The position numbers were made by a program, and so were the translations under genes. The notes beneath the pieces are model-generated. The model was not told the origin of the DNA, did not search any database, and saw only the letters and a program-made list of their open reading frames with translations. DNA of 64,000 nt, taken from Chitinophaga pollutisoli. GTDB taxonomy: Bacteria; Bacteroidota; Bacteroidia; Chitinophagales; Chitinophagaceae. Positions 1 through 64,000 of this stretch are shown one piece after another; positions within the stretch are counted from its first letter, which is position 1, and every line of letters begins with the position of its first letter. The stretch covers positions 4,370,001-4,434,000 of the forward strand of contig NZ_CP149822.1 in the NCBI RefSeq assembly GCF_038396755.1, written 5' to 3'.

Positions 1-32
1 GCATGGTGGAAGTGATCGAGAAAGTAAAATAA
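1..32 (+). CDS. rpsQ: 30S ribosomal protein S17, C-terminal end (partial)
   Basis: Only the last nine codons are in the window, ending in residues MVEVIEKVK and a TAA stop. The position directly before rplN and the VEVIEK-type tail fit S17 at the start of the spc operon. The call rests mainly on conserved gene order, because too little sequence is present for a domain match. Confidence 0.75.
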   Translation, partial: MVEVIEKVK

Positions 33-107
33 TTATTTATTTGTTTCAAGCTGCCGGCAACCGTAAGGCCCTGCAGCCGCTGCTAAAACAATTACAAACG
101 CATTACG

Positions 108-476
108 ATGATACAACAAGAATCAAGGCTGAACGTAGCAGATAACAGTGGCGCGAAAGAAGTGCTCTGCATCCGTGTACTCGGCAACTCCGGCCAGGAC
201 TACGCAGGTGTGGGCGACAAGATTGTGGTGACTGTAAAGGACGCGATCCCCGGTGGCGGTATGAAGAAAGGTACCGTAACCAAAGCTGTTATTGTTAGAA
301 CGAAGAAGAAGCTCCGTCGCCGCGACGGTTCTTACATCCGCTTCGATGACAACGCCGTAGTATTGCTGAACAACTCTGACGAGCCCCGCGGTACCCGTAT
401 TTTCGGTCCGGTTGCCCGTGAGCTTCGCGATAAAGGATACATGAAGATCATCTCCCTGGCGCCTGAGGTGCTGTAA
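108..476 (+). CDS. rplN: 50S ribosomal protein L14
   Basis: This is a 122-residue protein of the usual L14 length, opening with [20 protein letters not shown]14 binds 23S rRNA at the interface with the 30S subunit and forms part of the bridges and the site used by the silencing factor RsfS. It follows rpsQ after 75 nt. The gene is followed by an unusually wide 196-nt gap before rplX, containing a long inverted repeat and a -7 promoter box. Confidence 0.98.
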
Positions 477-489
477 GGAGTCGACATAG

Positions 490-581
490 GATTTCGGATA
501 CAGGATTCAAGTAATTAGGCATAAGGCGGTTATATATTGTGACAGTCTTTATGTGAATAACTGAATTCAGTATCCGAAATC
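490..581. repeat. long inverted repeat in the rplN-rplX gap
   Basis: The arm at 490-501 (GATTTCGGATAC) is the exact reverse complement of 570-581. Pairing continues imperfectly inward (502-512 with 559-569), leaving a loop of about 45 nt. In most bacteria rplN and rplX are separated by only a few bases, so an inserted hairpin element here is unusual. There is no T-tract after the right arm, so it is not a standard terminator. It may be a mobile palindrome or a translational control structure. Confidence 0.75.
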
Positions 582-587
582 TTTGCA

Positions 588-595
588 TATCTTTG
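588..595 (+). promoter_or_regulatory. internal -7 promoter box before rplX
   Basis: TATCTTTG matches the Bacteroidota -7 consensus TAnnTTTG exactly and is followed by C. It lies just past the inverted repeat and would start transcription near base 601, giving rplX and the genes after it their own transcript. I see no good -33 TTG at the right distance. Confidence 0.5.
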
Positions 596-672
596 CGACC
601 CGTTTCATAAAACGACATATATTTTAATCAAGCGAGACCCAAGTTTTGCTTGGCGTATAAACAAACAAACAG

Positions 673-1017
673 ATGAAAACTAGATTTAAGCCTAAGTTCA
701 ACATTAAGAAAGGCGACCTGGTTGTGGTTATCTCCGGTGAGGACAAGGACCGTACCAAAGCGCGCAAGGTGTTGGAAGTCATCGTTGACGCAACCAACCC
801 GAAAGTGCTGGTAGAGGGCGTGAACATCATCACCAAGCACACGAAACCGACTGCCCAGAATACCAAAGGTGGTATCGTTAAGCAGGAGGCTCCCATCTCC
901 CTTTCCAACGTAATGTTGTGGGACGCTAAGGCTGGTAAAGCTACCCGCGTTAGCCGTCAGCGGGAAAATGGTAAAGTAGTTCGTATCGCTAAAAAATCAG
1001 GGGAGGTAATCAAATAA
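673..1017 (+). CDS. rplX: 50S ribosomal protein L24
   Basis: 114 residues with the KOW-type core (residues [19 protein letters not shown] near the N-terminus) typical of L24, an early assembly protein that binds the 5' end of 23S rRNA. The stop codon overlaps the rplE start by one base (TAATG), so the two genes are translationally coupled. The ATG at 673 is the first after the -7 box at 588-595. Confidence 0.98.
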
Positions 1018-1592
1018 TGGCAACAACATCATATAAACCCAGACTGCAGACCAAATACCGCAACGAGGTGGTGTCCGCCCTGCAAAAGAAGTTTAACTAT
1101 AAGAGCGTGATGCAGGTTCCCCGCCTGACCAAGATCTGCCTGAACCAGGGGATCAACGGTGCTGTTGGCGACAAGAAACTGGTAGACATCGCAGTAGACG
1201 AAATGACCCGCATCGCAGGTCAGAAGGCCATCGCTACCCTGTCCAAAAAGGACATCTCTAACTTTAAGCTGCGTAAGCACATGCCCATCGGTGCGCGTGT
1301 GACCCTGCGTGGTGTAACCATGTACGAATTCCTCGACCGCCTGATCGCCGTTTCCCTGCCCCGCGTACGCGACTTCAAGGGTATCAACGAGAAAGCGTTC
1401 GACGGCCGCGGTAACTATACCCTGGGTGTGACCGAGCAGATCATCTTCCCGGAGATCGACATCGACAAGGTGACCAAAATCACCGGTATGGATATCACTT
1501 TCGTAACCACAGCCCAAACCAATGAAGAAGCTTACGAGCTCCTGAAGGAGCTGGGTATGCCGTTCAAGAACATCAAAAAAGATCAACAATAA
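1017..1592 (+). CDS. rplE: 50S ribosomal protein L5
   Basis: 191 residues, slightly longer than the 179 of E. coli L5, with the conserved stretches [16 protein letters not shown] and [15 protein letters not shown]5 binds 5S rRNA and contacts P-site tRNA. Its start overlaps the rplX stop by one base. rpsN follows after 6 nt. Confidence 0.98.
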
Positions 1593-1598
1593 TATCAC

Positions 1599-1868
1599 AT
1601 GGCAAAAGAATCCGTAAAAGCCAGACAAAGAAAGAGAGAAGCCATGGTGGCTAAGTTCGCTGAGAAACGCGCACAGCTGAAAGCTGAAGGCGACTACGCA
1701 GCGCTCGACAAACTGCCCAAAAACGCTTCTCCCGTTCGCCTGCACAACCGTTGCCAGCTGACCGGTCGCCCCAAAGGCTACATGCGTCAATTCGGCATTT
1801 GCCGTAACATGTTCCGCGACATGGCACTGGCAGGTAAAATCCCTGGCGTAAGAAAAGCTTCCTGGTAA
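1599..1868 (+). CDS. rpsN: 30S ribosomal protein S14
   Basis: 89 residues, the long form of S14 without a paired CxxC zinc ribbon. The C-terminal signature [20 protein letters not shown] is clear. S14 is a late-assembling protein of the 30S head. It starts 6 nt after rplE, and the gap to rpsH (91 nt) holds no obvious signal. Confidence 0.98.
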
Positions 1869-1959
1869 TTATCACCGGGCCAGCTCCCGAAGTAGTTTTT
1901 TGATTCCTATCTATATCGATTGGATATCGCATTGTACACATTTTCAACTTTAACTAACA

Positions 1960-2358
1960 ATGGTTACTGATCCAATAGCAGATTTTCTGACACGCATCCG
2001 CAATGCCCAGATGGCAAACCACAGGATCGTGGAAATTCCGGCTTCCAAACTGAAGAAACGCATTACCGAGATCCTGTACGACAAAGGTTATATCCTGAAG
2101 TACAAGTTCGAGGAAGACAACAAGCAGGGCCTCATCAAGATCGCCCTGAAATACGATCCCCAGACCAAAGTTCCTGCTATCCAGGACCTGCAGCGGATTT
2201 CCCGTCCCGGTCTGCGCCAGTATTCCAAACCTGAAGACTTCAAACGTATCAAGAACGGTCTCGGCGTGGCGATCATCTCCACTTCCAAAGGTGTAATGAC
2301 CGACAAGGAAGCAAAAGCACAAAACGTAGGTGGCGAAGTAGTTTGCTACGTATATTAA
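1960..2358 (+). CDS. rpsH: 30S ribosomal protein S8
   Basis: 132 residues beginning [17 protein letters not shown], the standard S8 N-terminus, and ending with a [10 protein letters not shown] tail. S8 binds the central domain of 16S rRNA and in E. coli represses the spc operon by binding its mRNA near rplE. Whether that control exists here cannot be judged from the sequence. Confidence 0.98.
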
Positions 2359-2367
2359 TCATATTCT

Positions 2368-2394
2368 GATCCCGTCCTTTACCAGGGCGGGATC
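2368..2394 (+). other. hairpin between rpsH and rplF
   Basis: GATCCCGTCC (2368-2377) pairs with GGGCGGGATC (2385-2394) across a 7-nt loop. No T-tract follows, so it is unlikely to be a strong terminator. It may slow transcription or shield the 3' end of the upstream message. Confidence 0.6.
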
Positions 2395-2473
2395 AACGGC
2401 ATTTTCGTTTATTAAGCCTTCTATACGGGCTGAACCCGGGATGCCGCCTCACAACAACATAAACTGACGAATC

Positions 2474-3028
2474 ATGTCACGTATAGGCAGAAGTCCGATT
2501 AAACTGGTTAGCGGTGTAACAGTAACTGTTAGCGCTACCAACGAGGTGACTGTAAAAGGTCCCAAAGGCGAACTGAAAAAAGCGATCGACCGCGATATTA
2601 AAGTGGAAGTGAAAGACGGAGAGATCCTGATCACCCGCCCGACTGACCAGATCCGCCACCGTGCGCTGCACGGTCTGTACCGCGCGCTTATCGCCAACAT
2701 GGTGACCGGCGTAACCGAAGGTTTCAAGAAACAACTGGAACTGGTAGGTGTGGGTTACAAGGCTGCGCACAACGGTCAGCTGATCGACCTGGCGCTGGGC
2801 TACTCCCACAATATCATCTTCGAGATTCCGAAGGAACTGAAGGTGAACACCGTAACTGAAAAAGGTAAGAACCCGCTGATCCAGCTGGAAGGTATCGACA
2901 ACCAGCTCCTGGGCCAGGTTGCCGCCAAGATCCGCAGCCTCCGCAAACCCGAGCCGTACAAAGGTAAAGGTGTACGTTACAGCGACGAAGTTGTACGTAA
3001 GAAAGCTGGTAAATCCGCCGGTAAATAA
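2474..3028 (+). CDS. rplF: 50S ribosomal protein L6
   Basis: 184 residues starting MSRIGRSPIKLVSGVTV and carrying the L6 C-terminal signature KPEPYKGKGVRYSDEVVRKK. L6 sits near the factor-binding site of the large subunit. It lies 115 nt after rpsH and 148 nt before rplR. Confidence 0.98.
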   Translation: MSRIGRSPIKLVSGVTVTVSATNEVTVKGPKGELKKAIDRDIKVEVKDGEILITRPTDQIRHRALHGLYRALIANMVTGVTEGFKKQLELVGVGYKAAHNGQLIDLALGYSHNIIFEIPKELKVNTVTEKGKNPLIQLEGIDNQLLGQVAAKIRSLRKPEPYKGKGVRYSDEVVRKKAGKSAGK

Positions 3029-3176
3029 TCCCCGGCTCCTTCGCATCGCGGCGTAAGCCACTGAAGGGTGGGAGCAGGAACATTTCAAAACTTTGAAGTA
3101 AACATTGGAACTGTGTTCCGGTGTTTGCTTTACAAATAAAGTCCCGGCAGCATCGGGAGATCAAATACTTAAAGTA

Positions 3177-3530
3177 ATGATTACAAAAGCAAACAGAAGA
3201 CAGAATATCCGCTTCCGTATCCGTAAGAAGATCAGCGGAACTGCACAGAAGCCCAGACTGTCCGTATTTCGCAGCAACTCGGAGATTTATCTCCAGCTGA
3301 TCGACGATACCACCGGTACAACCCTGGCATCTGCATCTTCCCGCGATAAAGCGCTGGCAGGTGTGACTGGCAACAAGACCGAGAAAGCCAAGCAAGTGGG
3401 CGCAGCCCTGGCGGCTAAGGCGACTGCACTGGGTGTTACCAGCTGCGTGTTCGACCGTTCCGGTTATCTCTACCATGGCCGCGTAAAGGCAACTGCCGAT
3501 GGCGCGCGCGAAGGCGGTCTGCAATTCTAA
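3177..3530 (+). CDS. rplR: 50S ribosomal protein L18
   Basis: 117 residues from the ATG at 3177 ([18 protein letters not shown]). An open frame continues upstream but its residues are not L18-like, and this start gives the normal family length. L18 binds 5S rRNA together with L5. The C-terminal motif [18 protein letters not shown] is diagnostic. rpsE follows after 33 nt. Confidence 0.96.
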
Positions 3531-3563
3531 TCAAACTGATATCGTAATTCTTATTAAATAAAA

Positions 3564-4082
3564 ATGGCAAAGAATTCATTCAATAAAGTAAAAGCCGGCG
3601 ATCTGGAACTGAAAGAGAAGGTTGTAGCTATCAACAGGGTTACAAAGACTACCAAAGGTGGTCGTACTTTCAGCTTTTCCGCGCTGGTGGTTGTGGGTAA
3701 CGAAAATGGCGTGGTAGGTCACGGTCTTGGTAAAGCCAAGGAAGTGCAGGAAGCGATCACTAAAGGTATCGACGATGCAAAGAAGAACCTGATCAAAGTT
3801 CCCATTCACCACGGTACGATCCCCCACGATCAGCTGGCTAAGGAAGGCGCTGCCAAAGTGCTGGTTAAGCCTGCTGCCCATGGTACGGGTGTAATCGCCG
3901 GAGGTTCCATGCGCGCCGTTCTGGAAAGCGCGGGTATCACCGACGTGCTGGCGAAGTCCCTCGGCTCCGCTAACCCCCACAACGTGGTGAAAGCCACCTT
4001 CAAGGCGCTCGGCATGCTGCGCGAACCCATCCAGGTTGCCAGAACCCGCAACGTGTCCATGAAGAAAGTTTTCAACGGATAA
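3564..4082 (+). CDS. rpsE: 30S ribosomal protein S5
   Basis: 172 residues with the double-stranded RNA-binding fold region ([20 protein letters not shown]) and the C-terminal S5 domain ([19 protein letters not shown]). S5 acts in decoding fidelity and the mRNA entry helicase centre. It sits between rplR and rpmD as in the standard spc operon. Confidence 0.98.
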
Positions 4083-4166
4083 TAATCCCGGGCGGATATA
4101 ACCCCGGTTCCGGAGGGTTTGCCTTGCGGATGCCGGAATTCTTCAAAGGAAATATATCAAAGTAAA

Positions 4167-4352
4167 ATGGCAAAGATTAAGATCACCCAGGTAAAAAGCG
4201 GTATCGATCGTCCTGAACGTCAGAAACTGACCCTGAAGGCACTCGGACTGAAAAAAATGAACAATACCGTTGAGGTTGAAGCCACCCCCCAGATCCTGGG
4301 CATGGTTCGCGCCGTGCACCACCTGGTGAAAGTGGAAGAAGTGAATGCATAA
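4167..4352 (+). CDS. rpmD: 50S ribosomal protein L30
   Basis: 61 residues from ATG 4167 (MAKIKITQVKSGIDRPERQK), the usual bacterial L30 length. The frame is open further upstream, but that part does not resemble L30. L30 binds 23S rRNA domain II. Its place between rpsE and rplO supports the call. Confidence 0.96.
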   Translation: MAKIKITQVKSGIDRPERQKLTLKALGLKKMNNTVEVEATPQILGMVRAVHHLVKVEEVNA

Positions 4353-4449
4353 TGTAAAATTTTCATTTTTACATTTGGCTTTCTGTTTTTTTGAATTATC
4401 ATTGTAAAAGCGAGCGGTTGATTTCCGCGCAAGTAAAACAATTACACAA

Positions 4450-4896
4450 ATGAGCTTACATCAACTCCGTCCTGCAAAAGGCGCAGTACATAAAGAAAAA
4501 CGCCTCGGTCGCGGCGAAGCTTCCGGTAAAGGTGGCACTTCTACGAAAGGTAACAAAGGTGCGCAATCCAATACCGGTTATTCCAGCAAACGCGGTCACG
4601 AAGGTGGCCAGATGCCTATCCAGCGCCGTTTGCCGAAACGCGGTTTCCACCCGATCAGCCGCGTTGAGTATAAAGTATTCAACCTCGGCCAGCTGGACAC
4701 GATCATCGAGAAATACGGTATTCAGGAATTCAGCCTCGAGAACCTCTACATGAACGGCCTCATCAGCAAAACCGACCAGGTGAAAGTCCTGGGCCATGGT
4801 GAGCTGAAGAGCAAAGTAACGCTGAAAGTGAACGCAATCAGCGAGAAAGCCAAAGCAGCCATCGAAGCAGCTGGTGGTTCTGTGGAACTGGTTTAA
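4450..4896 (+). CDS. rplO: 50S ribosomal protein L15
   Basis: 148 residues. The N-terminal extension is basic and glycine-rich (RLGRGEASGKGGTSTKGNKG) and threads into 23S rRNA, and the C-terminal globular domain ends in AAIEAAGGSVELV. L15 is an assembly protein of the large subunit. secY follows as in most bacteria. Confidence 0.98.
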   Translation: MSLHQLRPAKGAVHKEKRLGRGEASGKGGTSTKGNKGAQSNTGYSSKRGHEGGQMPIQRRLPKRGFHPISRVEYKVFNLGQLDTIIEKYGIQEFSLENLYMNGLISKTDQVKVLGHGELKSKVTLKVNAISEKAKAAIEAAGGSVELV

Positions 4897-4976
4897 GAAA
4901 TTACGATAGAGAAGGCGCCTACGGAGTAGTGCGTCTTTTCGAATTTTTGCACGCGTTATTAAACTCTTATCTTCCT

Positions 4977-6320
4977 GTGAAGAAATTTATCGAAACCATA
5001 AAGAACATCTGGAGTATCGAGGACCTGCGCAAGCGCATCCTCACAACGCTGCTCCTGGTACTGGTATACCGTGTTGGTTCCTATATCACCCTTCCCGGTC
5101 TCGATCCCAACGAGCTGGCCAAATTCTCCGAGACTTCCCAGCAAGGTATCCTTGGGCTGTTTAACATGTTTGCCGGTGGTTCATTCTCCCGCGCATCCAT
5201 CTTCGCCCTCGGCATCATGCCCTATATCTCTGCGTCTATCGCCATTCAGCTCCTTACGATCGCCGTTCCCTATTTCCAGAAACTCCAGAAAGAAGGAGAC
5301 AGCGGCCGGAAGAAGATCAACCAATACACCCGCCTGCTCACCGTAATCGTGACGGCTTTCCAGGCCAGCGCATACGTTGCATACCTGAGGACGCAATCCG
5401 GTGGAGCGCTTGTTCCCGGATACGGCGACGTCATGTTCTGGCTTTCCACCACCGTGGTGCTGACCGCCGGAACGCTGTTCGTTATGTGGCTGGGTGAAAA
5501 AATCACGGATAAGGGCATCGGTAACGGTACTTCCATCATCATCATGGTGGGCATCCTTGCCCGCCTCCCGGAATCCCTCCTGCAGGAATTCTCCCTGAAA
5601 ATCACAGGTGCGGGCGGCGGCCTGCTCGTATTCCTCGTGGAAATTGCCATGTTCATCGTGATCACCATCGGGCTCATCCTGCTGGTACAGGGCACGCGCA
5701 AAATCCCCGTGAATTACGCCAAACGAATCGTCGGTAACAAACAATACGGCGGCGTTCGCCAGTTCATTCCCCTCAAGGTGAATGCTGCAGGCGTTATGCC
5801 CATCATCTTCGCCCAGGCCATCATGTTTATCCCGGCCACGGCGATCGGTTTTGCTACCCAGAGCGAGAGCGCTTCCGGCTTCATCCGCATCTTCAGCGAT
5901 CACACCAACCCCTGGTACAATGTGATCTATGCCGTGCTGGTGATCGTATTTACGTTCTTCTACACCGCGCTCATCTTCAACCCCACGCAAATGGCGGACG
6001 AAATGAAACGCAATAACGGGTTCATCCCCGGTGTGAAACCCGGTAAATCCACCGCTGATTACATCGGCGCCGTGATGGACCGGATCACCCTCCCCGGTTC
6101 GATGTTCCTGGCACTGGTGGGCGTATTGCCCGGCATCGCTGCCGCACTCGGCATCAACAGCCAGTTCGCTACCTTCTTCGGCGGTACTTCCCTGCTGATC
6201 ATGGTGGGCGTAATCCTGGATACCCTGCAGCAGATCGAAAGCCAGCTGCTCATGCGTCATTACGACGGCCTCATGAGCTCCGGCCGCATCAAAGGCAGAA
6301 CATCTCCCGCCAACGCGTAA
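4977..6320 (+). CDS. secY: preprotein translocase subunit SecY
   Basis: SecY forms the protein-conducting channel of the Sec translocon in the inner membrane. I chose the GTG at 4977 (VKKFIETIKNIWSIEDLRKR), giving 447 residues, the usual length in this phylum. A GTG 48 nt upstream would add 16 residues that do not look like SecY. About ten hydrophobic segments are visible, with the plug region LFNMFAGGSFSRASIFALGI and the cytoplasmic signature GNGTSIIIMVGIL. A hairpin after the stop probably ends the upstream operon. Confidence 0.96.
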   Translation: MKKFIETIKNIWSIEDLRKRILTTLLLVLVYRVGSYITLPGLDPNELAKFSETSQQGILGLFNMFAGGSFSRASIFALGIMPYISASIAIQLLTIAVPYFQKLQKEGDSGRKKINQYTRLLTVIVTAFQASAYVAYLRTQSGGALVPGYGDVMFWLSTTVVLTAGTLFVMWLGEKITDKGIGNGTSIIIMVGILARLPESLLQEFSLKITGAGGGLLVFLVEIAMFIVITIGLILLVQGTRKIPVNYAKRIVGNKQYGGVRQFIPLKVNAAGVMPIIFAQAIMFIPATAIGFATQSESASGFIRIFSDHTNPWYNVIYAVLVIVFTFFYTALIFNPTQMADEMKRNNGFIPGVKPGKSTADYIGAVMDRITLPGSMFLALVGVLPGIAAALGINSQFATFFGGTSLLIMVGVILDTLQQIESQLLMRHYDGLMSSGRIKGRTSPANA

Positions 6321-6341
6321 CCGCAAGGCAAAACATATTAG

Positions 6342-6380
6342 CAGCCATCCTGAACCAATGGGCAGGATGGCTGTTTAGTT
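6342..6380 (+). terminator. hairpin terminator after secY
   Basis: CAGCCATCCTG (6342-6352) pairs perfectly with CAGGATGGCTG (6363-6373) across a 10-nt loop and is followed by a weak T-rich stretch (GTTTAGTTT). It separates secY from the separately promoted map gene. Confidence 0.7.
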
Positions 6381-6409
6381 TACGGCACGGCTGTCTCGTC
6401 ATTTTTTGT

Positions 6410-6417
6410 TAATTTTG
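6410..6417 (+). promoter_or_regulatory. -7 promoter box of map
   Basis: TAATTTTG matches TAnnTTTG. Its last G is only six bases before the ATG at 6424, so the predicted start of transcription falls on or just before the start codon. This would make map a leaderless message and rules out an upstream in-frame TTG at 6406 as the start. Confidence 0.6.
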
Positions 6418-6423
6418 CATGTT

Positions 6424-7230
6424 ATGGTTCATTATAAAACAAGTGAAGAAATAGAGCTGATGCGCGAAAGCGCCCAGCTGGTGAGCGCTACCCTCGCGGA
6501 AGTGGCCCGTCAGCTGAAGCCCGGCATGAGCACGCTGGACATCGATGCTATCGCGGAACAATTCATCCGCGACCACGGCGCGGTGCCTTCCTTCAAAAAT
6601 TATAAGGGTTTTCCCAATACCTGCTGCATTTCCGTGAACGAAGCGGTAGTGCATGGCATTCCCAACAGCTATATCATCCGCGAGGGCGATCTCGTGTCGG
6701 TAGACGTAGGTGTGTATAAAAACGAATTCCATGGTGACAGCGCCTATACGTTCGCGATCGGCGAAGTGCCGTCACATGTGCGGAAGCTGATGGCCGCTAC
6801 CAAGACTGCCCTGAACAAGGGGATCGAGAAAGCGGTGGTGGGCAACCGCGTGGGTGACATCGCTTATGCCATCCAGGACTATCTGGAGAAAGAACGCGGT
6901 TATGGCGTTGTCAGGGAGCTTGTTGGGCATGGTTTGGGCCGCAACCTGCATGAGGACCCACAGGTGCCGAATTACGGCCGCAGGGGCAGCGGAGCGGTGC
7001 TGAAAGAAGGCCTTGTGATCGCGATCGAGCCGATGGTCAACCTGGGCACCCGGGATGTGGAATACCTGGAGGACGGGTGGACGGTGGTGACGCGTGACCG
7101 GAAGGTGTCTGTTCACTACGAACACACGGTTTCTGTGCAGAAGGGGAAGGCGGATGTGCTGTCTACATTTGTGGAAATTGAAGCGGCAGAGCAGCAAAAT
7201 CCTGTTTTGGCGGGAGCGGTAGCGCAATAA
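6424..7230 (+). CDS. map: type I methionine aminopeptidase
   Basis: The enzyme removes the N-terminal methionine of new proteins in the cytoplasm. It has 268 residues from ATG 6424 (MVHYKTSEEIELM). The five metal ligands of the pita-bread fold are visible at D94, D105, H169, E202 and E233 (VSVDVGVY, HGDSA, GHGLGRNLHED, AIEPM, HYEHT). The secY-map-infA order is widespread. There is a short unconserved tail after the catalytic domain. Confidence 0.97.
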   Translation: MVHYKTSEEIELMRESAQLVSATLAEVARQLKPGMSTLDIDAIAEQFIRDHGAVPSFKNYKGFPNTCCISVNEAVVHGIPNSYIIREGDLVSVDVGVYKNEFHGDSAYTFAIGEVPSHVRKLMAATKTALNKGIEKAVVGNRVGDIAYAIQDYLEKERGYGVVRELVGHGLGRNLHEDPQVPNYGRRGSGAVLKEGLVIAIEPMVNLGTRDVEYLEDGWTVVTRDRKVSVHYEHTVSVQKGKADVLSTFVEIEAAEQQNPVLAGAVAQ

Positions 7231-7292
7231 GACAAAAGGTTAAGATAATTATTCCCAATACATATACATCTGTTTCGCAAGCAGTTATCGAC

Positions 7293-7325
7293 TTATGCAC
7301 AACAGGGGAGGGGACTTTATCCACA
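7293..7325 (+). promoter_or_regulatory. pair of DnaA-box-like 9-mers
   Basis: TTATGCACA (7293-7301) and TTATCCACA (7317-7325) both match the DnaA box consensus TTWTNCACA and face the same way, with starts 24 bp apart. An AT-rich stretch follows (7331-7350). They lie in the 179-nt map-infA gap. They could be a DnaA titration or regulatory site. No other origin features are seen. Confidence 0.4.
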
Positions 7326-7384
7326 AACCGGATATTAATAAATATAATTTGCCCTAAATTTTTCTGATTCAGAACTTTTTATGG

Positions 7385-7392
7385 TATCTTTG
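7385..7392 (+). promoter_or_regulatory. -7 promoter box of infA
   Basis: TATCTTTG matches the phylum consensus and lies 17 nt before the infA ATG, giving a very short leader of about 12 nt. It suggests that infA-rpmJ-rpsM and the genes after them start on a transcript separate from map. I see no clear -33 TTG. Confidence 0.6.
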
Positions 7393-7409
7393 CATTCCTA
7401 AAAATTTTT

Positions 7410-7628
7410 ATGGCGAAACAGGCACTGATTAAACAGGATGGTATTATTCTCGAAGCCTTATCAAATGCAATGTTCCGGGTAAAGCTGGAAAACGGGCATG
7501 AGATTTTGGCGACCATTTCTGGAAAAATGCGGATGCACTATATTCGCATCCTGCCGGGCGATAAGGTTGGGGTTGAAATGAGCCCTTATGATTTGAGCAG
7601 GGGTCGTATAATTTTCAGGTATAAATAA
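7410..7628 (+). CDS. infA: translation initiation factor IF-1
   Basis: 72 residues, the standard IF-1 length, a single OB-fold protein that occupies the 30S A site during initiation. The motif [19 protein letters not shown] and the tail [12 protein letters not shown] are diagnostic. It is encoded inside the alpha operon between map and rpmJ, as in many Bacteroidota and Firmicutes. Confidence 0.98.
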
Positions 7629-7663
7629 GTAAAATACACTAGTAGATTTATAACTATTGACTC

Positions 7664-7780
7664 ATGAAAGTAAGAGCTTCCATCAAGAAAAGAAGTGCAG
7701 ACTGCAAGATCGTTCGCCGCAAGGGTAAATTGCTGGTGATCAACAAAAAGAATCCCCGTTTTAAGCAACGTCAGGGATAA
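7664..7780 (+). CDS. rpmJ: 50S ribosomal protein L36, zinc-free form
   Basis: A 38-residue protein starting [20 protein letters not shown] and ending NPRFKQRQG. The length and the KVR..SIKK..KIVRRKG pattern identify L36. Only one cysteine is present (C14), so the zinc ribbon of C+ forms is missing and this is a C- type protein. It lies 35 nt after infA and 46 nt before rpsM. Confidence 0.95.
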
Positions 7781-7826
7781 TCGCATCTGTTACTCATTAT
7801 AAAGAATAATAAACTAAACAATTAAT

Positions 7827-8207
7827 ATGGCACGTATAGCCGGTATTGATCTTCCTAAAAACAAAAGGGGTGAAATTGGACTGACCTACATCTTCGGAAT
7901 CGGTCACTCCACCGCAGTATATATCCTGAACAAGGCGGAAATTGATCTGAACAAGAAAGTAAAGGATTGGAATGACGATGAGCAGGGTGCGATTCGTAAC
8001 ATTATCAATGCGGAGCTGAAAGTTGAGGGTCAACTGCGTTCTGAAGTTCAGATGAACATCAAGCGTCTGCTGGATATCGCCTGCTACCGCGGGCTGCGTC
8101 ACCGTAAAGGTCTGCCGGTTAGAGGCCAGCGCACCCGTACTAACAGCCGTACCCGTAAAGGTAAGCGTAAGACGGTTGCTGGTAAAAAGAAGGCGACGAA
8201 GAAATAG
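7827..8207 (+). CDS. rpsM: 30S ribosomal protein S13
   Basis: 126 residues beginning [20 protein letters not shown], with the helix-two-turn-helix and the basic C-terminal tail [19 protein letters not shown] that contacts P-site tRNA. It is the first gene of the classic alpha operon block rpsM-rpsK-rpsD-rpoA-rplQ. Confidence 0.98.
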
Positions 8208-8318
8208 TGATAGAATCCCTGGTCTGCTGGTCCTCCGTCCAAATCCGGGAGGCGGCGGCATAAAGGGTTTTTATAGACAAACGGATTTGGAGTTTCATAG
8301 TTGGAATTATAACGAATT

Positions 8319-8717
8319 ATGGCAAAAGCAACGAATACTAAAGCTGCCGCTAAAAAGAGGGTAGTAAAAGTGGATAACTTCGGCGATGTACACATCTCTG
8401 CAAGTTTCAACAACATCATCGTGAGCATCACCAACAAGGCGGGTCAGGTTATCTCCTGGTCTTCTGCTGGTAAGATGGGCTTCAAGGGTTCTAAAAAGAA
8501 CACTCCGTACGCTGCCCAGCTGGCTGCTTCCGATGCCGCCAAAACTGCTATCGACGCCGGCCTGAAAAGAGCTGACGTCTTTGTGAAAGGTCCCGGCGCC
8601 GGCCGTGAAAGCGCTATCCGCGCCATCGCGAATTCCGGTATCGAGGTAACCCTCATCAAAGACGTTACGCCGCTGCCGCACAACGGTTGCCGTCCTCCGA
8701 AAAAGAGAAGGGTATAG
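8319..8717 (+). CDS. rpsK: 30S ribosomal protein S11
   Basis: 132 residues with a lysine-rich N-terminus and the S11 signature [11 protein letters not shown] at the end. S11 lies on the 30S platform next to the mRNA exit path. The 111-nt gap before it contains a small GC-rich hairpin (around 8229-8252). Confidence 0.98.
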
Positions 8718-8732
8718 TCATCAGATATTCCG

Positions 8733-8780
8733 ATACGAATTATCCGGTACAATTGAACTTTTGTACCGGTTAATTCGTAT
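8733..8780. other. 20-bp hairpin between rpsK and rpsD
   Basis: Bases 8733-8752 and 8761-8780 are reverse complements at 19 of 20 positions across an 8-nt loop. This is the strongest hairpin of the ribosomal cluster. The sequence after it is T-rich but not an uninterrupted T-run. It may be an attenuator before rpsD, whose product S4 is the known autoregulator of the alpha operon in other bacteria, or a mobile palindrome. Confidence 0.75.
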
Positions 8781-8888
8781 TCGTAATTCATATTTTATTA
8801 TATTTATTTATTCACCAGTGGGTGCACGATCGGATTTTAAGATTTTTAAATGAGCGTGCACCGTAACTAAAAATCTGCACAACAGAAC

Positions 8889-9494
8889 ATGGCAAGGTAC
8901 ACAGGACCAAAGACCAAGATCTCCAGGATTTTTGGAGAGCCCATTTTAGGAAATGGCAAGTATTTAGGCAAGAACAGCAACCCTCCCGGTCAGCACGGCG
9001 CACAGCGCAAGCGTAAACAACTGGGTGAGTACGCTCAACAGCTGAGAGAGAAGCAAAAAGCGAAGTACACTTACGGCGTACTGGAAAAACAGTTCCGTAA
9101 CCTCTTCGAAGAGGCGAACCGTCGTAAAGGCGTTACTGGTGAAGTATTGATCAAACTGCTGGAAGCACGTCTGGACAACACCGTATTCCGCATGGGCATC
9201 GCGCCTTCCCGTCCGGCTGCCCGCCAGCTCGTTTCCCACAAACACGTTACCGTTAACGGCGTAGTGGTAAACGTTCCTTCCTACCAGCTGAAGCCCGGCG
9301 ACGTTGTAGGCCTGGAAGCTAAATCCGCAGGTAACACCGCTGTTACCAGCCAGGTTCGCGGCAAAAACCCCAAGTTCAACTGGGTAGACTTCAACGAGAA
9401 AGAACTGAGAGGTACTTTCATCGCTTATCCTGAAAGGGAATCCGTTCCTGAGAACATCAAGGAACAACTGATCGTGGAATTGTACAGCAAGTAA
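8889..9494 (+). CDS. rpsD: 30S ribosomal protein S4
   Basis: 201 residues starting [19 protein letters not shown], with the S4 RNA-binding domain [21 protein letters not shown]4 nucleates 30S assembly and represses the alpha operon in E. coli. It carries no zinc-binding cysteine cluster at its N-terminus. It is flanked on both sides by strong hairpins. Confidence 0.98.
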
Positions 9495-9500
9495 TAACGA

Positions 9501-9532
9501 TATAGCCATCCCGGACTTCCGGGGTGGCTATA
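9501..9532. other. hairpin between rpsD and rpoA
   Basis: TATAGCCATCCCGG (9501-9514) pairs with CCGGGGTGGCTATA (9519-9532) across a 4-nt loop, with one G-T pair. No T-tract follows. It starts six bases after the rpsD stop and may act as an mRNA processing or stability element between the two genes. Confidence 0.7.
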
Positions 9533-9572
9533 GGCGTATAACATACCTTAAAAACATAAATCAAGCATATCA

Positions 9573-10568
9573 ATGGCAATTCTTAATTTCCAAAAGCCTG
9601 ACAAGATCGTTTTGCAGAAGTCAACAGACTTTGAAGCTCAATTCGAATTCCGTCCGTTAGAACCGGGTTATGGTGTGACAATTGGTAACGCGCTCCGCCG
9701 TGTGCTGTTGTCGTCTTTGGAGGGCTATGCCATTGTGGGTATCAAGATCGAAGGCGCTGATCACGAGTTTGCCACTTTGAAAGGTATCACGGAAGACGTT
9801 ACTGAAATCATCCTCAACCTGAAACAGGTTCGTTTCAAGAAAATCGTTGAGAATGAAGTTAGCAGCGAGAAAATCCAGATTTCCATCAAAGGCAAAACCG
9901 AGTTCCGGGCAGACATGATCGAGAAAGCGACCAACTCTTTCCAGATCATGAACCCCGAACTGCTGATCTGCACCCTGGATCCTTCCGCCAAGCTGGATAT
10001 CGAACTGACCATCGGCAAAGGCCGCGGTTATGTTCCGGCTGAGGAAAACAGACCCAAAGATGCGGTGTTTGGTTATATCGCGATCGATTCCGTATTCACG
10101 CCGATCAAAAACGTGAAATACAGCATCGAGAATACCCGTGTGGAACAAAAGACCGACTACGAGAAACTGATCATGGAAGTGGTGACAGACGGTACTATCC
10201 ACCCGGAAGAAGCGGTAAAACAAGCTTCCCGCATTCTGATTCAGCATCTGATGATCATCACCGATGAAAACATCAGCTTCGATACGAAAGACGCTGAGAA
10301 AGAAGACGTGGTAGACGAACAAACCCTGCAGCTGCGCAAGATCCTGAAAACTCCCCTGGAAGATCTGGATCTCAGCGTACGCGCATTCAACTGCCTGAAA
10401 GCGGCGAAAATCAACTCCCTGAGCGAACTGGTACAGTACGAGCAGGAAGAACTGATGAAATTCCGCAACTTCGGTCAGAAATCCCTCAGCGAGATCGAAC
10501 AGGTGCTGGGCGAAAGAGGCCTGCACTTCGGTATGGACCTGTCCAAATTGAAGCTCGACGAAGAATAG
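9573..10568 (+). CDS. rpoA: DNA-directed RNA polymerase subunit alpha
   Basis: 331 residues in two domains. The N-terminal assembly domain (about 1-230) contains [20 protein letters not shown], and the C-terminal domain (about 255-320) contains [20 protein letters not shown] and [16 protein letters not shown], the helix-hairpin-helix that contacts UP elements and activators. The alpha dimer scaffolds RNA polymerase assembly. The rpsD-rpoA-rplQ order is standard. Confidence 0.98.
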
Positions 10569-10580
10569 TATTCACTGCCT

Positions 10581-10612
10581 AAATCACGCCGCCGCTATGG
10601 ATGGCGTGATTT
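10581..10612 (+). terminator. hairpin between rpoA and rplQ
   Basis: AAATCACGCC (10581-10590) pairs perfectly with GGCGTGATTT (10603-10612) and is followed by GCATTTTA. It resembles a weak intrinsic terminator and would lower rplQ expression relative to rpoA unless read through. Confidence 0.55.
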
Positions 10613-10677
10613 GCATTTTATAACAAGTACCTTGCAATTCCTGACACGGTGCGAGGGAATCCAAACAACAAAAAGTC

Positions 10678-11160
10678 ATGCGTCACGGAAAGAAATTGAA
10701 CAAACTGAGCCGCACAGCCGCTCACCGCAAAAGCCTCATGAGCAACCTGGCTTGCGAACTCATTGCTCACAAACGTATCACCACCACCCTGGCCAAAGCC
10801 AAAGCGCTCCGCGTTTACGTTGAGCCCCTGCTGACCCGTGGTAAAACCGACGACACCCACAACCGTCGTATTGTGTTCTCCTACCTGCAGGACAAAGAAG
10901 CTATCCAGGAACTGTTCGGTACCGTTAGCGAGAAAATCGCCAGCCGTCCCGGTGGTTACACCCGTATTATCAAGCTCGGCAAACGTATCGGTGACAACGC
11001 CGAAACTGCGCTGATCGAACTGGTTGACTTCAACGAAATCTACGGCAAAACTGCCGCTGCAGATAAAGCCCCCGCCAAGAAAACCCGTCGTGCCGGCGGT
11101 AAGAAAAAAGCGGAAGGCGAAGCGGAAGCACCCGCTGCTGAAGCTCCTGCTGCCGAGTAG
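10678..11160 (+). CDS. rplQ: 50S ribosomal protein L17
   Basis: 160 residues. The first 115 or so are canonical L17 ([20 protein letters not shown]), which lines the exit tunnel region. The rest is a lysine-, alanine- and glutamate-rich tail ([18 protein letters not shown]), a type of extension common in Bacteroidota L17. It is the last gene of the cluster and is followed by a strong terminator. Confidence 0.97.
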
Positions 11161-11181
11161 TTTTTCGATAAAGCTATACCC

Positions 11182-11213
11182 AAGGGATAAGGTCTGCACC
11201 TTATCCCTTTTTT
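11182..11213 (+). terminator. intrinsic terminator of the ribosomal cluster
   Basis: AAGGGATAAGGT (11182-11193) pairs perfectly with ACCTTATCCCTT (11198-11209) across a CTGC loop, and a T-tract follows directly. It is a textbook Rho-independent terminator after rplQ. Confidence 0.93.
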
Positions 11214-11285
11214 ATTCCCCCAGACCCTTGATTATATATAGAAAAAACGTAATTTAGAGGCGCCGGCACCTAACGCCCCTTTCCT

Positions 11286-12095
11286 ATGCATTACATGAAA
11301 TGCCAACATTGCAGTGAATACAGCGCACTAAAATCCGAATATCTCACCTTCTGCGACGCCTGCGGCAAAAAGTTTCGAGTTATTTATAAAGACTGGCTCG
11401 CCCAACATCCCGACGGTTCGCCCGACGCATTCGGGCAGGAATTCGGTATTTCCGAGGCGGACTACGCCGCACTGGAGCGCCGTAAAGCGCGGAAAACCGG
11501 GTTCACAGGGCGAAAGAAGCTTACCCTGGCGGCCGCAATTGCCGTATTTATCATCTGTACGGGACTTAGTTTCCTATACGGCCCCTACCTGATGGCCGTT
11601 TTCCACGAGCCCCGGGTATCGGCCAGCCTCCTGGAGGAAGCCCAATGGCGTACGTTCCGGGGGCATCTCATCCGGATGCAAAGCCCCCTGTCCCTCAAGC
11701 CCGAATCCGCGGAGGAGCGACTCAACATACGGATGAAGGCCTTCCAGGCAGGTGGGAGGACCGAGGGGATCGTCATCCGCATGGAGGAATCCGTTTACCT
11801 CTCCCAATCCAGTATCCTGCTCGAAACCGCCGCGCAGCATACCGCCCGCAGGATGGAAACCCGCGCCGGCGTGTCGCGCTTCAGCTACACTTCCCGGGAA
11901 TTACAGATCGACGGGCAACCCGCCCTGATCCAGCAAGGTTCTTACGTATTGCGGGAAACCGCTCCGATCGCTTTCCATAGCCTGATATTCGTCCGCGGTG
12001 GCAGCCAGGTACAGCTGTTGGTGACCCACGCGGCCGACGATGTTGCCGGAAAACAGGCGGCTGACAAAATCATGACCTCCGTTCATTTGAATTGA
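11286..12095 (+). CDS. zinc-ribbon, single-pass membrane protein of unknown function
   Basis: 269 residues. The N-terminus has a likely zinc ribbon (CQHC at about residue 6 and CDACGKKF at about 24). One hydrophobic segment follows (about 79-103, LTLAAAIAVFIICTGLSFLY), then a soluble region of about 165 residues with no family that I recognise. The topology suggests a cytoplasmic ribbon and an external domain, or the reverse. An ATG nine bases downstream (MKCQHC) could equally be the start. It stands alone between the rplQ terminator and the carA promoter. Confidence 0.75.
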   Translation: MHYMKCQHCSEYSALKSEYLTFCDACGKKFRVIYKDWLAQHPDGSPDAFGQEFGISEADYAALERRKARKTGFTGRKKLTLAAAIAVFIICTGLSFLYGPYLMAVFHEPRVSASLLEEAQWRTFRGHLIRMQSPLSLKPESAEERLNIRMKAFQAGGRTEGIVIRMEESVYLSQSSILLETAAQHTARRMETRAGVSRFSYTSRELQIDGQPALIQQGSYVLRETAPIAFHSLIFVRGGSQVQLLVTHAADDVAGKQAADKIMTSVHLN

Positions 12096-12130
12096 TCTGA
12101 AAAACCTGCGCGAAATTCAAAATCATGCCC

Positions 12131-12138
12131 TAACTTTG
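12131..12138 (+). promoter_or_regulatory. -7 promoter box of carA
   Basis: TAACTTTG matches TAnnTTTG and is followed by C. It lies 50 nt upstream of the carA ATG, in the 93-nt gap after the preceding gene. No clear -33 element is visible. Confidence 0.55.
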
Positions 12139-12188
12139 CAAAGTTTTAATCGTCCCTAACGGGGCATAAAAAGAAAGGGTAAGAAGAA

Positions 12189-13304
12189 ATGCCGCAGACT
12201 ATCAGATCTACACAGCCTGCCATGCTGTTGCTCGAAGATGGCACCGTTTTCCACGGAAAAGCGTTCGGTAAAGTGGGTACCGCATCCGGGGAGCTTTGTT
12301 TCAATACCGGGATGACCGGCTACCAGGAGGTGTTCACCGACCCTTCCTACAAAGGACAGGTGCTGATCATGAACAACTGCTACGTAGGGAACTACGGCAC
12401 CAAGAAGGAAGACGTGGAATCCAGCGCTGTGAAAATCAGCGGGCTGATCTGCAAAAACATCGCTTCCAACTATTCCCGCAAAATGGCGGACCAGTCGCTC
12501 GCCCAGTTCCTGGAAGAGAATAACCTGGTAGCCATCCATGAGGTAGACACCCGCGCGCTGGTGGCCCACATCCGCAACAAGGGCGCCATGAACTGCATTA
12601 TCTCCTCCGAGATCCTCGACGAGCAGGAACTGGCCAAACGTTTGAAGGAAGTACCTTCCATGGAAGGTCTCGCCCTTTGCGAGGCGGTTTCCACAAAGGA
12701 GCCTTATTTCGTAGGCGACCCCAACGCCGAAATCCGCATCGCGGTGCTCGACAACGGGGTGAAGCGCAACATGCTGAAATGCCTCTCCGAAAAAGGTGCT
12801 TACCTGAAAGTGCATCCTACCAAAACCACTTTTGAAGAGTGTGAGGAGTTCAAACCGCATGCTTATTTCATTTCCAATGGTCCTGGCGACCCCGCACCGC
12901 TGACGTACGCCGTGGAAACCATTAAAAAAGTATTGGCCGCCGAGCGCCCGCTCTTCGGCATCTGTCTCGGGCACCAGCTGCTGGCTATGGCTAACGGTAT
13001 CCCGACGTATAAAATGCACCACGGTCACCGCGGCCTGAACCACCCGGTAAAGAACCTGCTGACCGGCAAGAGCGAGATTACGACGCAGAACCACGGTTTC
13101 GCGATCGACGCGAAGGCGGTAGCGGCTTCCGAGAACGTGGAAGTAACGCACATCAATCTGAACGACAATTCTGTGGAAGGCATCCGTATCAAGAACAAAC
13201 CGGCGTTTTCGGTGCAGTATCATCCGGAAAGCACGCCTGGTCCGCACGATTCACGCTACCTGTTCGACGATTTCTTTACGATGATCCGCAACCACACCAA
13301 ATAA
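12189..13304 (+). CDS. carA: carbamoyl-phosphate synthase small subunit
   Basis: This is the glutaminase subunit that supplies ammonia to CarB for carbamoyl phosphate, the precursor of pyrimidines and arginine. 371 residues: an N-terminal CPSase small-chain domain (about 1-150), then a class I glutamine amidotransferase domain with nucleophile C259 in FGICLGHQ and H345/E347 in YHPESTPGP. carB is not adjacent, because a terminator follows directly, so the large subunit must be encoded elsewhere. Confidence 0.97.
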   Translation: MPQTIRSTQPAMLLLEDGTVFHGKAFGKVGTASGELCFNTGMTGYQEVFTDPSYKGQVLIMNNCYVGNYGTKKEDVESSAVKISGLICKNIASNYSRKMADQSLAQFLEENNLVAIHEVDTRALVAHIRNKGAMNCIISSEILDEQELAKRLKEVPSMEGLALCEAVSTKEPYFVGDPNAEIRIAVLDNGVKRNMLKCLSEKGAYLKVHPTKTTFEECEEFKPHAYFISNGPGDPAPLTYAVETIKKVLAAERPLFGICLGHQLLAMANGIPTYKMHHGHRGLNHPVKNLLTGKSEITTQNHGFAIDAKAVAASENVEVTHINLNDNSVEGIRIKNKPAFSVQYHPESTPGPHDSRYLFDDFFTMIRNHTK

Positions 13305-13330
13305 TTTGGTGTATGTAGAAAGATAGGAAG

Positions 13331-13357
13331 AGGCCTCCGCATGGGGGCCTTTTTTTA
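13331..13357 (+). terminator. intrinsic terminator of carA
   Basis: AGGCCTCC (13331-13338) pairs with GGGGGCCT (13343-13350), and a run of seven T follows. It ends the carA transcript 26 nt after the stop codon. Confidence 0.9.
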
Positions 13358-13399
13358 TGGGTATAAGTGGCGGGAAAGCAGGGCAGGCCGGAAAACAGA

Positions 13400-13450
13400 C
13401 GGTCCTGAGGAGTCAGGACCGTTGCATTTTAAAATTCCACGTTATGAAAA
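13400..13450. repeat. hairpin-plus-box element, copy 1
   Basis: A 9-bp hairpin (13400-13408 with 13413-13421) is followed by TTGC, an AT-rich spacer and the box AATTCCACGTTATGAAAA (13433-13450). The same arrangement recurs 225 bp downstream with a different stem sequence but the same box. On the minus strand the hairpin is followed by a T-rich stretch, so the element may be a minus-strand terminator with a conserved upstream sequence. Confidence 0.6.
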
Positions 13451-13624
13451 CTAGCGAAAGGTACCATGCGGTTAGGCACGATACCTACCTTGTCTTTTCA
13501 TTACATGACAATAATAGGAAAAATTCGGGTAGTGTATGTTTTAAAAAGGCGGTAAGTTTTCTTGAAATAGAGGATTTCAAAATGCAATCGGTTGGATCTG
13601 GTGGAAACTATAGGGAAAAAAATA

Positions 13625-13675
13625 CGGCTCTGTGATCAGAGCCGTTTGCCTTTATAAATTCCACGTTATGAAAAA
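13625..13675. repeat. hairpin-plus-box element, copy 2
   Basis: CGGCTCTG (13625-13632) pairs with CAGAGCCG (13637-13644). TTTGC, an AT-rich spacer and the conserved box AATTCCACGTTATGAAAA (13658-13675) follow. Read on the minus strand, the hairpin runs directly into TATTTTTTT, a good intrinsic terminator. Stem changes relative to copy 1 keep the pairing, which suggests the structure is under selection. Confidence 0.65.
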
Positions 13676-13859
13676 CTGATACAAAAATATGTTGTTTAGC
13701 TAAAACGTTTTAGTTCTTCGCCGATTTTTTACATAATGTTGATAATGCAAAGGTCGGGCCATTTTCCCATTTGTCAAAATTATACAAGTTAATTTTTTGC
13801 AAAGCAGGTTTAGAAATTTGTCTAACATGTATATTGAATTTTGTTATTTAATTCTCTTC

Positions 13860-13867
13860 TACCTTTG
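13860..13867 (+). promoter_or_regulatory. orphan -7 promoter box
   Basis: TACCTTTG matches the consensus and is followed by C. TTTTG lies 16 nt upstream (13839-13843) as a possible -33 element. No plus-strand gene follows before the convergent aminotransferase gene ends at 14090, so it may drive a small RNA. Confidence 0.45.
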
Positions 13868-13872
13868 CGTCC

Positions 13873-14060
13873 CGATTACACAGTAAAAATAGGCATAAAA
13901 ATTAAATTTCAAAACTAAAAAACCATAAATTTTAAACCATGTGCTCTTGAAAAGCTATATAGAATTAATTATAATATGAAATAAGGCTTCTGGCAGGCAT
14001 TCCAGGCGGTGATTTCTGAAAACATGATTTTTGTCAGTTTTTCAGATTTGATGTTTTTTT
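13873..14060 (+). ncRNA. candidate small RNA in the carA-aminotransferase gap
   Basis: The span from the orphan promoter to TCTGAAAA (14014-14021), which can pair with TTTTTCAGA (14038-14046) ahead of a run of T (14053-14060), has the outline of a 190-nt transcript with a weak terminator. It is AT-rich and holds no reading frame longer than a few codons. I recognise no RNA family in it. The rest of the 785-nt gap contains only the two hairpin elements. Confidence 0.25.
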
Positions 14061-14089
14061 AACTCAAACTGGCAGTATATGCTGACAGT

Positions 14090-15283
14090 TTAGCTGCGGC
14101 CCGGGTAAACCTCCAGCGCCTTCGTCAGGGCAGTCATCGCCTTATCGATGGAGGACAGGTTCAAAACATACGCCAGGCGTACTTCCTGCTTGCCTAAACC
14201 AGCCGTGGCATAGAAGCCTGTACCTGGAGACAGCATGACAGTCTGCTGCTCATAGCTGAAATCTTCCAGCAACCACTGGCAGAACCGGTCGGCATCGTCA
14301 ATCGGCAGTTTCGCCATGGCGTAGAAAGCACCGCCCGGATTGGGGCAAAATACCCCCGGGATTTCATTCAGGCGCTTTACCAACAGGTCGCGGCGGCTTT
14401 TGTACTCCGCCTTGATGCCGTCAAAATAATCCAGGGGCAGATCCACAGCGGCTTCTGCTGCGATTTGCGCGAAACTCGGAGGGCTCAGGCGCGCCTGCGC
14501 GAATTTCATCACCGAGTCGAGCAGTGTTTTGTTGCGGGTCACCAGGGCGCCGATTCGGCCGCCGCAGGCGCTGTAACGCTTGGAAATGGTGTCGAACACC
14601 ACGACGTTGTCTTCCAGTCCTTCGAGCTGCAACGCCGAAAGGGTATTGCCGTCGTACGCGAATTCGCGGTATGCTTCGTCGGAAAACAGGTAGAGGTTAT
14701 ATTTTTTGCAGATATCCCGCAACACGTTCAGTTCCTCCGGGCTATAAAGGTAACCAGTGGGGTTATTGGGGTTGCAAATGAGGATGGCTTTGGTTTTGGG
14801 CGTGATTTTCTTTTCGAAATCAGCAATGGGGGGCAAAGCGAAGCCGGACTCGATGCCGGAGGTGACGGGCACTACTTTCACTTCCGCTTCTACGGCGAAG
14901 CCATTGTAGTTGGCGTAGAACGGTTCGGGGATGATCACTTCATCGCCCGGATCGAGGCAGGCCATGAAACCGAAAATAATGGCTTCGGAGCCGCCGGTGG
15001 TAACGATGATCTGGTTGTGGTCGAGCTGGATGCCGAACCGGTCGTAATACGTGGTGAGTTTGCGGCGGTAGGATTCGTTGCCGGCGCTGTGGCTGTATTC
15101 GAGGATTTTGAAGTCGGAATGGCGCACGGCGTCGAGCACGGGCTGCGGCGTTTCGATATCGGGCTGGCCGATGTTAAGATGGTAAACCGTAACTCCTTTC
15201 TTTTTGGCTGCTTCTGCGAAGGGAACCAGTTTGCGGATAGGAGAGGGCGGCATGATCTGGCCGCGCTGACTGATGTTCGGCAT
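14090..15283 (-). CDS. pyridoxal-phosphate-dependent aminotransferase, class I/II
   Basis: 397 residues from ATG 15283 (MPNISQRGQIMPPSPIRKL). This start is set by the -7 box at 15306-15313, which lies downstream of a longer possible start. Fold-type I aminotransferase: NNPTGYLYS substrate-binding motif, DEAYREF, and the PLP lysine in TISKRYSACGGRIGAL. The family transfers amino groups from aspartate or aromatic and branched amino acids to 2-oxoglutarate. The exact substrate cannot be read from the sequence. It is a single gene with its own promoter. Confidence 0.9.
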   Translation of the reverse strand: MPNISQRGQIMPPSPIRKLVPFAEAAKKKGVTVYHLNIGQPDIETPQPVLDAVRHSDFKILEYSHSAGNESYRRKLTTYYDRFGIQLDHNQIIVTTGGSEAIIFGFMACLDPGDEVIIPEPFYANYNGFAVEAEVKVVPVTSGIESGFALPPIADFEKKITPKTKAILICNPNNPTGYLYSPEELNVLRDICKKYNLYLFSDEAYREFAYDGNTLSALQLEGLEDNVVVFDTISKRYSACGGRIGALVTRNKTLLDSVMKFAQARLSPPSFAQIAAEAAVDLPLDYFDGIKAEYKSRRDLLVKRLNEIPGVFCPNPGGAFYAMAKLPIDDADRFCQWLLEDFSYEQQTVMLSPGTGFYATAGLGKQEVRLAYVLNLSSIDKAMTALTKALEVYPGRS

Positions 15284-15305
15284 TTGGTGTTGGTTTTTTG
15301 CGAGG

Positions 15306-15313
15306 CAAAGGTA
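15306..15313 (-). promoter_or_regulatory. -7 promoter box of the aminotransferase gene
   Basis: On the minus strand this reads TACCTTTG followed by C, an exact consensus match. It lies 22 nt before the chosen ATG, giving a short leader of roughly 18 nt, and excludes the upstream in-frame ATG at 15319. Confidence 0.65.
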
Positions 15314-15344
15314 AGGCAACTCGCCATGTTATAAATGATATAAA

Positions 15345-15377
15345 ACAAAAATGCCTCCCGTTTGGATCGGGAGGCAT
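15345..15377 (-). terminator. intrinsic terminator of the DUF1573 gene
   Basis: ATGCCTCCCG (15351-15360) pairs perfectly with CGGGAGGCAT (15368-15377). On the minus strand the stem is followed by TTTTGTTTT. It lies 20 nt after the stop of the DUF1573 gene. Confidence 0.9.
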
Positions 15378-15396
15378 CTATTTGCAAGTGTTTCTC

Positions 15397-15801
15397 TTAG
15401 TTCTCGACGGTTCCGGTGAGGAACAGTTCCTTCTCCTGGTCAACTCCCTTTAGCTTCAGGTAGATGGTTTTCATCGGCTTGCCCGCCGCATTGGCGTTGT
15501 AGGTAGCCGTGATGGTACCTGCCTTTCCGGGAAGGATGGGCTCTACTGTCCACTTCGGGGTGGTGCAGCCGCAGCTGGGCTTGGCGGCTTCGATCAGCAC
15601 GGGTTCTTTGGAGATATTGGTGAATTCGAAAGTAACGGTAACGGGTTTGTTCAGCTTGGTTTTGCCGAAATCCACCGTTTCTTTCTTGAATTTCAGTTTG
15701 GCGTCCACTGCATTAGCCGTTCCGCCTCCGTTCTGTGCCTGCGCCCACAGTGATGTGGTAACCAGTAAAGTTGCAAATAGGGATACAACGAATTTTTTCA
15801 T
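15397..15801 (-). CDS. exported DUF1573 domain protein
   Basis: 134 residues with a Sec signal peptide (about 1-22, MKKFVVSLFATLLVTTSLWA) and one DUF1573 domain, an immunoglobulin-like beta sandwich of the ASH/HYDIN type. The family signature is present: KKETVDFGKTKLNKPVTVTF, then PSCGCTTPKW. These small periplasmic proteins are very common in Bacteroidota and their role is not established. It is a monocistronic gene with its own terminator. Confidence 0.92.
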   Translation of the reverse strand: MKKFVVSLFATLLVTTSLWAQAQNGGGTANAVDAKLKFKKETVDFGKTKLNKPVTVTFEFTNISKEPVLIEAAKPSCGCTTPKWTVEPILPGKAGTITATYNANAAGKPMKTIYLKLKGVDQEKELFLTGTVEN

Positions 15802-15969
15802 GATAACATTGGTTTTTAAACGATTTGGTTAAACATTTACGTTTCTACCAGTTTCCAGTTCAAATTTACGGCCAAAAACTGAACCGTGCATATCAAGATA
15901 TTAAAAATTTCTTAAAAATTTAATTTTAGCGTGATGTGCCGAGTCATTTACCCATTCATCAATTTCCCC

Positions 15970-15977
15970 TACATTTG
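15970..15977 (+). promoter_or_regulatory. -7 promoter box of the E1 dehydrogenase gene
   Basis: TACATTTG matches TAnnTTTG. It lies inside an upstream open extension of the dehydrogenase frame, so translation must begin after it, at ATG 15996 or later. Confidence 0.6.
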
Positions 15978-15995
15978 TGCTTTAACAAGGATGGC

Positions 15996-18395
15996 ATGAT
16001 CGAAAACAACGAATTAGCTATGAATATGCAAAGCCAGTTGTCGTTTGAAGAGTTCCGCAGGGAAGTTTTGAATGATTACAGGCTGGCCTGTATCAGCAGG
16101 GAAGTGAGCCTGCTGGGGCGCCGCGAGGTGCTGACCGGCAAGGCCAAATTCGGGATATTTGGCGATGGCAAGGAAGTGGCCCAGATTGCGATGTCCAAGT
16201 ATTTCAAACCGGGCGATTTCCGTTCGGGTTATTACCGCGATCAGACCTGGGCATTTGCTACCGGAGTCGCCAATGTAGAGCAGTTTTTCTCCCAGCTCTA
16301 CGCCGATCCGGACCTGGAGAACGATCCGTTTTCCGCCGGCCGCCAGATGAATTCTCATTTCGCTACACCCAATATTGATGCAGACGGTAACTGGCTGCCG
16401 CTTACCGCGCAAAAGAACACCGCCGCCGATATGGCGCCCACCGCCGGGCAGATGCCGCGCGCGTTAGGGCTCGCCTTCGCATCCAAACTGTTCCGCGAAG
16501 TTCCGGAGCTGGAAGGGCTCACGCATCTCTCGCACCAGGGTAACGAGGTTTGCTTCGCCACCATCGGCGACGCCTCCACCAGCGAAGGCCATTTCTGGGA
16601 AACGGTAAATGCCGCCGGCGTACTCCAGGTACCGTTATGTATTTTCGTGTGGGACGATGGCTATGGCATTTCCGTTCCCCGCAAGCTCCAAACCACCAAA
16701 GGCTCCATCAGCGCCGCACTGGAAGGCTTCCGCAAGGGAGAGGAAACCAACGGGCTGGAGATTTATAATGTAAAGGGATGGGACTACGCCGGATTGTGCG
16801 AAGCCTTTGAAGAAGGTATCCGCAAAGCCCGCGAAACCCACGTGCCCGTGCTCTTCCACGTGGAAGAGATCACCCAGCCCCAGGGCCACTCCACCTCCGG
16901 CTCCCACGAACGCTATAAAAGCAAGGACCGGCTGGCATGGGAGAAGGAATTCGACTGCAATACCAAAATGCGTCACTGGCTCGTCGATAACGTCCTGGCC
17001 GACGAAGGCTCCCTCCAGGAAATCGAAGCCGAAGCCAAAGTGCTGGCCCATGAAGGCCGTAAACGCGCATGGGAGAAGTATATCGCGCCCATCCGCAACC
17101 AGGTGCAGGAACTGGCGGGTATCTGCCGCCAGATCATCGAAGAAGGCCGTGCCGATGTGGAGTTTGTACAACAAACCATCCAGGAGCTGACCGCCAACCG
17201 CGAGCCCTTGCGCAGGGATGTCCTTAAATCCGCCGCACACATCCTCTTCCGCCACCCGCGCGATTTCTCGCCCGCCATCAACGAACTGCAACTGTTCTAC
17301 GACAACCAGCTCATTACCGAAAAAGAAAACTACAACACGCTCCTCTACGCCACCGGCGCCAATTCGGCGCTCAACGTACCGGAAGTGCCCGCACAATATA
17401 CCGACGACGCTCCCGTGATCAACGGCTATGAAGTGCTCAATAAATACTTCGATCAGCTGTTCCACAACAACCCCCTGGTATTCGCCTTCGGGGAAGATGT
17501 GGGCAAGATCGGCGACGTGAACCAGGGCTTTGCCGGCCTCCAGGCCATCCACGGCAAAACCCGGATCGCCGATACCGGCATCCGTGAGCTCACCATTATG
17601 GGCCAGGGCATCGGTATGGCGCTGCGCGGCCTTCGCCCCATCGCGGAAATCCAATACCTGGATTACCTGCTGTACGGCCTGCAGCCCCTCAGCGACGATG
17701 TGGCTTCCCTGCAATACCGCACCCGCGGCACGCAGTTCTGCCCGATCATCGTCCGCACCCGCGGCCACCGGCTGGAAGGCATCTGGCATTCGGGCAGTCC
17801 GATGGGCATGATTATCAACTCCCTGCGCGGTTTCTACGTATGCGTGCCCCGCAACATGGTGCAAGCCGCCGGGATGTACAACACCCTCCTCAGCGCCCAT
17901 GAGCCCGCCATTGTGATCGAATCACTGAACGGCTATCGCCTGAAAGAGAAAATGCCGGTAAATATCGGGGAATTTACCGTGCCTATGGGCGTTCCGGAGA
18001 TCCTCCACGAAGGCACCGACATTACCATTGTTTCCTATGGCAGCACCCTGCGCGTGATCGAGGAGGCCTTGCAAACCCTCGCCGGACTGGGTGTTTCCTG
18101 CGAGCTGATCGACGTGCAAACGCTCCTGCCTTTCGATACCGGCCATTCCATTCTGGAATCACTGAAAAAAACCAACCGCATCCTGTTCGTGGACGAAGAC
18201 GTTCCCGGCGGCGGCTCCGCTTACATGTTCCAGCAAGTGATGGAACAACAGGGCGGCTACCGCTGGCTCGACGTGGCGCCCCGCACCCTCTCTGCCCAGG
18301 CGCACCGCCCGGCTTATGGGTCCGACGGCGACTATTTCTCCAAACCCAATGCGGAAGACGTCGTAAAAGTTGTCATGGATATGATCAGGGAATAG
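15996..18395 (+). CDS. 2-oxoacid dehydrogenase E1, fused alpha and beta subunits
   Basis: 799 residues from ATG 15996. The first half (about 1-430) is an E1-alpha domain with the thiamine-diphosphate motif region [20 protein letters not shown]. The second half (about 470-799) is E1-beta, with [35 protein letters not shown] and a transketolase C-terminal domain ([19 protein letters not shown]). E1 decarboxylates pyruvate or branched-chain 2-oxoacids and passes the acyl group to lipoyl-E2. Single-chain alpha/beta E1 proteins are known in Bacteroidota. No E2 or E3 gene is adjacent, so the substrate is uncertain. Confidence 0.92.
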
Positions 18396-18424
18396 CGAAC
18401 CTGCCAATATTAATTTGATTGTAC

Positions 18425-18458
18425 GCGCCCCCTGTATGCTGCAGGGGGCGCTTTTTTT
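18425..18458 (+). terminator. intrinsic terminator of the E1 gene
   Basis: GCGCCCCCTG (18425-18434) pairs perfectly with CAGGGGGCGC (18442-18451), and seven T follow. It is a very strong Rho-independent terminator. Confidence 0.95.
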
Positions 18459-18510
18459 GTCATTCTGGCTGCCCAACAAGGCCGGCGCAAGAATTGTTAT
18501 TATAAGAGAT

Positions 18511-19434
18511 ATGGAATACAAAGACTATTACAAGATACTGGGCGTGGACAAGAAAGCGAGCGCTGACGAAATAAAGAAGGCGTATCGCAAACTGGCGGTC
18601 AAGTATCATCCGGACAAAAATCCCGACGACAAGCTCGCCGAGGAGAAGTTCAAGGAGCTGAACGAGGCGTACGAAGTGCTGGGAGATGCGGAGAAAAGGA
18701 AGAAGTACGATGAGTTCGGGGAGAACTGGAAATATTATGAACAGGCGGGTCAGCAGCAGGGCGACTTTGACTGGAACCGCTGGCGTTCCCAGCAGAGCGG
18801 GGGCGGACAGTACAGTGCGGAGGATATGTTTGGCGACGGCGGTCAATTTTCGGACTTCTTCGAGCATTTGTTCGGTGGCGGTTTCCGCAGCAGGGCGCAG
18901 CAGGGCAGGGCGCGCACCCGGCGTGGCGGGGATCTGCATGCATCGATGGATATCGGAATAGAAGAAGTGTACGCCGGCGGGACGCGGCAGATCAATGTGA
19001 ACGGGCAGAAACTGAACCTGAAGATAAAGAAGGGCATGACCGATGGTCAGGTGTTGCGGTTGAAAGGCAAGGGCAATCCGGGCATGAATGGCGGGGAGGC
19101 CGGGGATTTGTTGATTGAAGTGAGCATTGTGCCGGGGGCAGGGTTTGAGCTGAAGGGGCGGGATGTGTACCTCGAGGTGCCGGTAGACGTGTATACGGCG
19201 GTGTTGGGGGGCAAGGTGCAGGTGCCGGTACCGGGAAGTGCGGTGCAACTGACGATCCCGGAAGGTTCGGACAGCGGGCGGTTGTTCCGGTTGAAGGGGA
19301 AGGGGTTGCCTGAGGCGGAAGGAGGGGGCGGCGTACCAGGGGATTTTTATGTACGGATTCGGATCACGGTGCCGCAGCATCTGACGGAGGAGGAGAAAAA
19401 GCTGTTCCGGAAGCTGGCGAAGCGGGAATTGTAA
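18511..19434 (+). CDS. cbpA: DnaJ-class co-chaperone, CbpA type
   Basis: 307 residues from ATG 18511 ([20 protein letters not shown]). It has an N-terminal J domain with the HPD motif ([11 protein letters not shown]) that stimulates DnaK ATPase, a G/F-rich linker rich in QQSGGG and FGGGFRSR, and two C-terminal substrate-binding domains. There is no cysteine-rich zinc finger, which separates CbpA from DnaJ. In the frame the gene could start in the terminator upstream, but the J domain begins exactly here. A DinD-like gene follows after 21 nt where cbpM is normally found. Confidence 0.95.
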
Positions 19435-19455
19435 AACTGTTTAAAATGGAAGTCT

Positions 19456-19800
19456 ATGTTACAAACAATCGATTACCTGGAGGCGATCCTCGAGCAGCAG
19501 CACCGGGCGGAGGCCGAAGCGGCGCCTGATTTTTACGCCAGTGAATTGCGGGAGATGCTGGGGTATACGGCCGACGGGCTACGCGTGGCGCTGGACCGTG
19601 CGATGCAGGCTTGTGCGGCATTGCGGATGCCGGTGACGTTGAATTTCCGGAGGATATATTGCTGGCAGGGTGGGGAGATGGCGGAAGATTGGCAGTTGAG
19701 CCGCCTGGCTGGCTACTTATTGATTGTTAACAGCGATCCCCGCAACCCTGCGGTGGCGCAGGCGCAGTGGATGCTCTTCAAGAAAAGCTATTCATTTTAA
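19456..19800 (+). CDS. short DinD/BRO-N-like protein next to cbpA
   Basis: 114 residues, 21 nt after cbpA and probably cotranscribed. It does not resemble the chaperone modulator CbpM. Instead, ASELREMLGYTADGLRVALD followed by LSRLAGYLLIVNSDPRNPAV resembles the first 110 or so residues of DNA-damage-inducible protein D, which read roughly as ARQLGKLLGYS and LSRYACYLVVQNGDP. The family match is from memory and by eye. The protein ends where the DinD N-terminal domain would end, so it is either a stand-alone domain or a truncated copy. Function unknown. Confidence 0.7.
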   Translation: MLQTIDYLEAILEQQHRAEAEAAPDFYASELREMLGYTADGLRVALDRAMQACAALRMPVTLNFRRIYCWQGGEMAEDWQLSRLAGYLLIVNSDPRNPAVAQAQWMLFKKSYSF

Positions 19801-19832
19801 TTCATATCTGTTTTATTATCAGTTATATACTT

Positions 19833-19890
19833 GTTCATTTCCGTCGGTTAATGTTCATTGTTTGTTCATTCTCTCGTTTGCTATTCATTG
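19833..19890 (+). repeat. GTTCATT direct repeats after the DinD-like gene
   Basis: GTTCATT occurs at 19833, 19853 and 19864, with a variant ATTCATT at 19883. GGTTAATG-type words are interspersed. Such short iterated sites may be an operator, but no adjacent start codon or promoter is apparent. Confidence 0.4.
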
Positions 19891-19966
19891 GTTAATGGAA
19901 TGAGATAAATTGCAGTCACGATCAACAATGAAATTGCTTAGACGGTTCAAATAGGCTGAAAACGGG

Positions 19967-19996
19967 GGCCGTCCTTTAAGGGGCGGCCTTCTTTAT
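19967..19996 (+). terminator. probable terminator after cbpA-dinD-like genes
   Basis: GGCCGTCC (19967-19974) pairs, with one wobble pair, with GGGCGGCC (19981-19988), and TTCTTTATT follows. The remaining sequence up to the next gene at 20303 holds no recognisable feature. Confidence 0.55.
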
Positions 19997-20302
19997 TCAG
20001 CGGTCGGCGGGGAGCCGTAGCGCCAGATCCGAAAGAATGTTCACCCATATCCTTTGAAATTGTTCTCTGCGAACCTGGCCTGGTTTTTCAAAAGAATTTT
20101 TAACCATAATCCACGCATCGCCGGACTAACCGCCCGGAAAAAACAGGTACAGGTTTTCTTCTTCTTTTTTAACCCTCTCCAACATTTTTCTCCTCTTTAG
20201 ACTATACAAACACATGAGCTGTTTGTGACCCGCTATTTTTTACGTTCAAACAAGCCTTGCGTTAGACAACCAAAATTTGTAACAAACAAACGTAACTGAA
20301 TT

Positions 20303-20557
20303 ATGGAAGCAAGATGTATTAGATGCAGTACCATTGTATACTCTCACAAGAAGCTTTCTGAAATCAAATGCCGTTGCGGCGGCCAATTACAGCGGATGCG
20401 GTTTACGGGCCTGGTAGAAGGGATGCACCCGCTGGGCAAAGAGCACAATATGGAAGTCAGCGGTAAAGTCTGCTATGGAACTTACCGGTCGATATACGGT
20501 AATTTCGTGATCGACAAACTCAATAATGTTTTTCATAAAGTGCAACTGCTGCGCTGA
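20303..20557 (+). CDS. small zinc-ribbon-like hypothetical protein
   Basis: 84 residues starting MEARCIRCSTIVYSHKKLSE. It carries CIRC (about residue 5) and CRCGG (about 23), which could bind a zinc ion, followed by a basic stretch. I do not recognise the family. It stands alone: a 500-nt gap without genes precedes it and the repeat desert follows. The cysteine pattern supports a real gene, but there is no clear promoter. Confidence 0.55.
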   Translation: MEARCIRCSTIVYSHKKLSEIKCRCGGQLQRMRFTGLVEGMHPLGKEHNMEVSGKVCYGTYRSIYGNFVIDKLNNVFHKVQLLR

Positions 20558-20714
20558 AAACAAGTACCGCCGCCCACCGCGCATGTTTCTTTTTCTTTTC
20601 ATTCCATTGCTGGCCCGATACCTGGAAAACAACTCCCCGGCCAGGTCATAGGCATGCCTGTTAGTGAGAGGCTACTGGGATGATGGCAGGGATCCCTACA
20701 AATAAAAAGGGACC

Positions 20715-21055
20715 TGGAATGCGTGGCATGTCGTGGACGGATGCTCATTGGAATATCGCAGAAGATAGTAGATGGAATGCATGGCATATTGCGGACGGAT
20801 GCTTAGATAGAACGGCCTGGAAGGTGTAAATGGAATGCACGGCATGTCGCGGATGGATGCTTATTGCAATAGCACAGATGAGGTAAAGTGAATGCATAGC
20901 ATGTTGCGGATGATGCGCAGTTAGAATATAGCTGGAGATGTAAATGGAATTTATGGCATGTCGCGGACGGATGCACAGTTAGAATAGCTGGAGGCGTAAA
21001 CGGAACGCATGGCACATTGCAGACAGCCGCTCATTGAATTGCGCAGGAGGTTTGA
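20715..21055. repeat. degenerate tandem repeat, six units of 56-58 bp
   Basis: Units begin near 20715, 20773, 20831, 20889, 20945 and 21001. Each opens with TGGAATGCATGGCATGTCGC or a close variant and continues with GGACGGATGC and an AT-rich tail. Unit lengths of 58, 58, 58, 56 and 56 are not multiples of three, so the array is not a coding repeat. No gene overlaps it. Units differ by many substitutions, which suggests an old array. Confidence 0.85.
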
Positions 21056-21700
21056 ACGATACGTCCGATACAAGTGCTGCGGCAACCCGCGGAATCCATT
21101 CAGGGGATGACCTTGCGCTGCGACAAGAACCGAAGTCCACTATGCAGTTAATTCCAAAAATTTTCAATTGTAAATAAGCTCTTGGGTGATGTTGTTTGTT
21201 AACCACCTCATTTGCCTTCACCGGGAATATACTGCATGGTTGGAGTACCGCAACGCCGCCGCGAATGCTACGCAAACTCCGATATGAATGCTGCGGCCAT
21301 CCGCAGATGCCACGCAGGGACGGAGCTTGCTCAGCGACAAGAAAATAAATCTACGATGCGTTTAATGCCAAAAATTTTCAATTGTAAATAAGCTCTTGGG
21401 TGATGTTGTTTGTTAACCACCTCATTTGCCGTCACCGGGAATATACTGCATGGTTGGAGTACCGCAACGCCGCCGCGAATGCTACGCAAACTCCGATGTG
21501 AATGCTGCGGCCATCCGCAGATGCCACCCAGGGACGGACCTTGCTCAGCGACAAGAAAATAAATCTACGATGCGTTTAATGCCAAAGATTTTCAATTGTA
21601 AATAAGCACATGGGTGATATTGTTTGTTAACCACCTCATTTGCGGTCACCGGAATATGTTGCATCGTTGGAGAACGGTTACGCCGCCACGGATGATACAC
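21054..21700. repeat. 214-bp tandem repeat, three copies
   Basis: Three consecutive copies start near 21054, 21270 and 21484. The anchor CCAAAAATTTTCAATTG at 21154 recurs at 21368 and, with one substitution, at 21582, exactly 214 bp apart each time. The middle copy is nearly identical to large parts of its neighbours, while the outer ends diverge. Copies 2 and 3 contain the small palindrome CTGCGGCCATCCGCAG. The unit length is not a multiple of three, and no consistent reading frame runs through it. The rest of the desert (20558-20714 and 21701-21975) holds nothing I recognise. Confidence 0.9.
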
Positions 21701-21975
21701 ACAGCGGATCAGATTCGTCCACCAATCGAATTTCATCCATTGTTTTTCCATGCAATCCGTCTTGTTACAACTATCATACATAATGAACGATATTCTTTTG
21801 GTGTTGATTTTTGCAACCGGGATCAGAAAAGCTGCAGCCCCCGTAGCCGAACTGATCCCTTTTTTATGTCCATGCCACTCCGCACTTCTTTCCTTCCCCC
21901 CCAAATCAAAGGAATTCATGCATGTTTGCGGATTGCTTTTACTATTTTTAGTCCTTCACCCAAAAAACTGCTCAA

Positions 21976-22932
21976 ATGAAGATCGTAGTACTGGATGGAT
22001 ATGCCCTGCAGCCCGGAGATCTGTCGTGGAGCGCATTGGAAGCCCTCGGCACTGTAACCGTCCACGAGAGGACGGCCCCCTCCGACGTGGCCGACCGCGC
22101 GCGCGGAGCCAACATCCTCCTCACTAACAAATCCCTCATCCCCGCTTCCGTCATACAACAACTGCCGGACCTCCGATATATCGGCGTTATGGCCACCGGT
22201 TACAACGTGGTAGACGTGGCCGCCGCCCGCGCACAAGGCATCACCGTTTCCAACGTGCCTGCCTACAGCTCCCCTTCCGTTGCCCAACTCACCTTCGCCC
22301 TCCTCCTCGAACTTTGCCAGGGCGTAGGACTGCATGCAACTTCGGTGCGTAACGGCGACTGGACGGCCAGTCCCGACTTCAGCTATTGGAAAATGCCCCT
22401 CCAGGAGCTCGCCGGCAAAACGCTGGCTATCATTGGCTTCGGACAGATCGGTCAGTCGGTGGCCCGTATTGGCATTGCCTTCGGCATGCGCGTGATCGTG
22501 AGCCACAAGCACCCGGAGCGCGACAAAATGGAAGGCGTCACCTTCACGGATCAGGCCACCTGTTTCCGGGAGGCGGATGCGGTGTCGCTCCATTGCCCGC
22601 TCAACGAGGCCAACAAGGAATTCGTGAACGCCAGGCTGCTTGCAACCATGAAACCTACCGCTTTCCTCATCAATACCAGCCGCGGACCCCTCATCCGGGA
22701 GGCCGACCTGGCGGAAGCGCTGAATAACGGTGTAATTGCCGGAGCGGGATTGGATGTATTATCGGCCGAGCCTCCTCCGGCAGGCAATCCCTTGCTATCG
22801 GCCCGTAATTGCTACATCACCCCACACATTGCCTGGGCAACCCGGGAAGCGCGATCGCGGCTGATGGAGAAAACGGTGGAAAATGTGAAAGCTTTCCTGG
22901 ACGGGAATCCGCAAAATGTAATCGGCGGTTAG
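21976..22932 (+). CDS. D-2-hydroxyacid dehydrogenase, glycerate dehydrogenase-like
   Basis: 318 residues. NAD-dependent 2-hydroxyacid dehydrogenase fold: the dinucleotide motif GFGQIGQSV (about residue 156) and the catalytic residues in NTSRGPL (Arg), AEPPP (Glu) and TPHIAW (His). The closest known subgroup by motif is glycerate/hydroxypyruvate reductase (HprA type), which interconverts hydroxypyruvate and D-glycerate. Substrate assignment is inference. It stands alone between the repeat desert and a terminator. Confidence 0.9.
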   Translation: MKIVVLDGYALQPGDLSWSALEALGTVTVHERTAPSDVADRARGANILLTNKSLIPASVIQQLPDLRYIGVMATGYNVVDVAAARAQGITVSNVPAYSSPSVAQLTFALLLELCQGVGLHATSVRNGDWTASPDFSYWKMPLQELAGKTLAIIGFGQIGQSVARIGIAFGMRVIVSHKHPERDKMEGVTFTDQATCFREADAVSLHCPLNEANKEFVNARLLATMKPTAFLINTSRGPLIREADLAEALNNGVIAGAGLDVLSAEPPPAGNPLLSARNCYITPHIAWATREARSRLMEKTVENVKAFLDGNPQNVIGG

Positions 22933-22952
22933 TTCCGAATCTGTTAGATATT

Positions 22953-22985
22953 AAAAAGCCTGCGGCCAGCAGGCTTTTTTTATTC
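22953..22985 (+). terminator. intrinsic terminator of the hydroxyacid dehydrogenase
   Basis: AGCCTGC (22957-22963) pairs with GCAGGCT (22969-22975), flanked by A-rich and T-rich sequence. T7 follows the stem. Confidence 0.88.
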
Positions 22986-23072
22986 CGGTCGGCTGCATTG
23001 AATGTTGCACTTTTCATACATCAACCCAACGTCAGCCATCTATCTCTACTCGGGGCGAGGAGCAAAATAAGA

Positions 23073-23098
23073 AAGGCCCGCCGGATCGGGCGGGCCTT
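23073..23098 (-). terminator. intrinsic terminator of the YebC gene
   Basis: AAGGCCCGCC (23073-23082) pairs with GGCGGGCCTT (23089-23098). On the minus strand TCTTATTTT follows. It lies 20 nt after the yebC-family stop codon. Confidence 0.88.
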
Positions 23099-23118
23099 CG
23101 CATATAACGAGTGAGCGA

Positions 23119-23829
23119 TTATTTCAGGTTGTGGAATACTTGCTGCACGTCTTCGTCCTGTTCGAGGCGGTCGATCAGCTGCAATACTTCCTTGGCTTGT
23201 TCTTCGTTGAGCTCCACGGTATTTGCGGGGATGCGTTTCAGCTCGGAGGCGATCACTTCCATGCCTTTTTCTTCCAGCGCTTTGGCCATATTGCCGAATT
23301 CGGTGAAAGTGGCGCGTACGATAATGTTGCCTTCGCTGTCTTCCCCGATTTCTTCCAGCCCGAAATCAATCAGTTCCAGTTCGAGGTCTTCGAGGTTCTG
23401 GCCGTTGTTTTTGATTTTGAACTCGCCCAGGCGGTTGAACATAAAGGCTACGGAACCGCTGTTGCCGAGGCTGCCGCCTTCTTTGTTGAAGTGCATGCGC
23501 ACGTTGGCAACGGTACGGGTGGTGTTGTCGGTAGCGGTTTCCACCATTACGGCGACGCCATGAGGTGCATATCCTTCGTATACAACTTCTTCGTAATCAG
23601 TCTTATCTTTCCCCATCGCGCGTTTGATGGCAGCTTCCACACGGTCTTTCGGCATGTTTACGCCTTTGGCGTTGAGGAAGCAGCGGCGGAGTGCGGGGTT
23701 GTTGTCAGGGTCCGGACCGCCTTGTTTCACCGCCATGGCGATTTCCTTGCCGATGCGGGTAAATTGTTTGGCCATGCGGTCCCAACGGGCGAACATGGTC
23801 GCTTTTCTTACTTCAAAAATACGTCCCAT
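23119..23829 (-). CDS. YebC/PmpR (TACO1-like) family protein
   Basis: 236 residues with the family signature at the N-terminus ([20 protein letters not shown]), the [20 protein letters not shown] stretch, and [18 protein letters not shown] in the middle. The family includes the E. coli YebC regulator and mitochondrial TACO1. Recent work links members to translation of proline-rich stretches, alongside older evidence for DNA binding. It is monocistronic with its own promoter box and terminator. Confidence 0.95.
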
Positions 23830-23882
23830 AGTGTTAGAAAGAGTTTGCTTATGTACCGGCGCACCGGGAGATAAGGAGGCTG

Positions 23883-23890
23883 CAAAAATA
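23883..23890 (-). promoter_or_regulatory. -7 promoter box of the YebC gene
   Basis: The minus strand reads TATTTTTG followed by C, a consensus match, 53 nt before the start codon. Confidence 0.5.
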
Positions 23891-23925
23891 TTAAATTCCG
23901 GGCAAATCCGGGATTCGGGGAAATA

Positions 23926-23952
23926 AAAATCCCGCCATTGCGGCGGGATTTT
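23926..23952 (-). terminator. intrinsic terminator of the amino-acid permease
   Basis: AAAATCCCGCC (23926-23936) pairs perfectly with GGCGGGATTTT (23942-23952). On the minus strand the stem ends in a T-run. It lies 18 nt after the permease stop codon. Confidence 0.9.
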
Positions 23953-23970
23953 ATATACAAAGGGATGTTT

Positions 23971-25425
23971 TTACGGTTTGTTGTTACCCAGTTTGCTGTT
24001 ATGACGGCTGTAAGTGAAATAAATCAGCAGGCCAAGGCCGAGCCAGATGGCGAGGCGGCCCCAGCTTTCGGGCGGCAGGGAGTACATGAGGTAAGTACAT
24101 ACGATAACGCCCATGATGGGAACGAACGGTACCAGCGGGGTTTTGAAGGCGCGGGGGATTTCCGGCATCTTCTTGCGCATGATCAGGACGCCGATGCATA
24201 CCAGCGAGAAGGCGAAGAGGGTACCGATGCTCACCATGTGGCCGAGGTCGCTCACCGGAACGAGGCCGGAGAACAGGCTCACGAACGCCATGAAGAACAG
24301 GTTGGTTTTCCAGGGGGTGCGGAATTTGGGATGAACGTCGCTGAAGAATTTGGGCAGCAGGCCGTCGCGGCTCATAGAGTAGAACACGCGGGACTGGCCC
24401 AGCATCATCACCAGGATCACGGAGGTGTAACCTGCGAGGATCGCGATGATCAGGCCGGTTTGCAGGAAGTCGTACCCGGTTTGCGCGAATGCGGTGGCGG
24501 CGGGTTTGGCATCGCCGGCGAATTCTTTATAATTCAGCAGCCCGGTCATGACGTGGGCGAAGAGTACATATAATATGGTGCAGATCAGGAGGGAACCGAG
24601 GATGCCGATGGGCATGCCTTTCTGGGGGTTCTTGGCTTCCTGGGCGGCGGTGGAAACGGCGTCGAAGCCGATAAACGCGAAGAACACCACGGCGGCCCCG
24701 GTGGCTATGCCGGTCCATCCGAAGTTTTCGTATTTACCGGTATTGGCGGGGATGTAGGGTTCGTAGTTGGCGGGATCGATGTGGCTCCAGCCGAGTACGA
24801 TGAACACGATCACCACGGTCACCTTCAGGATTACGAGGAAGTTGTTCATCCCTGCGGATTCGCGGGTGCCTTTCATCAGCAGCAGCGAAAGGAGGCATAC
24901 GATGATAACGGCGGGGAGGTTGAACCAACCGCCTGAGATGAGGGTGCCGTCGCTCAGCGTAACGGTTTCCCAGGGGGAAGCGGCCAGCTGGTGGGGGATA
25001 TGGATTCCGAATTTATGGAGGAGCTCCAGGAGGTACTTCGACCAGCTAACGGCCACCGTAGCGGCGCCGAGGGCGTATTCCAGCACCAGGTCCCAACCGA
25101 TGATCCAGGCGATGAATTCACCCATGGTAGCGTAGGAGTAGGTGTAGGCACTTCCGGCAACCGGTATCATCGAGGCGAATTCGGCGTAGCAGAGGCCGGC
25201 GAAACCGCAACCGATGGCGGCGAGTACGAAGGAGATGGTTACCGCGGGACCGGCATTCTCTGCCGCCGCGATGCCTGTCAGGGAAAAGAGGCCGGCGCCG
25301 ATGATGGCTCCGATACCCAATGCAACGAGCGCCCCTGAACCGAGTGTCCGTTTCAGACCTTTTTCAGAGTCTGCTGCTTCACCGAGCAGGACCGACATCG
25401 GTTTCTTGGCAAAAAGGTTACTCAT
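23971..25425 (-). CDS. APC-superfamily amino-acid permease
   Basis: 484 residues and about 12 hydrophobic segments. The first membrane helix has the APC signature ALGIGAIIGAGLFSLTGIAA, and VAGSAYTYSYATMGEFIAWI follows. The layout is closest to the cationic amino-acid transporter (CAT, YfnA-like) branch, which imports amino acids with protons. The specific substrate is not readable from the sequence. It is a single gene with its own promoter box and terminator. Confidence 0.92.
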   Translation of the reverse strand: MSNLFAKKPMSVLLGEAADSEKGLKRTLGSGALVALGIGAIIGAGLFSLTGIAAAENAGPAVTISFVLAAIGCGFAGLCYAEFASMIPVAGSAYTYSYATMGEFIAWIIGWDLVLEYALGAATVAVSWSKYLLELLHKFGIHIPHQLAASPWETVTLSDGTLISGGWFNLPAVIIVCLLSLLLMKGTRESAGMNNFLVILKVTVVIVFIVLGWSHIDPANYEPYIPANTGKYENFGWTGIATGAAVVFFAFIGFDAVSTAAQEAKNPQKGMPIGILGSLLICTILYVLFAHVMTGLLNYKEFAGDAKPAATAFAQTGYDFLQTGLIIAILAGYTSVILVMMLGQSRVFYSMSRDGLLPKFFSDVHPKFRTPWKTNLFFMAFVSLFSGLVPVSDLGHMVSIGTLFAFSLVCIGVLIMRKKMPEIPRAFKTPLVPFVPIMGVIVCTYLMYSLPPESWGRLAIWLGLGLLIYFTYSRHNSKLGNNKP

Positions 25426-25487
25426 AAATTGAATAGAAGTTGATGGTTGATACTAGAAACTAGCGGTTAGATTTGTTTTCAGATCGT

Positions 25488-25495
25488 CAAATATA
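25488..25495 (-). promoter_or_regulatory. -7 promoter box of the permease gene
   Basis: The minus strand reads TATATTTG, an exact TAnnTTTG match, 62 nt upstream of the permease start. It stands back-to-back with the promoter box of the plus-strand symporter gene. Confidence 0.5.
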
Positions 25496-25574
25496 ACGTG
25501 TTCAGGATAAAACCCATATTTTATTTTATGTACGAGCGGTAGGGGGGATCTGCGGGAATTTCGCCCGAGAACCT

Positions 25575-25582
25575 TATTTTTG
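25575..25582 (+). promoter_or_regulatory. -7 promoter box of the dicarboxylate symporter
   Basis: TATTTTTG matches the consensus and lies 44 nt before the symporter start codon. Confidence 0.5.
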
Positions 25583-25626
25583 GGCAACTTTTGTAGGATC
25601 TAAACCAAAAAAATCACCGCTATTTC

Positions 25627-27006
25627 ATGATGAATATTAGGAAGGCAGGGATCACCGCATTGATCGTATTTACGTTTGTGGCCATCTTGCATGTAATTGA
25701 CTACAACTTCACAGGCGTATTTCCTGCCGACCTGCTGATGATCACCCGCTGGATTACCGTAGCCGCTTTCGTGTGGTATGCCATCGCCAAGAAATCCCTC
25801 ACCACCTGGATCCTCGTGAGCATGCTCGTGGGCGGCGAACTGGGGCATGACTGGCCCGCCATCGCTGTGAACTTCCAGGTGCTCAGCAAAGTTTTCCTGC
25901 AACTGATCAAGACCATCATCGCCCCGCTGCTTTTTGCCACGCTCGTGGTGGGCATCGCCGGGCACTCTGATATCAAACAGGTGGGCCGTATGGGTTGGAA
26001 ATCACTCGTTTATTTCGAGATCGTTACCACCATCGCCTTGTTCATCGGCCTTGCGGCCATCAATATTTCCCAGGCGGGCGTGGGCGTTCCCCAACCGCCC
26101 GTGGGCCACGAAGAGCTGCCGGCCACCAAGCCGCAGAACTGGCAGGACATCATCCTGCATATCTTCCCCGAAAACATCGCCAAATCCATCTACCACGGCG
26201 AAATTCTGCCAATCGTAGTATTCAGCGTTATTTTCGGGATCGCGCTGCTCATGGTGAAAGACAAAATGCGCCAGCCCATGCTGGATTTCTGCGGAAGCCT
26301 GTCCGAAACCATGTTCAAATTCACCAATATCGTGATGTACTTCGCCCCGGTGGGCGTGGGCGCGGCCATCGCCTACACGGTAGGCCACGGCGGCCTCGAC
26401 GTGCTGGGGAACCTCTTCAAGCTGCTCATCACCCTGTACGCCGCGCTGGCGGTATTCGTACTGGTGGTATTTGTGCCGGTGGCGCTCATCATCGGCCTGC
26501 CCATCAAACGGTTCATCAAAGAAATTTCCGAGCCGGTTTCCATCGCGTTCGCCACCACCAGTTCGGAATCCGCCCTGCCAAAAGCCATGGAAGCCATGGA
26601 GCGGATGGGGGTTCCGCGGAAGATCATCGCGTTCGTGATGCCGACCGGTTACAGCTTCAACCTCGACGGTTCCACCCTGTACCTGGCCCTGGCCTCCGTG
26701 TTCGTGGCCCAGGCCGCCGGCACGCCGCTCACCTGGCCCCAGCAGATCCTTATGGTATTTACCCTGATGCTCACGAGCAAGGGGGTAGCAGGTGTTCCCC
26801 GCGCCACGCTGGTGATCATCCTGGGCACGGTAGCCTCGTTCCACCTCCCGGTATGGCCGGTGTTCCTGATTCTCGGCATCGACGAGCTGATGGACATGGC
26901 GCGGACCTCGGTCAACGTGATAGGCAACTGTTTGGCGACTGCCGTCATCGGAAAGTGGGAAGGAGAGGTCGATTTCAAGAATTTACCGCCTGAAACCAAA
27001 GCCTAA
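25627..27006 (+). CDS. dicarboxylate/amino acid:cation symporter (DAACS family)
   Basis: 459 residues, an inner-membrane transporter that takes up C4-dicarboxylates, glutamate or aspartate with Na+ or H+. Diagnostic motifs: the serine-rich hairpin TTSSESALPKAMEAMERMGV and the helix MPTGYSFNLDGSTLYLALAS (the NxDG site). A second in-frame ATG lies at 25630. A DedA gene follows after 84 nt but may have its own promoter. Confidence 0.95.
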   Translation: MMNIRKAGITALIVFTFVAILHVIDYNFTGVFPADLLMITRWITVAAFVWYAIAKKSLTTWILVSMLVGGELGHDWPAIAVNFQVLSKVFLQLIKTIIAPLLFATLVVGIAGHSDIKQVGRMGWKSLVYFEIVTTIALFIGLAAINISQAGVGVPQPPVGHEELPATKPQNWQDIILHIFPENIAKSIYHGEILPIVVFSVIFGIALLMVKDKMRQPMLDFCGSLSETMFKFTNIVMYFAPVGVGAAIAYTVGHGGLDVLGNLFKLLITLYAALAVFVLVVFVPVALIIGLPIKRFIKEISEPVSIAFATTSSESALPKAMEAMERMGVPRKIIAFVMPTGYSFNLDGSTLYLALASVFVAQAAGTPLTWPQQILMVFTLMLTSKGVAGVPRATLVIILGTVASFHLPVWPVFLILGIDELMDMARTSVNVIGNCLATAVIGKWEGEVDFKNLPPETKA

Positions 27007-27090
27007 GGCACCTTTCAGGAAATATTAACTTCCTCTTGACATATAAAAGATTATTTTTAGCCGCTCAAAACAGATAGTTTAAACATCAGC

Positions 27091-27798
27091 ATGGACCAGA
27101 TTATAGATTTTTTCAAGCACATTCTTAACCCTGAGTGGATTATTGCGAATGGAGGTTATTACCTGATCCTGGCGATTATATTCGCGGAAACAGGCTTATT
27201 TATTGGATTCTTCCTCCCGGGTGATTCCCTGCTTTTTGTGGCAGGTATATATGCGGAACTGCTGGCCGAAAGCTTTTTCAATATGCCGCTCGTGGTGATG
27301 ATGACCCTCATCGCAATTATGGGCGTGCTCGGAAATATCGTGGGATATTGGTTTGGCCGGAAAACGGGACCCATCCTGTTCAAAAGAAAAGATAGCTTCC
27401 TGTTTAAGAAAAAGCATCTCTGGCAGGCAAAAGAAGTATATGACAAATATGGCGGCGGCGCTATTTTCGTGGCCCGCTTTCTGCCCATCGTTCGTACGTT
27501 CGCCCCGATCATCGCGGGGATCGTAGGGATGGAACGGAAAAAGTTCATGTTCTGGAACATCGTGGGTTCCTTCACCTGGGTGTTTTCGCTCATGCTCGCC
27601 GGCCACTTCCTCGATAAAGCATTCCCTACACTGAAAGAGCACCTGGAATGGATCATCGTGATCATCGTAGTGATCACAACGCTCCCAGTGGCGTTTAAAA
27701 TGATCTTCGGAAAATCCGGCATCCACGCCCACTTTGATGAGTTCGGCAATCCGATCGAGACGCCGAAGTCTGAAGAACAGGAAGAAGTAAAGCCTTAA
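27091..27798 (+). CDS. DedA/VTT-domain membrane protein
   Basis: 235 residues with five to six hydrophobic segments and the DedA signature FAETGLFIGFFLPGDSLLF near the N-terminus and GGAIFVARFLPIVRTFAPII in the middle. DedA proteins are needed for membrane homeostasis, and some members recycle undecaprenyl phosphate or flip phosphatidylethanolamine. The C-terminus is charged and cytoplasmic. A strong terminator follows. Confidence 0.95.
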   Translation: MDQIIDFFKHILNPEWIIANGGYYLILAIIFAETGLFIGFFLPGDSLLFVAGIYAELLAESFFNMPLVVMMTLIAIMGVLGNIVGYWFGRKTGPILFKRKDSFLFKKKHLWQAKEVYDKYGGGAIFVARFLPIVRTFAPIIAGIVGMERKKFMFWNIVGSFTWVFSLMLAGHFLDKAFPTLKEHLEWIIVIIVVITTLPVAFKMIFGKSGIHAHFDEFGNPIETPKSEEQEEVKP

Positions 27799-27814
27799 AA
27801 AATTTTGATATTTG

Positions 27815-27848
27815 AAGAGACGCAATAAATTTGCGTCTCTTTCTTTTT
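27815..27848 (+). terminator. intrinsic terminator of the DedA gene
   Basis: AAGAGACGCAA (27815-27825) pairs with TTGCGTCTCTT (27831-27841), and CTTTTTAT follows. Clear Rho-independent terminator. Confidence 0.9.
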
Positions 27849-27906
27849 ATAAGAGCACCTATTTTTCCGGAACATCCACGTATCAACCTAAATCGTAAAG
27901 CCCTTT

Positions 27907-29150
27907 ATGAATTCCGCCAACAAGCCCGTCAAATTGCTGAATGCCGCCGTTATTGTGGCATCCCTGGGTTACTTCGTCGACATTTACGACCTGCTCCTGT
28001 TCGGTATCATCCGGATCAAGAGCCTCGCTTCTCTCGGGTTATCCCCTTCCGAAATCGATTCTGTAGGCATGTGGCTGATCAATATCCAGATGGTGGGCAT
28101 GCTTATCGGAGGGATCATCTGGGGCGTGCTGGGCGATAAGCGGGGACGGTTGTCCGTTCTTTTCGGATCGATACTCCTGTATTCCGTGGCCAACGTCGCC
28201 AACGGGATGGTAGGGGAGAAAATGCCATTTTCTGGTATATGGTCTGGCGTTTCGTGGCGGGGCTGGGCCTGGCGGGAGAGCTGGGCGCGGGGATCACCCT
28301 CGTGTCGGAAGTGTTACCGAAGGAAAAGCGCGGCATCGGCACCATGATCGTGGCCAGCGTGGGGATTTCAGGCGCGGTGGCGGCCTATTTCGTGTCGGAA
28401 TACTTCGGCGACAACTGGCGGATCTGTTATTACATCGGCGGCGGGCTGGGCCTGGCGCTCCTCATCCTGCGCATCAGCGTGGTGGAATCGGGGATGTTTA
28501 ATAATATAAAGACATCCGGCGTGAGCCGTGGCAATTACTTTAAATTCTTCACTAATAAGGAAAGATTTTTCCGTTACCTCAAATGCATCATGATCGGGTT
28601 GCCCACCTGGTTTGTTGTGGGTATCCTTATGACGTTCTCCAATGCTTTCGCGGAAAAAATGGGGGTGAAGGGCCCTATCGACCCGGGCAAGGCTATCATG
28701 ATTTGTTACGCCGCCCTCACTTTCGGAGACCTGGCGAGCGGGTATCTGAGCCAGGTGCTCCGCAGCCGGAAGAAGGTGCTGTATATCTTTTACACCCTTT
28801 GCCTGGCCAGCATGATCCTCTATTTCCTCATGTACGACGCGAGCGTAACGATGTTTTACACCGTATGCGGCATCATGGGCTTCAGCGTGGGCTTCTGGGC
28901 GATTTTCGTGACGGTGGCGGCGGAGCAGTTCGGCACGAATCTGCGGGCGACGGCGGCTACGACGGTTCCCAATTACGCGCGGGGCCTGCTGCCGGTGATT
29001 TCCCTGTTATTCGGGGGACTGCAGACGGCGGGGCTGAGCTACCTGCAAAGCGGGCTGGTGACCGGCGTGCTCTGTATTGTGCTGGCGTTCGTGTTTGCGT
29101 ATTCCATGGAGGAAACGTTCGGGAAAGACCTGGATTATGTAGAGGAGTAG
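27907..29150 (+). pseudogene. MFS transporter, interrupted by a single-base frameshift
   Basis: Two overlapping frames together make one major facilitator protein of about 414 residues. The first (27907 to about 28216) encodes the N-terminal helices with the loop 2-3 motif GVLGDKRGRLS. The second resumes as NAIFWYMVWRFVAGLGLAGE and runs to 29150. The shift lies at 28213-28222, where GGGGAGAAAA appears to have lost one base. Adding one base restores the whole protein, so this may be an assembly error rather than a dead gene. The substrate is unknown. A marR gene converges from the other strand 9 nt beyond the stop. Confidence 0.85.
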
Positions 29151-29159
29151 CGGACAGGA

Positions 29160-29624
29160 TTATTCGTAGGAACTGAGGATCTTGTCCAGCAGCTTATTGA
29201 GCTGCACCATTTCCTTGTCAGATAGCGATTGTTTGAGGGGTTCTTCCAGTTTGTCCAGTTTTTCATCAATTTCTTTCAGGAGGTCGAGGCCTTTGGTGGA
29301 GATTTTCACATCTACCGCGCGGCGGTCGGCCTCGCAGCTTTTCCTTTCCACGAGTTCGGCTTTGCGAAGCCTTTCGACGAGGCGGGACACGTCGCTCATT
29401 TTGTCGAGCATCCGCTCCTTGAGGGTGTTAATACTGGCGGATTTAGGATGTTGCCCGCGTAAGATGCGCAGTATATTGAACTGCTGCATGGTGATATCGT
29501 ATTCCTTGAAAAAATTCTGGTGTTTGGAAATAATCCAGTTGCCTACGAAAATGAGGCTGACGAGCCCTTTATGGTGTTCACTGGTGAAATTCCTGATAGA
29601 AATTAATTTTTCAATATTGGACAT
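29160..29624 (-). CDS. MarR-family transcriptional regulator
   Basis: 154 residues from ATG 29624 (MSNIEKLISIRNF). Winged-helix DNA-binding core: ITMQQFNILRILRGQHPKSA, then MLDKMSDVSRLVERLRKAEL (recognition helix) and the wing ERKSCEADRRAVDVKIS. MarR dimers usually repress genes until a small ligand binds. The nearest transporter is the convergent MFS gene, which cannot be under a shared promoter. A -7 box six bases before the ATG predicts a leaderless message. A TTG nine bases upstream is part of that box. Confidence 0.93.
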   Translation of the reverse strand: MSNIEKLISIRNFTSEHHKGLVSLIFVGNWIISKHQNFFKEYDITMQQFNILRILRGQHPKSASINTLKERMLDKMSDVSRLVERLRKAELVERKSCEADRRAVDVKISTKGLDLLKEIDEKLDKLEEPLKQSLSDKEMVQLNKLLDKILSSYE

Positions 29625-29630
29625 ATGCAG

Positions 29631-29638
29631 CAAAGATA
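29631..29638 (-). promoter_or_regulatory. -7 promoter box of marR
   Basis: The minus strand reads TATCTTTG followed by C, an exact match. Its last G is six bases before the start codon at 29624, the same spacing as at map. Confidence 0.65.
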
Positions 29639-29700
29639 TCTTGCAATATTAACGGATTGGCGGCAAATGGAGCGCAATGGGGGCTCCGGGGTGCGGCCGT

Positions 29701-30279
29701 TTACTGTTTAACAAATTCCAGTTTGAGCATGATGCTGACCATTTTATCGACTACCATGCCGCCTGCTTCGGTCAGTTTGTCCCACTGCAGGTTATAATCG
29801 AACCGGTTGATGTAGGTGGTTGCCTTGAAGGTGGCGCTTTGTTTGTTGCCTTCGGTGGCGGTGCCGCCGTAGGTGACGTTGAATTTGACGCGGCGGGTGA
29901 CGTCGCGGATGGTCAGGTCTCCTTCCAGCTGGTACCTGCCTTCGGTGATGCGGCGGAAGGCGGTGCTTTGGAACGAGAGTTTGGGGAACTGTTCCGCATG
30001 AAGGAAATCGCTCGATTTCAGGTGGTTGTCGCGTTTATCGTCGCCTGTGGTGATGCTGAAGGCGTCAACCTCGAACCGGATGGAGGCGTCGGAGAAGTCG
30101 GGTTTGGCGGCGGTGATGCTGCCGTCGAACTCGCGGAACCTGCCTTCCACTTTAGAGATCATGAGGTGTGTGACGGAGAATGATACGGACGAGTGTTCTC
30201 GGTCTGCTTTCCAGACCGGGCTTTGTGCTATCGAAGCCAACGAAGAGCATAACAATATGGCAAACAGTAGCTTGCTCAT
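29701..30279 (-). CDS. exported YceI-family protein
   Basis: 192 residues from ATG 30279 with a Sec signal peptide (MSKLLFAILLCSSLASIAQS). YceI lipocalin-like beta-barrel fold: WKADREHSSVSFSVTHLMIS near the start, LKSSDFLHAEQFPKLSFQST in the middle, and GDLTIRDVTRRVKFNVTYGG. Members bind long isoprenoid chains in the periplasm. An upstream frame extension is excluded by the -7 box at 30328-30335. Confidence 0.94.
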   Translation of the reverse strand: MSKLLFAILLCSSLASIAQSPVWKADREHSSVSFSVTHLMISKVEGRFREFDGSITAAKPDFSDASIRFEVDAFSITTGDDKRDNHLKSSDFLHAEQFPKLSFQSTAFRRITEGRYQLEGDLTIRDVTRRVKFNVTYGGTATEGNKQSATFKATTYINRFDYNLQWDKLTEAGGMVVDKMVSIMLKLEFVKQ

Positions 30280-30327
30280 GATATGGTTTTTGGGACCGAT
30301 GGTGATTTTAGTTGATGTAGTTCGATG

Positions 30328-30335
30328 CAAATGTA
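30328..30335 (-). promoter_or_regulatory. -7 promoter box of the YceI gene
   Basis: The minus strand reads TACATTTG followed by C. It lies 48 nt before the chosen start, inside an upstream extension of the frame. Confidence 0.6.
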
Positions 30336-30373
30336 CGATAATCAATGATATGAACTGGGGTGGGGGCTGGTGG

Positions 30374-30404
30374 AAAAAGGAAAGCACCCGTGGCCGGGTG
30401 CTTT
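30374..30404 (-). terminator. intrinsic terminator of mdh
   Basis: AAAGCACCCG (30381-30390) pairs perfectly with CGGGTGCTTT (30395-30404). On the minus strand a T-rich tail follows (CCTTTTTCC). It is 21 nt after the mdh stop codon. Confidence 0.9.
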
Positions 30405-30425
30405 CGGTAAGATGAGGCGCCTTTA

Positions 30426-31364
30426 TCAGGCGGGAGCTTTCATGTTGTCGAGCACGTCCATCACTTCTTTCACGTGTTTGGCGGAAGTGTGGAGGAGTTC
30501 TTTCTCGCTTTCGTTGAGGTCGAGTTCGATGATTTTCTCGATACCGTTGGTGCCGAGTACCACGGGAACACCGAGGTAGATGTCTTTCAGGCCGTATTCA
30601 CCGGTGAGCCATGCGCAAACGGGGAAGATGCGTTTTTCGTTTTTCACGATCGCTTCTACCATTTGGGCTGCGGCTGCTCCGGGTGCGTACCAGGCGGAGG
30701 TGCCGAGGAGGTTCACGATTTCGCCACCGCCTACTTTAGTGCGCTGGATGATGGCTTCCAGTTTGTCGGCAGCCACCAGTTCCGTAACGGGGATACCGGC
30801 AACGGTGGTGTAGCGGGGAAGGGGAACCATGGTATCGCCGTGGCCGCCCATGAGGATGGCCTGGATGTCTTTCGGGGAGCATCCGATCTCGTCGGCCAGG
30901 AAGGCGCGGTAGCGGGCGGTATCGAGGATACCGGCCATGCCGAATACTTTGGAGCTGTCTTTCTTCGCGGTGAGGAACGCGCAGTACGTCATAACGTCCA
31001 GCGGGTTGGAAACCACGATGATGATAGCGTCGGGAGAATATTTGTTGATGTTCTCGGTAACAGATTTAACGATATTGGCATTGGTAGAGATCAGGTCGTC
31101 GCGGCTCATACCGGGTTTGCGGGGGAGGCCGGAGGTGATCACCACTACGTCGCTGCCCGCGGTTTTAGCATAATCGTTGGTAACGCCGGTCACTTTGGTG
31201 CTGTAGTAATCGATCGGGGCTTGCTGCCAGGTGTCGAGCGCTTTGCCTTCCGCGGTGCCTTCCTTAATGTCGAGCAGCACAACTTCCTGCAGGAAATCTC
31301 TGTGGGCCAGCACGTTAGCGCAGGTTGCGCCCACGTTTCCAGCTCCTACAACAGTTACTTTCAT
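30426..31364 (-). CDS. mdh: malate dehydrogenase
   Basis: 312 residues, the lactate/malate dehydrogenase fold of the LDH-like MDH group. It interconverts malate and oxaloacetate with NAD in the TCA cycle. Visible: GAGNVGATCAN nucleotide loop, D32 preferring NAD, R82 and R88 in GLPRKPGMSRDD (R82 indicates malate rather than lactate), D148 and R151, and catalytic H175 in MGGHGDTMVPLP. It is a single gene with its own promoter box and terminator. Confidence 0.97.
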   Translation of the reverse strand: MKVTVVGAGNVGATCANVLAHRDFLQEVVLLDIKEGTAEGKALDTWQQAPIDYYSTKVTGVTNDYAKTAGSDVVVITSGLPRKPGMSRDDLISTNANIVKSVTENINKYSPDAIIIVVSNPLDVMTYCAFLTAKKDSSKVFGMAGILDTARYRAFLADEIGCSPKDIQAILMGGHGDTMVPLPRYTTVAGIPVTELVAADKLEAIIQRTKVGGGEIVNLLGTSAWYAPGAAAAQMVEAIVKNEKRIFPVCAWLTGEYGLKDIYLGVPVVLGTNGIEKIIELDLNESEKELLHTSAKHVKEVMDVLDNMKAPA

Positions 31365-31406
31365 CGTATCTGAATATTTTAAAAAGGTGAAGAATTATTT
31401 GGGTAA

Positions 31407-31414
31407 CAAAAATA
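31407..31414 (-). promoter_or_regulatory. -7 promoter box of mdh
   Basis: The minus strand reads TATTTTTG, matching TAnnTTTG, 42 nt before the mdh start codon. Confidence 0.5.
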
Positions 31415-31482
31415 GGATATCGTAACCGTAATTTCGGTGCAAACTGCTAAAATTTCCCGGTTGGAGCGCCCTGGGGGAAATT

Positions 31483-31998
31483 TTACAAATGCTTTAACAC
31501 GGTGTCCAGTTTAACCGTACCTTCGTAATCCGCTTCCAGCTGGCCTTTCTTATTATAGAGGTAAATGCCGGGGAAATTCTGCAGGTCGTAGTAATACACG
31601 ATTTGCCGGGTAGGCTCGGCGGCCATGATGATGTTCGGGTAGTTGCCGATTTTATATTGGTCGTACCAGGCCTTCATCCGTTCGAGTTTGAAAGGCGTTA
31701 CCATCAGGATATTGGCTTTTTTGAACTTGTCGATATTTTTAAGGATATCTTCCGTCATGTGTGCGCAATGATCGCATTCCACACTGAAGAGGAATACCAT
31801 GGTGGGTTTGCCTTTGGGAAGGTCGTTCTTGGTGAATACCTGCCCGGTGTAGGCGGTGAGCTGGAAGGGGGCAACGAAAGTGTACTGTTTAAACGGAGGA
31901 AGCTTGGCGCCGGCCTGCTGGGCCTGGCCATGATTATGCCCGGATTGGGCTTTCAGGAACGTCGGGAGGCATAAGAGCACGAATAACCATGTACGCAT
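31483..31998 (-). CDS. exported thioredoxin-like protein
   Basis: 171 residues with a Sec signal peptide (about 1-17, MRTWLFVLLCLPTFLKA), a short histidine-containing stretch (HNHGQAQQ) and a thioredoxin-fold domain. The active-site motif is VECDHCAHM, CxxC in thioredoxin position, and a cis-proline is likely in LQNFPGIYLYN. It may act as a periplasmic thiol-disulfide enzyme or metallochaperone. The His-rich stretch after cleavage could bind metal, which is inference. It is transcribed divergently from efp. Confidence 0.85.
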   Translation of the reverse strand: MRTWLFVLLCLPTFLKAQSGHNHGQAQQAGAKLPPFKQYTFVAPFQLTAYTGQVFTKNDLPKGKPTMVFLFSVECDHCAHMTEDILKNIDKFKKANILMVTPFKLERMKAWYDQYKIGNYPNIIMAAEPTRQIVYYYDLQNFPGIYLYNKKGQLEADYEGTVKLDTVLKHL

Positions 31999-32090
31999 CT
32001 TTATATTTGTTTAATTGTTAAAGTAATACGGCTGCAGGGCCATTTGGCATCAAATCTATACCGCTTTTGTGGGAAATCCGGCAAGATTTG

Positions 32091-32120
32091 TTTGTTCATA
32101 TTCTAAAATTTTTACTTTTG
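32091..32120 (+). promoter_or_regulatory. promoter of efp-accB-accC
   Basis: TTTG (32091-32094) and TACTTTTG (32113-32120) match the -33 and -7 elements of Bacteroidota with an 18-nt spacer. The predicted leader is about 40 nt. Confidence 0.65.
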
Positions 32121-32163
32121 CAATCCTTAATGTAAATTTTTAACTTTAAATCTTTGACCTTTT

Positions 32164-32730
32164 ATGGCTACCACCGCAGATATCAGAACAGGATTAATCA
32201 TCAAACTGGATAACAGTTTGTATTCTGTTGTAGAGTTTGGTCAGAACAAAACCGCCCGTGCAGCTGCCAAGGTATGGGCCAAATTGAAGGGGGTTGACAA
32301 TAGCCGTTCCATCGAACACACCTGGAACTCCGGCGATACCATTTACCCGGTACGCGTAGAGAAAAAAGCATACCAGTTTCTGTACCAGGACGAAAGCGGG
32401 TACAATTTCATGGATAAAGAATCTTTTGAGCAGATCGTGGTGAACAAGGAGATGATCGACGCGCCCCAGTTCCTGAAAGACGGCGACGAGGTGGCGATTG
32501 CCATGAACACCGAAACGGAGCTCCCGATGGCTGTGGAGCTGCCCGACAAGATCGTGCTGAAAGTAACCTATTCCGAGCCCGGTATGAAGGGCGACACCGC
32601 CACCCGCACCCTGAAGCCCGCTACCGTTGAAGGCGGCGCCACCATCATGGTGCCCCTGTTCGTGAACGAAGGCGAGCTCATCCGTATCAACACCAAAACC
32701 GGCGAATATATTGAGCGCGTAAAAGAATAG
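32164..32730 (+). CDS. efp: translation elongation factor P with unusual tip loop
   Basis: 188 residues in three beta-barrel domains. EF-P rescues ribosomes stalled at polyproline. The C-terminal signature KVTYSEPGMKGDTATRTLKP is canonical. The domain I loop that normally reads KPGKG, with a modified Lys34, is here NKTARAAAKVW, so Arg32 stands at the tip. This resembles the Pseudomonas type (NKSGRNAA), in which Arg32 is rhamnosylated by EarP. No earP gene is in the window. It heads an apparent operon with accB (66 nt) and accC. Confidence 0.95.
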   Translation: MATTADIRTGLIIKLDNSLYSVVEFGQNKTARAAAKVWAKLKGVDNSRSIEHTWNSGDTIYPVRVEKKAYQFLYQDESGYNFMDKESFEQIVVNKEMIDAPQFLKDGDEVAIAMNTETELPMAVELPDKIVLKVTYSEPGMKGDTATRTLKPATVEGGATIMVPLFVNEGELIRINTKTGEYIERVKE

Positions 32731-32796
32731 CCATATACTTTTCTCATATCCATCATTTCGCGAACCAGCAAATTCACTAAACCAAAAACTGTCTAC

Positions 32797-33285
32797 ATGG
32801 ACTTTAAACAGATTCAGGAGCTGATTAAAATGATCAACAAATCAAACATCAGCGAACTGAGCATTGAACAAGACCAGTTTAAGATTACAATAAAGCAGAA
32901 AGATAACGAAGTACAGCAGATCGTAACCGTGCCGGCCGTAACCGCGGTTCAGCCCGTTGCCGTAGCTGCCCAGCCCGTAGCGCAAGCCGCCCCCGCTGCC
33001 CCCGCGCCTGCTGCACCCGCTGCCGGAGCTCCCGCCGCCGCCAGCAACCTCATCACCATCAAATCTCCCATGATCGGTACCTTCTACCGCAGCGCCGGCC
33101 CCGGAAAACCGTCCTTCGTGAACGTGGGCGATGAAGTGGCTCCGGGCAAAGTTGTTTGCATCATCGAAGCCATGAAACTGTTCAATGAAATCGAAAGCGA
33201 AGTAAGCGGCAAAATCGTGAAAGTACTGGTGGACGACGCTTCACCCGTTGAATACGACCAGCCGCTTTTCCTTGTAGAGCCGTAA
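32797..33285 (+). CDS. accB: biotin carboxyl carrier protein of acetyl-CoA carboxylase
   Basis: 162 residues. An N-terminal region (about 1-45), a proline/alanine-rich flexible linker (about 46-82), then the biotinyl domain with the biotin attachment site K127 in EAMKL. The thumb-containing form is suggested by PMIGTFYRSAGPGKPSFVNV. It carries CO2 from AccC to the carboxyltransferase for malonyl-CoA formation. It lies between efp and accC. Confidence 0.97.
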   Translation: MDFKQIQELIKMINKSNISELSIEQDQFKITIKQKDNEVQQIVTVPAVTAVQPVAVAAQPVAQAAPAAPAPAAPAAGAPAAASNLITIKSPMIGTFYRSAGPGKPSFVNVGDEVAPGKVVCIIEAMKLFNEIESEVSGKIVKVLVDDASPVEYDQPLFLVEP

Positions 33286-33309
33286 CATTGCATAACGGTC
33301 GAAGGTTGT

Positions 33310-33330
33310 AAGGTTGCTTGCAACCTTTTT
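33310..33330 (+). terminator. attenuator or terminator between accB and accC
   Basis: AAGGTTG (33310-33316) pairs with CAACCTT (33321-33327) across a 4-nt loop, and TTT follows. It probably lowers read-through from accB to accC or ends the upstream transcript, since a weak -7-like sequence (ACTATTTG, 33352-33359) precedes accC. Confidence 0.6.
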
Positions 33331-33365
33331 CCTTTCGCTGTTTTTTATAACACTATTTGCGTAAC

Positions 33366-34703
33366 ATGTTCAAAAAGATATTGATCGCCAACCGTGGCGA
33401 GATTGCCCTGCGCATCATCCGTACCTGTAAGGAAATGGGGATCAGGACAGTGGCAGTTTATTCAACGGCGGACAAAGACTCTCTTCATGTCCGTTTCGCC
33501 GACGAAGCCGTGTGTATCGGAAAGCCGCAGAGCAGCGATTCTTACCTGAATATCCCTCACCTGATGGCTGCCGCCGAGATCACCAACGCAGACGCCATCC
33601 ACCCCGGTTATGGCTTCCTCGCCGAAAACGCCCGCTTCGCGGAGATCTGCGGCGAGCACGGCATCAAGTTCATCGGCCCCACCCCGGACATGATCCGCAG
33701 GATGGGCGACAAGATGACCGCCAAAGAAACCATGATCGCAGCCGGCGTACCCGTGATCCCCGGTTCCGAAGGCCTTCTCGAAAGCGTGGAAGAAGCCCAG
33801 CAACTGGCAAAGGAAATGGGCCTGCCCGTCATCCTCAAAGCAACCGCCGGCGGCGGTGGTAAAGGGATGCGCGTAGTATGGGACATCGAGGAGATCGCCA
33901 ATGCCTACGAAATGGCTAAAAACGAAGCCCGCGCCGCTTTCAGCAACGACGGCATCTACATGGAGAAATTCGTGGAAGAGCCCCGTCACATCGAAATCCA
34001 GATCGCCGGCGACCAATACGGCAAAGTTTGCCACCTCAGCGAGCGCGACTGCTCCATACAGCGCCGTCACCAGAAACTGGTGGAAGAGTCTCCCTCGCCC
34101 TTCATGACCCCCGAACTCCGTGAGAAAATGGGTGAAGCCGCCATCAAAGCCGCTTCCGCCATCAATTACGAAAGCGTGGGCACCATCGAATTCCTGGTAG
34201 ACAAGCACCGTAATTTCTACTTCATGGAAATGAACACCCGTATCCAGGTGGAGCACGGTGTAACCGAAGAAGTGATCAATTTCGACCTTATCAAGGAACA
34301 AATCAAAATCGCGGCCGGTATTCCCATTTCCGGGAAAAACTATACGCCGCAGATGCACGCCATCGAGTGCCGCATCAACGCGGAAGATCCGCATAACGAT
34401 TTCCGCCCTTCACCGGGTAAAATCACCGTCCTCCACACACCCGGAGGCCACGGCGTGCGCGTGGATTCCCACATCTATGCCGGTTATGTGATCCCACCGT
34501 ATTACGATTCCATGGTCGCCAAGGTGATCGCAGTGGCCCAAACCCGCGAAGAAGCCATCAACACCATGGAACGCGCCCTGTCCGAATTCGTGATCGAAGG
34601 TGTGAAAACCACCATACCCTTCCACCAGCAACTCATGCAGGACGAGAACTTCCGGAAAGGCAACTTTACCACCAAGTTCACCGAAACTTTCAAACTGCAG
34701 TAA
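33366..34703 (+). CDS. accC: acetyl-CoA carboxylase biotin carboxylase subunit
   Basis: 445 residues from ATG 33366 ([20 protein letters not shown]). ATP-grasp enzyme that carboxylates biotin on AccB. Visible: the glycine-rich ATP loop [34 protein letters not shown], and the catalytic [17 protein letters not shown]. The frame is open nine bases upstream from a TTG, but the ATG gives the standard N-terminus. The carboxyltransferase genes accA and accD are not in the window. Confidence 0.97.
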
Positions 34704-34727
34704 CCGCGGTTAACGGAATAAACGAAA

Positions 34728-34760
34728 GGGCTCCCGGAATCGGGGGCCCTTGTCGTTTTG
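34728..34760 (+). terminator. terminator after accC
   Basis: GGGCTCCCG (34728-34736) pairs, with wobbles, with CGGGGGCCC (34741-34749). TTGTCGTTTTG follows, a moderate T-rich tail. It ends the efp-acc operon. Confidence 0.75.
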
Positions 34761-34987
34761 TCCATTCAAACTAAAATAGCAGGCCGCAAAAGCAGCCCGC
34801 TCTCTGATATTTTACGAAGGTTATGGGCTGCGCGCGTAAGTCCACGCAGCTTACATCCCGGCCCGGGCAAAACAACCCCGCCGTTTTAATATTTTTTCGA
34901 TTGGTAAATCGATAAGCAAATGTACCAACCGACATCACGCGCGCCTGCGAAATGGGATGAATCATGGGGATGATGGTACGAATGCAT
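34761..34987. other. gene-free gap with a minus-strand -7 box and hairpin
   Basis: No convincing gene lies between accC and the Spy-like gene. On the minus strand TACATTTG (34917-34924) is an exact -7 match. Downstream of it GCAGCCC and GGGCTGC (around 34855-34849 and 34792-34786) can pair, with TTTTGC after. This could be a small RNA of about 125 nt, but no -33 element is visible and I recognise no family. Confidence 0.25.
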
Positions 34988-35018
34988 AAAAAAAGGGCCA
35001 TCCTTCCGGACGGCCCCT
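34988..35018 (-). terminator. intrinsic terminator of the Spy-like gene
   Basis: GGGCCATCC (34995-35003) pairs with GGACGGCCC (35008-35016), allowing one wobble. On the minus strand seven T follow the stem. Confidence 0.88.
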
Positions 35019-35037
35019 TGCATTAAACCTTAAAACG

Positions 35038-35799
35038 TTATCTCATTGTATGTCTGATGAAAATCTTCCGTCCTTGAACCATGTTGACGGAGATATCTTT
35101 ATTTTTCTCTCTAACGGGTACAGCGGGTTTTTTCTTATGCATGCCGTCTTTGCGGTCGCCACGTTTGTGCTGCATTCTTTCTTTCTGGCGCCATTCGTTG
35201 TACTGGGAGAATTTCTCATCGCCCAGGGCCAGTTTTACTTTTGCGTCGCGTTCGGTGTGGAGGGATTTGAATTTCTCCCGGCGTTCGGCTTTATCGGCGT
35301 CTTTGAGGGCCATCGCTTTGGTCATGTATTCCTTGTTGATGGCTTTTAAGTCTGCGCTTTGTTTTTCGGTAAGGCCCAGTGCTTTCACGGCAGCTTCGCT
35401 ACGGACGTGGTGGCCTTTGCGGCGTTCATGCATGCCGTCTTTTCCTCCTTTGGCGAACTCGCCTTTTTTACCATGCTTGCCGTGGTAGCGGTTTTTCCGT
35501 TCTGCGAAGCGTTTTTGATTTTCTTCCCATTTGGCGTATTGGTCTTTATCGAGTACGGATTTGAGCTGGTCTTTGCGGGAAGCTGCGAGGGCGTCGTGTT
35601 TAGCCTTGCGGTCTTCCTTGCTGAGGGCTTCGTTTTTCCGTAATTCTTTCAGTCCGTCGATATATGTTTTATTGATATCGCGAACCTTCGTCGTTTGCTG
35701 TTCAGACAGCTTGAGGTCTGCGTTAGGTGCGGGTTTTTCCTGGGCGTTGGCCAGGGAAACCGTTCCGGAAAGCAGCACCATCCATACAAATTGTTTCAT
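35038..35799 (-). CDS. exported protein with two Spy/CpxP-like (LTxxQ) repeats
   Basis: 253 residues from ATG 35799 (signal peptide MKQFVWMVLLSGTVSLANA). An ATG 12 bases upstream is also possible. The mature protein is very basic and helical. It contains two related helical units: LKLSEQQTTKVRDINKTYID and LGLTEKQSADLKAINKEYMT, each followed by a long charged helix ending in KYAKWEENQ-like or FSQYNEWRQ sequence. Spy and CpxP proteins with LTxxQ motifs are periplasmic chaperones or metal-stress sensors. A histidine- and glycine-rich linker (HGKHGKKGEFAKGGKDGMH) joins the units. Confidence 0.8.
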   Translation of the reverse strand: MKQFVWMVLLSGTVSLANAQEKPAPNADLKLSEQQTTKVRDINKTYIDGLKELRKNEALSKEDRKAKHDALAASRKDQLKSVLDKDQYAKWEENQKRFAERKNRYHGKHGKKGEFAKGGKDGMHERRKGHHVRSEAAVKALGLTEKQSADLKAINKEYMTKAMALKDADKAERREKFKSLHTERDAKVKLALGDEKFSQYNEWRQKERMQHKRGDRKDGMHKKKPAVPVREKNKDISVNMVQGRKIFIRHTMR

Positions 35800-35904
35800 C
35801 ATGGCGATCATTTTTTATACATCATAGACCGGCATGGGGGAGGGAAGTTTAAAGGAGGGGTCATAAAAGTTTGTTAATGGGGAGGCAGGGGGGGCGGAAA
35901 GGCC

Positions 35905-35937
35905 TAAAAAAGATAAACCCCCGGTGAATACCGGGGG
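35905..35937 (-). terminator. intrinsic terminator of the glutamine synthetase gene
   Basis: CCCCCGG (35918-35924) pairs with CCGGGGG (35931-35937). On the minus strand TTTATCTTTTTT follows. It lies 30 nt after the stop codon. Confidence 0.9.
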
Positions 35938-35967
35938 CCATCATACACCAAAACAATCTTACGGTTT

Positions 35968-38162
35968 TTATCGCAAGAAAAGCAGTTCTCTGTATTTGGG
36001 AAGGCCCCAAATTTTGTCATCCACCAGGAACTCCAGTTTGTCGGAGTGGTAACGGATGGTGTCGAAGAACGGTTCTTTGATCTTCTCGCAGTAGTCGATG
36101 GCTTTCTGACGGCTGTCTTCGAGCTTGTTGGCTACTTTGCGTGCTTCGATCATGGCCTGCACGTTTTCGCTGATGACATTGATGTGTTCAGATATCTTGG
36201 TTGCGATCTGGCGTTGCGCTTTGGAAGCGTCGTCGCCGAAACCTGCATCTTTCAGTCCTTTGATGTTGGTCAGGAGGTCGTTCTGGTACTTCACAGCTGC
36301 GGGCAGGATGTGGTTGGTAGCCAGGTCGCCGATCACGCGGGCTTCGATCTGTACTTTCTTCACGTAATCTTCGAGGAGGATTTCGTGACGGGCGTGCAGT
36401 TCTTTCTCATTGTAAACACCCATTTCGGTGAACAGTTTGGTTGCTTTCGGGGAAATGAAGGCATCCAGTGCTTTCGGGGTGGTTTTTACGTTGGGGAGGC
36501 CGCGTTTTTCCGCTTCTTTCGCCCAGTCTTCGCTATAACCGTCGCCTTCGAAGAGGATCTTCTCGGAATCAACGATGTATTTGCGGAGGGTTTGCATGAT
36601 GGCGATTTCTTTCTTCTCGCCTTTTTCGATCAGGCTGTCCACTTCTTTTTTGAATTCCACCAGGGTTTTAGCCATGATAGTGTTCATTACGGTCATCGCG
36701 GAAGCGCAGTTTGCGGAAGAACCTACGGCGCGGAACTCGAATTTGTTACCGGTGAACGCAAACGGAGAAGTACGGTTACGGTCGGTGTTGTCGAGCATCA
36801 GCTCCGGAATATGACGGTGGAGGTCAAGTTTCAGGATAGCCTCGTCTTGTTCGTCGAACTTGTTATTCACGCGGGATTTCACTTCCTGCAGTACTTCGTA
36901 GAGGTACTTGCCGGTGAAAACGGAGATGATGGCGGGGGAGCTTCGTTGGCACCCAGACGGAAGTCGTTGCTGGGGGTAGCAATGGAAGCGCGCATCAGGT
37001 CAGCGTAATCGTGTACCGCTTTGATGGTGTTCACGAAGAAGGTAAGGAACATCAGGTTGGTTTTCGGCGTTTTGCCGGGAGCCAGCAGGTTTACACCGGT
37101 ATCGGTAGCGAGTGACCAGTTGTTGTGTTTGCCGGAACCGTTGATGCCTGCGAAGGGTTTTTCGTGGAGGAGCACTTTCAGTTTATGGCGTTTGGCCACT
37201 TTGCTCATCACGTCCATCAGCAGGGAGTTGTGGTCAACTGCGATGTTCACTTCTTCGTAGATGGGAGCGCACTCGAACTGAGCGGGCGCCACTTCGTTGT
37301 GACGGGTTCTCAGGGGAATACCCAGTTTGTAGGATTCTTCTTCGAAATCGCGCATGTAAGCGTAAACACGCTCGGGGATGGCGCCGAAGTAGTGATCTTC
37401 CAGCTGCTGGCCTTTAGCGGGCGCGTGGCCAACTACGGTGCGGCCGGTGAGCAGCAGGTCGGGGCGGGCGTTGGCCAGACCTTCGTCGATCATGAAATAT
37501 TCCTGTTCCCAGCCGAGGGTGGCGGTAACTTTGGTAACGTTTTTGTCGAAGTAGTTGCACACGTCAACGGCGGCTTTGTCCAGGGACGAGAGGGCCTTCA
37601 GGAGGGGCGCCTTGTAATCCAGGGATTCGCCGGTGTAGGCAACGAAGATGGTGGGAATGCAGAGGGTTCTGCCGGTGCCCTGCTCGATGATGAAAGCGGG
37701 GGAGGAAGGATCCCAGGCGGTGTAGCCGCGGGCTTCGAAGGTGGCGCGGATGCCGCCGTTCGGGAAGCTGGATGCATCAGGCTCCTGTTGAACGAGGGCG
37801 TCGCCGTCGAAAGTTTCGATGGAAGAACCGTCGCCTTTAATGGTAAAGAAGGAGTCATGTTTTTCGGCGGTAGTGCCGGTGAGGGGCTGGAACCAGTGCG
37901 TGTAGTGGGTTACGCCTTTCTTCATTGCCCAGGATTTCAGGCCGGAAGCGATCTGTTCGGCCATTTTGCGCTCGATCTTATTGCCGCCTTTGATGGAGTT
38001 CATCAGGCTTTTATAAGCCTCGTCGCTGAGGTGTTCCCGCATGGCTTTGCCGGTGAACACGTTGCTGCCGAAAACGTCGGTGATCTTGCCGTTCAGTTCT
38101 GGCTTTACTTTGAAGTCAACGCCGGTCAGATTTTCCAGCGCTTGAAAGCGTAACGATTGCAT
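35968..38162 (-). pseudogene. glnN: glutamine synthetase type III, interrupted by a single-base frameshift
   Basis: GSIII makes glutamine from glutamate and ammonia. It is the long form (about 730 residues) typical of Bacteroidota. The upstream frame from ATG 38162 (MQSLRFQALENLTG) carries the GSIII N-terminus, GWEQEYFMIDE, TRHNEVAPAQFECAPIYEEV and FAGINGSGKHNNWS, and breaks after RLGANEAP. The downstream frame resumes at AIISVFTGKYLYEVL and runs through NRTSPFAFTGNKFEFRAVGS to the normal end. The shift is in a five-C run (36934-36938 as G on the plus strand). One extra C restores a 731-residue enzyme. An assembly error is the likeliest cause. Confidence 0.9.
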
Positions 38163-38360
38163 GATGTGAAAAATTTTATACAAAAAAACGCCAGTTTGGT
38201 TTAAAATGCAAGCAAAACCTATAATTGTTACCAAAAAATTGCATTTGCCCGGAAAAAACCTTCTATTTTTGAAATTCGGCCAAATATTCCAAGGTCGAAA
38301 CCCTTAAAACTGATATATTAAAAAATTAATAATTTGTATAAAGGCGTTTCAAGGCCATTC

Positions 38361-38391
38361 TTGTCTATTGATAGAAAACTATGTAGTTTTG
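38361..38391 (+). promoter_or_regulatory. promoter of purL
   Basis: TTG (38361-38363) and TAGTTTTG (38384-38391) match the -33 and -7 elements with a 20-nt spacer. The leader to the ATG at 38420 would be about 24 nt. This is one of the two best complete promoters in the window. Confidence 0.75.
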
Positions 38392-38419
38392 CATCTTCTT
38401 TTATAAACCTTCTCAATTC

Positions 38420-40642
38420 ATGCAAACGACCACAGTTGAAACCGCCGAACAGTTAGGACTGACAGCTGACGAATTTGAACGCATAAAAACCATCCTGGGC
38501 CGTACACCCAACTTCACCGAACTGAGCATGTACTCGGTTATGTGGAGCGAGCACTGCAGCTATAAGAACTCCATCGTATGGCTGAAAAGCTTACCCCGGG
38601 AAGGCGGCAGGCTGCTCGTGAAAGCTGGTGAGGAAAATGCCGGTTTGGTAGACATCGGCGACGGCTGGGCCTGCGTTTTTAAAATCGAATCGCATAACCA
38701 CCCCTCCGCCCTCGAACCCTTCCAGGGCGCTGCCACCGGGGTAGGAGGCATCCACCGCGATATTTTCACCATGGGCGCCCGCCCCATCGCGGCCCTCAAC
38801 TCCCTGCGCTTCGGCAATATCAACGATAAAAAGAACCAGCACCTGCTCAAAGGCGTGGTACACGGCATCGGCCATTACGGCAACTGCTTCGGCGTACCCA
38901 CCGTAGGCGGTGAAGTATATTTTGAAGACTGCTACGGTACCAACCCCCTCGTAAACGCGATGAGCGTGGGCGTACTGAAAGTAGGCACCATGGTATCCGC
39001 CACCTCCTACGGAGAAGGCAACCCCGTGTTCATCGTGGGCTCCGCCACCGGTAAAGACGGCATCGGCGGCGCTTCCTTCGCCTCCGCAGATATCACCGAA
39101 GAATCCGCCAAAGATCTCCCCGCCGTACAGGTAGGCGACCCCTTCCAGGAAAAGAAACTCCTCGAAGCCTGCCTCGAAGTGGTGAAAACCAATGCCCTCG
39201 TCGGCATGCAGGACATGGGCGCCGCAGGTATCACCTGCTCCACCGCCGAAATGTCCGCCAAAGGCGAACACGGCATGATCATCCACCTCGACAAGGTGCC
39301 CACCCGCCAATCGAACATGAAAGGCTGGGAAATGCTCCTTTCCGAAAGCCAGGAACGCATGCTCATCGTGGTACATAAAGGCCGCGAGAAAGAAGTACTC
39401 GATATTTTCGAGAAATGGGACCTCCACTGCGTACAGATCGGCGAAGTCACCAAAGACCCCGTGCTCCGCTTCTATATGAACGGTGAACTGGAGGCCGAAG
39501 TGCCCGCTGAAAGCCTCGTGCTCGGCGGCGGAGCGCCCCAGTACCACCGCGCTTACGTTGAGCCTAAATACTTCGAGAAAGTAAAACAATTCGATATCCA
39601 GAACATTCCGGACGTGGCCGATGCCCGGAAAGTAGCCGAGAAAATCGCCCAACTCCCCAACATCGCTTCCAAACGCTGGGTATACACGCAGTACGACAGC
39701 ATGGTAGGCACCGCCAACGCCAGCACCAACGCACCTTCCGATGCATCCATCGTGGTAGTGAAAGGTTCTAAAAAGGCGCTCGCCGTTACCACTGACTGTA
39801 ACTCCCGCTACGTATATGCTGACCCCCACACCGGCGGCCAGATCGCAGTGGCGGAAGCAGCCCGTAACATCGTTTGCTCCGGCGGCGAACCCGTAGCCAT
39901 CACCAACTGCCTCAACTTCGGCAACCCCTACGATCCGGAAGTATACTACCAGTTCGTACACGCCATCCAGGGCATGGGCGAAGCCTGCCGCAAGTTCAAT
40001 ACCCCCGTAACCGGCGGTAACGTGAGCTTCTACAACCAGAGCCCCGACGGACCCGTGTACCCCACGCCCACCATCGGCATGCTCGGTGTGCTCGACACCA
40101 TGGACCAGCGCATCACCCTCGATTTCAAAAATAACGGCGACCTCATCTACCTCGTAGGCCGCAGCTATAACGATATCAGCAGCTCCGAATACCTCCATAA
40201 GCTCGTGGGCGTGGAATTCAGCCCCGCCCCGCACTTCAAACTGGAAGAAGAGCACCGCCTCCAGCAAGCCATCACCAAACTCAACGCCGCAGGCCTGGTT
40301 CAGTCCGCCCACGACGTGAGCGAAGGCGGCCTGTTCATCACCCTCCTGGAAAGCGCCATGGCAGGTAAATCCGGATTCGAAATCAACACCAACAAAGACT
40401 TCCGCAAAGACGCCTTCCTCTTCGGCGAAGCGCAGTCCCGCGTGGTGGTGACCGTGAACCCGGCCGATAAAGAAAAATTCGAGTCGCTGCTCCACGGCCT
40501 CGTAGACGCTTCCGCCACTTCCGTTCGCTTCGAACTGCTCGGCACCGTAAAAGGAAACAGCATGATCGTTGACGGCGAAAACTGGGGCAATACCGCCGAC
40601 TGGAAAGTGAAATACGATACCGCGCTGGAAAGCCACCTGTAA
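38420..40642 (+). CDS. purL: phosphoribosylformylglycinamidine synthase subunit PurL
   Basis: 740 residues, the small PurL form that works with separate PurS and PurQ. It converts FGAR to FGAM with ATP in purine synthesis. Visible motifs: [15 protein letters not shown] (HCSYK), [21 protein letters not shown] and the duplicated AIRS-like halves, the second starting near [18 protein letters not shown]. Neither purS nor purQ is nearby. A strong terminator follows. Confidence 0.97.
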
Positions 40643-40665
40643 TTCATCAAGCCATTGTATACGAA

Positions 40666-40691
40666 GGGCTGGCCGGTGGCCGGCCCTTTTT
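40666..40691 (+). terminator. intrinsic terminator of purL
   Basis: GGGCTGGCC (40666-40674) pairs with GGCCGGCCC (40678-40686), with one mismatch, and five T follow. Confidence 0.85.
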
Positions 40692-40731
40692 GTTGAACCG
40701 GAACTTTGTCTGGAGTAATGCTGGTATATTA

Positions 40732-40763
40732 TTGATTTATAGTGGAATGGATTAATATTTTTA
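40732..40763 (+). promoter_or_regulatory. possible promoter before the small orphan genes
   Basis: TTG (40732-40734) and TATTTTTA (40756-40763) sit 21 nt apart. The -7 box differs from consensus only in its last base. Together with the terminator at 41158 it outlines a 400-nt transcription unit. Confidence 0.4.
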
Positions 40764-40862
40764 AGTTCGATCAATTGGTTTGCTTGAAGAAAACGGACAT
40801 CATTGTTTATTGTTAACGCCTATAGAGGATACGTCAACAAGAATTTTGACGAACTAAGTAAG

Positions 40863-40988
40863 ATGTATACCTTTTACGGCGGTTTGCAAAGAGTAGATAA
40901 TACGATCACATTAGAACATTATAAACCGGGAAGTGAATACGATTCCGTTTTTTGTCAGAAAAATAAACATATTGCAGATGAAATCTAA
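40863..40988 (+). CDS. very small hypothetical protein
   Basis: 41 residues from ATG 40863 (MYTFYGGLQRVDNTITLEHY). The same frame is open upstream to a TTG at 40803. I recognise no family. Its end overlaps the next small gene by 11 nt. The sequence is more AT-rich than the surrounding genes. It may be real or the remnant of a longer gene. Confidence 0.3.
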   Translation: MYTFYGGLQRVDNTITLEHYKPGSEYDSVFCQKNKHIADEI

Positions 40989-41142
40989 AGAAGACAACAA
41001 TGCCACAGAAAAAATGGTTCGGGTCCCGGAGAAAGGGCTACTATCTTTAGTTTCCAGCAAACTAAAAGACCGGGTGCTATTTCCTCAAAAACTTGAAGAT
41101 GCGAAAGAGTATCTCAAGAAAGTAACATTCTCCAAACCTTAA
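40978..41142 (+). CDS. small hypothetical protein, basic and helical
   Basis: 54 residues from ATG 40978 (MKSKEDNNATEKMVRVPEKG). Its body, GLLSLVSSKLKDRVLFPQKL then EDAKEYLKKV, looks like two amphipathic helices. No family recognised. A clear terminator 16 nt after the stop supports expression. The leader-like size leaves a peptide precursor possible, but there is no GG cleavage site and no modifying enzyme nearby. Confidence 0.45.
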   Translation: MKSKEDNNATEKMVRVPEKGLLSLVSSKLKDRVLFPQKLEDAKEYLKKVTFSKP

Positions 41143-41157
41143 ATTATCAATAGTCGG

Positions 41158-41190
41158 AAGGTGCACTGACAAGTGCACCTTTATTATTGC
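41158..41190 (+). terminator. intrinsic terminator after the small genes
   Basis: AAGGTGCAC (41158-41166) pairs perfectly with GTGCACCTT (41173-41181), and TATTATT follows. Confidence 0.85.
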
Positions 41191-41324
41191 GTCATTAAAT
41201 CAATTTTCAACCAGCCCACTGATCCATAAACCCAATTCCCCCATCCGTTAATTCCCCCGCGTTACAGCCGTTCCCCCTTCCTAGCTTGCGTCCAGAAAAT
41301 CACCCCATAAACCCTTCAACAGTT

Positions 41325-41909
41325 ATGAAAAATAGTAAGATTGCACTGCTGGCGACAATACTCCTGGTCTCCCTCGGCGCCTGTAGAAAAGAAGGCCCTG
41401 CAGGTCCTGCGGGAAAAGACGGTGCAGACGGCAACGCCAATATCACGGCAAAGAAATTCACCACCATGGCGTCTACCTGGAAATACCCGGGCCACTACGC
41501 CCTCGATTACGGTAACAACCAGGTGAAACTGCATTTCAGCAAATACATCACCATGGAAGCCCCCGAAATCACCAAAGATGTTATCGATAACGGCCTGGTG
41601 CTGGTGTATATGATCCCGAAAGGCGTGCATAATTGGATGCCGCTGCCGCTCTCCTTCCAGGCGGCCAATCCCTCCGACGTGGTGCATAATTTCGCCTATG
41701 AATACCGCCAGGGAACGTTGACGATCCATTATTACTGGACCGCCAATACCACCGGGAAGCAGGTCCCCGACGGGCTCGAAACCACGCTCATGCCTTTCTA
41801 TAACTTCCGTTACGTGGTAGCGAGCGGCGTGATGAGCGATAAATTGAAATCTTCCGGAGTGAATATGCAGGATCCCCTGGCCGTGGAGCGCGCCTTAGAC
41901 GGACGCTGA
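41325..41909 (+). CDS. lipoprotein with a short collagen-like stretch
   Basis: 194 residues from ATG 41325 (MKNSKIALLATILLVSLGAC). LGAC is a lipobox with the lipidated Cys at about residue 20. Directly after it comes a Gly-X-Y stretch, EGPAGPAGKDGADG, of the kind often found just after the lipid anchor in Chitinophaga-like lipoproteins. The remaining 155 residues are a predicted beta-rich domain of unknown function. Its 3' end overlaps the convergent PepSY gene by 15 nt. Confidence 0.85.
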   Translation: MKNSKIALLATILLVSLGACRKEGPAGPAGKDGADGNANITAKKFTTMASTWKYPGHYALDYGNNQVKLHFSKYITMEAPEITKDVIDNGLVLVYMIPKGVHNWMPLPLSFQAANPSDVVHNFAYEYRQGTLTIHYYWTANTTGKQVPDGLETTLMPFYNFRYVVASGVMSDKLKSSGVNMQDPLAVERALDGR

Positions 41910-42974
41910 CTTTTTTCTCGCGGGAGACATCCATCTGCGGCGATACCAGATCAGTACCCCCGAAACCGCGAGCGCACCTGGTGCCAACCCGAGCAAACTG
42001 TAGAGTATTTTTAGCGGAATGCCGCCGTAGTTCCCGAAGTGAAGGGGTTTCACGGCGGCGTTCCATTTGGCGGACAGCGAAGCTTCACTGAAAATGTTCT
42101 TCTTCACGACTTCCCCGCTTTCCGGCAAAAGGGAAATGGTCGTAGATAATTCCCCGAACAGCTTCGGTTCGCCGGCATTGCCCAGGAACACCACGGGCAA
42201 TCCCGCCGTACGCGGCGGCCGTATCATGGTGAGGTCGAACCCCGGGATGGCGGCACGGGCCTTTGTAGCCAGGGCGTCGAAATCGATAGGTTGTTCCAAA
42301 GCGACGGAAGGCGCTTTCTTACCCACGCGAGCCCCCACCACCGACCATTGAATGAGAATGCCGGTAATGATCAGCAGCACGTTGAAAACCATCGACCAAA
42401 CCCCCACGATGCGATGCAGGTTCCGCCATCGGCGGCGCCGCACTTTCCATTCGATCTTATCGCGGAAAAGCAGCACTTTCCACACATGTTTCCGGTACAC
42501 GTAGCGTCCCGTGGCGATAGCGATGAGCATCACGAAAGCTACAACGAGGATCACGATGGAACCGTTGCGCCCGCTCAGGAGGGTGAAATGCAGGAAAAGC
42601 AAGGCGCCGGTGAAGTATTCCTTGTTCCCGCGGATATGGACTACTTCCGCGGTGTAGGGATTGATGTAGAGGTAAATCTTGTTTTCCGCGTCATATTCCG
42701 CGCGCATCACGAGTACGTCTTCCGGCGCTTTCGGGATGCGGGAAAAGGCCAGGTAAGGCCTGCCCGGCAGCGATTGGAGTCCGGCCTGGTATAGCGCGGT
42801 GAGCGATTGCCGTTCTCCCTGCGGCTGCACATGGAAATGTTTTTTATTGAGCGCGTAATCGATCTCGTCGCTGAAAACGAGCATACTACCCGTAAAGCTT
42901 AATAGCAGGAGAAAAACCCCTGCTATTAAGCCTGAAATCCGGTGCAGCCGGAATATCTGTTGCGATAATGCCAT
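41895..42974 (-). CDS. PepSY-associated transmembrane protein
   Basis: 359 residues with four hydrophobic segments: RISGLIAGVFLLLLSFTGSM, a second near residues 130-155, a third near 195-215 and a fourth near the C-terminus (LLGLAPGALAVSGVLIWYRR). The periplasmic loops correspond to PepSY domains. Family members (FegB/PiuB/SidE-like) sit beside siderophore receptors and are thought to help release or reduce iron from siderophores in the periplasm. Its start overlaps the receptor stop by one base (TAATG), so the two are coupled. Confidence 0.9.
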   Translation of the reverse strand: MALSQQIFRLHRISGLIAGVFLLLLSFTGSMLVFSDEIDYALNKKHFHVQPQGERQSLTALYQAGLQSLPGRPYLAFSRIPKAPEDVLVMRAEYDAENKIYLYINPYTAEVVHIRGNKEYFTGALLFLHFTLLSGRNGSIVILVVAFVMLIAIATGRYVYRKHVWKVLLFRDKIEWKVRRRRWRNLHRIVGVWSMVFNVLLIITGILIQWSVVGARVGKKAPSVALEQPIDFDALATKARAAIPGFDLTMIRPPRTAGLPVVFLGNAGEPKLFGELSTTISLLPESGEVVKKNIFSEASLSAKWNAAVKPLHFGNYGGIPLKILYSLLGLAPGALAVSGVLIWYRRRWMSPARKKSASV

Positions 42975-45316
42975 TAAAACTTATAAGTGTACTGGAGGTT
43001 GAGGCGCGCGCCGTTGCCTTTCACATAGTTCTCGTCACGGGCATCCCATTGCGAAAATACGGTATAGTAATCTTTGTTGAACAGGTTCTCCACCCCGAGC
43101 GTAATGCTGCTGTGGCCGTCGAACCGGAAGCTGGAGAACAGGCTGAAGAGCGCGAAGCTGTTCACCGGTCCTTGCGGGTACACGTACTTCCCGTTGGCGC
43201 CGGGTTCGAAGCGGTCGCGCTTTAAAGCCTGGAGCATCTGCACGCGGAGGCTCAACGGCGCGATGGGCTCGTATTGCACGTAGGCGGTGATCTTCTGCGG
43301 CGCGATGCGGTCGCCGCCCATCCAGGCGTCTGCCGCGTCTTTATATTTGCCGTTGTTGTCTTTATCGATTTTGCCTTCCACGAAAGAGTAGGAAGCGCCG
43401 GCCTGGAGGTTATTCAGCAGCCTTGCGTCTGCCGCGAATTCAAAACCGTACACTTTCTCCGGGTTCCGCGCGATCTCGAAACGGCCGTCGGTCAGCACGT
43501 AGGAAGATCCCAGTTTGGAGGTGCTGATGTAGTAGCTGGCTTCGAGGTTCACCGGGCCTAGGGTGCTGCTGGCGCCTGCTTCGTAGTTATGCGCGATCAC
43601 TGCTTTGGAATTGATGAGGGAAAGCGTGTTCTCTTTCGCGGAACGGAGCGTGCGGCCCAGGTCGGCGATGGAGAAGCTCTGCGAATAGCTCAGGAAGGGC
43701 TTGAGGAAGGACCACTCGTTATATCGCAGCCCTGCATTATATACGAACGCGTTGTAGCTGAGGCCGCCGCCTTTCACGGCCACGCCGCCCACATTGTATT
43801 CGCCGGTGGTGTTGTTTTTGCTGATGATGGTGGTATAATCGGGAACGCCGATGTTGATATTTTCATACCGTGCCCCGGCTTTCAGCACCCAGTGGCGGAA
43901 GAGCGTCGTTTTCAGCTGGGCGTAGGGCGCATAGTTCTTCATGTCCATTTCAGGCGCCCAGGTGCGGCCGTCTACCAGGTCCTGGTTCGTGATATCGTTC
44001 ATGAAATCGAGACCGTACATGGCTTCGATGTCTATGTTTTTCCCGGCGCGGATGGGCGTATTGAAATTCACCCGCACGCCTTGCTTCTTGCTGTTGATCT
44101 GCGATTGCCCGCCGCCCGGCCAGGAATCCACGAAACTGTAGATCGTCCGGAAGCGCTGCATGTATACGTTCACGTCGAGGTCCGTTCCGCCCACGATGCC
44201 CTGGCTGCTCCAGTGCAGGCTGGCGTTGTGGTTGAAAGGCGTGCCTTCCGGGGAACCGGGGCGCGTACCGGGAATGCCGATGGACGCGGAATCGCCGTAA
44301 ATGCCTTTTTTGAGGATGTAATCACTCTTTTGCGTGCTCTGGAAGAAGTTGTACGTCAGCTCCAGCCTGTTTTTAGGGTCTATGCTGAACCCGATCTTTC
44401 CGAAACCGTTCCAGAGCTGGGTTTCACCCAGACCGTACTCCGGGGAAAGTACCTGGCCCGTGGCGTCTTTATACACCCCGGTTTGCTCGTACTGGCCGGA
44501 AACCACGAAGTCGAACTTCCCTTTGGAGCCGGACAGCAGCTGCCCCACTTTGAAGCCCGCGGTATGCTGCGCGCTTTTCAGCTGGGTATTGCCGCCGATA
44601 GTGGTTTGGCCGCTGAGGGGCTTGCCGGGCTGGCCTTTCTTGGTGATATAGTTGATCAGGCCACCGTCGGCTCCGTTGCCGTAGATCGCCGTGGCGCCTT
44701 TAATGACTTCAATGCGCTCGATGGCGGAGGGGTCGATGGAGCGGATATCGCGCCCGCCGGCCCGGAGGGGCGTGGATTGCGGGATGCCGTCGACCATCAC
44801 GAGGAGGTTGCGCCCGCGGAGGGTTTGGCCGGTATTGCTGGTTTGGTTGGTGCTGAAGCCCAGGCCGGGGACGGCCATGGCCATGATATCACCCAGGTTA
44901 TTATTAATGCTTTTCTGTGTCTCCAGCTCGCGGGGCCCCACGATGGTGATAGACGAAGGTACTTCGTCGAGCGTTTCCCTGCGGCGGCTGGCGGAAACCA
45001 CGACTTCATTCAAATCGCTGTTGGATTGCAGGGTAATATCGGTAATGGTGGTGTCTGTACGGAAGCGGGCGCCTTGTTCCAGGCTTTTCTGGCCCACGCC
45101 CGAAATGCGGATGGTATGTTCGCCCTGGGGCGCGGCAAGGAGGAAAGTGCCGCTGGCGGAAGCGATGGTCCCTTTTTTCAGGGCGGGAATGCTCACATTG
45201 ACGAAAGGAACGGGTTGGCCCTGCTCGTTGCGGACTGTGCCGCGGATCACACCTTGTTGCGCCTGGGCGCCGTTGGCGCCGGCAAGCAAGGCGGCGGCAA
45301 TAATCACTGTTCTCAT
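42974..45316 (-). CDS. TonB-dependent siderophore receptor
   Basis: 780 residues from ATG 45316, with signal peptide MRTVIIAAALLAGANGAQAQ. A carboxypeptidase-like beta domain (about 25-105) is common in Bacteroidota receptors. The TonB box/plug follows (about 110-230: NEVVVSASRRRETLDEVPSS and IERIEVIKGATAIYGNGADG), then the outer-membrane beta barrel ending in ARLNLQYTYKF. The lone receptor with a PepSY partner and no SusD gene points to ferric siderophore uptake rather than glycans. No Fur box was identified. Confidence 0.94.
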   Translation of the reverse strand: MRTVIIAAALLAGANGAQAQQGVIRGTVRNEQGQPVPFVNVSIPALKKGTIASASGTFLLAAPQGEHTIRISGVGQKSLEQGARFRTDTTITDITLQSNSDLNEVVVSASRRRETLDEVPSSITIVGPRELETQKSINNNLGDIMAMAVPGLGFSTNQTSNTGQTLRGRNLLVMVDGIPQSTPLRAGGRDIRSIDPSAIERIEVIKGATAIYGNGADGGLINYITKKGQPGKPLSGQTTIGGNTQLKSAQHTAGFKVGQLLSGSKGKFDFVVSGQYEQTGVYKDATGQVLSPEYGLGETQLWNGFGKIGFSIDPKNRLELTYNFFQSTQKSDYILKKGIYGDSASIGIPGTRPGSPEGTPFNHNASLHWSSQGIVGGTDLDVNVYMQRFRTIYSFVDSWPGGGQSQINSKKQGVRVNFNTPIRAGKNIDIEAMYGLDFMNDITNQDLVDGRTWAPEMDMKNYAPYAQLKTTLFRHWVLKAGARYENINIGVPDYTTIISKNNTTGEYNVGGVAVKGGGLSYNAFVYNAGLRYNEWSFLKPFLSYSQSFSIADLGRTLRSAKENTLSLINSKAVIAHNYEAGASSTLGPVNLEASYYISTSKLGSSYVLTDGRFEIARNPEKVYGFEFAADARLLNNLQAGASYSFVEGKIDKDNNGKYKDAADAWMGGDRIAPQKITAYVQYEPIAPLSLRVQMLQALKRDRFEPGANGKYVYPQGPVNSFALFSLFSSFRFDGHSSITLGVENLFNKDYYTVFSQWDARDENYVKGNGARLNLQYTYKF

Positions 45317-45518
45317 GCAAAAATAGTTAAGGAAAAATGCTGCGCGAAGGTACTGCCGTTGCTCCCCCCGCTGTTTACGAGATCGGGAAAAACAATGCTC
45401 CAATCCGGAAAAACAGCAGGAGCGGGGTTTTCACCACTTTATTGTCCAAAATATTCGTTTTAACAGCTTCTTAACGAAATACAACGTTTGTGTAATAGTC
45501 AGGTACCGGTAGGAATGC

Positions 45519-45526
45519 TATTTTTG
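45519..45526 (+). promoter_or_regulatory. -7 promoter box of a candidate small RNA
   Basis: TATTTTTG matches TAnnTTTG on the plus strand in a 604-nt gap between divergent and convergent genes. No plus-strand gene follows. The -33 element is not clear. Confidence 0.45.
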
Positions 45527-45530
45527 GAAA

Positions 45531-45770
45531 GCTTGTGAATGTTCAATAAACCATGCCCGGCACAAGGCAACCGAAAGGTTCTCAACTCTTTGCATAAACT
45601 AACTTGATTATATTTTTAAGCCAGGGCGTTCACAGTCCCTGCTGGCAGCCTAAAGATTTTTTTATTACCATGTCCTACTGAACGATCGATTCTTGGAAGA
45701 TCATGTATTACACCTAGTGAAAGAACGATTTGTTTGCATGGGGCTGACTAACCATCAGCCCCCTTTTTTT
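45531..45770 (+). ncRNA. candidate structured RNA with its own terminator
   Basis: About 240 nt between a -7 box and a strong terminator, with no reading frame of note. ATGCCCGGC (45563-45571) can pair with GCCAGGGCGT (around 45621-45630) to close a large domain. Inside it AACC-GAAA-GGTT (45580-45591) is a tetraloop hairpin, followed by a single-stranded CTCTTTGCAT. A second stem, GCCAGGG with CCCTGCTGGC, competes with the first. The transcript converges on the alpha-oxoamine synthase gene, so it is not the leader of a protein gene. 6S-like RNA is one possibility, but I cannot assign a family. Confidence 0.45.
45740..45770 (+). terminator. intrinsic terminator of the candidate RNA
   Basis: GGGGCTGA (45740-45747) pairs perfectly with TCAGCCCC (45755-45762), and seven T follow. 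It faces the plus strand, where no protein gene ends within 3 kb upstream, so it must end a non-coding transcript. Confidence 0.88.
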
Positions 45771-45873
45771 GCCCAATCGGTAAGGAATTGTTAACCATCG
45801 CCGGAACAAAGCCCGGCCGCCGTTGTGTCACTCCCTTCGGCCGCAGGGCAAAGCCCCGCCTGGCTTCCGGGCA

Positions 45874-45900
45874 TAAAAAAAGCGCTCCTTGCGGGAGCGC
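45874..45900 (-). terminator. intrinsic terminator of the alpha-oxoamine synthase gene
   Basis: GCGCTCC (45882-45888) pairs with GGAGCGC (45894-45900). On the minus strand seven T follow. It lies 21 nt after the stop codon. Confidence 0.88.
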
Positions 45901-45920
45901 CTTTCAGACTAAATAAAAAT

Positions 45921-47162
45921 TTATACTACCGGAATTTCCGCTACGGCGTAAGCCTTCGCGTCGAGCTTGGCTTTGGTTTCCGTGAAGGCTTTGAGCGTGA
46001 GCTCAATATCTTCGTCGGAGTGCGCCGCGGTGGGGATCAGGCGGTAGATGATCTGTCCTTTCGGGATAACGGGGTATACCACGATAGAGCAGAAAATATT
46101 GTAGTTCTCGCGGAGGTCGAGGCACATGGCCGTAGCCTCCGGAATGTCGCCCTGCAGGTAGATCGGCGTAACGGGGGAATCGGTTTTGCCGATGTTGAAA
46201 CCACGGTCGCGCAGGCCTTGTTGCAGTTTGTTCACATTGCTCCAGAGTTTCGCCTTCATCTCGGGGTGCGTGCGCATAAGCTGTACGCGCTTCAGGTGCC
46301 CGATAACGAGGGGCAGGGGGATGGATTTGGCGAAGATCTGGGAGCGCATGTTGTAGCGGAGGTAGTTGATGATGGCTTTGTCGCCGCTCATGAACGCCCC
46401 GATGGATGCACCGGATTTCGCGAAAGTGTTGAACAGCAGGTCGATTTTGTCCTGTACGCCCTGCTCTTCGCCGGTGCCGGCGCCGGTTTTGCCCATGGTA
46501 CCGAAGCCGTGGGCGTCGTCTACCATCAACCGGAATTCGAAACTATCTTTCAGCGCTGCGATTTCTTTCAGCTTGCCCTGGTCGCCGGCCATGCCGAACA
46601 CGCCTTCCGTTACCACCAGGATGCCGCCGCCGCTGTTTTTGATGTATTCCGTGGCGCGGCGGAGTTGTTTTTCGAGGTCTTCGATATCATTGTGCTTGAA
46701 CACATAGCGGTGCCCCTGGTGCAGGCGCAGGCCGTCGATGATGGAAGCGTGGCACTCCGCGTCGTATACGATCACATCCCGGCGGTTGCAGATCGCGTCG
46801 ATGGCGCTCATGATGCCCTGGTAGCCGTAGTTGAGGAGGGTCGTGTCTTCCTTGCCCATGTACTCGCTCAGCTCTTTTTCCAGCTGCTCGTGGTAATTGG
46901 TGTTACCGCTCATCATGCGGGCGCCCATAGGGGAGGCCAGACCGAAATCCGCCGCAGCTTTGGCGTCCGTTGCCCTCACCTCCGGGTGGTTGGCCAGGCC
47001 CAGGTAGTTGTTGAGGCTCCAAACGATCTTGTCCTTGCCCCGGAATTTCATACGGGGGCCGATCTCGCCTTCCAGCTTGGGGAAAGCAAAGTATCCATGG
47101 GCGCGCTCGGAGTGCTCCCCGATCGGACCCATATGCTTCAGCAGTTTCTCGAATATGTCCAT
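45921..47162 (-). CDS. alpha-oxoamine synthase (serine palmitoyltransferase or cysteate acyltransferase type)
   Basis: 413 residues, PLP fold-type I. Members condense an amino acid with an acyl thioester and release CO2. Visible: NNYLGLANHPEVR, PMGARMMSGNT, DAECHAS (H138), MVDDAHGFG (D215, H218) and the PLP lysine K249 in FNTFAKSGASIG. The sequence type is common in Bacteroidota and could be serine palmitoyltransferase (sphingolipids), the cysteate-using SulA/CapA (sulfonolipids), or glycine C-acetyltransferase. No threonine dehydrogenase is nearby, which argues against the last. The choice between the first two cannot be made from sequence alone. Confidence 0.88.
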   Translation of the reverse strand: MDIFEKLLKHMGPIGEHSERAHGYFAFPKLEGEIGPRMKFRGKDKIVWSLNNYLGLANHPEVRATDAKAAADFGLASPMGARMMSGNTNYHEQLEKELSEYMGKEDTTLLNYGYQGIMSAIDAICNRRDVIVYDAECHASIIDGLRLHQGHRYVFKHNDIEDLEKQLRRATEYIKNSGGGILVVTEGVFGMAGDQGKLKEIAALKDSFEFRLMVDDAHGFGTMGKTGAGTGEEQGVQDKIDLLFNTFAKSGASIGAFMSGDKAIINYLRYNMRSQIFAKSIPLPLVIGHLKRVQLMRTHPEMKAKLWSNVNKLQQGLRDRGFNIGKTDSPVTPIYLQGDIPEATAMCLDLRENYNIFCSIVVYPVIPKGQIIYRLIPTAAHSDEDIELTLKAFTETKAKLDAKAYAVAEIPVV

Positions 47163-47194
47163 GTGATGATTAAAATGAAATTAAAATTTGACCA

Positions 47195-47202
47195 CAAAGG
47201 TA
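47195..47202 (-). promoter_or_regulatory. -7 promoter box of the alpha-oxoamine synthase gene
   Basis: The minus strand reads TACCTTTG, an exact match, 32 nt before the start codon. Confidence 0.55.
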
Positions 47203-47300
47203 TTAAAATATTATTTTTTGTAAACTTAGGTTACTTTTACACCCTATTTTTTCCACGTCAGAACGGACCATCGTAAAAAGGAACTAATTATAAGCGTTAT

Positions 47301-48977
47301 ATGAGCCGTATTAAAATGCTAGCCGTATTCCTGTTGATGTCGGCCCCGGTTGCTTTTGGTCAAAAGGCCACGTCGCCCACCAAAGGCTTTCCGCCCAACT
47401 ACGGGAAAAAAGCAGAAAATCATGTTGCCCGCCCGAAACTCGTGGTGGGGATGGTAGTGGATCAAATGAGATGGGATTTCCTCTACCGCTATTACGACCG
47501 CTATACGAACGACGGCTTCCGGCGCCTCATCAGCGAAGGGTTCTCCTGCGAAAACACGCTGATCCCCTATACGCCGACCATCACCGCCTGCGGCCACACC
47601 TGCGCCTACACCGGCTCCGTTCCCGCCATCCATGGCATAATCGGCAATAACTGGTACGGCCGCGAAGTGAAACGCTCCGTGTACTGCACCGAAGATACCA
47701 ATGCCGTGGCCGTTGGCGGCAGCGCCGCCGCCGGCGCCATGAGCCCCAAAAACATGCGTACCACCACCATCACCGACGAACTGCGCCTGGCTACCAACTT
47801 CCGCAGCAAAACGGTGGGTATCGCCATCAAAGACCGCGGCGCCATCCTCCCCGCAGGCCACACCGCCACCGCGGCGTACTGGTACGACGGCGTTACCGGG
47901 AACATGATGACCTCCAACTTCTACATGAACGAACTGCCGGCCTGGGCCAACGCCTTCAACCGCCGCCAGCTCCCCCGCGAATACATCTCCAAACCCTGGA
48001 ACACGCTCTACCCCGTAGATACGTACATTCAGAGCACGGCAGACGAAAAGCCCTACGAAGGCAGGTTCAAAGGCCAGGATAACACTTCCTTCCCCCACGA
48101 ACTGGCAGGCTCCGCAGGCAACGCATTCGGCATCCTCTCCTCCACACCCTTCGGCAACACTTACACCCTTGAGTTCGCCAAAGCCGCCATGGAAGGCCAC
48201 CAGCTCGGAAAAGGCCCCGTGACCGACTTCCTCGCCGTGAGCCTCTCATCCACCGACTATATCGGCCACCAGCACGGCCCCAACTCCGTGGAAACGGAAG
48301 ACGCCTACCTGCGCCTCGATAAAGACCTGGGCGATTTCTTCAAATACCTCGACCAGAAAGTAGGTAAAGGCCAATGGCTCTTCTTCATCACCGCTGATCA
48401 CGGCGTAGCGCACGTTCCCGGCTTCATGCAGGAGAACCACATGCACGCCGGTTTGTTCGACGACGGTGCTATGATGAAATCCCTGAACGCCGGTATCGAA
48501 AAGGAGTTCGGCTTCAAGAAAGCAATTATTGCTTCGTATAACTACCAGTTCTGGCTCGATAACGACGGACTGCGCGCAGCGGGCAAGCTCGAAGAAGCGA
48601 AGGCCTATATCCTCCGCGAAGGATTGAAATTCAATGGCGTAGCCAATATGATCGATCACCACGCACTGGGCTCCACCGCGCTCCCCGAGCCGCAGAAACC
48701 CATGGTCACCAACGGTTACAACGTACTGCGCTCCGGCGATATCATGGTGCTGCTGCAACCGGGTTATTTCGACGGCGGCAAAACCGGTACCACCCACGGC
48801 CAGTGGAACCCTTACGACGCGCACATTCCCCTCGTATGGATGGGCTGGGGCGTGAAGCCGGGTAAAACCAACCGTACCACGCACATGACCGACATTGCGC
48901 CCACCGTGGCGGCCATGCTCCGGATCCAGATGCCGAACGGCAACGTCGGCCATCCGATCACCGAAGTATCGCACTAA
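47301..48977 (+). CDS. pafA: PafA-type alkaline phosphatase
   Basis: 558 residues with a Sec signal peptide (MSRIKMLAVFLLMSAPVAFG). Alkaline phosphatase superfamily: metal-binding VVGMVVDQMRWDFLYR, the threonine nucleophile in PYTPTITACGHTCAYTGSVP (residues about 89-108), SLSSTDYIGHQHGP and FITADHGVAHVPG. PafA is a calcium-independent periplasmic phosphomonoesterase of Bacteroidota, active also when phosphate is present. Other members of the superfamily act on sulfate esters, but the Thr nucleophile argues for phosphatase. A strong terminator follows. Confidence 0.9.
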   Translation: MSRIKMLAVFLLMSAPVAFGQKATSPTKGFPPNYGKKAENHVARPKLVVGMVVDQMRWDFLYRYYDRYTNDGFRRLISEGFSCENTLIPYTPTITACGHTCAYTGSVPAIHGIIGNNWYGREVKRSVYCTEDTNAVAVGGSAAAGAMSPKNMRTTTITDELRLATNFRSKTVGIAIKDRGAILPAGHTATAAYWYDGVTGNMMTSNFYMNELPAWANAFNRRQLPREYISKPWNTLYPVDTYIQSTADEKPYEGRFKGQDNTSFPHELAGSAGNAFGILSSTPFGNTYTLEFAKAAMEGHQLGKGPVTDFLAVSLSSTDYIGHQHGPNSVETEDAYLRLDKDLGDFFKYLDQKVGKGQWLFFITADHGVAHVPGFMQENHMHAGLFDDGAMMKSLNAGIEKEFGFKKAIIASYNYQFWLDNDGLRAAGKLEEAKAYILREGLKFNGVANMIDHHALGSTALPEPQKPMVTNGYNVLRSGDIMVLLQPGYFDGGKTGTTHGQWNPYDAHIPLVWMGWGVKPGKTNRTTHMTDIAPTVAAMLRIQMPNGNVGHPITEVSH

Positions 48978-49000
48978 GCGGTTTGACGATAAAAATCATT

Positions 49001-49038
49001 GCGCCCCGGCTGTTCTACAGTTGGGGCGCTTTGTTTTT
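49001..49038 (+). terminator. intrinsic terminator of pafA
   Basis: GCGCCCC (49001-49007) pairs with GGGGCGC (49023-49029), enclosing an inner GGCTG/CAGTT stem. TTTGTTTTT follows. Confidence 0.85.
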
Positions 49039-49081
49039 CATATAGTTACACATGGGTTTAAAACGTTAAAAATAATTCTTG

Positions 49082-49089
49082 TACATTTG
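49082..49089 (+). promoter_or_regulatory. -7 promoter box of the enoyl-CoA hydratase gene
   Basis: TACATTTG is an exact match and ends four bases before ATG 49094. The message would be leaderless. A TTG at 49079 in the same frame is upstream of the box and cannot be the start. Confidence 0.6.
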
Positions 49090-49093
49090 GTTC

Positions 49094-49867
49094 ATGTCTG
49101 GTATCACCTATACGGTGGCGGGTAGGATCGCCACTATAACGCTGAACCGCCCGGAGAAGCGGAACGCGCTCAGCGGGGCCGTGGTGCGCGAATTGCGGGA
49201 AGCGTTCGCACAGGCGGAGGCCGACGAGGCGGTGAAAGTAGTAGTGCTGGCCGCCAACGGGAAAGCCTTTTGTGCCGGGGCCGACCTGGATTATCTCCGG
49301 CAGTTGCAGGAATTTCATTTTGAAGATAACTATGCCGACTCCCGGGAGCTGATGCAGCTGTTCCGGGAAATATATGAATTGAAGAAGGTGGTGATCGCCC
49401 GGATAGAGGGAGACGCCCTGGCGGGTGGTTGCGGATTAGCCACGGTGGCGGATCTTAGCTATGCCGTCCCGGAAGCGCGGTTTGGGTATACGGAAGTGAG
49501 GATCGGGTTTGTGCCGGCGCTGGTGAGCGTGTTCCTCGTCCGCAAGATCGGGGAGGGTAGGGCGCGGGAGCTGATGCTGACGGGTAAGCTCGTGGATGCC
49601 GCCACGGCGGAACGATACGGGATGATTACAGCTGTGGTGCCGGCAGGCCAGATGGCAGGGCACGTGCAGGCGGTAGCGGAGGGCCTTTGCGCGGAGGCGT
49701 CTTCAAACTCGCTGACGGTTACCAAGCAATTGATAGCCAACGTATTCGACGTATCCCTGGAAGACGGGCTCGAAGCAGCGGCCCGCACCAATGCCGAAAC
49801 CCGGCGCCATCCCGATTGCCAGAAAGGGATCGCCGCTTTTCTTGACAAACAGAAACCTGAATGGTAA
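49094..49867 (+). CDS. enoyl-CoA hydratase/isomerase family protein
   Basis: 257 residues from ATG 49094 (MSGITYTVAGRIATITLNRP). Crotonase fold with oxyanion-hole segments AFCAGADLDYL and GDALAGGCGLATVADLSYAV. The second glutamate position lies in FGYTEVRIGFVPALVSVFLV. Members hydrate enoyl-CoA in fatty-acid or amino-acid breakdown, or isomerise it. The subgroup (for example methylglutaconyl-CoA hydratase) cannot be fixed from the motifs. The next gene follows after 56 nt. Confidence 0.92.
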   Translation: MSGITYTVAGRIATITLNRPEKRNALSGAVVRELREAFAQAEADEAVKVVVLAANGKAFCAGADLDYLRQLQEFHFEDNYADSRELMQLFREIYELKKVVIARIEGDALAGGCGLATVADLSYAVPEARFGYTEVRIGFVPALVSVFLVRKIGEGRARELMLTGKLVDAATAERYGMITAVVPAGQMAGHVQAVAEGLCAEASSNSLTVTKQLIANVFDVSLEDGLEAAARTNAETRRHPDCQKGIAAFLDKQKPEW

Positions 49868-49923
49868 CTTGAAACAGCCGTTTGGCACAGATTTTTCATT
49901 TACCCTATCAACAATCAGACTAT

Positions 49924-50586
49924 ATGCGAAAAATGTCACCTCTCCGCCTGCTGGTGCCGGTCCTTATCCTGGCCGCATCCTTGCCGGTTTCGGCGCAGCG
50001 GACTATTTCGGACGCCAGGATTTCATACAAGGTGGAAATGCCGCCCGAACAGCTCCAGATGGAGGCCATGTTCGCAGGAAGCTCCATGACGCAGTATATC
50101 CGGGGCGATCTCAGCAGGGTGGATATGAACTTCAACGTGGTAAACTATATCTACCTCGTCAATTCCCAGAAAGAAGACATGATCACGCTGATGGATAACC
50201 ACGGCGACAAGTACCTGATCCGCACGGATAAGAAAGCGTACGAAGCGGATGTGAAGAAGTTTGCCTCCATCCGCTTCGACGACCAGTCCGAAACCCGGGA
50301 GATCGCGGGCTATAAATGCCGCAAATCCATCGGGACGATGGCCGACGGCGCCACATTCGAGGTTTTCTACACGACCGATATCGTGCCCGAAAATCCCTAT
50401 TACAACCGCCGGTTCCAGAATCTGAAGGGGATACCCCTCGAATACGAGATCCCCATGAAATCAGGCGCTAAAATGCGGGCAATCGCTACCCAGGTAGACC
50501 TCAGTCCCGTTCCGGCGTCAGTTTTCGATGTGCCGAAGGGTTACCGGGAGATTACAGCGGAAGAACTGAAGAAAATCAGGGGATAA
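49924..50586 (+). CDS. exported protein, DUF4412/GLPGLI-like
   Basis: 220 residues from ATG 49924 with a signal peptide (MRKMSPLRLLVPVLILAASL, ending near VSA). The mature part begins with a YKVEMPPEQLQMEAMFAGSS strand, followed by a beta-rich region with KYLIRTDKKAYEADVKKF, AGYKCRKSIGTM and FYTTDIVPENPYY. This pattern, a repeated-strand domain asking how a metal-free cargo is held, resembles DUF4412 proteins of Bacteroidota. Function unknown. It is probably cotranscribed with the hydratase gene. Confidence 0.75.
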   Translation: MRKMSPLRLLVPVLILAASLPVSAQRTISDARISYKVEMPPEQLQMEAMFAGSSMTQYIRGDLSRVDMNFNVVNYIYLVNSQKEDMITLMDNHGDKYLIRTDKKAYEADVKKFASIRFDDQSETREIAGYKCRKSIGTMADGATFEVFYTTDIVPENPYYNRRFQNLKGIPLEYEIPMKSGAKMRAIATQVDLSPVPASVFDVPKGYREITAEELKKIRG

Positions 50587-50608
50587 CAAAAACTTATTGG
50601 CAAATACA

Positions 50609-50635
50609 AGCCGCGGAGCGATCCGCGGCTTTTTT
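50609..50635 (+). terminator. intrinsic terminator after the DUF4412-like gene
   Basis: AGCCGCGGA (50609-50617) pairs perfectly with TCCGCGGCT (50622-50630), with a GCGA loop and TTTTTT after. Confidence 0.93.
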
Positions 50636-50836
50636 ATGCGGCAATGCGGGGAAGGCGCGCTTTCCCAGGGTTGCATGCCCGTTTATCCGGATGAAAATAT
50701 GGGTGCTCCGCCAGGAATAAGCTTCCTTAGCCGGGGAAGATTCCCGGATATTGGGCGGATAAGCCAGGAGCTTCCGTGGTTGAATACTTCGCTTGCAGGG
50801 AGTGTATTCCCGGGTGAAAATTACGCTAAGGCAAAT

Positions 50837-50933
50837 ATACCATGCCTTTACCTGGTCTTTGCAATGCCTTAATCCTGCCTGTATCCTGCCCTCTCTAAAG
50901 GGCAGGATACAGGCAGGGCAAACCCATGGTATA
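50837..50933. repeat. long palindrome in a gene-free gap
   Basis: Bases 50874-50892 and 50899-50917 are perfect 19-bp inverted arms with a 6-nt loop. Farther out TATACCATG (50837-50845) and CATGGTATA (50925-50933) also pair, making a cruciform-capable element of about 97 bp. CCTGCC words recur around it (for example GGCAGGAC at 50934 and 50944). The 614-nt gap between the flanking terminators contains no gene that I can support. Confidence 0.8.
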
Positions 50934-51143
50934 GGCAGGACAAAGGCAGGACATATATATGGAAAACCTGTGGTAGCCGGGATGAAGCCTTTCATTACCG
51001 GGGGAGTTGACGGGAAGTATGAGGAAAGTGATCCCGGACGTTGGGGGATACAGCGAGGGGTGTGCGGTATCAGGCCTGGACAGGAATAGAAATGGTCAGG
51101 TACGGTGCGGGGTGCGGGCAGGAGGGGTGGCCGGGGAAGAGGG

Positions 51144-51174
51144 GAAATGAAAAAGGCCGCCTTGTGGCAGCCTT
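51144..51174 (-). terminator. intrinsic terminator of the 51.2 kb gene
   Basis: AAGGCCGCC (51153-51161) pairs with GGCAGCCTT (51166-51174), with one mismatch. On the minus strand TTTCATTT follows. Confidence 0.8.
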
Positions 51175-51200
51175 TCCATAAAATCTCTTTCAAAAAAACC

Positions 51201-51608
51201 TTATCCCTTTCTGAAAGGTAACTTGACCTGCAGGTGATGGTACTGCATTTCGGGCAGTGGTGCCGCCTGCGGCGCTACTTTAACAGGGAAGGGAAGGATA
51301 TAGGTAACGTTACCTTTCCTGATGGTCATGGTAGACTTCACATTCACGGCATTGTCAGAGCTCAGGTTGAAGGTTTGCTTCAGAAAGCCGCTCGCGCGGG
51401 AGCTGGCGTCGAGGCTAAGGCTCGTCTTGGGCATCGCAAAGCGATGCGAGGTTTCAGTCTTCTTCGTTTTGTCGTTGTTGTCGTCGAAGTATTCCGGTTC
51501 CGCTACGCCAAGATCATGGGCGTTCACCCGGATGCCAACAAGGAACAACGCGCTCACCAAAAGGCAAGACATTGAAACTGTGCGCATTATGATTTTGATC
51601 GTCTTCAT
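51201..51608 (-). CDS. small exported protein of unknown function
   Basis: 135 residues. A hydrophobic N-terminal segment (MSCLLVSALFLVGIRVNA, ending near residue 30) looks like a Sec signal. The mature part is polar: acidic first (YFDDNNDKTKKTET), then beta-prone. No family recognised. An exact -7 box seven bases before the ATG at 51608 supports this start and predicts a leaderless message. A terminator follows. Confidence 0.7.
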   Translation of the reverse strand: MKTIKIIMRTVSMSCLLVSALFLVGIRVNAHDLGVAEPEYFDDNNDKTKKTETSHRFAMPKTSLSLDASSRASGFLKQTFNLSSDNAVNVKSTMTIRKGNVTYILPFPVKVAPQAAPLPEMQYHHLQVKLPFRKG

Positions 51609-51615
51609 TGTACTG

Positions 51616-51623
51616 CAAATATA
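51616..51623 (-). promoter_or_regulatory. -7 promoter box of the 51.2 kb gene
   Basis: The minus strand reads TATATTTG followed by C, with seven bases between its G and the start codon. Confidence 0.6.
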
Positions 51624-51755
51624 CGAATTATTTATCTATCATAAGGTAATCCTAATGCAAGATAAGCAGAAACCTTAATAAAATGTTAAAAAATACACGA
51701 GTGGTAGCCGGAGGCCTGTTTTGGCGGGATGGTAAAATCACATATATTTACATTA

Positions 51756-53186
51756 ATGAATCACGACTTCCCATCATTTAATGAGTTTAACGAGGATTTT
51801 GAAGATTTGAGGGACTTGCTTCAGCAATTTGAAAATCTTAAGGAAGGGCGCTCCCACGCCTTTCTGGACGAAGATTCCTTTGAGCAGATCATTGACTATT
51901 ACGATGAGCACGACGAGCTCAACAACGCCATGCAGGCTGTTGAAATCGCCATCGAGCAGTTCCCCTTCTCCTCCGCACTGCTCCTGAAAAAATCAGCACT
52001 CCTGATCGAAACCAAAAAGTACCGCGAAGCGCTCCAGCTCCTCGAAAAAGCCGCCCTTCTCGATTCCAACGATATCAACCTGTACATCCTCAAGACCGAC
52101 GTCTATCTCGCCATGAACCAACACGAGAAAGCCGCCGCCCTGCTGGAAGAACAGATACAACACTTCGAAGGGGAAGACCGTACCGATCTCCTCCTCGAAC
52201 TGGCCGACGTGTACGACGACTGGGAGGAATTCGAAAAAGTATTCGACTGCCTCAAGATGCTCCTCGAATACGATCCCAACAACGAAGAAGCGCTCCATAA
52301 AATCTGCTTCTGGACCGAGTTTACGGGCCGTAATGAAGAAAGCATCCGCCTGCACACCAACATCATCAACGAGCACCCCTACAACCAGCTTGCCTGGTTC
52401 AACCTGGGCACCGCTTACCAGGGGCTCAAACTCTACGAAAAGTCTATCGACGCCTACCAGTACGCCGTCGTGATCGATGAAAAATTCGATTACGCCTACC
52501 GCAACATGGGCGACGCATATATCCGTCTCCGTAAATACAACGACGCCATCGAAGTGCTCCAGAAACACCTTGAGATCGCCAAACCGGAAGACGTCATCTA
52601 CGAAGCTATCGGCCACTGCTACGAAAAAATGCGCAAGTACACCCAGGCGCGTTACTACTACCGCAAGGCCGTGCATCTCAGTCCAAGCGACGATAAACTG
52701 TATCTCAAAATCGCCAAATGCTACATGACGGAGGAAAATTGGGAGAACGCCGTGCGCGCCCTCCAATCCGCCCTCCGCATCAACAAGCAAAGCGCCGAAT
52801 ACAATATCACCCTGGGCCAATGTTACCTGCAGCTGGGGATGGACAAGGAAGCGCTCGTCCAGTTCCTCAACGCCGTACGCCTCCGGCCTTCGAACACTTC
52901 CGCGTGGAAGGAGTTCATCCGCGGGCTGTACCTGGCGGGGCATACCGACGAAGCCATGCACCAGCTCGACAATGCAGAGGCGAAAGTGGGCCGCAAGCCC
53001 GTTTTCCTCTACTACCGGGCCGCCATCCTCATCGCTATGGGGCGCACGAAAGACGGGCTCCTGCATCTCGAAACCGCCCTGCAGCATTTCCCGCGCCAGG
53101 TCAAAAGGTTCCTCGAACTGGATCCTTCCATCCTCCAGCACCCCATTATCGTGGAGCTGATCGGCCGCTACAGGCGCAAACGGTGA
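51756..53186 (+). CDS. tetratricopeptide-repeat protein
   Basis: 476 residues from ATG 51756 (MNHDFPSFNEFNEDFEDLRD). At least nine TPR-type helical pairs fill the protein from about residue 55 on, for example LAWFNLGTAYQGLKLYEKSI, YRNMGDAYIRLRKYNDAIEV and YYYRKAVHLSPSDDKLYLKI. There is no signal peptide, so it is probably a cytoplasmic scaffold. TATATTTA five bases before the ATG is a near match to a -7 box. Partner unknown. Confidence 0.92.
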   Translation: MNHDFPSFNEFNEDFEDLRDLLQQFENLKEGRSHAFLDEDSFEQIIDYYDEHDELNNAMQAVEIAIEQFPFSSALLLKKSALLIETKKYREALQLLEKAALLDSNDINLYILKTDVYLAMNQHEKAAALLEEQIQHFEGEDRTDLLLELADVYDDWEEFEKVFDCLKMLLEYDPNNEEALHKICFWTEFTGRNEESIRLHTNIINEHPYNQLAWFNLGTAYQGLKLYEKSIDAYQYAVVIDEKFDYAYRNMGDAYIRLRKYNDAIEVLQKHLEIAKPEDVIYEAIGHCYEKMRKYTQARYYYRKAVHLSPSDDKLYLKIAKCYMTEENWENAVRALQSALRINKQSAEYNITLGQCYLQLGMDKEALVQFLNAVRLRPSNTSAWKEFIRGLYLAGHTDEAMHQLDNAEAKVGRKPVFLYYRAAILIAMGRTKDGLLHLETALQHFPRQVKRFLELDPSILQHPIIVELIGRYRRKR

Positions 53187-53383
53187 TCCTCGTCATTTTT
53201 TGCCTCGCAATCGGTATTACTTCTTATTTTTGCCGCGGTTTTTTTATTTTGTTACGATTTAAAAGCCAACTGACCAATCCAGTTTAGAGCAGGCACCGCT
53301 CTGTATAGGGGATTGTAAAAGACACATTTCCTGATACTTATGAAAGTGGTGATGACCATTCAGAAGAATATAAACCGTGAAAA

Positions 53384-54148
53384 ATGAATTTTAATCTTTC
53401 GCAAATTCCGGAAAGAACCAGCAAACCGCGCAGCCATGGCCTGACCATGGTGATGGACAAAGGCCTGAGCGTAGAAGAAGTGAAGAATTTCCTGTCCGCC
53501 GCGGGCCCGCATGTGGATATCGTGAAACTTGGCTTCGGAACCTCTTTCGTTACGCCCAACCTGCGCACCAAGATTGAATTGTATCAATCCGCCAATATAC
53601 CCATCTATTTCGGTGGCACCCTGTTCGAGGCATTTCTGATCCGCAACCAGTTCGACGAGTATGTTCGTGTCATCAAAGATTACGGCATCAGCTACATGGA
53701 AGTGTCCGACGGATCGATCACCATTCCGCATGCAGAGAAATGCGGTTATATCGAGAAGCTGACCAAACACGGTCTCGTACTGAGCGAAGTGGGCAGCAAG
53801 GACGCAGAGCACATCATTCCTCCCTACAAATGGATCGAGCTGATGCGCGCCGAACTGGAAGCCGGTTCCAGCTACGTGATCGCGGAAGCGCGCGAAGGCG
53901 GCAATGTGGGCATTTACCGCGGCAGCGGCGAGGTGCGCGAAGGCCTGGTGCAGGAAATCCTGACCCAGATCCCCGCTGAGAAAATCATCTGGGAAGCGCC
54001 GCAGAAAGACCAGCAGCTCTACTTCCTGGAGCTTGTGGGCTGCAACGCCAACCTGGGCAACCTGGCCCCGAACGAGGTGATTCCCCTGGAAGCCATGCGT
54101 GTCGGGCTTCGAGGAGATACCTTCCACCTGTTCCTCGACAAAGAATAA
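53384..54148 (+). CDS. comA: phosphosulfolactate synthase, ComA family
   Basis: 254 residues. ComA adds sulfite to phosphoenolpyruvate to give phosphosulfolactate, the first step of coenzyme M synthesis in methanogens. Bacterial homologues exist in Bacillus and in Bacteroidota. Motifs visible: GLTMVMDKGLSVEEVKNFLS, VDIVKLGFGTSFVTP, GISYMEVSDGSITIP and AEAREGGNVGIYRGSGEVRE. Bacteroidota do not make coenzyme M. A role in sulfolactate or cysteate supply for sulfonolipids is inference. A terminator separates it from aroE. Confidence 0.92.
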   Translation: MNFNLSQIPERTSKPRSHGLTMVMDKGLSVEEVKNFLSAAGPHVDIVKLGFGTSFVTPNLRTKIELYQSANIPIYFGGTLFEAFLIRNQFDEYVRVIKDYGISYMEVSDGSITIPHAEKCGYIEKLTKHGLVLSEVGSKDAEHIIPPYKWIELMRAELEAGSSYVIAEAREGGNVGIYRGSGEVREGLVQEILTQIPAEKIIWEAPQKDQQLYFLELVGCNANLGNLAPNEVIPLEAMRVGLRGDTFHLFLDKE

Positions 54149-54165
54149 GCATCCTATTTTTCCGA

Positions 54166-54197
54166 AGGCCAGGACCGTAACGCCCTGGCCTTTTTTA
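54166..54197 (+). terminator. intrinsic terminator of comA
   Basis: AAGGCCAGG (54166-54174) pairs with CCTGGCCTT (54185-54193), and further T follow. It lies inside an open extension upstream of aroE and so argues against a far-upstream aroE start. Confidence 0.88.
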
Positions 54198-54218
54198 TCT
54201 GACGAAACCCCCTGCATC

Positions 54219-54940
54219 GTGCGATTATTCGGCCTTATCGGCTTTCCGCTCAGCCATTCCTTCTCGAAAGGATTCTTCACGGAAAAGTTTTCCCGTGAAC
54301 AGATCCCCGGCTGCACTTACGAGAATTTTCCCATTCCCGATATTTCCGCATTCCCGGCATTGTGGGAGGAAAATCCCGCGCTGGAAGGGCTGAACGTCAC
54401 CATCCCATATAAACAGGCTGTGATCCCGTATCTCGATGAGCTTTCGGATGCCGCGAAGGCCATCGGCGCCGTGAATTGCATCCGCCGCGAAGGTAAGCGC
54501 CTGATCGGGCATAATACGGATGTACTGGGATTTGGAAGATCGCTGAAACCCTTGCTGAAGGCGCATCATACGCAAGCGCTGGTACTCGGGACCGGGGGGC
54601 GGCTTTAGCGGTTAAATACGTGTTGAAAGATTTTAATATCGCATTTTCGGAGATCAGCCGGAGCGGACCGCTTACTTACGCGTCCGTTACACCCGAAATG
54701 ATGGCATCTCATACATTGATCGTGAACACAACGCCACTGGGCATGTATCCCAATGCAGATGCGGCTCCGCCGTTGCCGTACGAAGCTGCCGGACCGGAGC
54801 ACCTGTTTTATGATCTGGTATATAATCCGCCGGAAACCCTTTTCATGCGGAAAGGAACAGCGCAAAAAGCCGTGGCAAAAAATGGGTACGAGATGCTGAT
54901 CCTCCAGGCCGAGGCTTCCTGGGAAATCTGGAACCGATAG
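54219..54940 (+). pseudogene. aroE: shikimate dehydrogenase, interrupted by a single-base frameshift
   Basis: AroE reduces 3-dehydroshikimate to shikimate with NADPH in aromatic amino-acid synthesis. From GTG 54219 the first frame has the substrate site FPLSHSFSKGFF, NVTIPYK and GAVNCIRREGKRLIGHNTD, then breaks at VLGTGG. The second frame continues AVKYVLKDFNIAFSEISRSG and ends normally with NGYEMLILQAEASWEIWN. The break is at a six-G run (54594-54599) inside the dinucleotide-binding loop. One added G gives GTGGAALAVKYVL and a 240-residue protein of normal length. An assembly error is likely. Confidence 0.9.
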
Positions 54941-54975
54941 GTATACGTATTTTTAAATAACCTGATTTAATCACG

Positions 54976-55008
54976 AACCTCCGAAAAAGCGAGATGCTTT
55001 TTTAGGAG
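54976..55008 (+). terminator. intrinsic terminator of aroE
   Basis: AACCTCC (54976-54982) pairs with GGAGGTT (54995-55001), enclosing an AAAGC/GCTTT inner stem. TTCTTTTT follows. Confidence 0.85.
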
Positions 55009-55086
55009 GTTTTCTTTTTCCCGTTTACATTCGCTGAAATCATTGTTAACCCGCGGTCAGTTTACCTGGCCAGCCATTGTTTGTGT

Positions 55087-58000
55087 ATGAAAAACCTGCT
55101 TCGGGCTATTTGCGCCCTGTTACTTTTAACCGTTGCTGATGCCACCGGGCAAGTCCCGGATGCCGCGCCACCGCCGCGTTTGCAGGCGCCGTTGTTGCCA
55201 GGGGCATATCCGGCCGGGGTGCCGTTGAATTATATCCGGACCTGGCAGCCGACATGCGCTTTGCGCGATGCGCAGGCCTTGCAGCAGCAAGGAAAGGAAT
55301 TGTGGGAGACGAAATATTTCGATGGGTTGGGAAGGGCGGTACAAACAGTGGAGAAAGGAAAGAGCCCGCGGCGCGGAGACATCGTCAGTATCTCCATCCC
55401 TGAAACGCGGGGTGGGGAAGGACGGGAATACCTGCCCTTTACTTTCGAAGGCGGCAACGGGCGTTTCCGGAACCATGCTTTTGCGGATCAATACCGTTTC
55501 TGGAGTACGATGCAGCCGCAGGAACAGGTGTTCTTCGGGAGCAAATCGAAGGATTTGTCCCCGGACGGGCGGGTCAGGAAAATTTGCGCGCCGGGAAATA
55601 ACTGGCAGGGAAACGGCCGGGGACAATCTTTTCTGTTTCCCGCGCACTTGAAGCCGGATGATGTCGCCTGCTGGAAAACCGGTTTGCAGGAAGGCGCCCT
55701 GCCTGTATTTGCAGGTATGTATGGAACCGGTGCTTTGCAAAAGGAAATTTCGGTGGATGAGAACAACCGGCAACTAGTTACCTATAAGGATAAAGAAGGG
55801 AGAGTCATAATGCGGAAAGCTCCGGTGGCGGCAGTTTCAGAAAACGGGCATAACGGATTCGCATGTACGTACTTCATCTTCGATCCATTGGGCCGGTTAC
55901 GTTATATTATCCCGCCAAAGCTGGTGGAAGTACTGGCGGCAAATGGCTGGAAATTAACAGCAGTGCTCGCTGCGGACCTGGCTTTTCGTTTTGAATACGA
56001 CGCCCGCGGCAGAAAGGTCATCGCGCGGCTGCCCGGCATTCCGGAAACGGAATATGTATACGACGCCCGCGACAGGCCCGTGTTGCAACGTGGTGGAAAC
56101 CTCCGCGCCGCGGGCCGTTGGATGGCGACCGGGTACGATGCGCTCAACCGGCCGGTATTGACCGGTATATTGACTACGGCTTTGTCTGGCCCCGCGTTGC
56201 GGGAATGGCTGGGGAAAAATGCCATCCTGCCACCCGGCAATTTGGATACGCTTACGCAAACATTTTATGATCACTATCGGTTTCCGGGAGCGGCTTTCTT
56301 GTTGCCGGTGGAAATGGAAAAGGTCCGTGTGGCGGGAGGTGCATCCGGCGATCCGCAGCCCGCCAGTGAATCGGCGAACGGAAAAGTGACGGGCATGCGG
56401 GTAAAGGTGCTTGGGACTAACCGCTGGTTGCTGCGCACATTCCGGTATGATCAGAAAATGCGCCTTTGCCAGGAAACGGGCATGTTGCATAATGGTGTCA
56501 CGGAAACGATTACACGTTTGTATAATTTTTCAGGAAAGGAACTTGTCAGCCGCCATTTGCATGGGCATCCCCGCAGCAAAGTTTTGCAGGTCGTGCAAAC
56601 CAATTATCAGTACGACCACGCCGGGCGAACGTTATCCGTTTCCCTCCGGTTAAATGATAATCCTGTGCATCAGCGGACTGTAGCGAAAATGGAGTATGGT
56701 CCTTCGGGAGAATTATCCGGTAAATCATTTCTACGTGCAAACGGCAGCGTGCTGGAAAGCTTGCAATACCAGTACAATGTGCGGGGCTGGCTCACGGGAA
56801 TCAACGCGGACTTCGTGCAACCGGTTGCGGCGGCACCGCATTATTTCGGGCAAACCCTGCACTACGACCAGGGGTTTTCCCAGAGGCAGTTCAATGGAAA
56901 CATCGCGGGCATGCAGTGGAAGGGGAGTTGCGAACCGGTGCGCCGGGCATACGGCTTTACGTATGATCCGCTGGACCGTTTGCTGGTGGCGAGGTACAGC
57001 CAACCCGGCAGTACGAATCCCCCTAACTTCGATATGATCCTGGGCAATGGTGCCGATCCGGCACAGGCATACGATCTCAACGGTAACATCAGGCGGCTGC
57101 GGCATTGGGGAGCGAGAGGCGTGCAGTTGTCCTTGCTGCTGGACGATCTCCGGTATCAATACGAGGGGCCTTCCGCCGGAAAAACAGGCAATCAATTGCT
57201 GGGGGTGGCTGATATCGTGAAGACTAAGGCGCCTGATGCGGGGGATTTTACGGATGATCCGGGGGCGTCTTTGTCGGATTATGCTTATGATTTGAACGGC
57301 AACATGACCCGTGACCGCAATAAAGGTATCGACAGCATCCGTTGGAATGTGCTGGATCTCCCGGAAGAAGTAATTGTAAATGGAAAAGGTAAAGTGCAAT
57401 ACCAATACGATGCGGCGGGCAATAAGCTGTCGCATTCCGTTATCAGCTACAGTGGAGGGAAGGCGGCCGTTGTGCGCGTCGATTATTTGTCGGGGTTTGT
57501 ATACCGGAATGATACCCTTCAATTTTTTTTGCATGGAGAAGGCAGGGCGCGGCCCGTTCCCGGGGAGCGGGGGCATCGGGGTTCGCCTGGGATTATTTTG
57601 TGCGCGACCATTTGGGGAGCGTCCGCATGATATTGACCGATGAGTCTTCCGCAACGGTGTACCAGGCAACCATGGAGCCGTCCCGCGCGAGCCTGGAGCA
57701 ACGCTTATTTAGCCAGGTGGATGCAGTACGGGGGCATTGCCATCTGGTTTCCCTAAAGCGCAAGGGGTGGCGAATACGGCCGCGGCGCGCCTGAACGGAA
57801 AAGACCCTAAGCGGAGAGTAGGGCCGGCGTTGGTGTTAAAGGTGATGCCGGGCGATACCTTGCAGGCTGCTGTGAAGGCTTTTTACCAGCAGCAGGTCGG
57901 TGTGTCACCTGCTTCCGTTGCACCTTTGCAGGATATGGTGCATGCGGTGCTGGGGGCGTTTGGCAGTGCGGGGATAGCGGTTGCCGGGAAGAACGGCGGG

Positions 58001-59377
58001 GCGGTGGAATGGCAGTCGCCATTTTCGAACAAGGGAACCGCGGAAGGTTGGCAACGGTTATTGCAAAAGGAAACCGCCAAGCCAGATGCGCGCCGGCCAA
58101 GGGCGTTCCTGCATTTCCTGTTGTTTGATGAACAATTGGATTTGGTGACGGCCCACAGTTATGTCAAACAAGTGAGTGCAGCGCCGGGTGTTCTGCAGGT
58201 GATAGGAGAGGGCCCTTCCGTGATGAAACGCAGTGGATACTTATATGTTTTTCTGAGCAACGAATCGCAGCAGGACGTGTACTTCGACGATCTGACGGTG
58301 AGCATGCGCCATGGTCCGGTTGTGGAAGAAACGCATTATTATCCTTATGGGCTTGTGATGCCGGGGATCAGTGTGAAGGCATTGCGTAAACCGGGGAACA
58401 ATGTTCTTTTTAATGGTAAGGTATTACAACAAATCGAAGGAAATGGTGTTGTTGATCTGGAATGGTATGATTACGGCGCAAGGATGTTTGACCCCCAGCT
58501 TGGCAGATGGTTATCCCCTGATAAATTAAGTGAGCAGTATGAGTCTGTGAGCCCTTATGCGTATGCATTAAACGACCCCGTGAATGCAATTGATCCGGAC
58601 GGTAACCTGATCATTTTCGTGAATGGATTTATGATACATCAATGGATGGCGCAAGACCACCGGCTGACGATCCGGACGGCGCATCGGAGTTTGGTGGACA
58701 GGGGGACGTACCTCACGGAGTTCACGCAACAGCGTAATCCGAATTTCAGGCCGTATCCGGGAGAAAGGACTTTTGCGGAAGGAGCACCAACATATCTCGG
58801 GAAGCCTTTCCAGTATTGGGGTAACATAGACGATGTTATCATGCAGGGGCACAACGACAAGAATGCCCGGTACATCAGTGCTTCGGCGGACAATGCTTCC
58901 CAGGCGCATGAGCGGTATGCAGACGGCGCCATGGCGGCCCGGAGGCTCATCCGGCAGCTGGATAGCAAACAGATTCCGTTGGCCAGCGATGAAACGATCA
59001 AGATCGTGGGGCATAGCCAGGGCGCGGCGTTTGCGGCGGGAATGGTAAGTGTGTTGTCGAAACATGCGAAGTATTCTTCACGGTTGGAGATCGCTTATTA
59101 TATCGCGCCGCATCAGCCGGGAGATTTTTTGCACAGCGCAAAAGTAAAAGGGCAGCAGTGGTCCACCTTCCACGACTGGGTGACCGATGGGTGGAATTTT
59201 ATACACCTGTTTAACGGAGGGTCGAAGAATCAGAAGATTGAGGGGGTGGGAGAGACGAATTACAAGTTGAGAGATCCTTGGGTGGAGGGAATGGGTGGGC
59301 ATTATGTTGAGACTTACCTGCAAAATATAATTCAATACTTCCAGGATTTGGGAATTCAAGTAAACGTATATCAATGA
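55087..59377 (+). pseudogene. RHS polymorphic toxin with lipase-like C-terminus, two single-base frameshifts
   Basis: About 1430 residues once two missing bases are restored. Signal peptide MKNLLRAICALLLLTVADAT, a DUF6443-like region (YIRTWQPTCALRDAQALQQQ), many YD/RHS strands (YEYDARGRK-type), a breakpoint region DHLGSVRMILTDE, a beta module of about 180 residues, then the core end RMFDPQLGRWLSPD and DPVNAIDPDG. The tip after DPDG (about 255 residues) has GHSQG with a serine at 59015-59017, a typical lipase/alpha-beta hydrolase nucleophile elbow. Breaks are near 57562-57581 and at the five-G run 57730-57734. The next gene overlaps its stop (ATGA). Confidence 0.88.
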
Positions 59378-59901
59378 TGAAGAAATTAGTTTCAACTTTT
59401 ATTTCACTGTTTTTTTTTAGTTGCCGATTTATAGGTGATGTCGCATTCGAAATGAAGGAACAATGTATAGATGAGAAGTTAATTGATCAGAAACATTCTC
59501 TTGGGATTATCAAAATCAAGAAGTCATTTGAGGATACTTTTCAAATTTGGCGAAAGGATTTCGAGATTTTTGGATCTGATAAATACATGGAACATTACGT
59601 CGATGACATAGTCTTTTTAAATCGAGATTCTAGTAAATGTATTTTGCTTGTACTTAAACGTGCGAGAGAAGGACAGATTTCCCATGTTTTTGGTACTGCA
59701 CGTGTAATCAAAGGTATGATGAATAATGGAATTTGGAATTTCTTTGCCAGTCAAGAATTTTTATATGAAAGAGATTTTTTTAAGAAATATCAGAACAACT
59801 CTTTTGGTACAATCTCAAAATTGGCTAGATACTCAGTATTGAAAATTGGAAACCCACCAAAATTGGGCTGCGAAATCGATGAATCATATTGGTTCAAGTA
59901 A
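59374..59901 (+). CDS. candidate lipoprotein immunity protein for the RHS toxin
   Basis: 175 residues overlapping the RHS stop codon by four bases (ATGA). A second ATG lies at 59377. The N-terminus MMKKLVSTFISLFFFSCRF looks like a lipoprotein signal with Cys at about residue 17, which would place the protein in the periplasm or at a membrane face, where a lipase toxin would act. The body is mixed alpha/beta with no family I recognise. It is far more AT-rich than its neighbours, as is common for exchanged toxin-immunity cassettes. Role as immunity protein is inference from position. Confidence 0.65.
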   Translation: MMKKLVSTFISLFFFSCRFIGDVAFEMKEQCIDEKLIDQKHSLGIIKIKKSFEDTFQIWRKDFEIFGSDKYMEHYVDDIVFLNRDSSKCILLVLKRAREGQISHVFGTARVIKGMMNNGIWNFFASQEFLYERDFFKKYQNNSFGTISKLARYSVLKIGNPPKLGCEIDESYWFK

Positions 59902-59976
59902 TTAACCCGAGCGGGTGATGCGGGCATCGTTCAAGTTAATTACTACAGCGATTCCGCTGTTAATGGGGACAAAAAA

Positions 59977-60165
59977 CTACGACTCCCTGAACGCGGGAAT
60001 TTCTTCCAGGTTCATGTAAACGATTTTTCCTTTCGCCCGGGCGATTTCGCGCATATAATCCGCTCCGGTGGAGGCGCCTCCAATCCTCAAAACCCCATCG
60101 CAAAAATCGATCAAATTCGCCGCGAATAAACCAGGGAAAATAGCCCTGTAAATTACTAATTTCAC
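59977..60165 (-). pseudogene. truncated DUF4406-like (deoxyribosyltransferase-like) remnant
   Basis: The minus-strand frame encodes about 62 residues whose C-terminal part, FCDGVLRIGGASTGADYMRE then KGKIVYMNLEEIP, matches the end of DUF4406 proteins (CDALLRLPGESxGAD and GKPVYYSLEEIP, recalled by eye). The usual N-terminal half, about 50 residues with the YVAGPY motif, is absent. It probably survives as the tail of a lost gene or a mis-started small gene. The stretch 59902-59976 holds nothing recognisable. Confidence 0.4.
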
Positions 60166-60189
60166 TGCGAACCCTCAATAAAACGTTCT

Positions 60190-61140
60190 ATGGATAAACT
60201 CAGGATAGCCACCGCGCAATTCGAAAACCGCAGTGGCGATAAAAAATACAACCTGGATATCATCGATCAGCTCGCCGGGAAAGCCGCGGCCGAAGGCGCG
60301 CAGGCCATCGCTTTTCATGAGTGTTCCATCACGGGGTATACTTTCGCCCGCCACCTCGACCGCTCCCAGCTCACCGATTTGGCGGAATATATACCCGATG
60401 GCCCCAGCATTCGAAGGCTGCAGGAAATCGCCGGGAAACATGATATCGCCGTGCTGGCCGGGCTCTTTGAAAAGGATGAGCAGGGCGGCCTCTACAAAGC
60501 ATACGTCTGCGTCGATAAAACCGGGCTGCTGGCGAAGTTCCGGAAACTGCATCCCTTTATCAATCCGCACCTCACGCCCGGCAGCGCATACTGCGTGTTC
60601 GACCTGTATGGCTGGAAGTGCGGCATCCTGATCTGTTACGATAACAATGTCATCGAGAACGTCAGGGCCACGAGGCTCCTGGGGGCGGAGGTGCTGTTTA
60701 TGCCGCATGTAACGATGTGTACACCATCCACCCGTCCGGGTGCGGGTTTCGTGGATCCCGCGTTGTGGCATAACCGTGAGAACGACCCCACTTCCCTCCG
60801 CCTGGAATTCGATGGGCTGAAAGGCCGGGCCTGGCTCATGAAATGGCTGCCCGCCCGGGCTTACGATAACGCGATGTATTGCGTTTTCTCCAATCCAATC
60901 GGGATGGACGATGATCAGCTGAAGAATGGATGCTCGATGATCATCGACCCCTTCGGCGACGTGCTTTCCGAATGCAGGAACCTGGGCAACGACTTCGTGA
61001 CAGCCACGCTGACACGGGAGAAGCTCACCCAGGCAGGAGGGCACCGCTATATCCGCGCCCGCCGGCCCGCACTGTACGGCGAAATCCTTGCCCAGCCCCA
61101 CACGCCGGAACAAAAAGTAGTGTGGCTGGAGAATAAATAG
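60190..61140 (+). CDS. carbon-nitrogen hydrolase (nitrilase superfamily)
   Basis: 316 residues with the Glu-Lys-Cys triad at E44 (FHECSITGY), K119 (FRKLHPF) and C149 (GILICYDNN). Members cleave amides or nitriles, or condense to carbamoyl products. The NVRATRLLGAEVLFMPHVT stretch follows the active site. The substrate is unknown. The insertion around residues 185-205 (GAGFVDPALWHNRENDPTSL) is distinctive. It stands alone, diverging from the DUF4406 remnant. Confidence 0.92.
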   Translation: MDKLRIATAQFENRSGDKKYNLDIIDQLAGKAAAEGAQAIAFHECSITGYTFARHLDRSQLTDLAEYIPDGPSIRRLQEIAGKHDIAVLAGLFEKDEQGGLYKAYVCVDKTGLLAKFRKLHPFINPHLTPGSAYCVFDLYGWKCGILICYDNNVIENVRATRLLGAEVLFMPHVTMCTPSTRPGAGFVDPALWHNRENDPTSLRLEFDGLKGRAWLMKWLPARAYDNAMYCVFSNPIGMDDDQLKNGCSMIIDPFGDVLSECRNLGNDFVTATLTREKLTQAGGHRYIRARRPALYGEILAQPHTPEQKVVWLENK

Positions 61141-61151
61141 CCGGAAACAAA

Positions 61152-61184
61152 CCGGGCCCCACCTTGCAGAAAGGTGGGGCCCGG
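61152..61184. terminator. bidirectional hairpin between convergent genes
   Basis: A perfect 14-bp stem (61152-61165 with 61171-61184) lies between the nitrilase stop and the methyltransferase stop. No T-tract is present on either side, so it may act as a 3'-end structure shared by both convergent transcripts. Confidence 0.75.
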
Positions 61185-61203
61185 CGCGGATATCATGAAA
61201 ATT

Positions 61204-62004
61204 CTAAACCTTCGGCTTGATAAGATAGTACATGCATGTGGTGAAGAAGTTGCGGACGAACGGAATTTTCTTCATCCAGCCGAACTGCTCACGCGGCTGC
61301 AAGTTGAACTTGTATTTGTAAATCGGATTGATGAGATAATACTTCCGGCGGGTGATGTCATATCCCGTGCGCTCCACGATTTTCTCGAACCGCTCGATGG
61401 AAATCCCGGTGTCCACCAGTTCCATCAGCTCCTTGATCGTGCCTTCGCTTTCGCCGGCGGATTTCAACAGTCCGCGGTACAACGGGCGCGGCAGCAGATG
61501 GATGTAGGGCAGGAAGCTCAATACTTTGCTGTGGCAGATTTGCTGATGCCCGCCATGCGGCATGTACCACGGCGGAAATCCGAAATATACCTGTCCCCGT
61601 GGCGACAGCAGCTCCTTCAGGTAAGCGATCAGTTTGTCCTGGTCGGGGATATGCTCGATGGCATCTTTGAGGATGATGACATCGAAAGCATGGCGGAACT
61701 CGCCAAAGAAATCGACGTCGTAGATATTTTTGGCGATCAGCTGCAGTTGCCCGCGGTCGACGTAATCGCCGAGGAACCCTCTCGCCAGTTCGATGCGCTC
61801 GGGCCAGAGGTCAACGCCTACGCAAAGGCTGCCTTGCTCCAGGAAGGGCGTCAGAACGCCGCCTTCGCCGCATCCAATCTCCATGACGCGGAGGCCTTTC
61901 AGGTCGGGGAACTCCTGGGCAATGAAGGGAAGTACATAATTCCGGGAATTATCTACCTGTTGCTGGTATCGCAGATTTGCGTCGCTGTGCTGTTTTAATG
62001 CCAT
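61204..62004 (-). CDS. class I SAM-dependent methyltransferase
   Basis: 266 residues. Rossmann-type methyltransferase: motif I VMEIGCGEGGVLTPFLEQG (about residues 40-58), the acidic end of strand 2 VGVDLWPERIELA, and motif IV FDVIILKDAIEHIPD. The C-terminal third (after residue 165) is hydrophobic and basic with LPYIHLLPRPLYRG and NPIYKYKFNLQ, suggesting contact with a membrane or lipid substrate. It resembles methyltransferases found in glycan or lipid modification. The substrate is unknown. Confidence 0.88.
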   Translation of the reverse strand: MALKQHSDANLRYQQQVDNSRNYVLPFIAQEFPDLKGLRVMEIGCGEGGVLTPFLEQGSLCVGVDLWPERIELARGFLGDYVDRGQLQLIAKNIYDVDFFGEFRHAFDVIILKDAIEHIPDQDKLIAYLKELLSPRGQVYFGFPPWYMPHGGHQQICHSKVLSFLPYIHLLPRPLYRGLLKSAGESEGTIKELMELVDTGISIERFEKIVERTGYDITRRKYYLINPIYKYKFNLQPREQFGWMKKIPFVRNFFTTCMYYLIKPKV

Positions 62005-62068
62005 TCGCTAAAAATTCCGTGAAAATATTAATTTTTTTCAAGTGTCCGCCTGCTTGATCGCGTTTCAG

Positions 62069-62076
62069 TACATTTG
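62069..62076 (+). promoter_or_regulatory. -7 promoter box of the 62.1 kb gene
   Basis: TACATTTG, an exact match, 24 nt before ATG 62101. Confidence 0.55.
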
Positions 62077-62100
62077 GAATGATTTTAGTCTCATTACAGC

Positions 62101-62805
62101 ATGTTTAAATGGATGTTGATTTGCCTGGCGACGGCCCTCCCGGCCCTGGCGCAGCAAAAGGAAATCGTGAGGGTGGAAGCGGAATACGACCCTTCCGCCG
62201 TTGCTGAATTGTACAGCAAAACGCCCATCGGGCTGACGGTGAAGTATGCCGACAGTTCCGAGCGCAAAACGGCGGGGCTCCTGGGCGGCGATATCCGCTG
62301 GAACCAGGTACAGGTACAAACACCGCATGGGGAGGTACGCAACGGTGTGCTGACGTTCTCCCGGAACGCCGCCCGGCCGGATAATTATAAGCTCCGCCTG
62401 CAGGTGACTTTCTCCGGATACCCTGGCAAATCCTGGGAATCCGATCTGCAACTGCCTTACCTCACCGGCATCCGTTTCCGGCATTATGCCGACAGCCTCA
62501 AGCGCGGAATTCATTTTTACCTGAACGTGGAAGGGATGTACAACAGTGGCAAAATCTATCCGCTGGATACCACCCGGATCCGTTTCGCCAGCGATAAGGG
62601 CACAATTATCGGGCAGGACCTGCTCATTCCCCTGGCCGACAGCCTCACCCGCCAGATTCATGTAACGGCCGTTTACCGCGGCGATGCAGCCATGCGCGTG
62701 GAGTCTGAAATCCCCGTGAAGCAGTTGCCCGACGATGAATCCCTCATCATCCGGAACGCCGACGAGGTAAGCAAACCATCATCCAAAAAGAAGAAAAGGC
62801 AATAG
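62101..62805 (+). CDS. exported hypothetical protein
   Basis: 234 residues with a signal peptide (MFKWMLICLATALPALAQQ). The mature part is beta-rich with no recognised domain: NKTPIGLTVKY-like strands, then FRHYADSLKRGIHFYLNVEG. It ends in a basic tail (SKPSSKKKKRQ). The G-rich GLLGGDIRWNQVQV stretch is distinctive. It is a single gene between the methyltransferase and the SRP RNA. Confidence 0.7.
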   Translation: MFKWMLICLATALPALAQQKEIVRVEAEYDPSAVAELYSKTPIGLTVKYADSSERKTAGLLGGDIRWNQVQVQTPHGEVRNGVLTFSRNAARPDNYKLRLQVTFSGYPGKSWESDLQLPYLTGIRFRHYADSLKRGIHFYLNVEGMYNSGKIYPLDTTRIRFASDKGTIIGQDLLIPLADSLTRQIHVTAVYRGDAAMRVESEIPVKQLPDDESLIIRNADEVSKPSSKKKKRQ

Positions 62806-62883
62806 CGGAAAGAAAAATGACGTCATGAAACGTAGCAGGGGAGAATGTTTGAGCATAATTATCCGCTGCGGGGAAGGAAAATA

Positions 62884-62915
62884 TTTGCAAGTAATGCGGC
62901 TTTCTGTTACCTTTG
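62884..62915 (+). promoter_or_regulatory. promoter of the SRP RNA
   Basis: TTTG (62884-62887) and TACCTTTG (62908-62915) are exact -33 and -7 elements with a 20-nt spacer. The predicted start near 62920 coincides with the RNA 5' end inferred from its closing stem. Confidence 0.85.
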
Positions 62916-62919
62916 CATC

Positions 62920-63023
62920 GGCAAGTCTTATACGACCAGCTCCTGCTGAACTCCCCCAGGACAGGAATGTAGCAAGGGTAGGCGGTTGAAGCGGTGCGAT
63001 ATAAGTAACTTGCCACTTTTTTT
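62920..63023 (+). ncRNA. ffs: signal recognition particle RNA (4.5S, bacterial small type)
   Basis: The core CCCCCAGGACAGGAATGTAG then CAAGGGTAGG (about 62953-62982) is the conserved SRP helix 8: GGAA tetraloop and symmetric and asymmetric loops that bind Ffh. The ends GGCAAGT (62920-62926) and ACTTGCC (63008-63014) pair to close the molecule, and the closing stem with seven T (63017-63023) also serves as terminator. With Ffh and FtsY it delivers inner-membrane proteins to SecYEG. The length is about 95 nt. Confidence 0.95.
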
Positions 63024-63124
63024 CCCCTCAGGCAAGCATCCGCACCATTTTATTCTCCTTTTATTTTCCGAAATTAGTTTGTTGTTTTGCAGATCGCAAA
63101 AACTGAAATACTAAATCTTTCTTT

Positions 63125-63775
63125 ATGAAATTCTTTATTGATACAGCTAACCTGGCGCAGATCCAGGAGGCGAACGACCTGGGCATCCTGGACGGTGTAA
63201 CCACGAACCCCTCCCTCATGGCCAAGGAAGGTATCAAAGGCGAAGCAGCCATCCTGAAACATTACGAAACCATCTGTGAAATGGTAGACGGCGACGTGAG
63301 CGCCGAAGTGCTGTCGACCGATTACGCCAGCATCATCGAAGAAGGCAAGAAACTCGCCGCCATTCATCCGAATATCGTGGTGAAAGTGCCGATGATCAAA
63401 GACGGTGTGAAAGCCATTAAATGGTTCACCGACAACGGCATCCGTACCAACTGCACCCTCGTTTTCTCCGCCGGTCAGGCTATCCTCGCCGCTAAAGCAG
63501 GCGCTTCTTACGTTTCGCCCTTCATCGGCCGGATCGACGACAGCAGCTGGGATGGTATCGAACTGATCGCCCAGATCGCCCAGATTTACAGCATCCAGGG
63601 CTTTAAGACCGAAGTGCTCGCCGCATCCATCCGCAATGCCCTGCACATCGTGAAATGCGCGGAAAACGGCGCCGATGTGTGCACCTGCCCGCTCGATTCC
63701 ATCCTCGGCCTCCTGAAACACCCCCTCACCGACATCGGTCTGGCCAAGTTCCTGGAAGACGCGAAGAAAATGTAA
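63125..63775 (+). CDS. tal: transaldolase, small (fructose-6-phosphate aldolase-like) type
   Basis: 216 residues, the short TalB3/Fsa-like family. Active-site Lys87 in NIVVKVPMI forms the Schiff base, with D6 and N28 (GVTTNPSLMAK) as partners. ASYVSPFIGRIDD follows. It either transfers dihydroxyacetone in the pentose phosphate pathway or makes fructose 6-phosphate. In Bacteroidota this short form usually serves as the transaldolase. The substrate choice is inference. Confidence 0.93.
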   Translation: MKFFIDTANLAQIQEANDLGILDGVTTNPSLMAKEGIKGEAAILKHYETICEMVDGDVSAEVLSTDYASIIEEGKKLAAIHPNIVVKVPMIKDGVKAIKWFTDNGIRTNCTLVFSAGQAILAAKAGASYVSPFIGRIDDSSWDGIELIAQIAQIYSIQGFKTEVLAASIRNALHIVKCAENGADVCTCPLDSILGLLKHPLTDIGLAKFLEDAKKM

Positions 63776-63795
63776 TCTTCCTCCCATCTTATTAT

Positions 63796-63832
63796 AAGGC
63801 CGCCCCGGTTTCCGCAGGGACGGCCTTTTTTA
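63796..63832 (+). terminator. intrinsic terminator of the transaldolase gene
   Basis: AAGGCCG (63796-63802) pairs with CGGCCTT (63821-63827), extended by CCC/GG pairs, and TTTTTATT follows. Confidence 0.87.
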
Positions 63833-63954
63833 TTACCGGCTGAAATTTTTTTTACTTTTAGAATATTCCTAGTATCTTACTACCTCGTAAAGCTAGGTAC
63901 CACGTTAGACAATACATTTCATCATATTTAAACAATTAGCCAGAACAGTTTCGC

Positions 63955-64000
63955 ATGGAAGCAAAATTCATCATGGCCCTGGACCAGGGAACCACCAGTT
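63955..64000 (+). CDS. glpK: glycerol kinase, N-terminal end (partial)
   Basis: Only the first 15 codons are in the window: MEAKFIMALDQGTTS. The phosphate-1 motif ALDQGTTS is typical of glycerol kinase in the FGGY family, which phosphorylates glycerol to glycerol 3-phosphate. The closest alternative is another FGGY sugar kinase. The gene runs off the end of the window. Confidence 0.85.
   Translation, partial: MEAKFIMALDQGTTS

What the first reader, a model, noticed from the sequence alone, without database searches (positions are those of the whole stretch)
55087..59901. RHS toxin with a lipase-like tip and an overlapping lipoprotein immunity candidate
After the DPDG end of the RHS core comes a divergent 255-residue tip with a GHSQG nucleophile elbow (Ser codon at 59015-59017). 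The next gene overlaps the toxin stop by 4 nt, is markedly AT-rich, and has a lipobox-like signal that would place it where a phospholipase would attack. The toxin has a Sec signal and no type VI PAAR or VgrG gene nearby, so the delivery route is unclear. The pairing of this tip with this immunity gene may be undescribed.
Basis: partly seen in the sequence, partly recalled or inferred. Interest (0 to 1): 0.75.

Follow-up and report, generated by a model that had tools for sequence, protein, structure and literature searches.

The report
Lipase-tipped RHS toxin with lipoprotein immunity
A bacterial chromosome of the Chitinophaga type carries a large secreted RHS protein ending in a lipase-like toxin, followed at once by a membrane-anchored antidote candidate; the same pairing recurs in related bacteria, so it looks like a genuine weapon-and-shield pair of a known general type.

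Summary
The tip (58604-59374, 257 aa after DPDG) is intact, predicts as an alpha/beta-hydrolase (pLDDT 92.4) close to lipases, and keeps a Ser138/Asp191/His233 triad. The next gene (59374-59901) overlaps the tip's stop by 4 nt, is 32% GC and has a lipobox. But the RHS gene is not one open frame: the frame changes twice (about 57.56 and 57.73 kb), and neighbouring aroE is also split at a G-run. Assembly error or broken gene: I could not tell.

Of 22 Bacteroidota loci fetched by the tip, 20 have a downstream lipoprotein-like gene of one of two families with no similarity beyond the signal: A (with the window, 3 loci) or B (17 loci). Other Chitinophagaceae RHS tips rarely have a lipobox gene there (4 of 21 readable). 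Four close relatives lack the cassette at this site; a fifth (poor assembly) has only a family-A gene there.

Best explanation: an antibacterial lipase toxin with lipoprotein immunity, working like T6SS Tle1/Tle3 with Tli1/Tli3. The genome has no T6SS sheath match but has T9SS SprA and an eCIS cluster about 250 kb away. Delivery, activity and protection are untested.

The parts
55087..57560 (+). RHS protein, N-terminal piece: Sec-like signal, DUF6443, RHS repeats (frame 1; the ORF runs on to 57630)
   Evidence: ORF; Pfam DUF6443 E=2.3e-23 and RHS_repeat E=3.2e-11
57590..57736 (+). short stretch of the same RHS gene in another frame (VRDHLGSVR...); frame changes on both sides, left as found; limits approximate
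57737..58603 (+). RHS piece with the RHS-associated core, ending in DPDG
   Evidence: TIGR03696 E=1.4e-16
58604..59377 (+). C-terminal tip, 257 aa, alpha/beta-hydrolase (lipase-like), with stop codon
59015..59017 (+). Ser138 of the tip, nucleophile elbow GHSQG
   Evidence: 29 of 29 rows of A1
59174..59176 (+). Asp191 of the tip, predicted triad acid
   Evidence: 29 of 29 rows; role inferred
59300..59302 (+). His233 of the tip, predicted triad base
   Evidence: 28 of 29 rows; role inferred
59374..59901 (+). immunity candidate, 175 aa lipoprotein (family A), lipobox Cys17, overlaps the tip's stop by 4 nt
   Evidence: 64 proteins by profile, itself included; AF2 pLDDT 86
59986..60153 (-). remnant (last 55 residues) of a small gene that is complete at this site in four relatives lacking the cassette
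   Evidence: tblastn 71% identity, E=2.8e-22
54099..54940 (+). upstream neighbour aroE, itself split at a G-run; left flank of the site
60190..61140 (+). right flank of the site, carbon-nitrogen hydrolase
   Evidence: PF00795 E=1e-38; syntenic in relatives

Best explanation
The locus is a polymorphic-toxin cassette. A Sec-exported RHS protein carries a serine-lipase tip that would hydrolyse membrane lipids of a competing cell from the periplasmic side. The next gene makes a lipoprotein that sits on the membrane where the lipase acts and neutralises it in kin, and in the producer during export. Shown here: predicted fold, conserved triad residues, lipobox, recurrent pairing, site polymorphism. 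Inferred: lipid substrate, release of the tip after DPDG, killing, protection by binding, and the export step across the outer membrane (T9SS is possible; the Sec signal argues against loading into the eCIS). Whether this particular copy is expressed whole is open because of the frame changes.
Against: The RHS gene changes frame twice. Family A is also found away from RHS genes (L044 G215, L085 G450) and in an array behind an RHS gene with another tip (L045 G175). No sequence profile reaches its cut-off for a lipase family with this tip. Foldseek TM-scores are low (0.25-0.41 by query length in the 50 rows shown). A hydrolase fold does not fix the substrate; the top structural hit is a thioesterase, tied with lipases. 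The lipobox rule was loosened between after seeing which partners it missed (strict rule: 17 of 21 against 1 of 11 readable), two of the 21 lipase tips (L031, L037) have stops in the matched frame, and loci are not independent by descent.
Confidence: 0.72

Rival explanations
1. This copy is a decayed relic: the toxin half is broken and only the immunity lipoprotein is still useful, as an orphan shield.
For: Two frame changes within about 200 nt; in G450 the same site holds only a family-A gene; L031 and L037 also have stops in the matched tip frame next to an intact lipoprotein gene.
Against: aroE 3 kb away is split at a G-run too, and its halves lie in one frame in four relatives, which fits assembly errors in G-runs; the tip itself is open and keeps the triad residues.
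Confidence: 0.3
2. The tip is a hydrolase acting on something other than phospholipids (thioester, acylated protein, peptide, lipopolysaccharide acyl chains), still countered by the lipoprotein.
Against: Lipase_3 is the commonest weak Pfam match (5 of 10 members); a membrane-anchored partner is the rule for this tip family.
Confidence: 0.2
3. The downstream lipoprotein is not immunity but an export or surface-anchoring partner of the RHS protein.
For: The downstream protein is lipoprotein-like in 20 of 22 loci from varied hosts.
Against: It follows the tip type, not RHS proteins in general: 4 of 21 readable other RHS loci have a lipobox gene there. Two families without detectable kinship do the job. 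An orphan copy sits at the site in G450 without RHS. It is more diverged than the tip (mean identity 28% against 52% in family B).
Confidence: 0.08

Closest known systems
T6SS Tle3/Tli3 of adherent-invasive E. coli (and Tle1/Tli1 of EAEC)
   Same: alpha/beta-hydrolase lipase effector with HSQG elbow and triad in the order Ser-Asp-His; immunity is an outer-membrane lipoprotein (Tli1 encoded downstream of tle1) (PMC9860674, passages read); Tle3 is the best, sub-threshold, Pfam match of the tip
   Different: here the lipase is the tip of a Sec-type RHS protein, not VgrG-bound; no T6SS sheath match in the genome; Tli3 has three stacked beta-sheets, whereas family A is modelled as helices around four main strands and a short one
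Tox-ABhydrolase-2 and -3 of Zhang et al. 2012 (PMC3482391)
   Same: alpha/beta-hydrolase toxin domains on RHS polymorphic toxins; type 3 has GHSxG, is listed for Bacteroidetes and is thought to act on lipids
   Different: their listed immunity proteins are Imm66/Imm69 (type 3) and SUKH (type 2); no profile was at hand to test membership of the tip
Imm65 with Tox-JAB-1 (Zhang et al. 2012)
   Same: lipoprotein immunity behind a Bacteroidetes RHS toxin
   Different: strictly associated with Tox-JAB-1 and described there as the only immunity protein of their collection that appears to be a lipoprotein; no Pfam match of families A or B was seen
TANFOR/BaCT polymorphic toxins of Bacteroidetes (PMC7073777)
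   Same: Bacteroidetes polymorphic toxins with a downstream immunity gene; T9SS route hypothesised
   Different: other chassis, DNase tip; the words lipase and lipoprotein do not occur in the held text (term search)

Membership tests
RHS polymorphic toxin | RHS repeats and RHS-associated core followed by a variable C-terminal tip | tested here: met
   read from pieces in three frames
RHS polymorphic toxin | chassis and tip in one gene | tested here: inconclusive
   two frame changes; assembly error not excluded
RHS polymorphic toxin | gene directly downstream that goes with the tip (immunity) | tested here: met
   function as immunity not tested
alpha/beta-hydrolase lipase | fold with nucleophile elbow and Ser-Asp-His residues | tested here: met
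   triad geometry not measured
alpha/beta-hydrolase lipase | lipid hydrolysis | not testable with these tools
   needs an enzyme assay
Tle3 (PF24322) | profile score over the curated cut-off | tested here: not met
   16.2 bits against 27
Tle3 (PF24322) | delivery by a T6SS | tested here: inconclusive
   no VipB sheath match in the genome, one PAAR beside eCIS genes; a divergent T6SS sheath is not excluded
Lipase class 3 (PF01764) | profile score over the curated cut-off | tested here: not met
   14.7 bits against 22 for this tip; 5 of 10 members match at E<=0.01
Tox-ABhydrolase-3 | GHSxG hydrolase tip on RHS | tested here: inconclusive
   motif and chassis fit the published table; no profile to test
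Tox-ABhydrolase-3 | Imm66 or Imm69 immunity | tested here: inconclusive
   no Pfam match of the window's partner at E<=1, but I did not check whether Pfam holds these two families
bacterial lipoprotein | signal peptide with lipobox cysteine | tested here: met
   C17 column invariant in the 11 rows of A4; own rule, no dedicated predictor

The most novel reading that the evidence does not exclude
Bacteroidota hold a widespread family of lipase-tipped RHS toxins that leave the cell by Sec plus an outer-membrane route, without an injection machine. They are held in check at the membrane by two unrelated, interchangeable lipoprotein immunity families, with the immunity gene kept alone at sites where the toxin is absent.
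Probability: 0.3. Interest if true: 0.62.

Novelty: new variant of a known kind. Interest (0 to 1): 0.42.

Why it matters
RHS proteins are frequent in this bacterial family (cores in 40 of 60 genomes drawn), and I found no paper that names DUF6443, the N-terminal domain of this one. A tip family whose antidote is a lipoprotein says where the toxin acts (at a membrane outside the cytoplasm) and so limits the possible delivery routes. Two unnamed immunity families and a polymorphic chromosomal site with empty, immunity-only and toxin-plus-immunity states give a clean system for testing how such proteins are delivered and how immunity genes are swapped.

Tried and rejected

Papers, and what was seen: PMC3482391 (section 33 whole, and passages); PMC7073777 and PMC9860674 (passages, parts of the abstract included); all others in search listings only. 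Paper searches for 'DUF6443' and for Rhs + Chitinophaga + polymorphic toxin returned 0. The release of the tip after DPxG is recalled, from no call.

Full report
OBSERVATION. The window is bases 4370001-4434000 of a single-contig genome of 6.08 Mb, 99.99% complete by the tool's figure. It is of the Chitinophaga type: the closest database tip is labelled Chitinophaga sp. (96%), and a same-genus genome, G401, shares a contig length with Chitinophaga cymbidii. The RHS gene begins at 55087 with a Sec-like signal and DUF6443, has an RHS-associated core and ends in DPDG. The tip then runs from 58604 to the TGA at 59375-59377. The neighbouring aroE is split as well, at a G-run, while in four relatives its two halves lie 24 nt apart in the same frame. 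The tip and downstream gene are each intact, so the analysis rests on them.

THE PARTNER. A genome scan with the tip alignment gave 22 loci, all from records named as Bacteroidota. One runs off its contig (L019) and one has an 89-aa membrane ORF (L016). The other 20 have a gene of 178-229 aa downstream. These, with the window's, fall into two families with no BLAST links at E<1e-3 between them: A (window, L017 Mucilaginibacter, L018 Pedobacter, L023 Saprospiraceae) and B (17 loci). Profile comparison aligns only the N-terminal signal region. The gap to the tip's stop is -29 to +23 nt in the 17 loci where it can be measured: L031 and L037 have stops inside the matched tip frame, and in L023 tip and partner share one open frame. 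A lipobox rule is met by 20 of 21 lipase-tip partners (L023 fails) but by only 4 of the 21 readable downstream genes at 29 other Chitinophagaceae RHS loci (Fisher p=7e-7). Those 29 are the fetched ones, one per genome, of far more RHS cores, and none of their tips resembles the lipase tips (best profile E=0.21). The rule had been loosened after a stricter one (17 of 21 against 1 of 11 readable); the direction is the same. In family B, tip and partner distances correlate (14 loci, r=0.58, 0 of 2000 permutations as high), the partner being more diverged (28% against 52% mean identity); common descent of the hosts could add to this.

STARTING FROM THE IMMUNITY GENE. In 394 genomes of the taxonomic family the tip has a match at E<=1e-5 in 11 and family A at E<=0.001 in 6, both counts with the window's own. 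In the window, G140 and G180 family A overlaps the stop of an RHS gene with a hydrolase tip. The G140 and G180 tips are about 29% identical to the window tip over the parts that align (179 and 77 columns) and have AHSMG instead of GHSQG. In G175 it ends an array of other small genes behind an RHS gene with a different tip; in G215 it stands in 10 kb without an RHS gene; in G205 it is cut by the contig end. A profile search listed 64 proteins, many distant; 395 genomes across the phylum gave none beyond the window's own at E<=1e-6.

THE SITE. In 79 genomes of the genus, 11 have a tip match at E<=0.001, only three of them below 1e-38, the window's own included. Eight relatives were fetched around the downstream CN hydrolase. 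Four keep TPR-ComA-aroE-CN hydrolase-methyltransferase with no match to the RHS pieces, tip or immunity gene, but with a complete small reverse-strand gene. The fifth, G450 (65% complete, frame-shifted assembly), has a family-A gene, 34% identical, at the same place and no RHS match in 10 kb. In both the window and G450 only the last 50-55 residues of that reverse-strand gene remain, cut at nearly the same point. So the cassette probably arrived once before these two split, and one line later lost the toxin or swapped the cassette; this history is inference. The other three fetched regions share only the hydrolase gene.

DELIVERY. The genome has no VipB sheath match, a strong SprA match, i.e. 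a T9SS translocon, and a contractile injection cluster (sheath, CIS_tube, baseplate hub and J) with the genome's only PAAR_motif match, about 250 kb from the finding. A Sec signal takes the RHS protein to the periplasm, which fits a lipoprotein antidote there and fits loading into a cytoplasmic eCIS poorly; that step is inference.

WHAT IT WORKS LIKE, AND MEMBERSHIP. It works like Tle1/Tli1 and Tle3/Tli3, where a lipase effector is countered by an outer-membrane lipoprotein (PMC9860674, passages). It is not filed as Tle3: the profile cut-off is not met and no T6SS was found. Zhang et al. 2012 (PMC3482391) already list alpha/beta-hydrolase tips on RHS toxins, and a lipoprotein immunity (Imm65) for another tip. 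So the kind is known; this tip family with these two lipoprotein families is not described in what I searched.

Noticed in passing
54099-54940: aroE is split into two frames at a G-run in the window, while its halves lie in one frame in four relatives; suggests homopolymer errors in this assembly.
   Followed up: partly
L120 (G000:C1:4164000-4183000): Extracellular contractile injection cluster (two sheath genes, CIS_tube, baseplate hub, Baseplate_J, PAAR) in the same genome.
   Followed up: partly
L121:2396-7534 (G000:C1 about 722.4-727.5 kb): A second DUF6443 RHS gene of the same genome is followed by another small lipobox-type gene (160 aa) with no Pfam match.
   Followed up: no
L023:1189-2493 and P0034: In a Saprospiraceae contig the lipase tip and the family-A immunity sequence lie in one open frame, as if fused.
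   Followed up: no
L085:1567-2079 (minus strand): Orphan family-A immunity gene at the same chromosomal site in a related genome without an RHS match.
   Followed up: yes
L045:3983-7943: Array of small, partly duplicated genes (possible immunity array) behind an RHS gene, ending in a family-A gene.
   Followed up: no
L016:2417-2683: A lipase tip followed by an 89-aa membrane protein instead of a lipoprotein: possible third kind of immunity.
   Followed up: no
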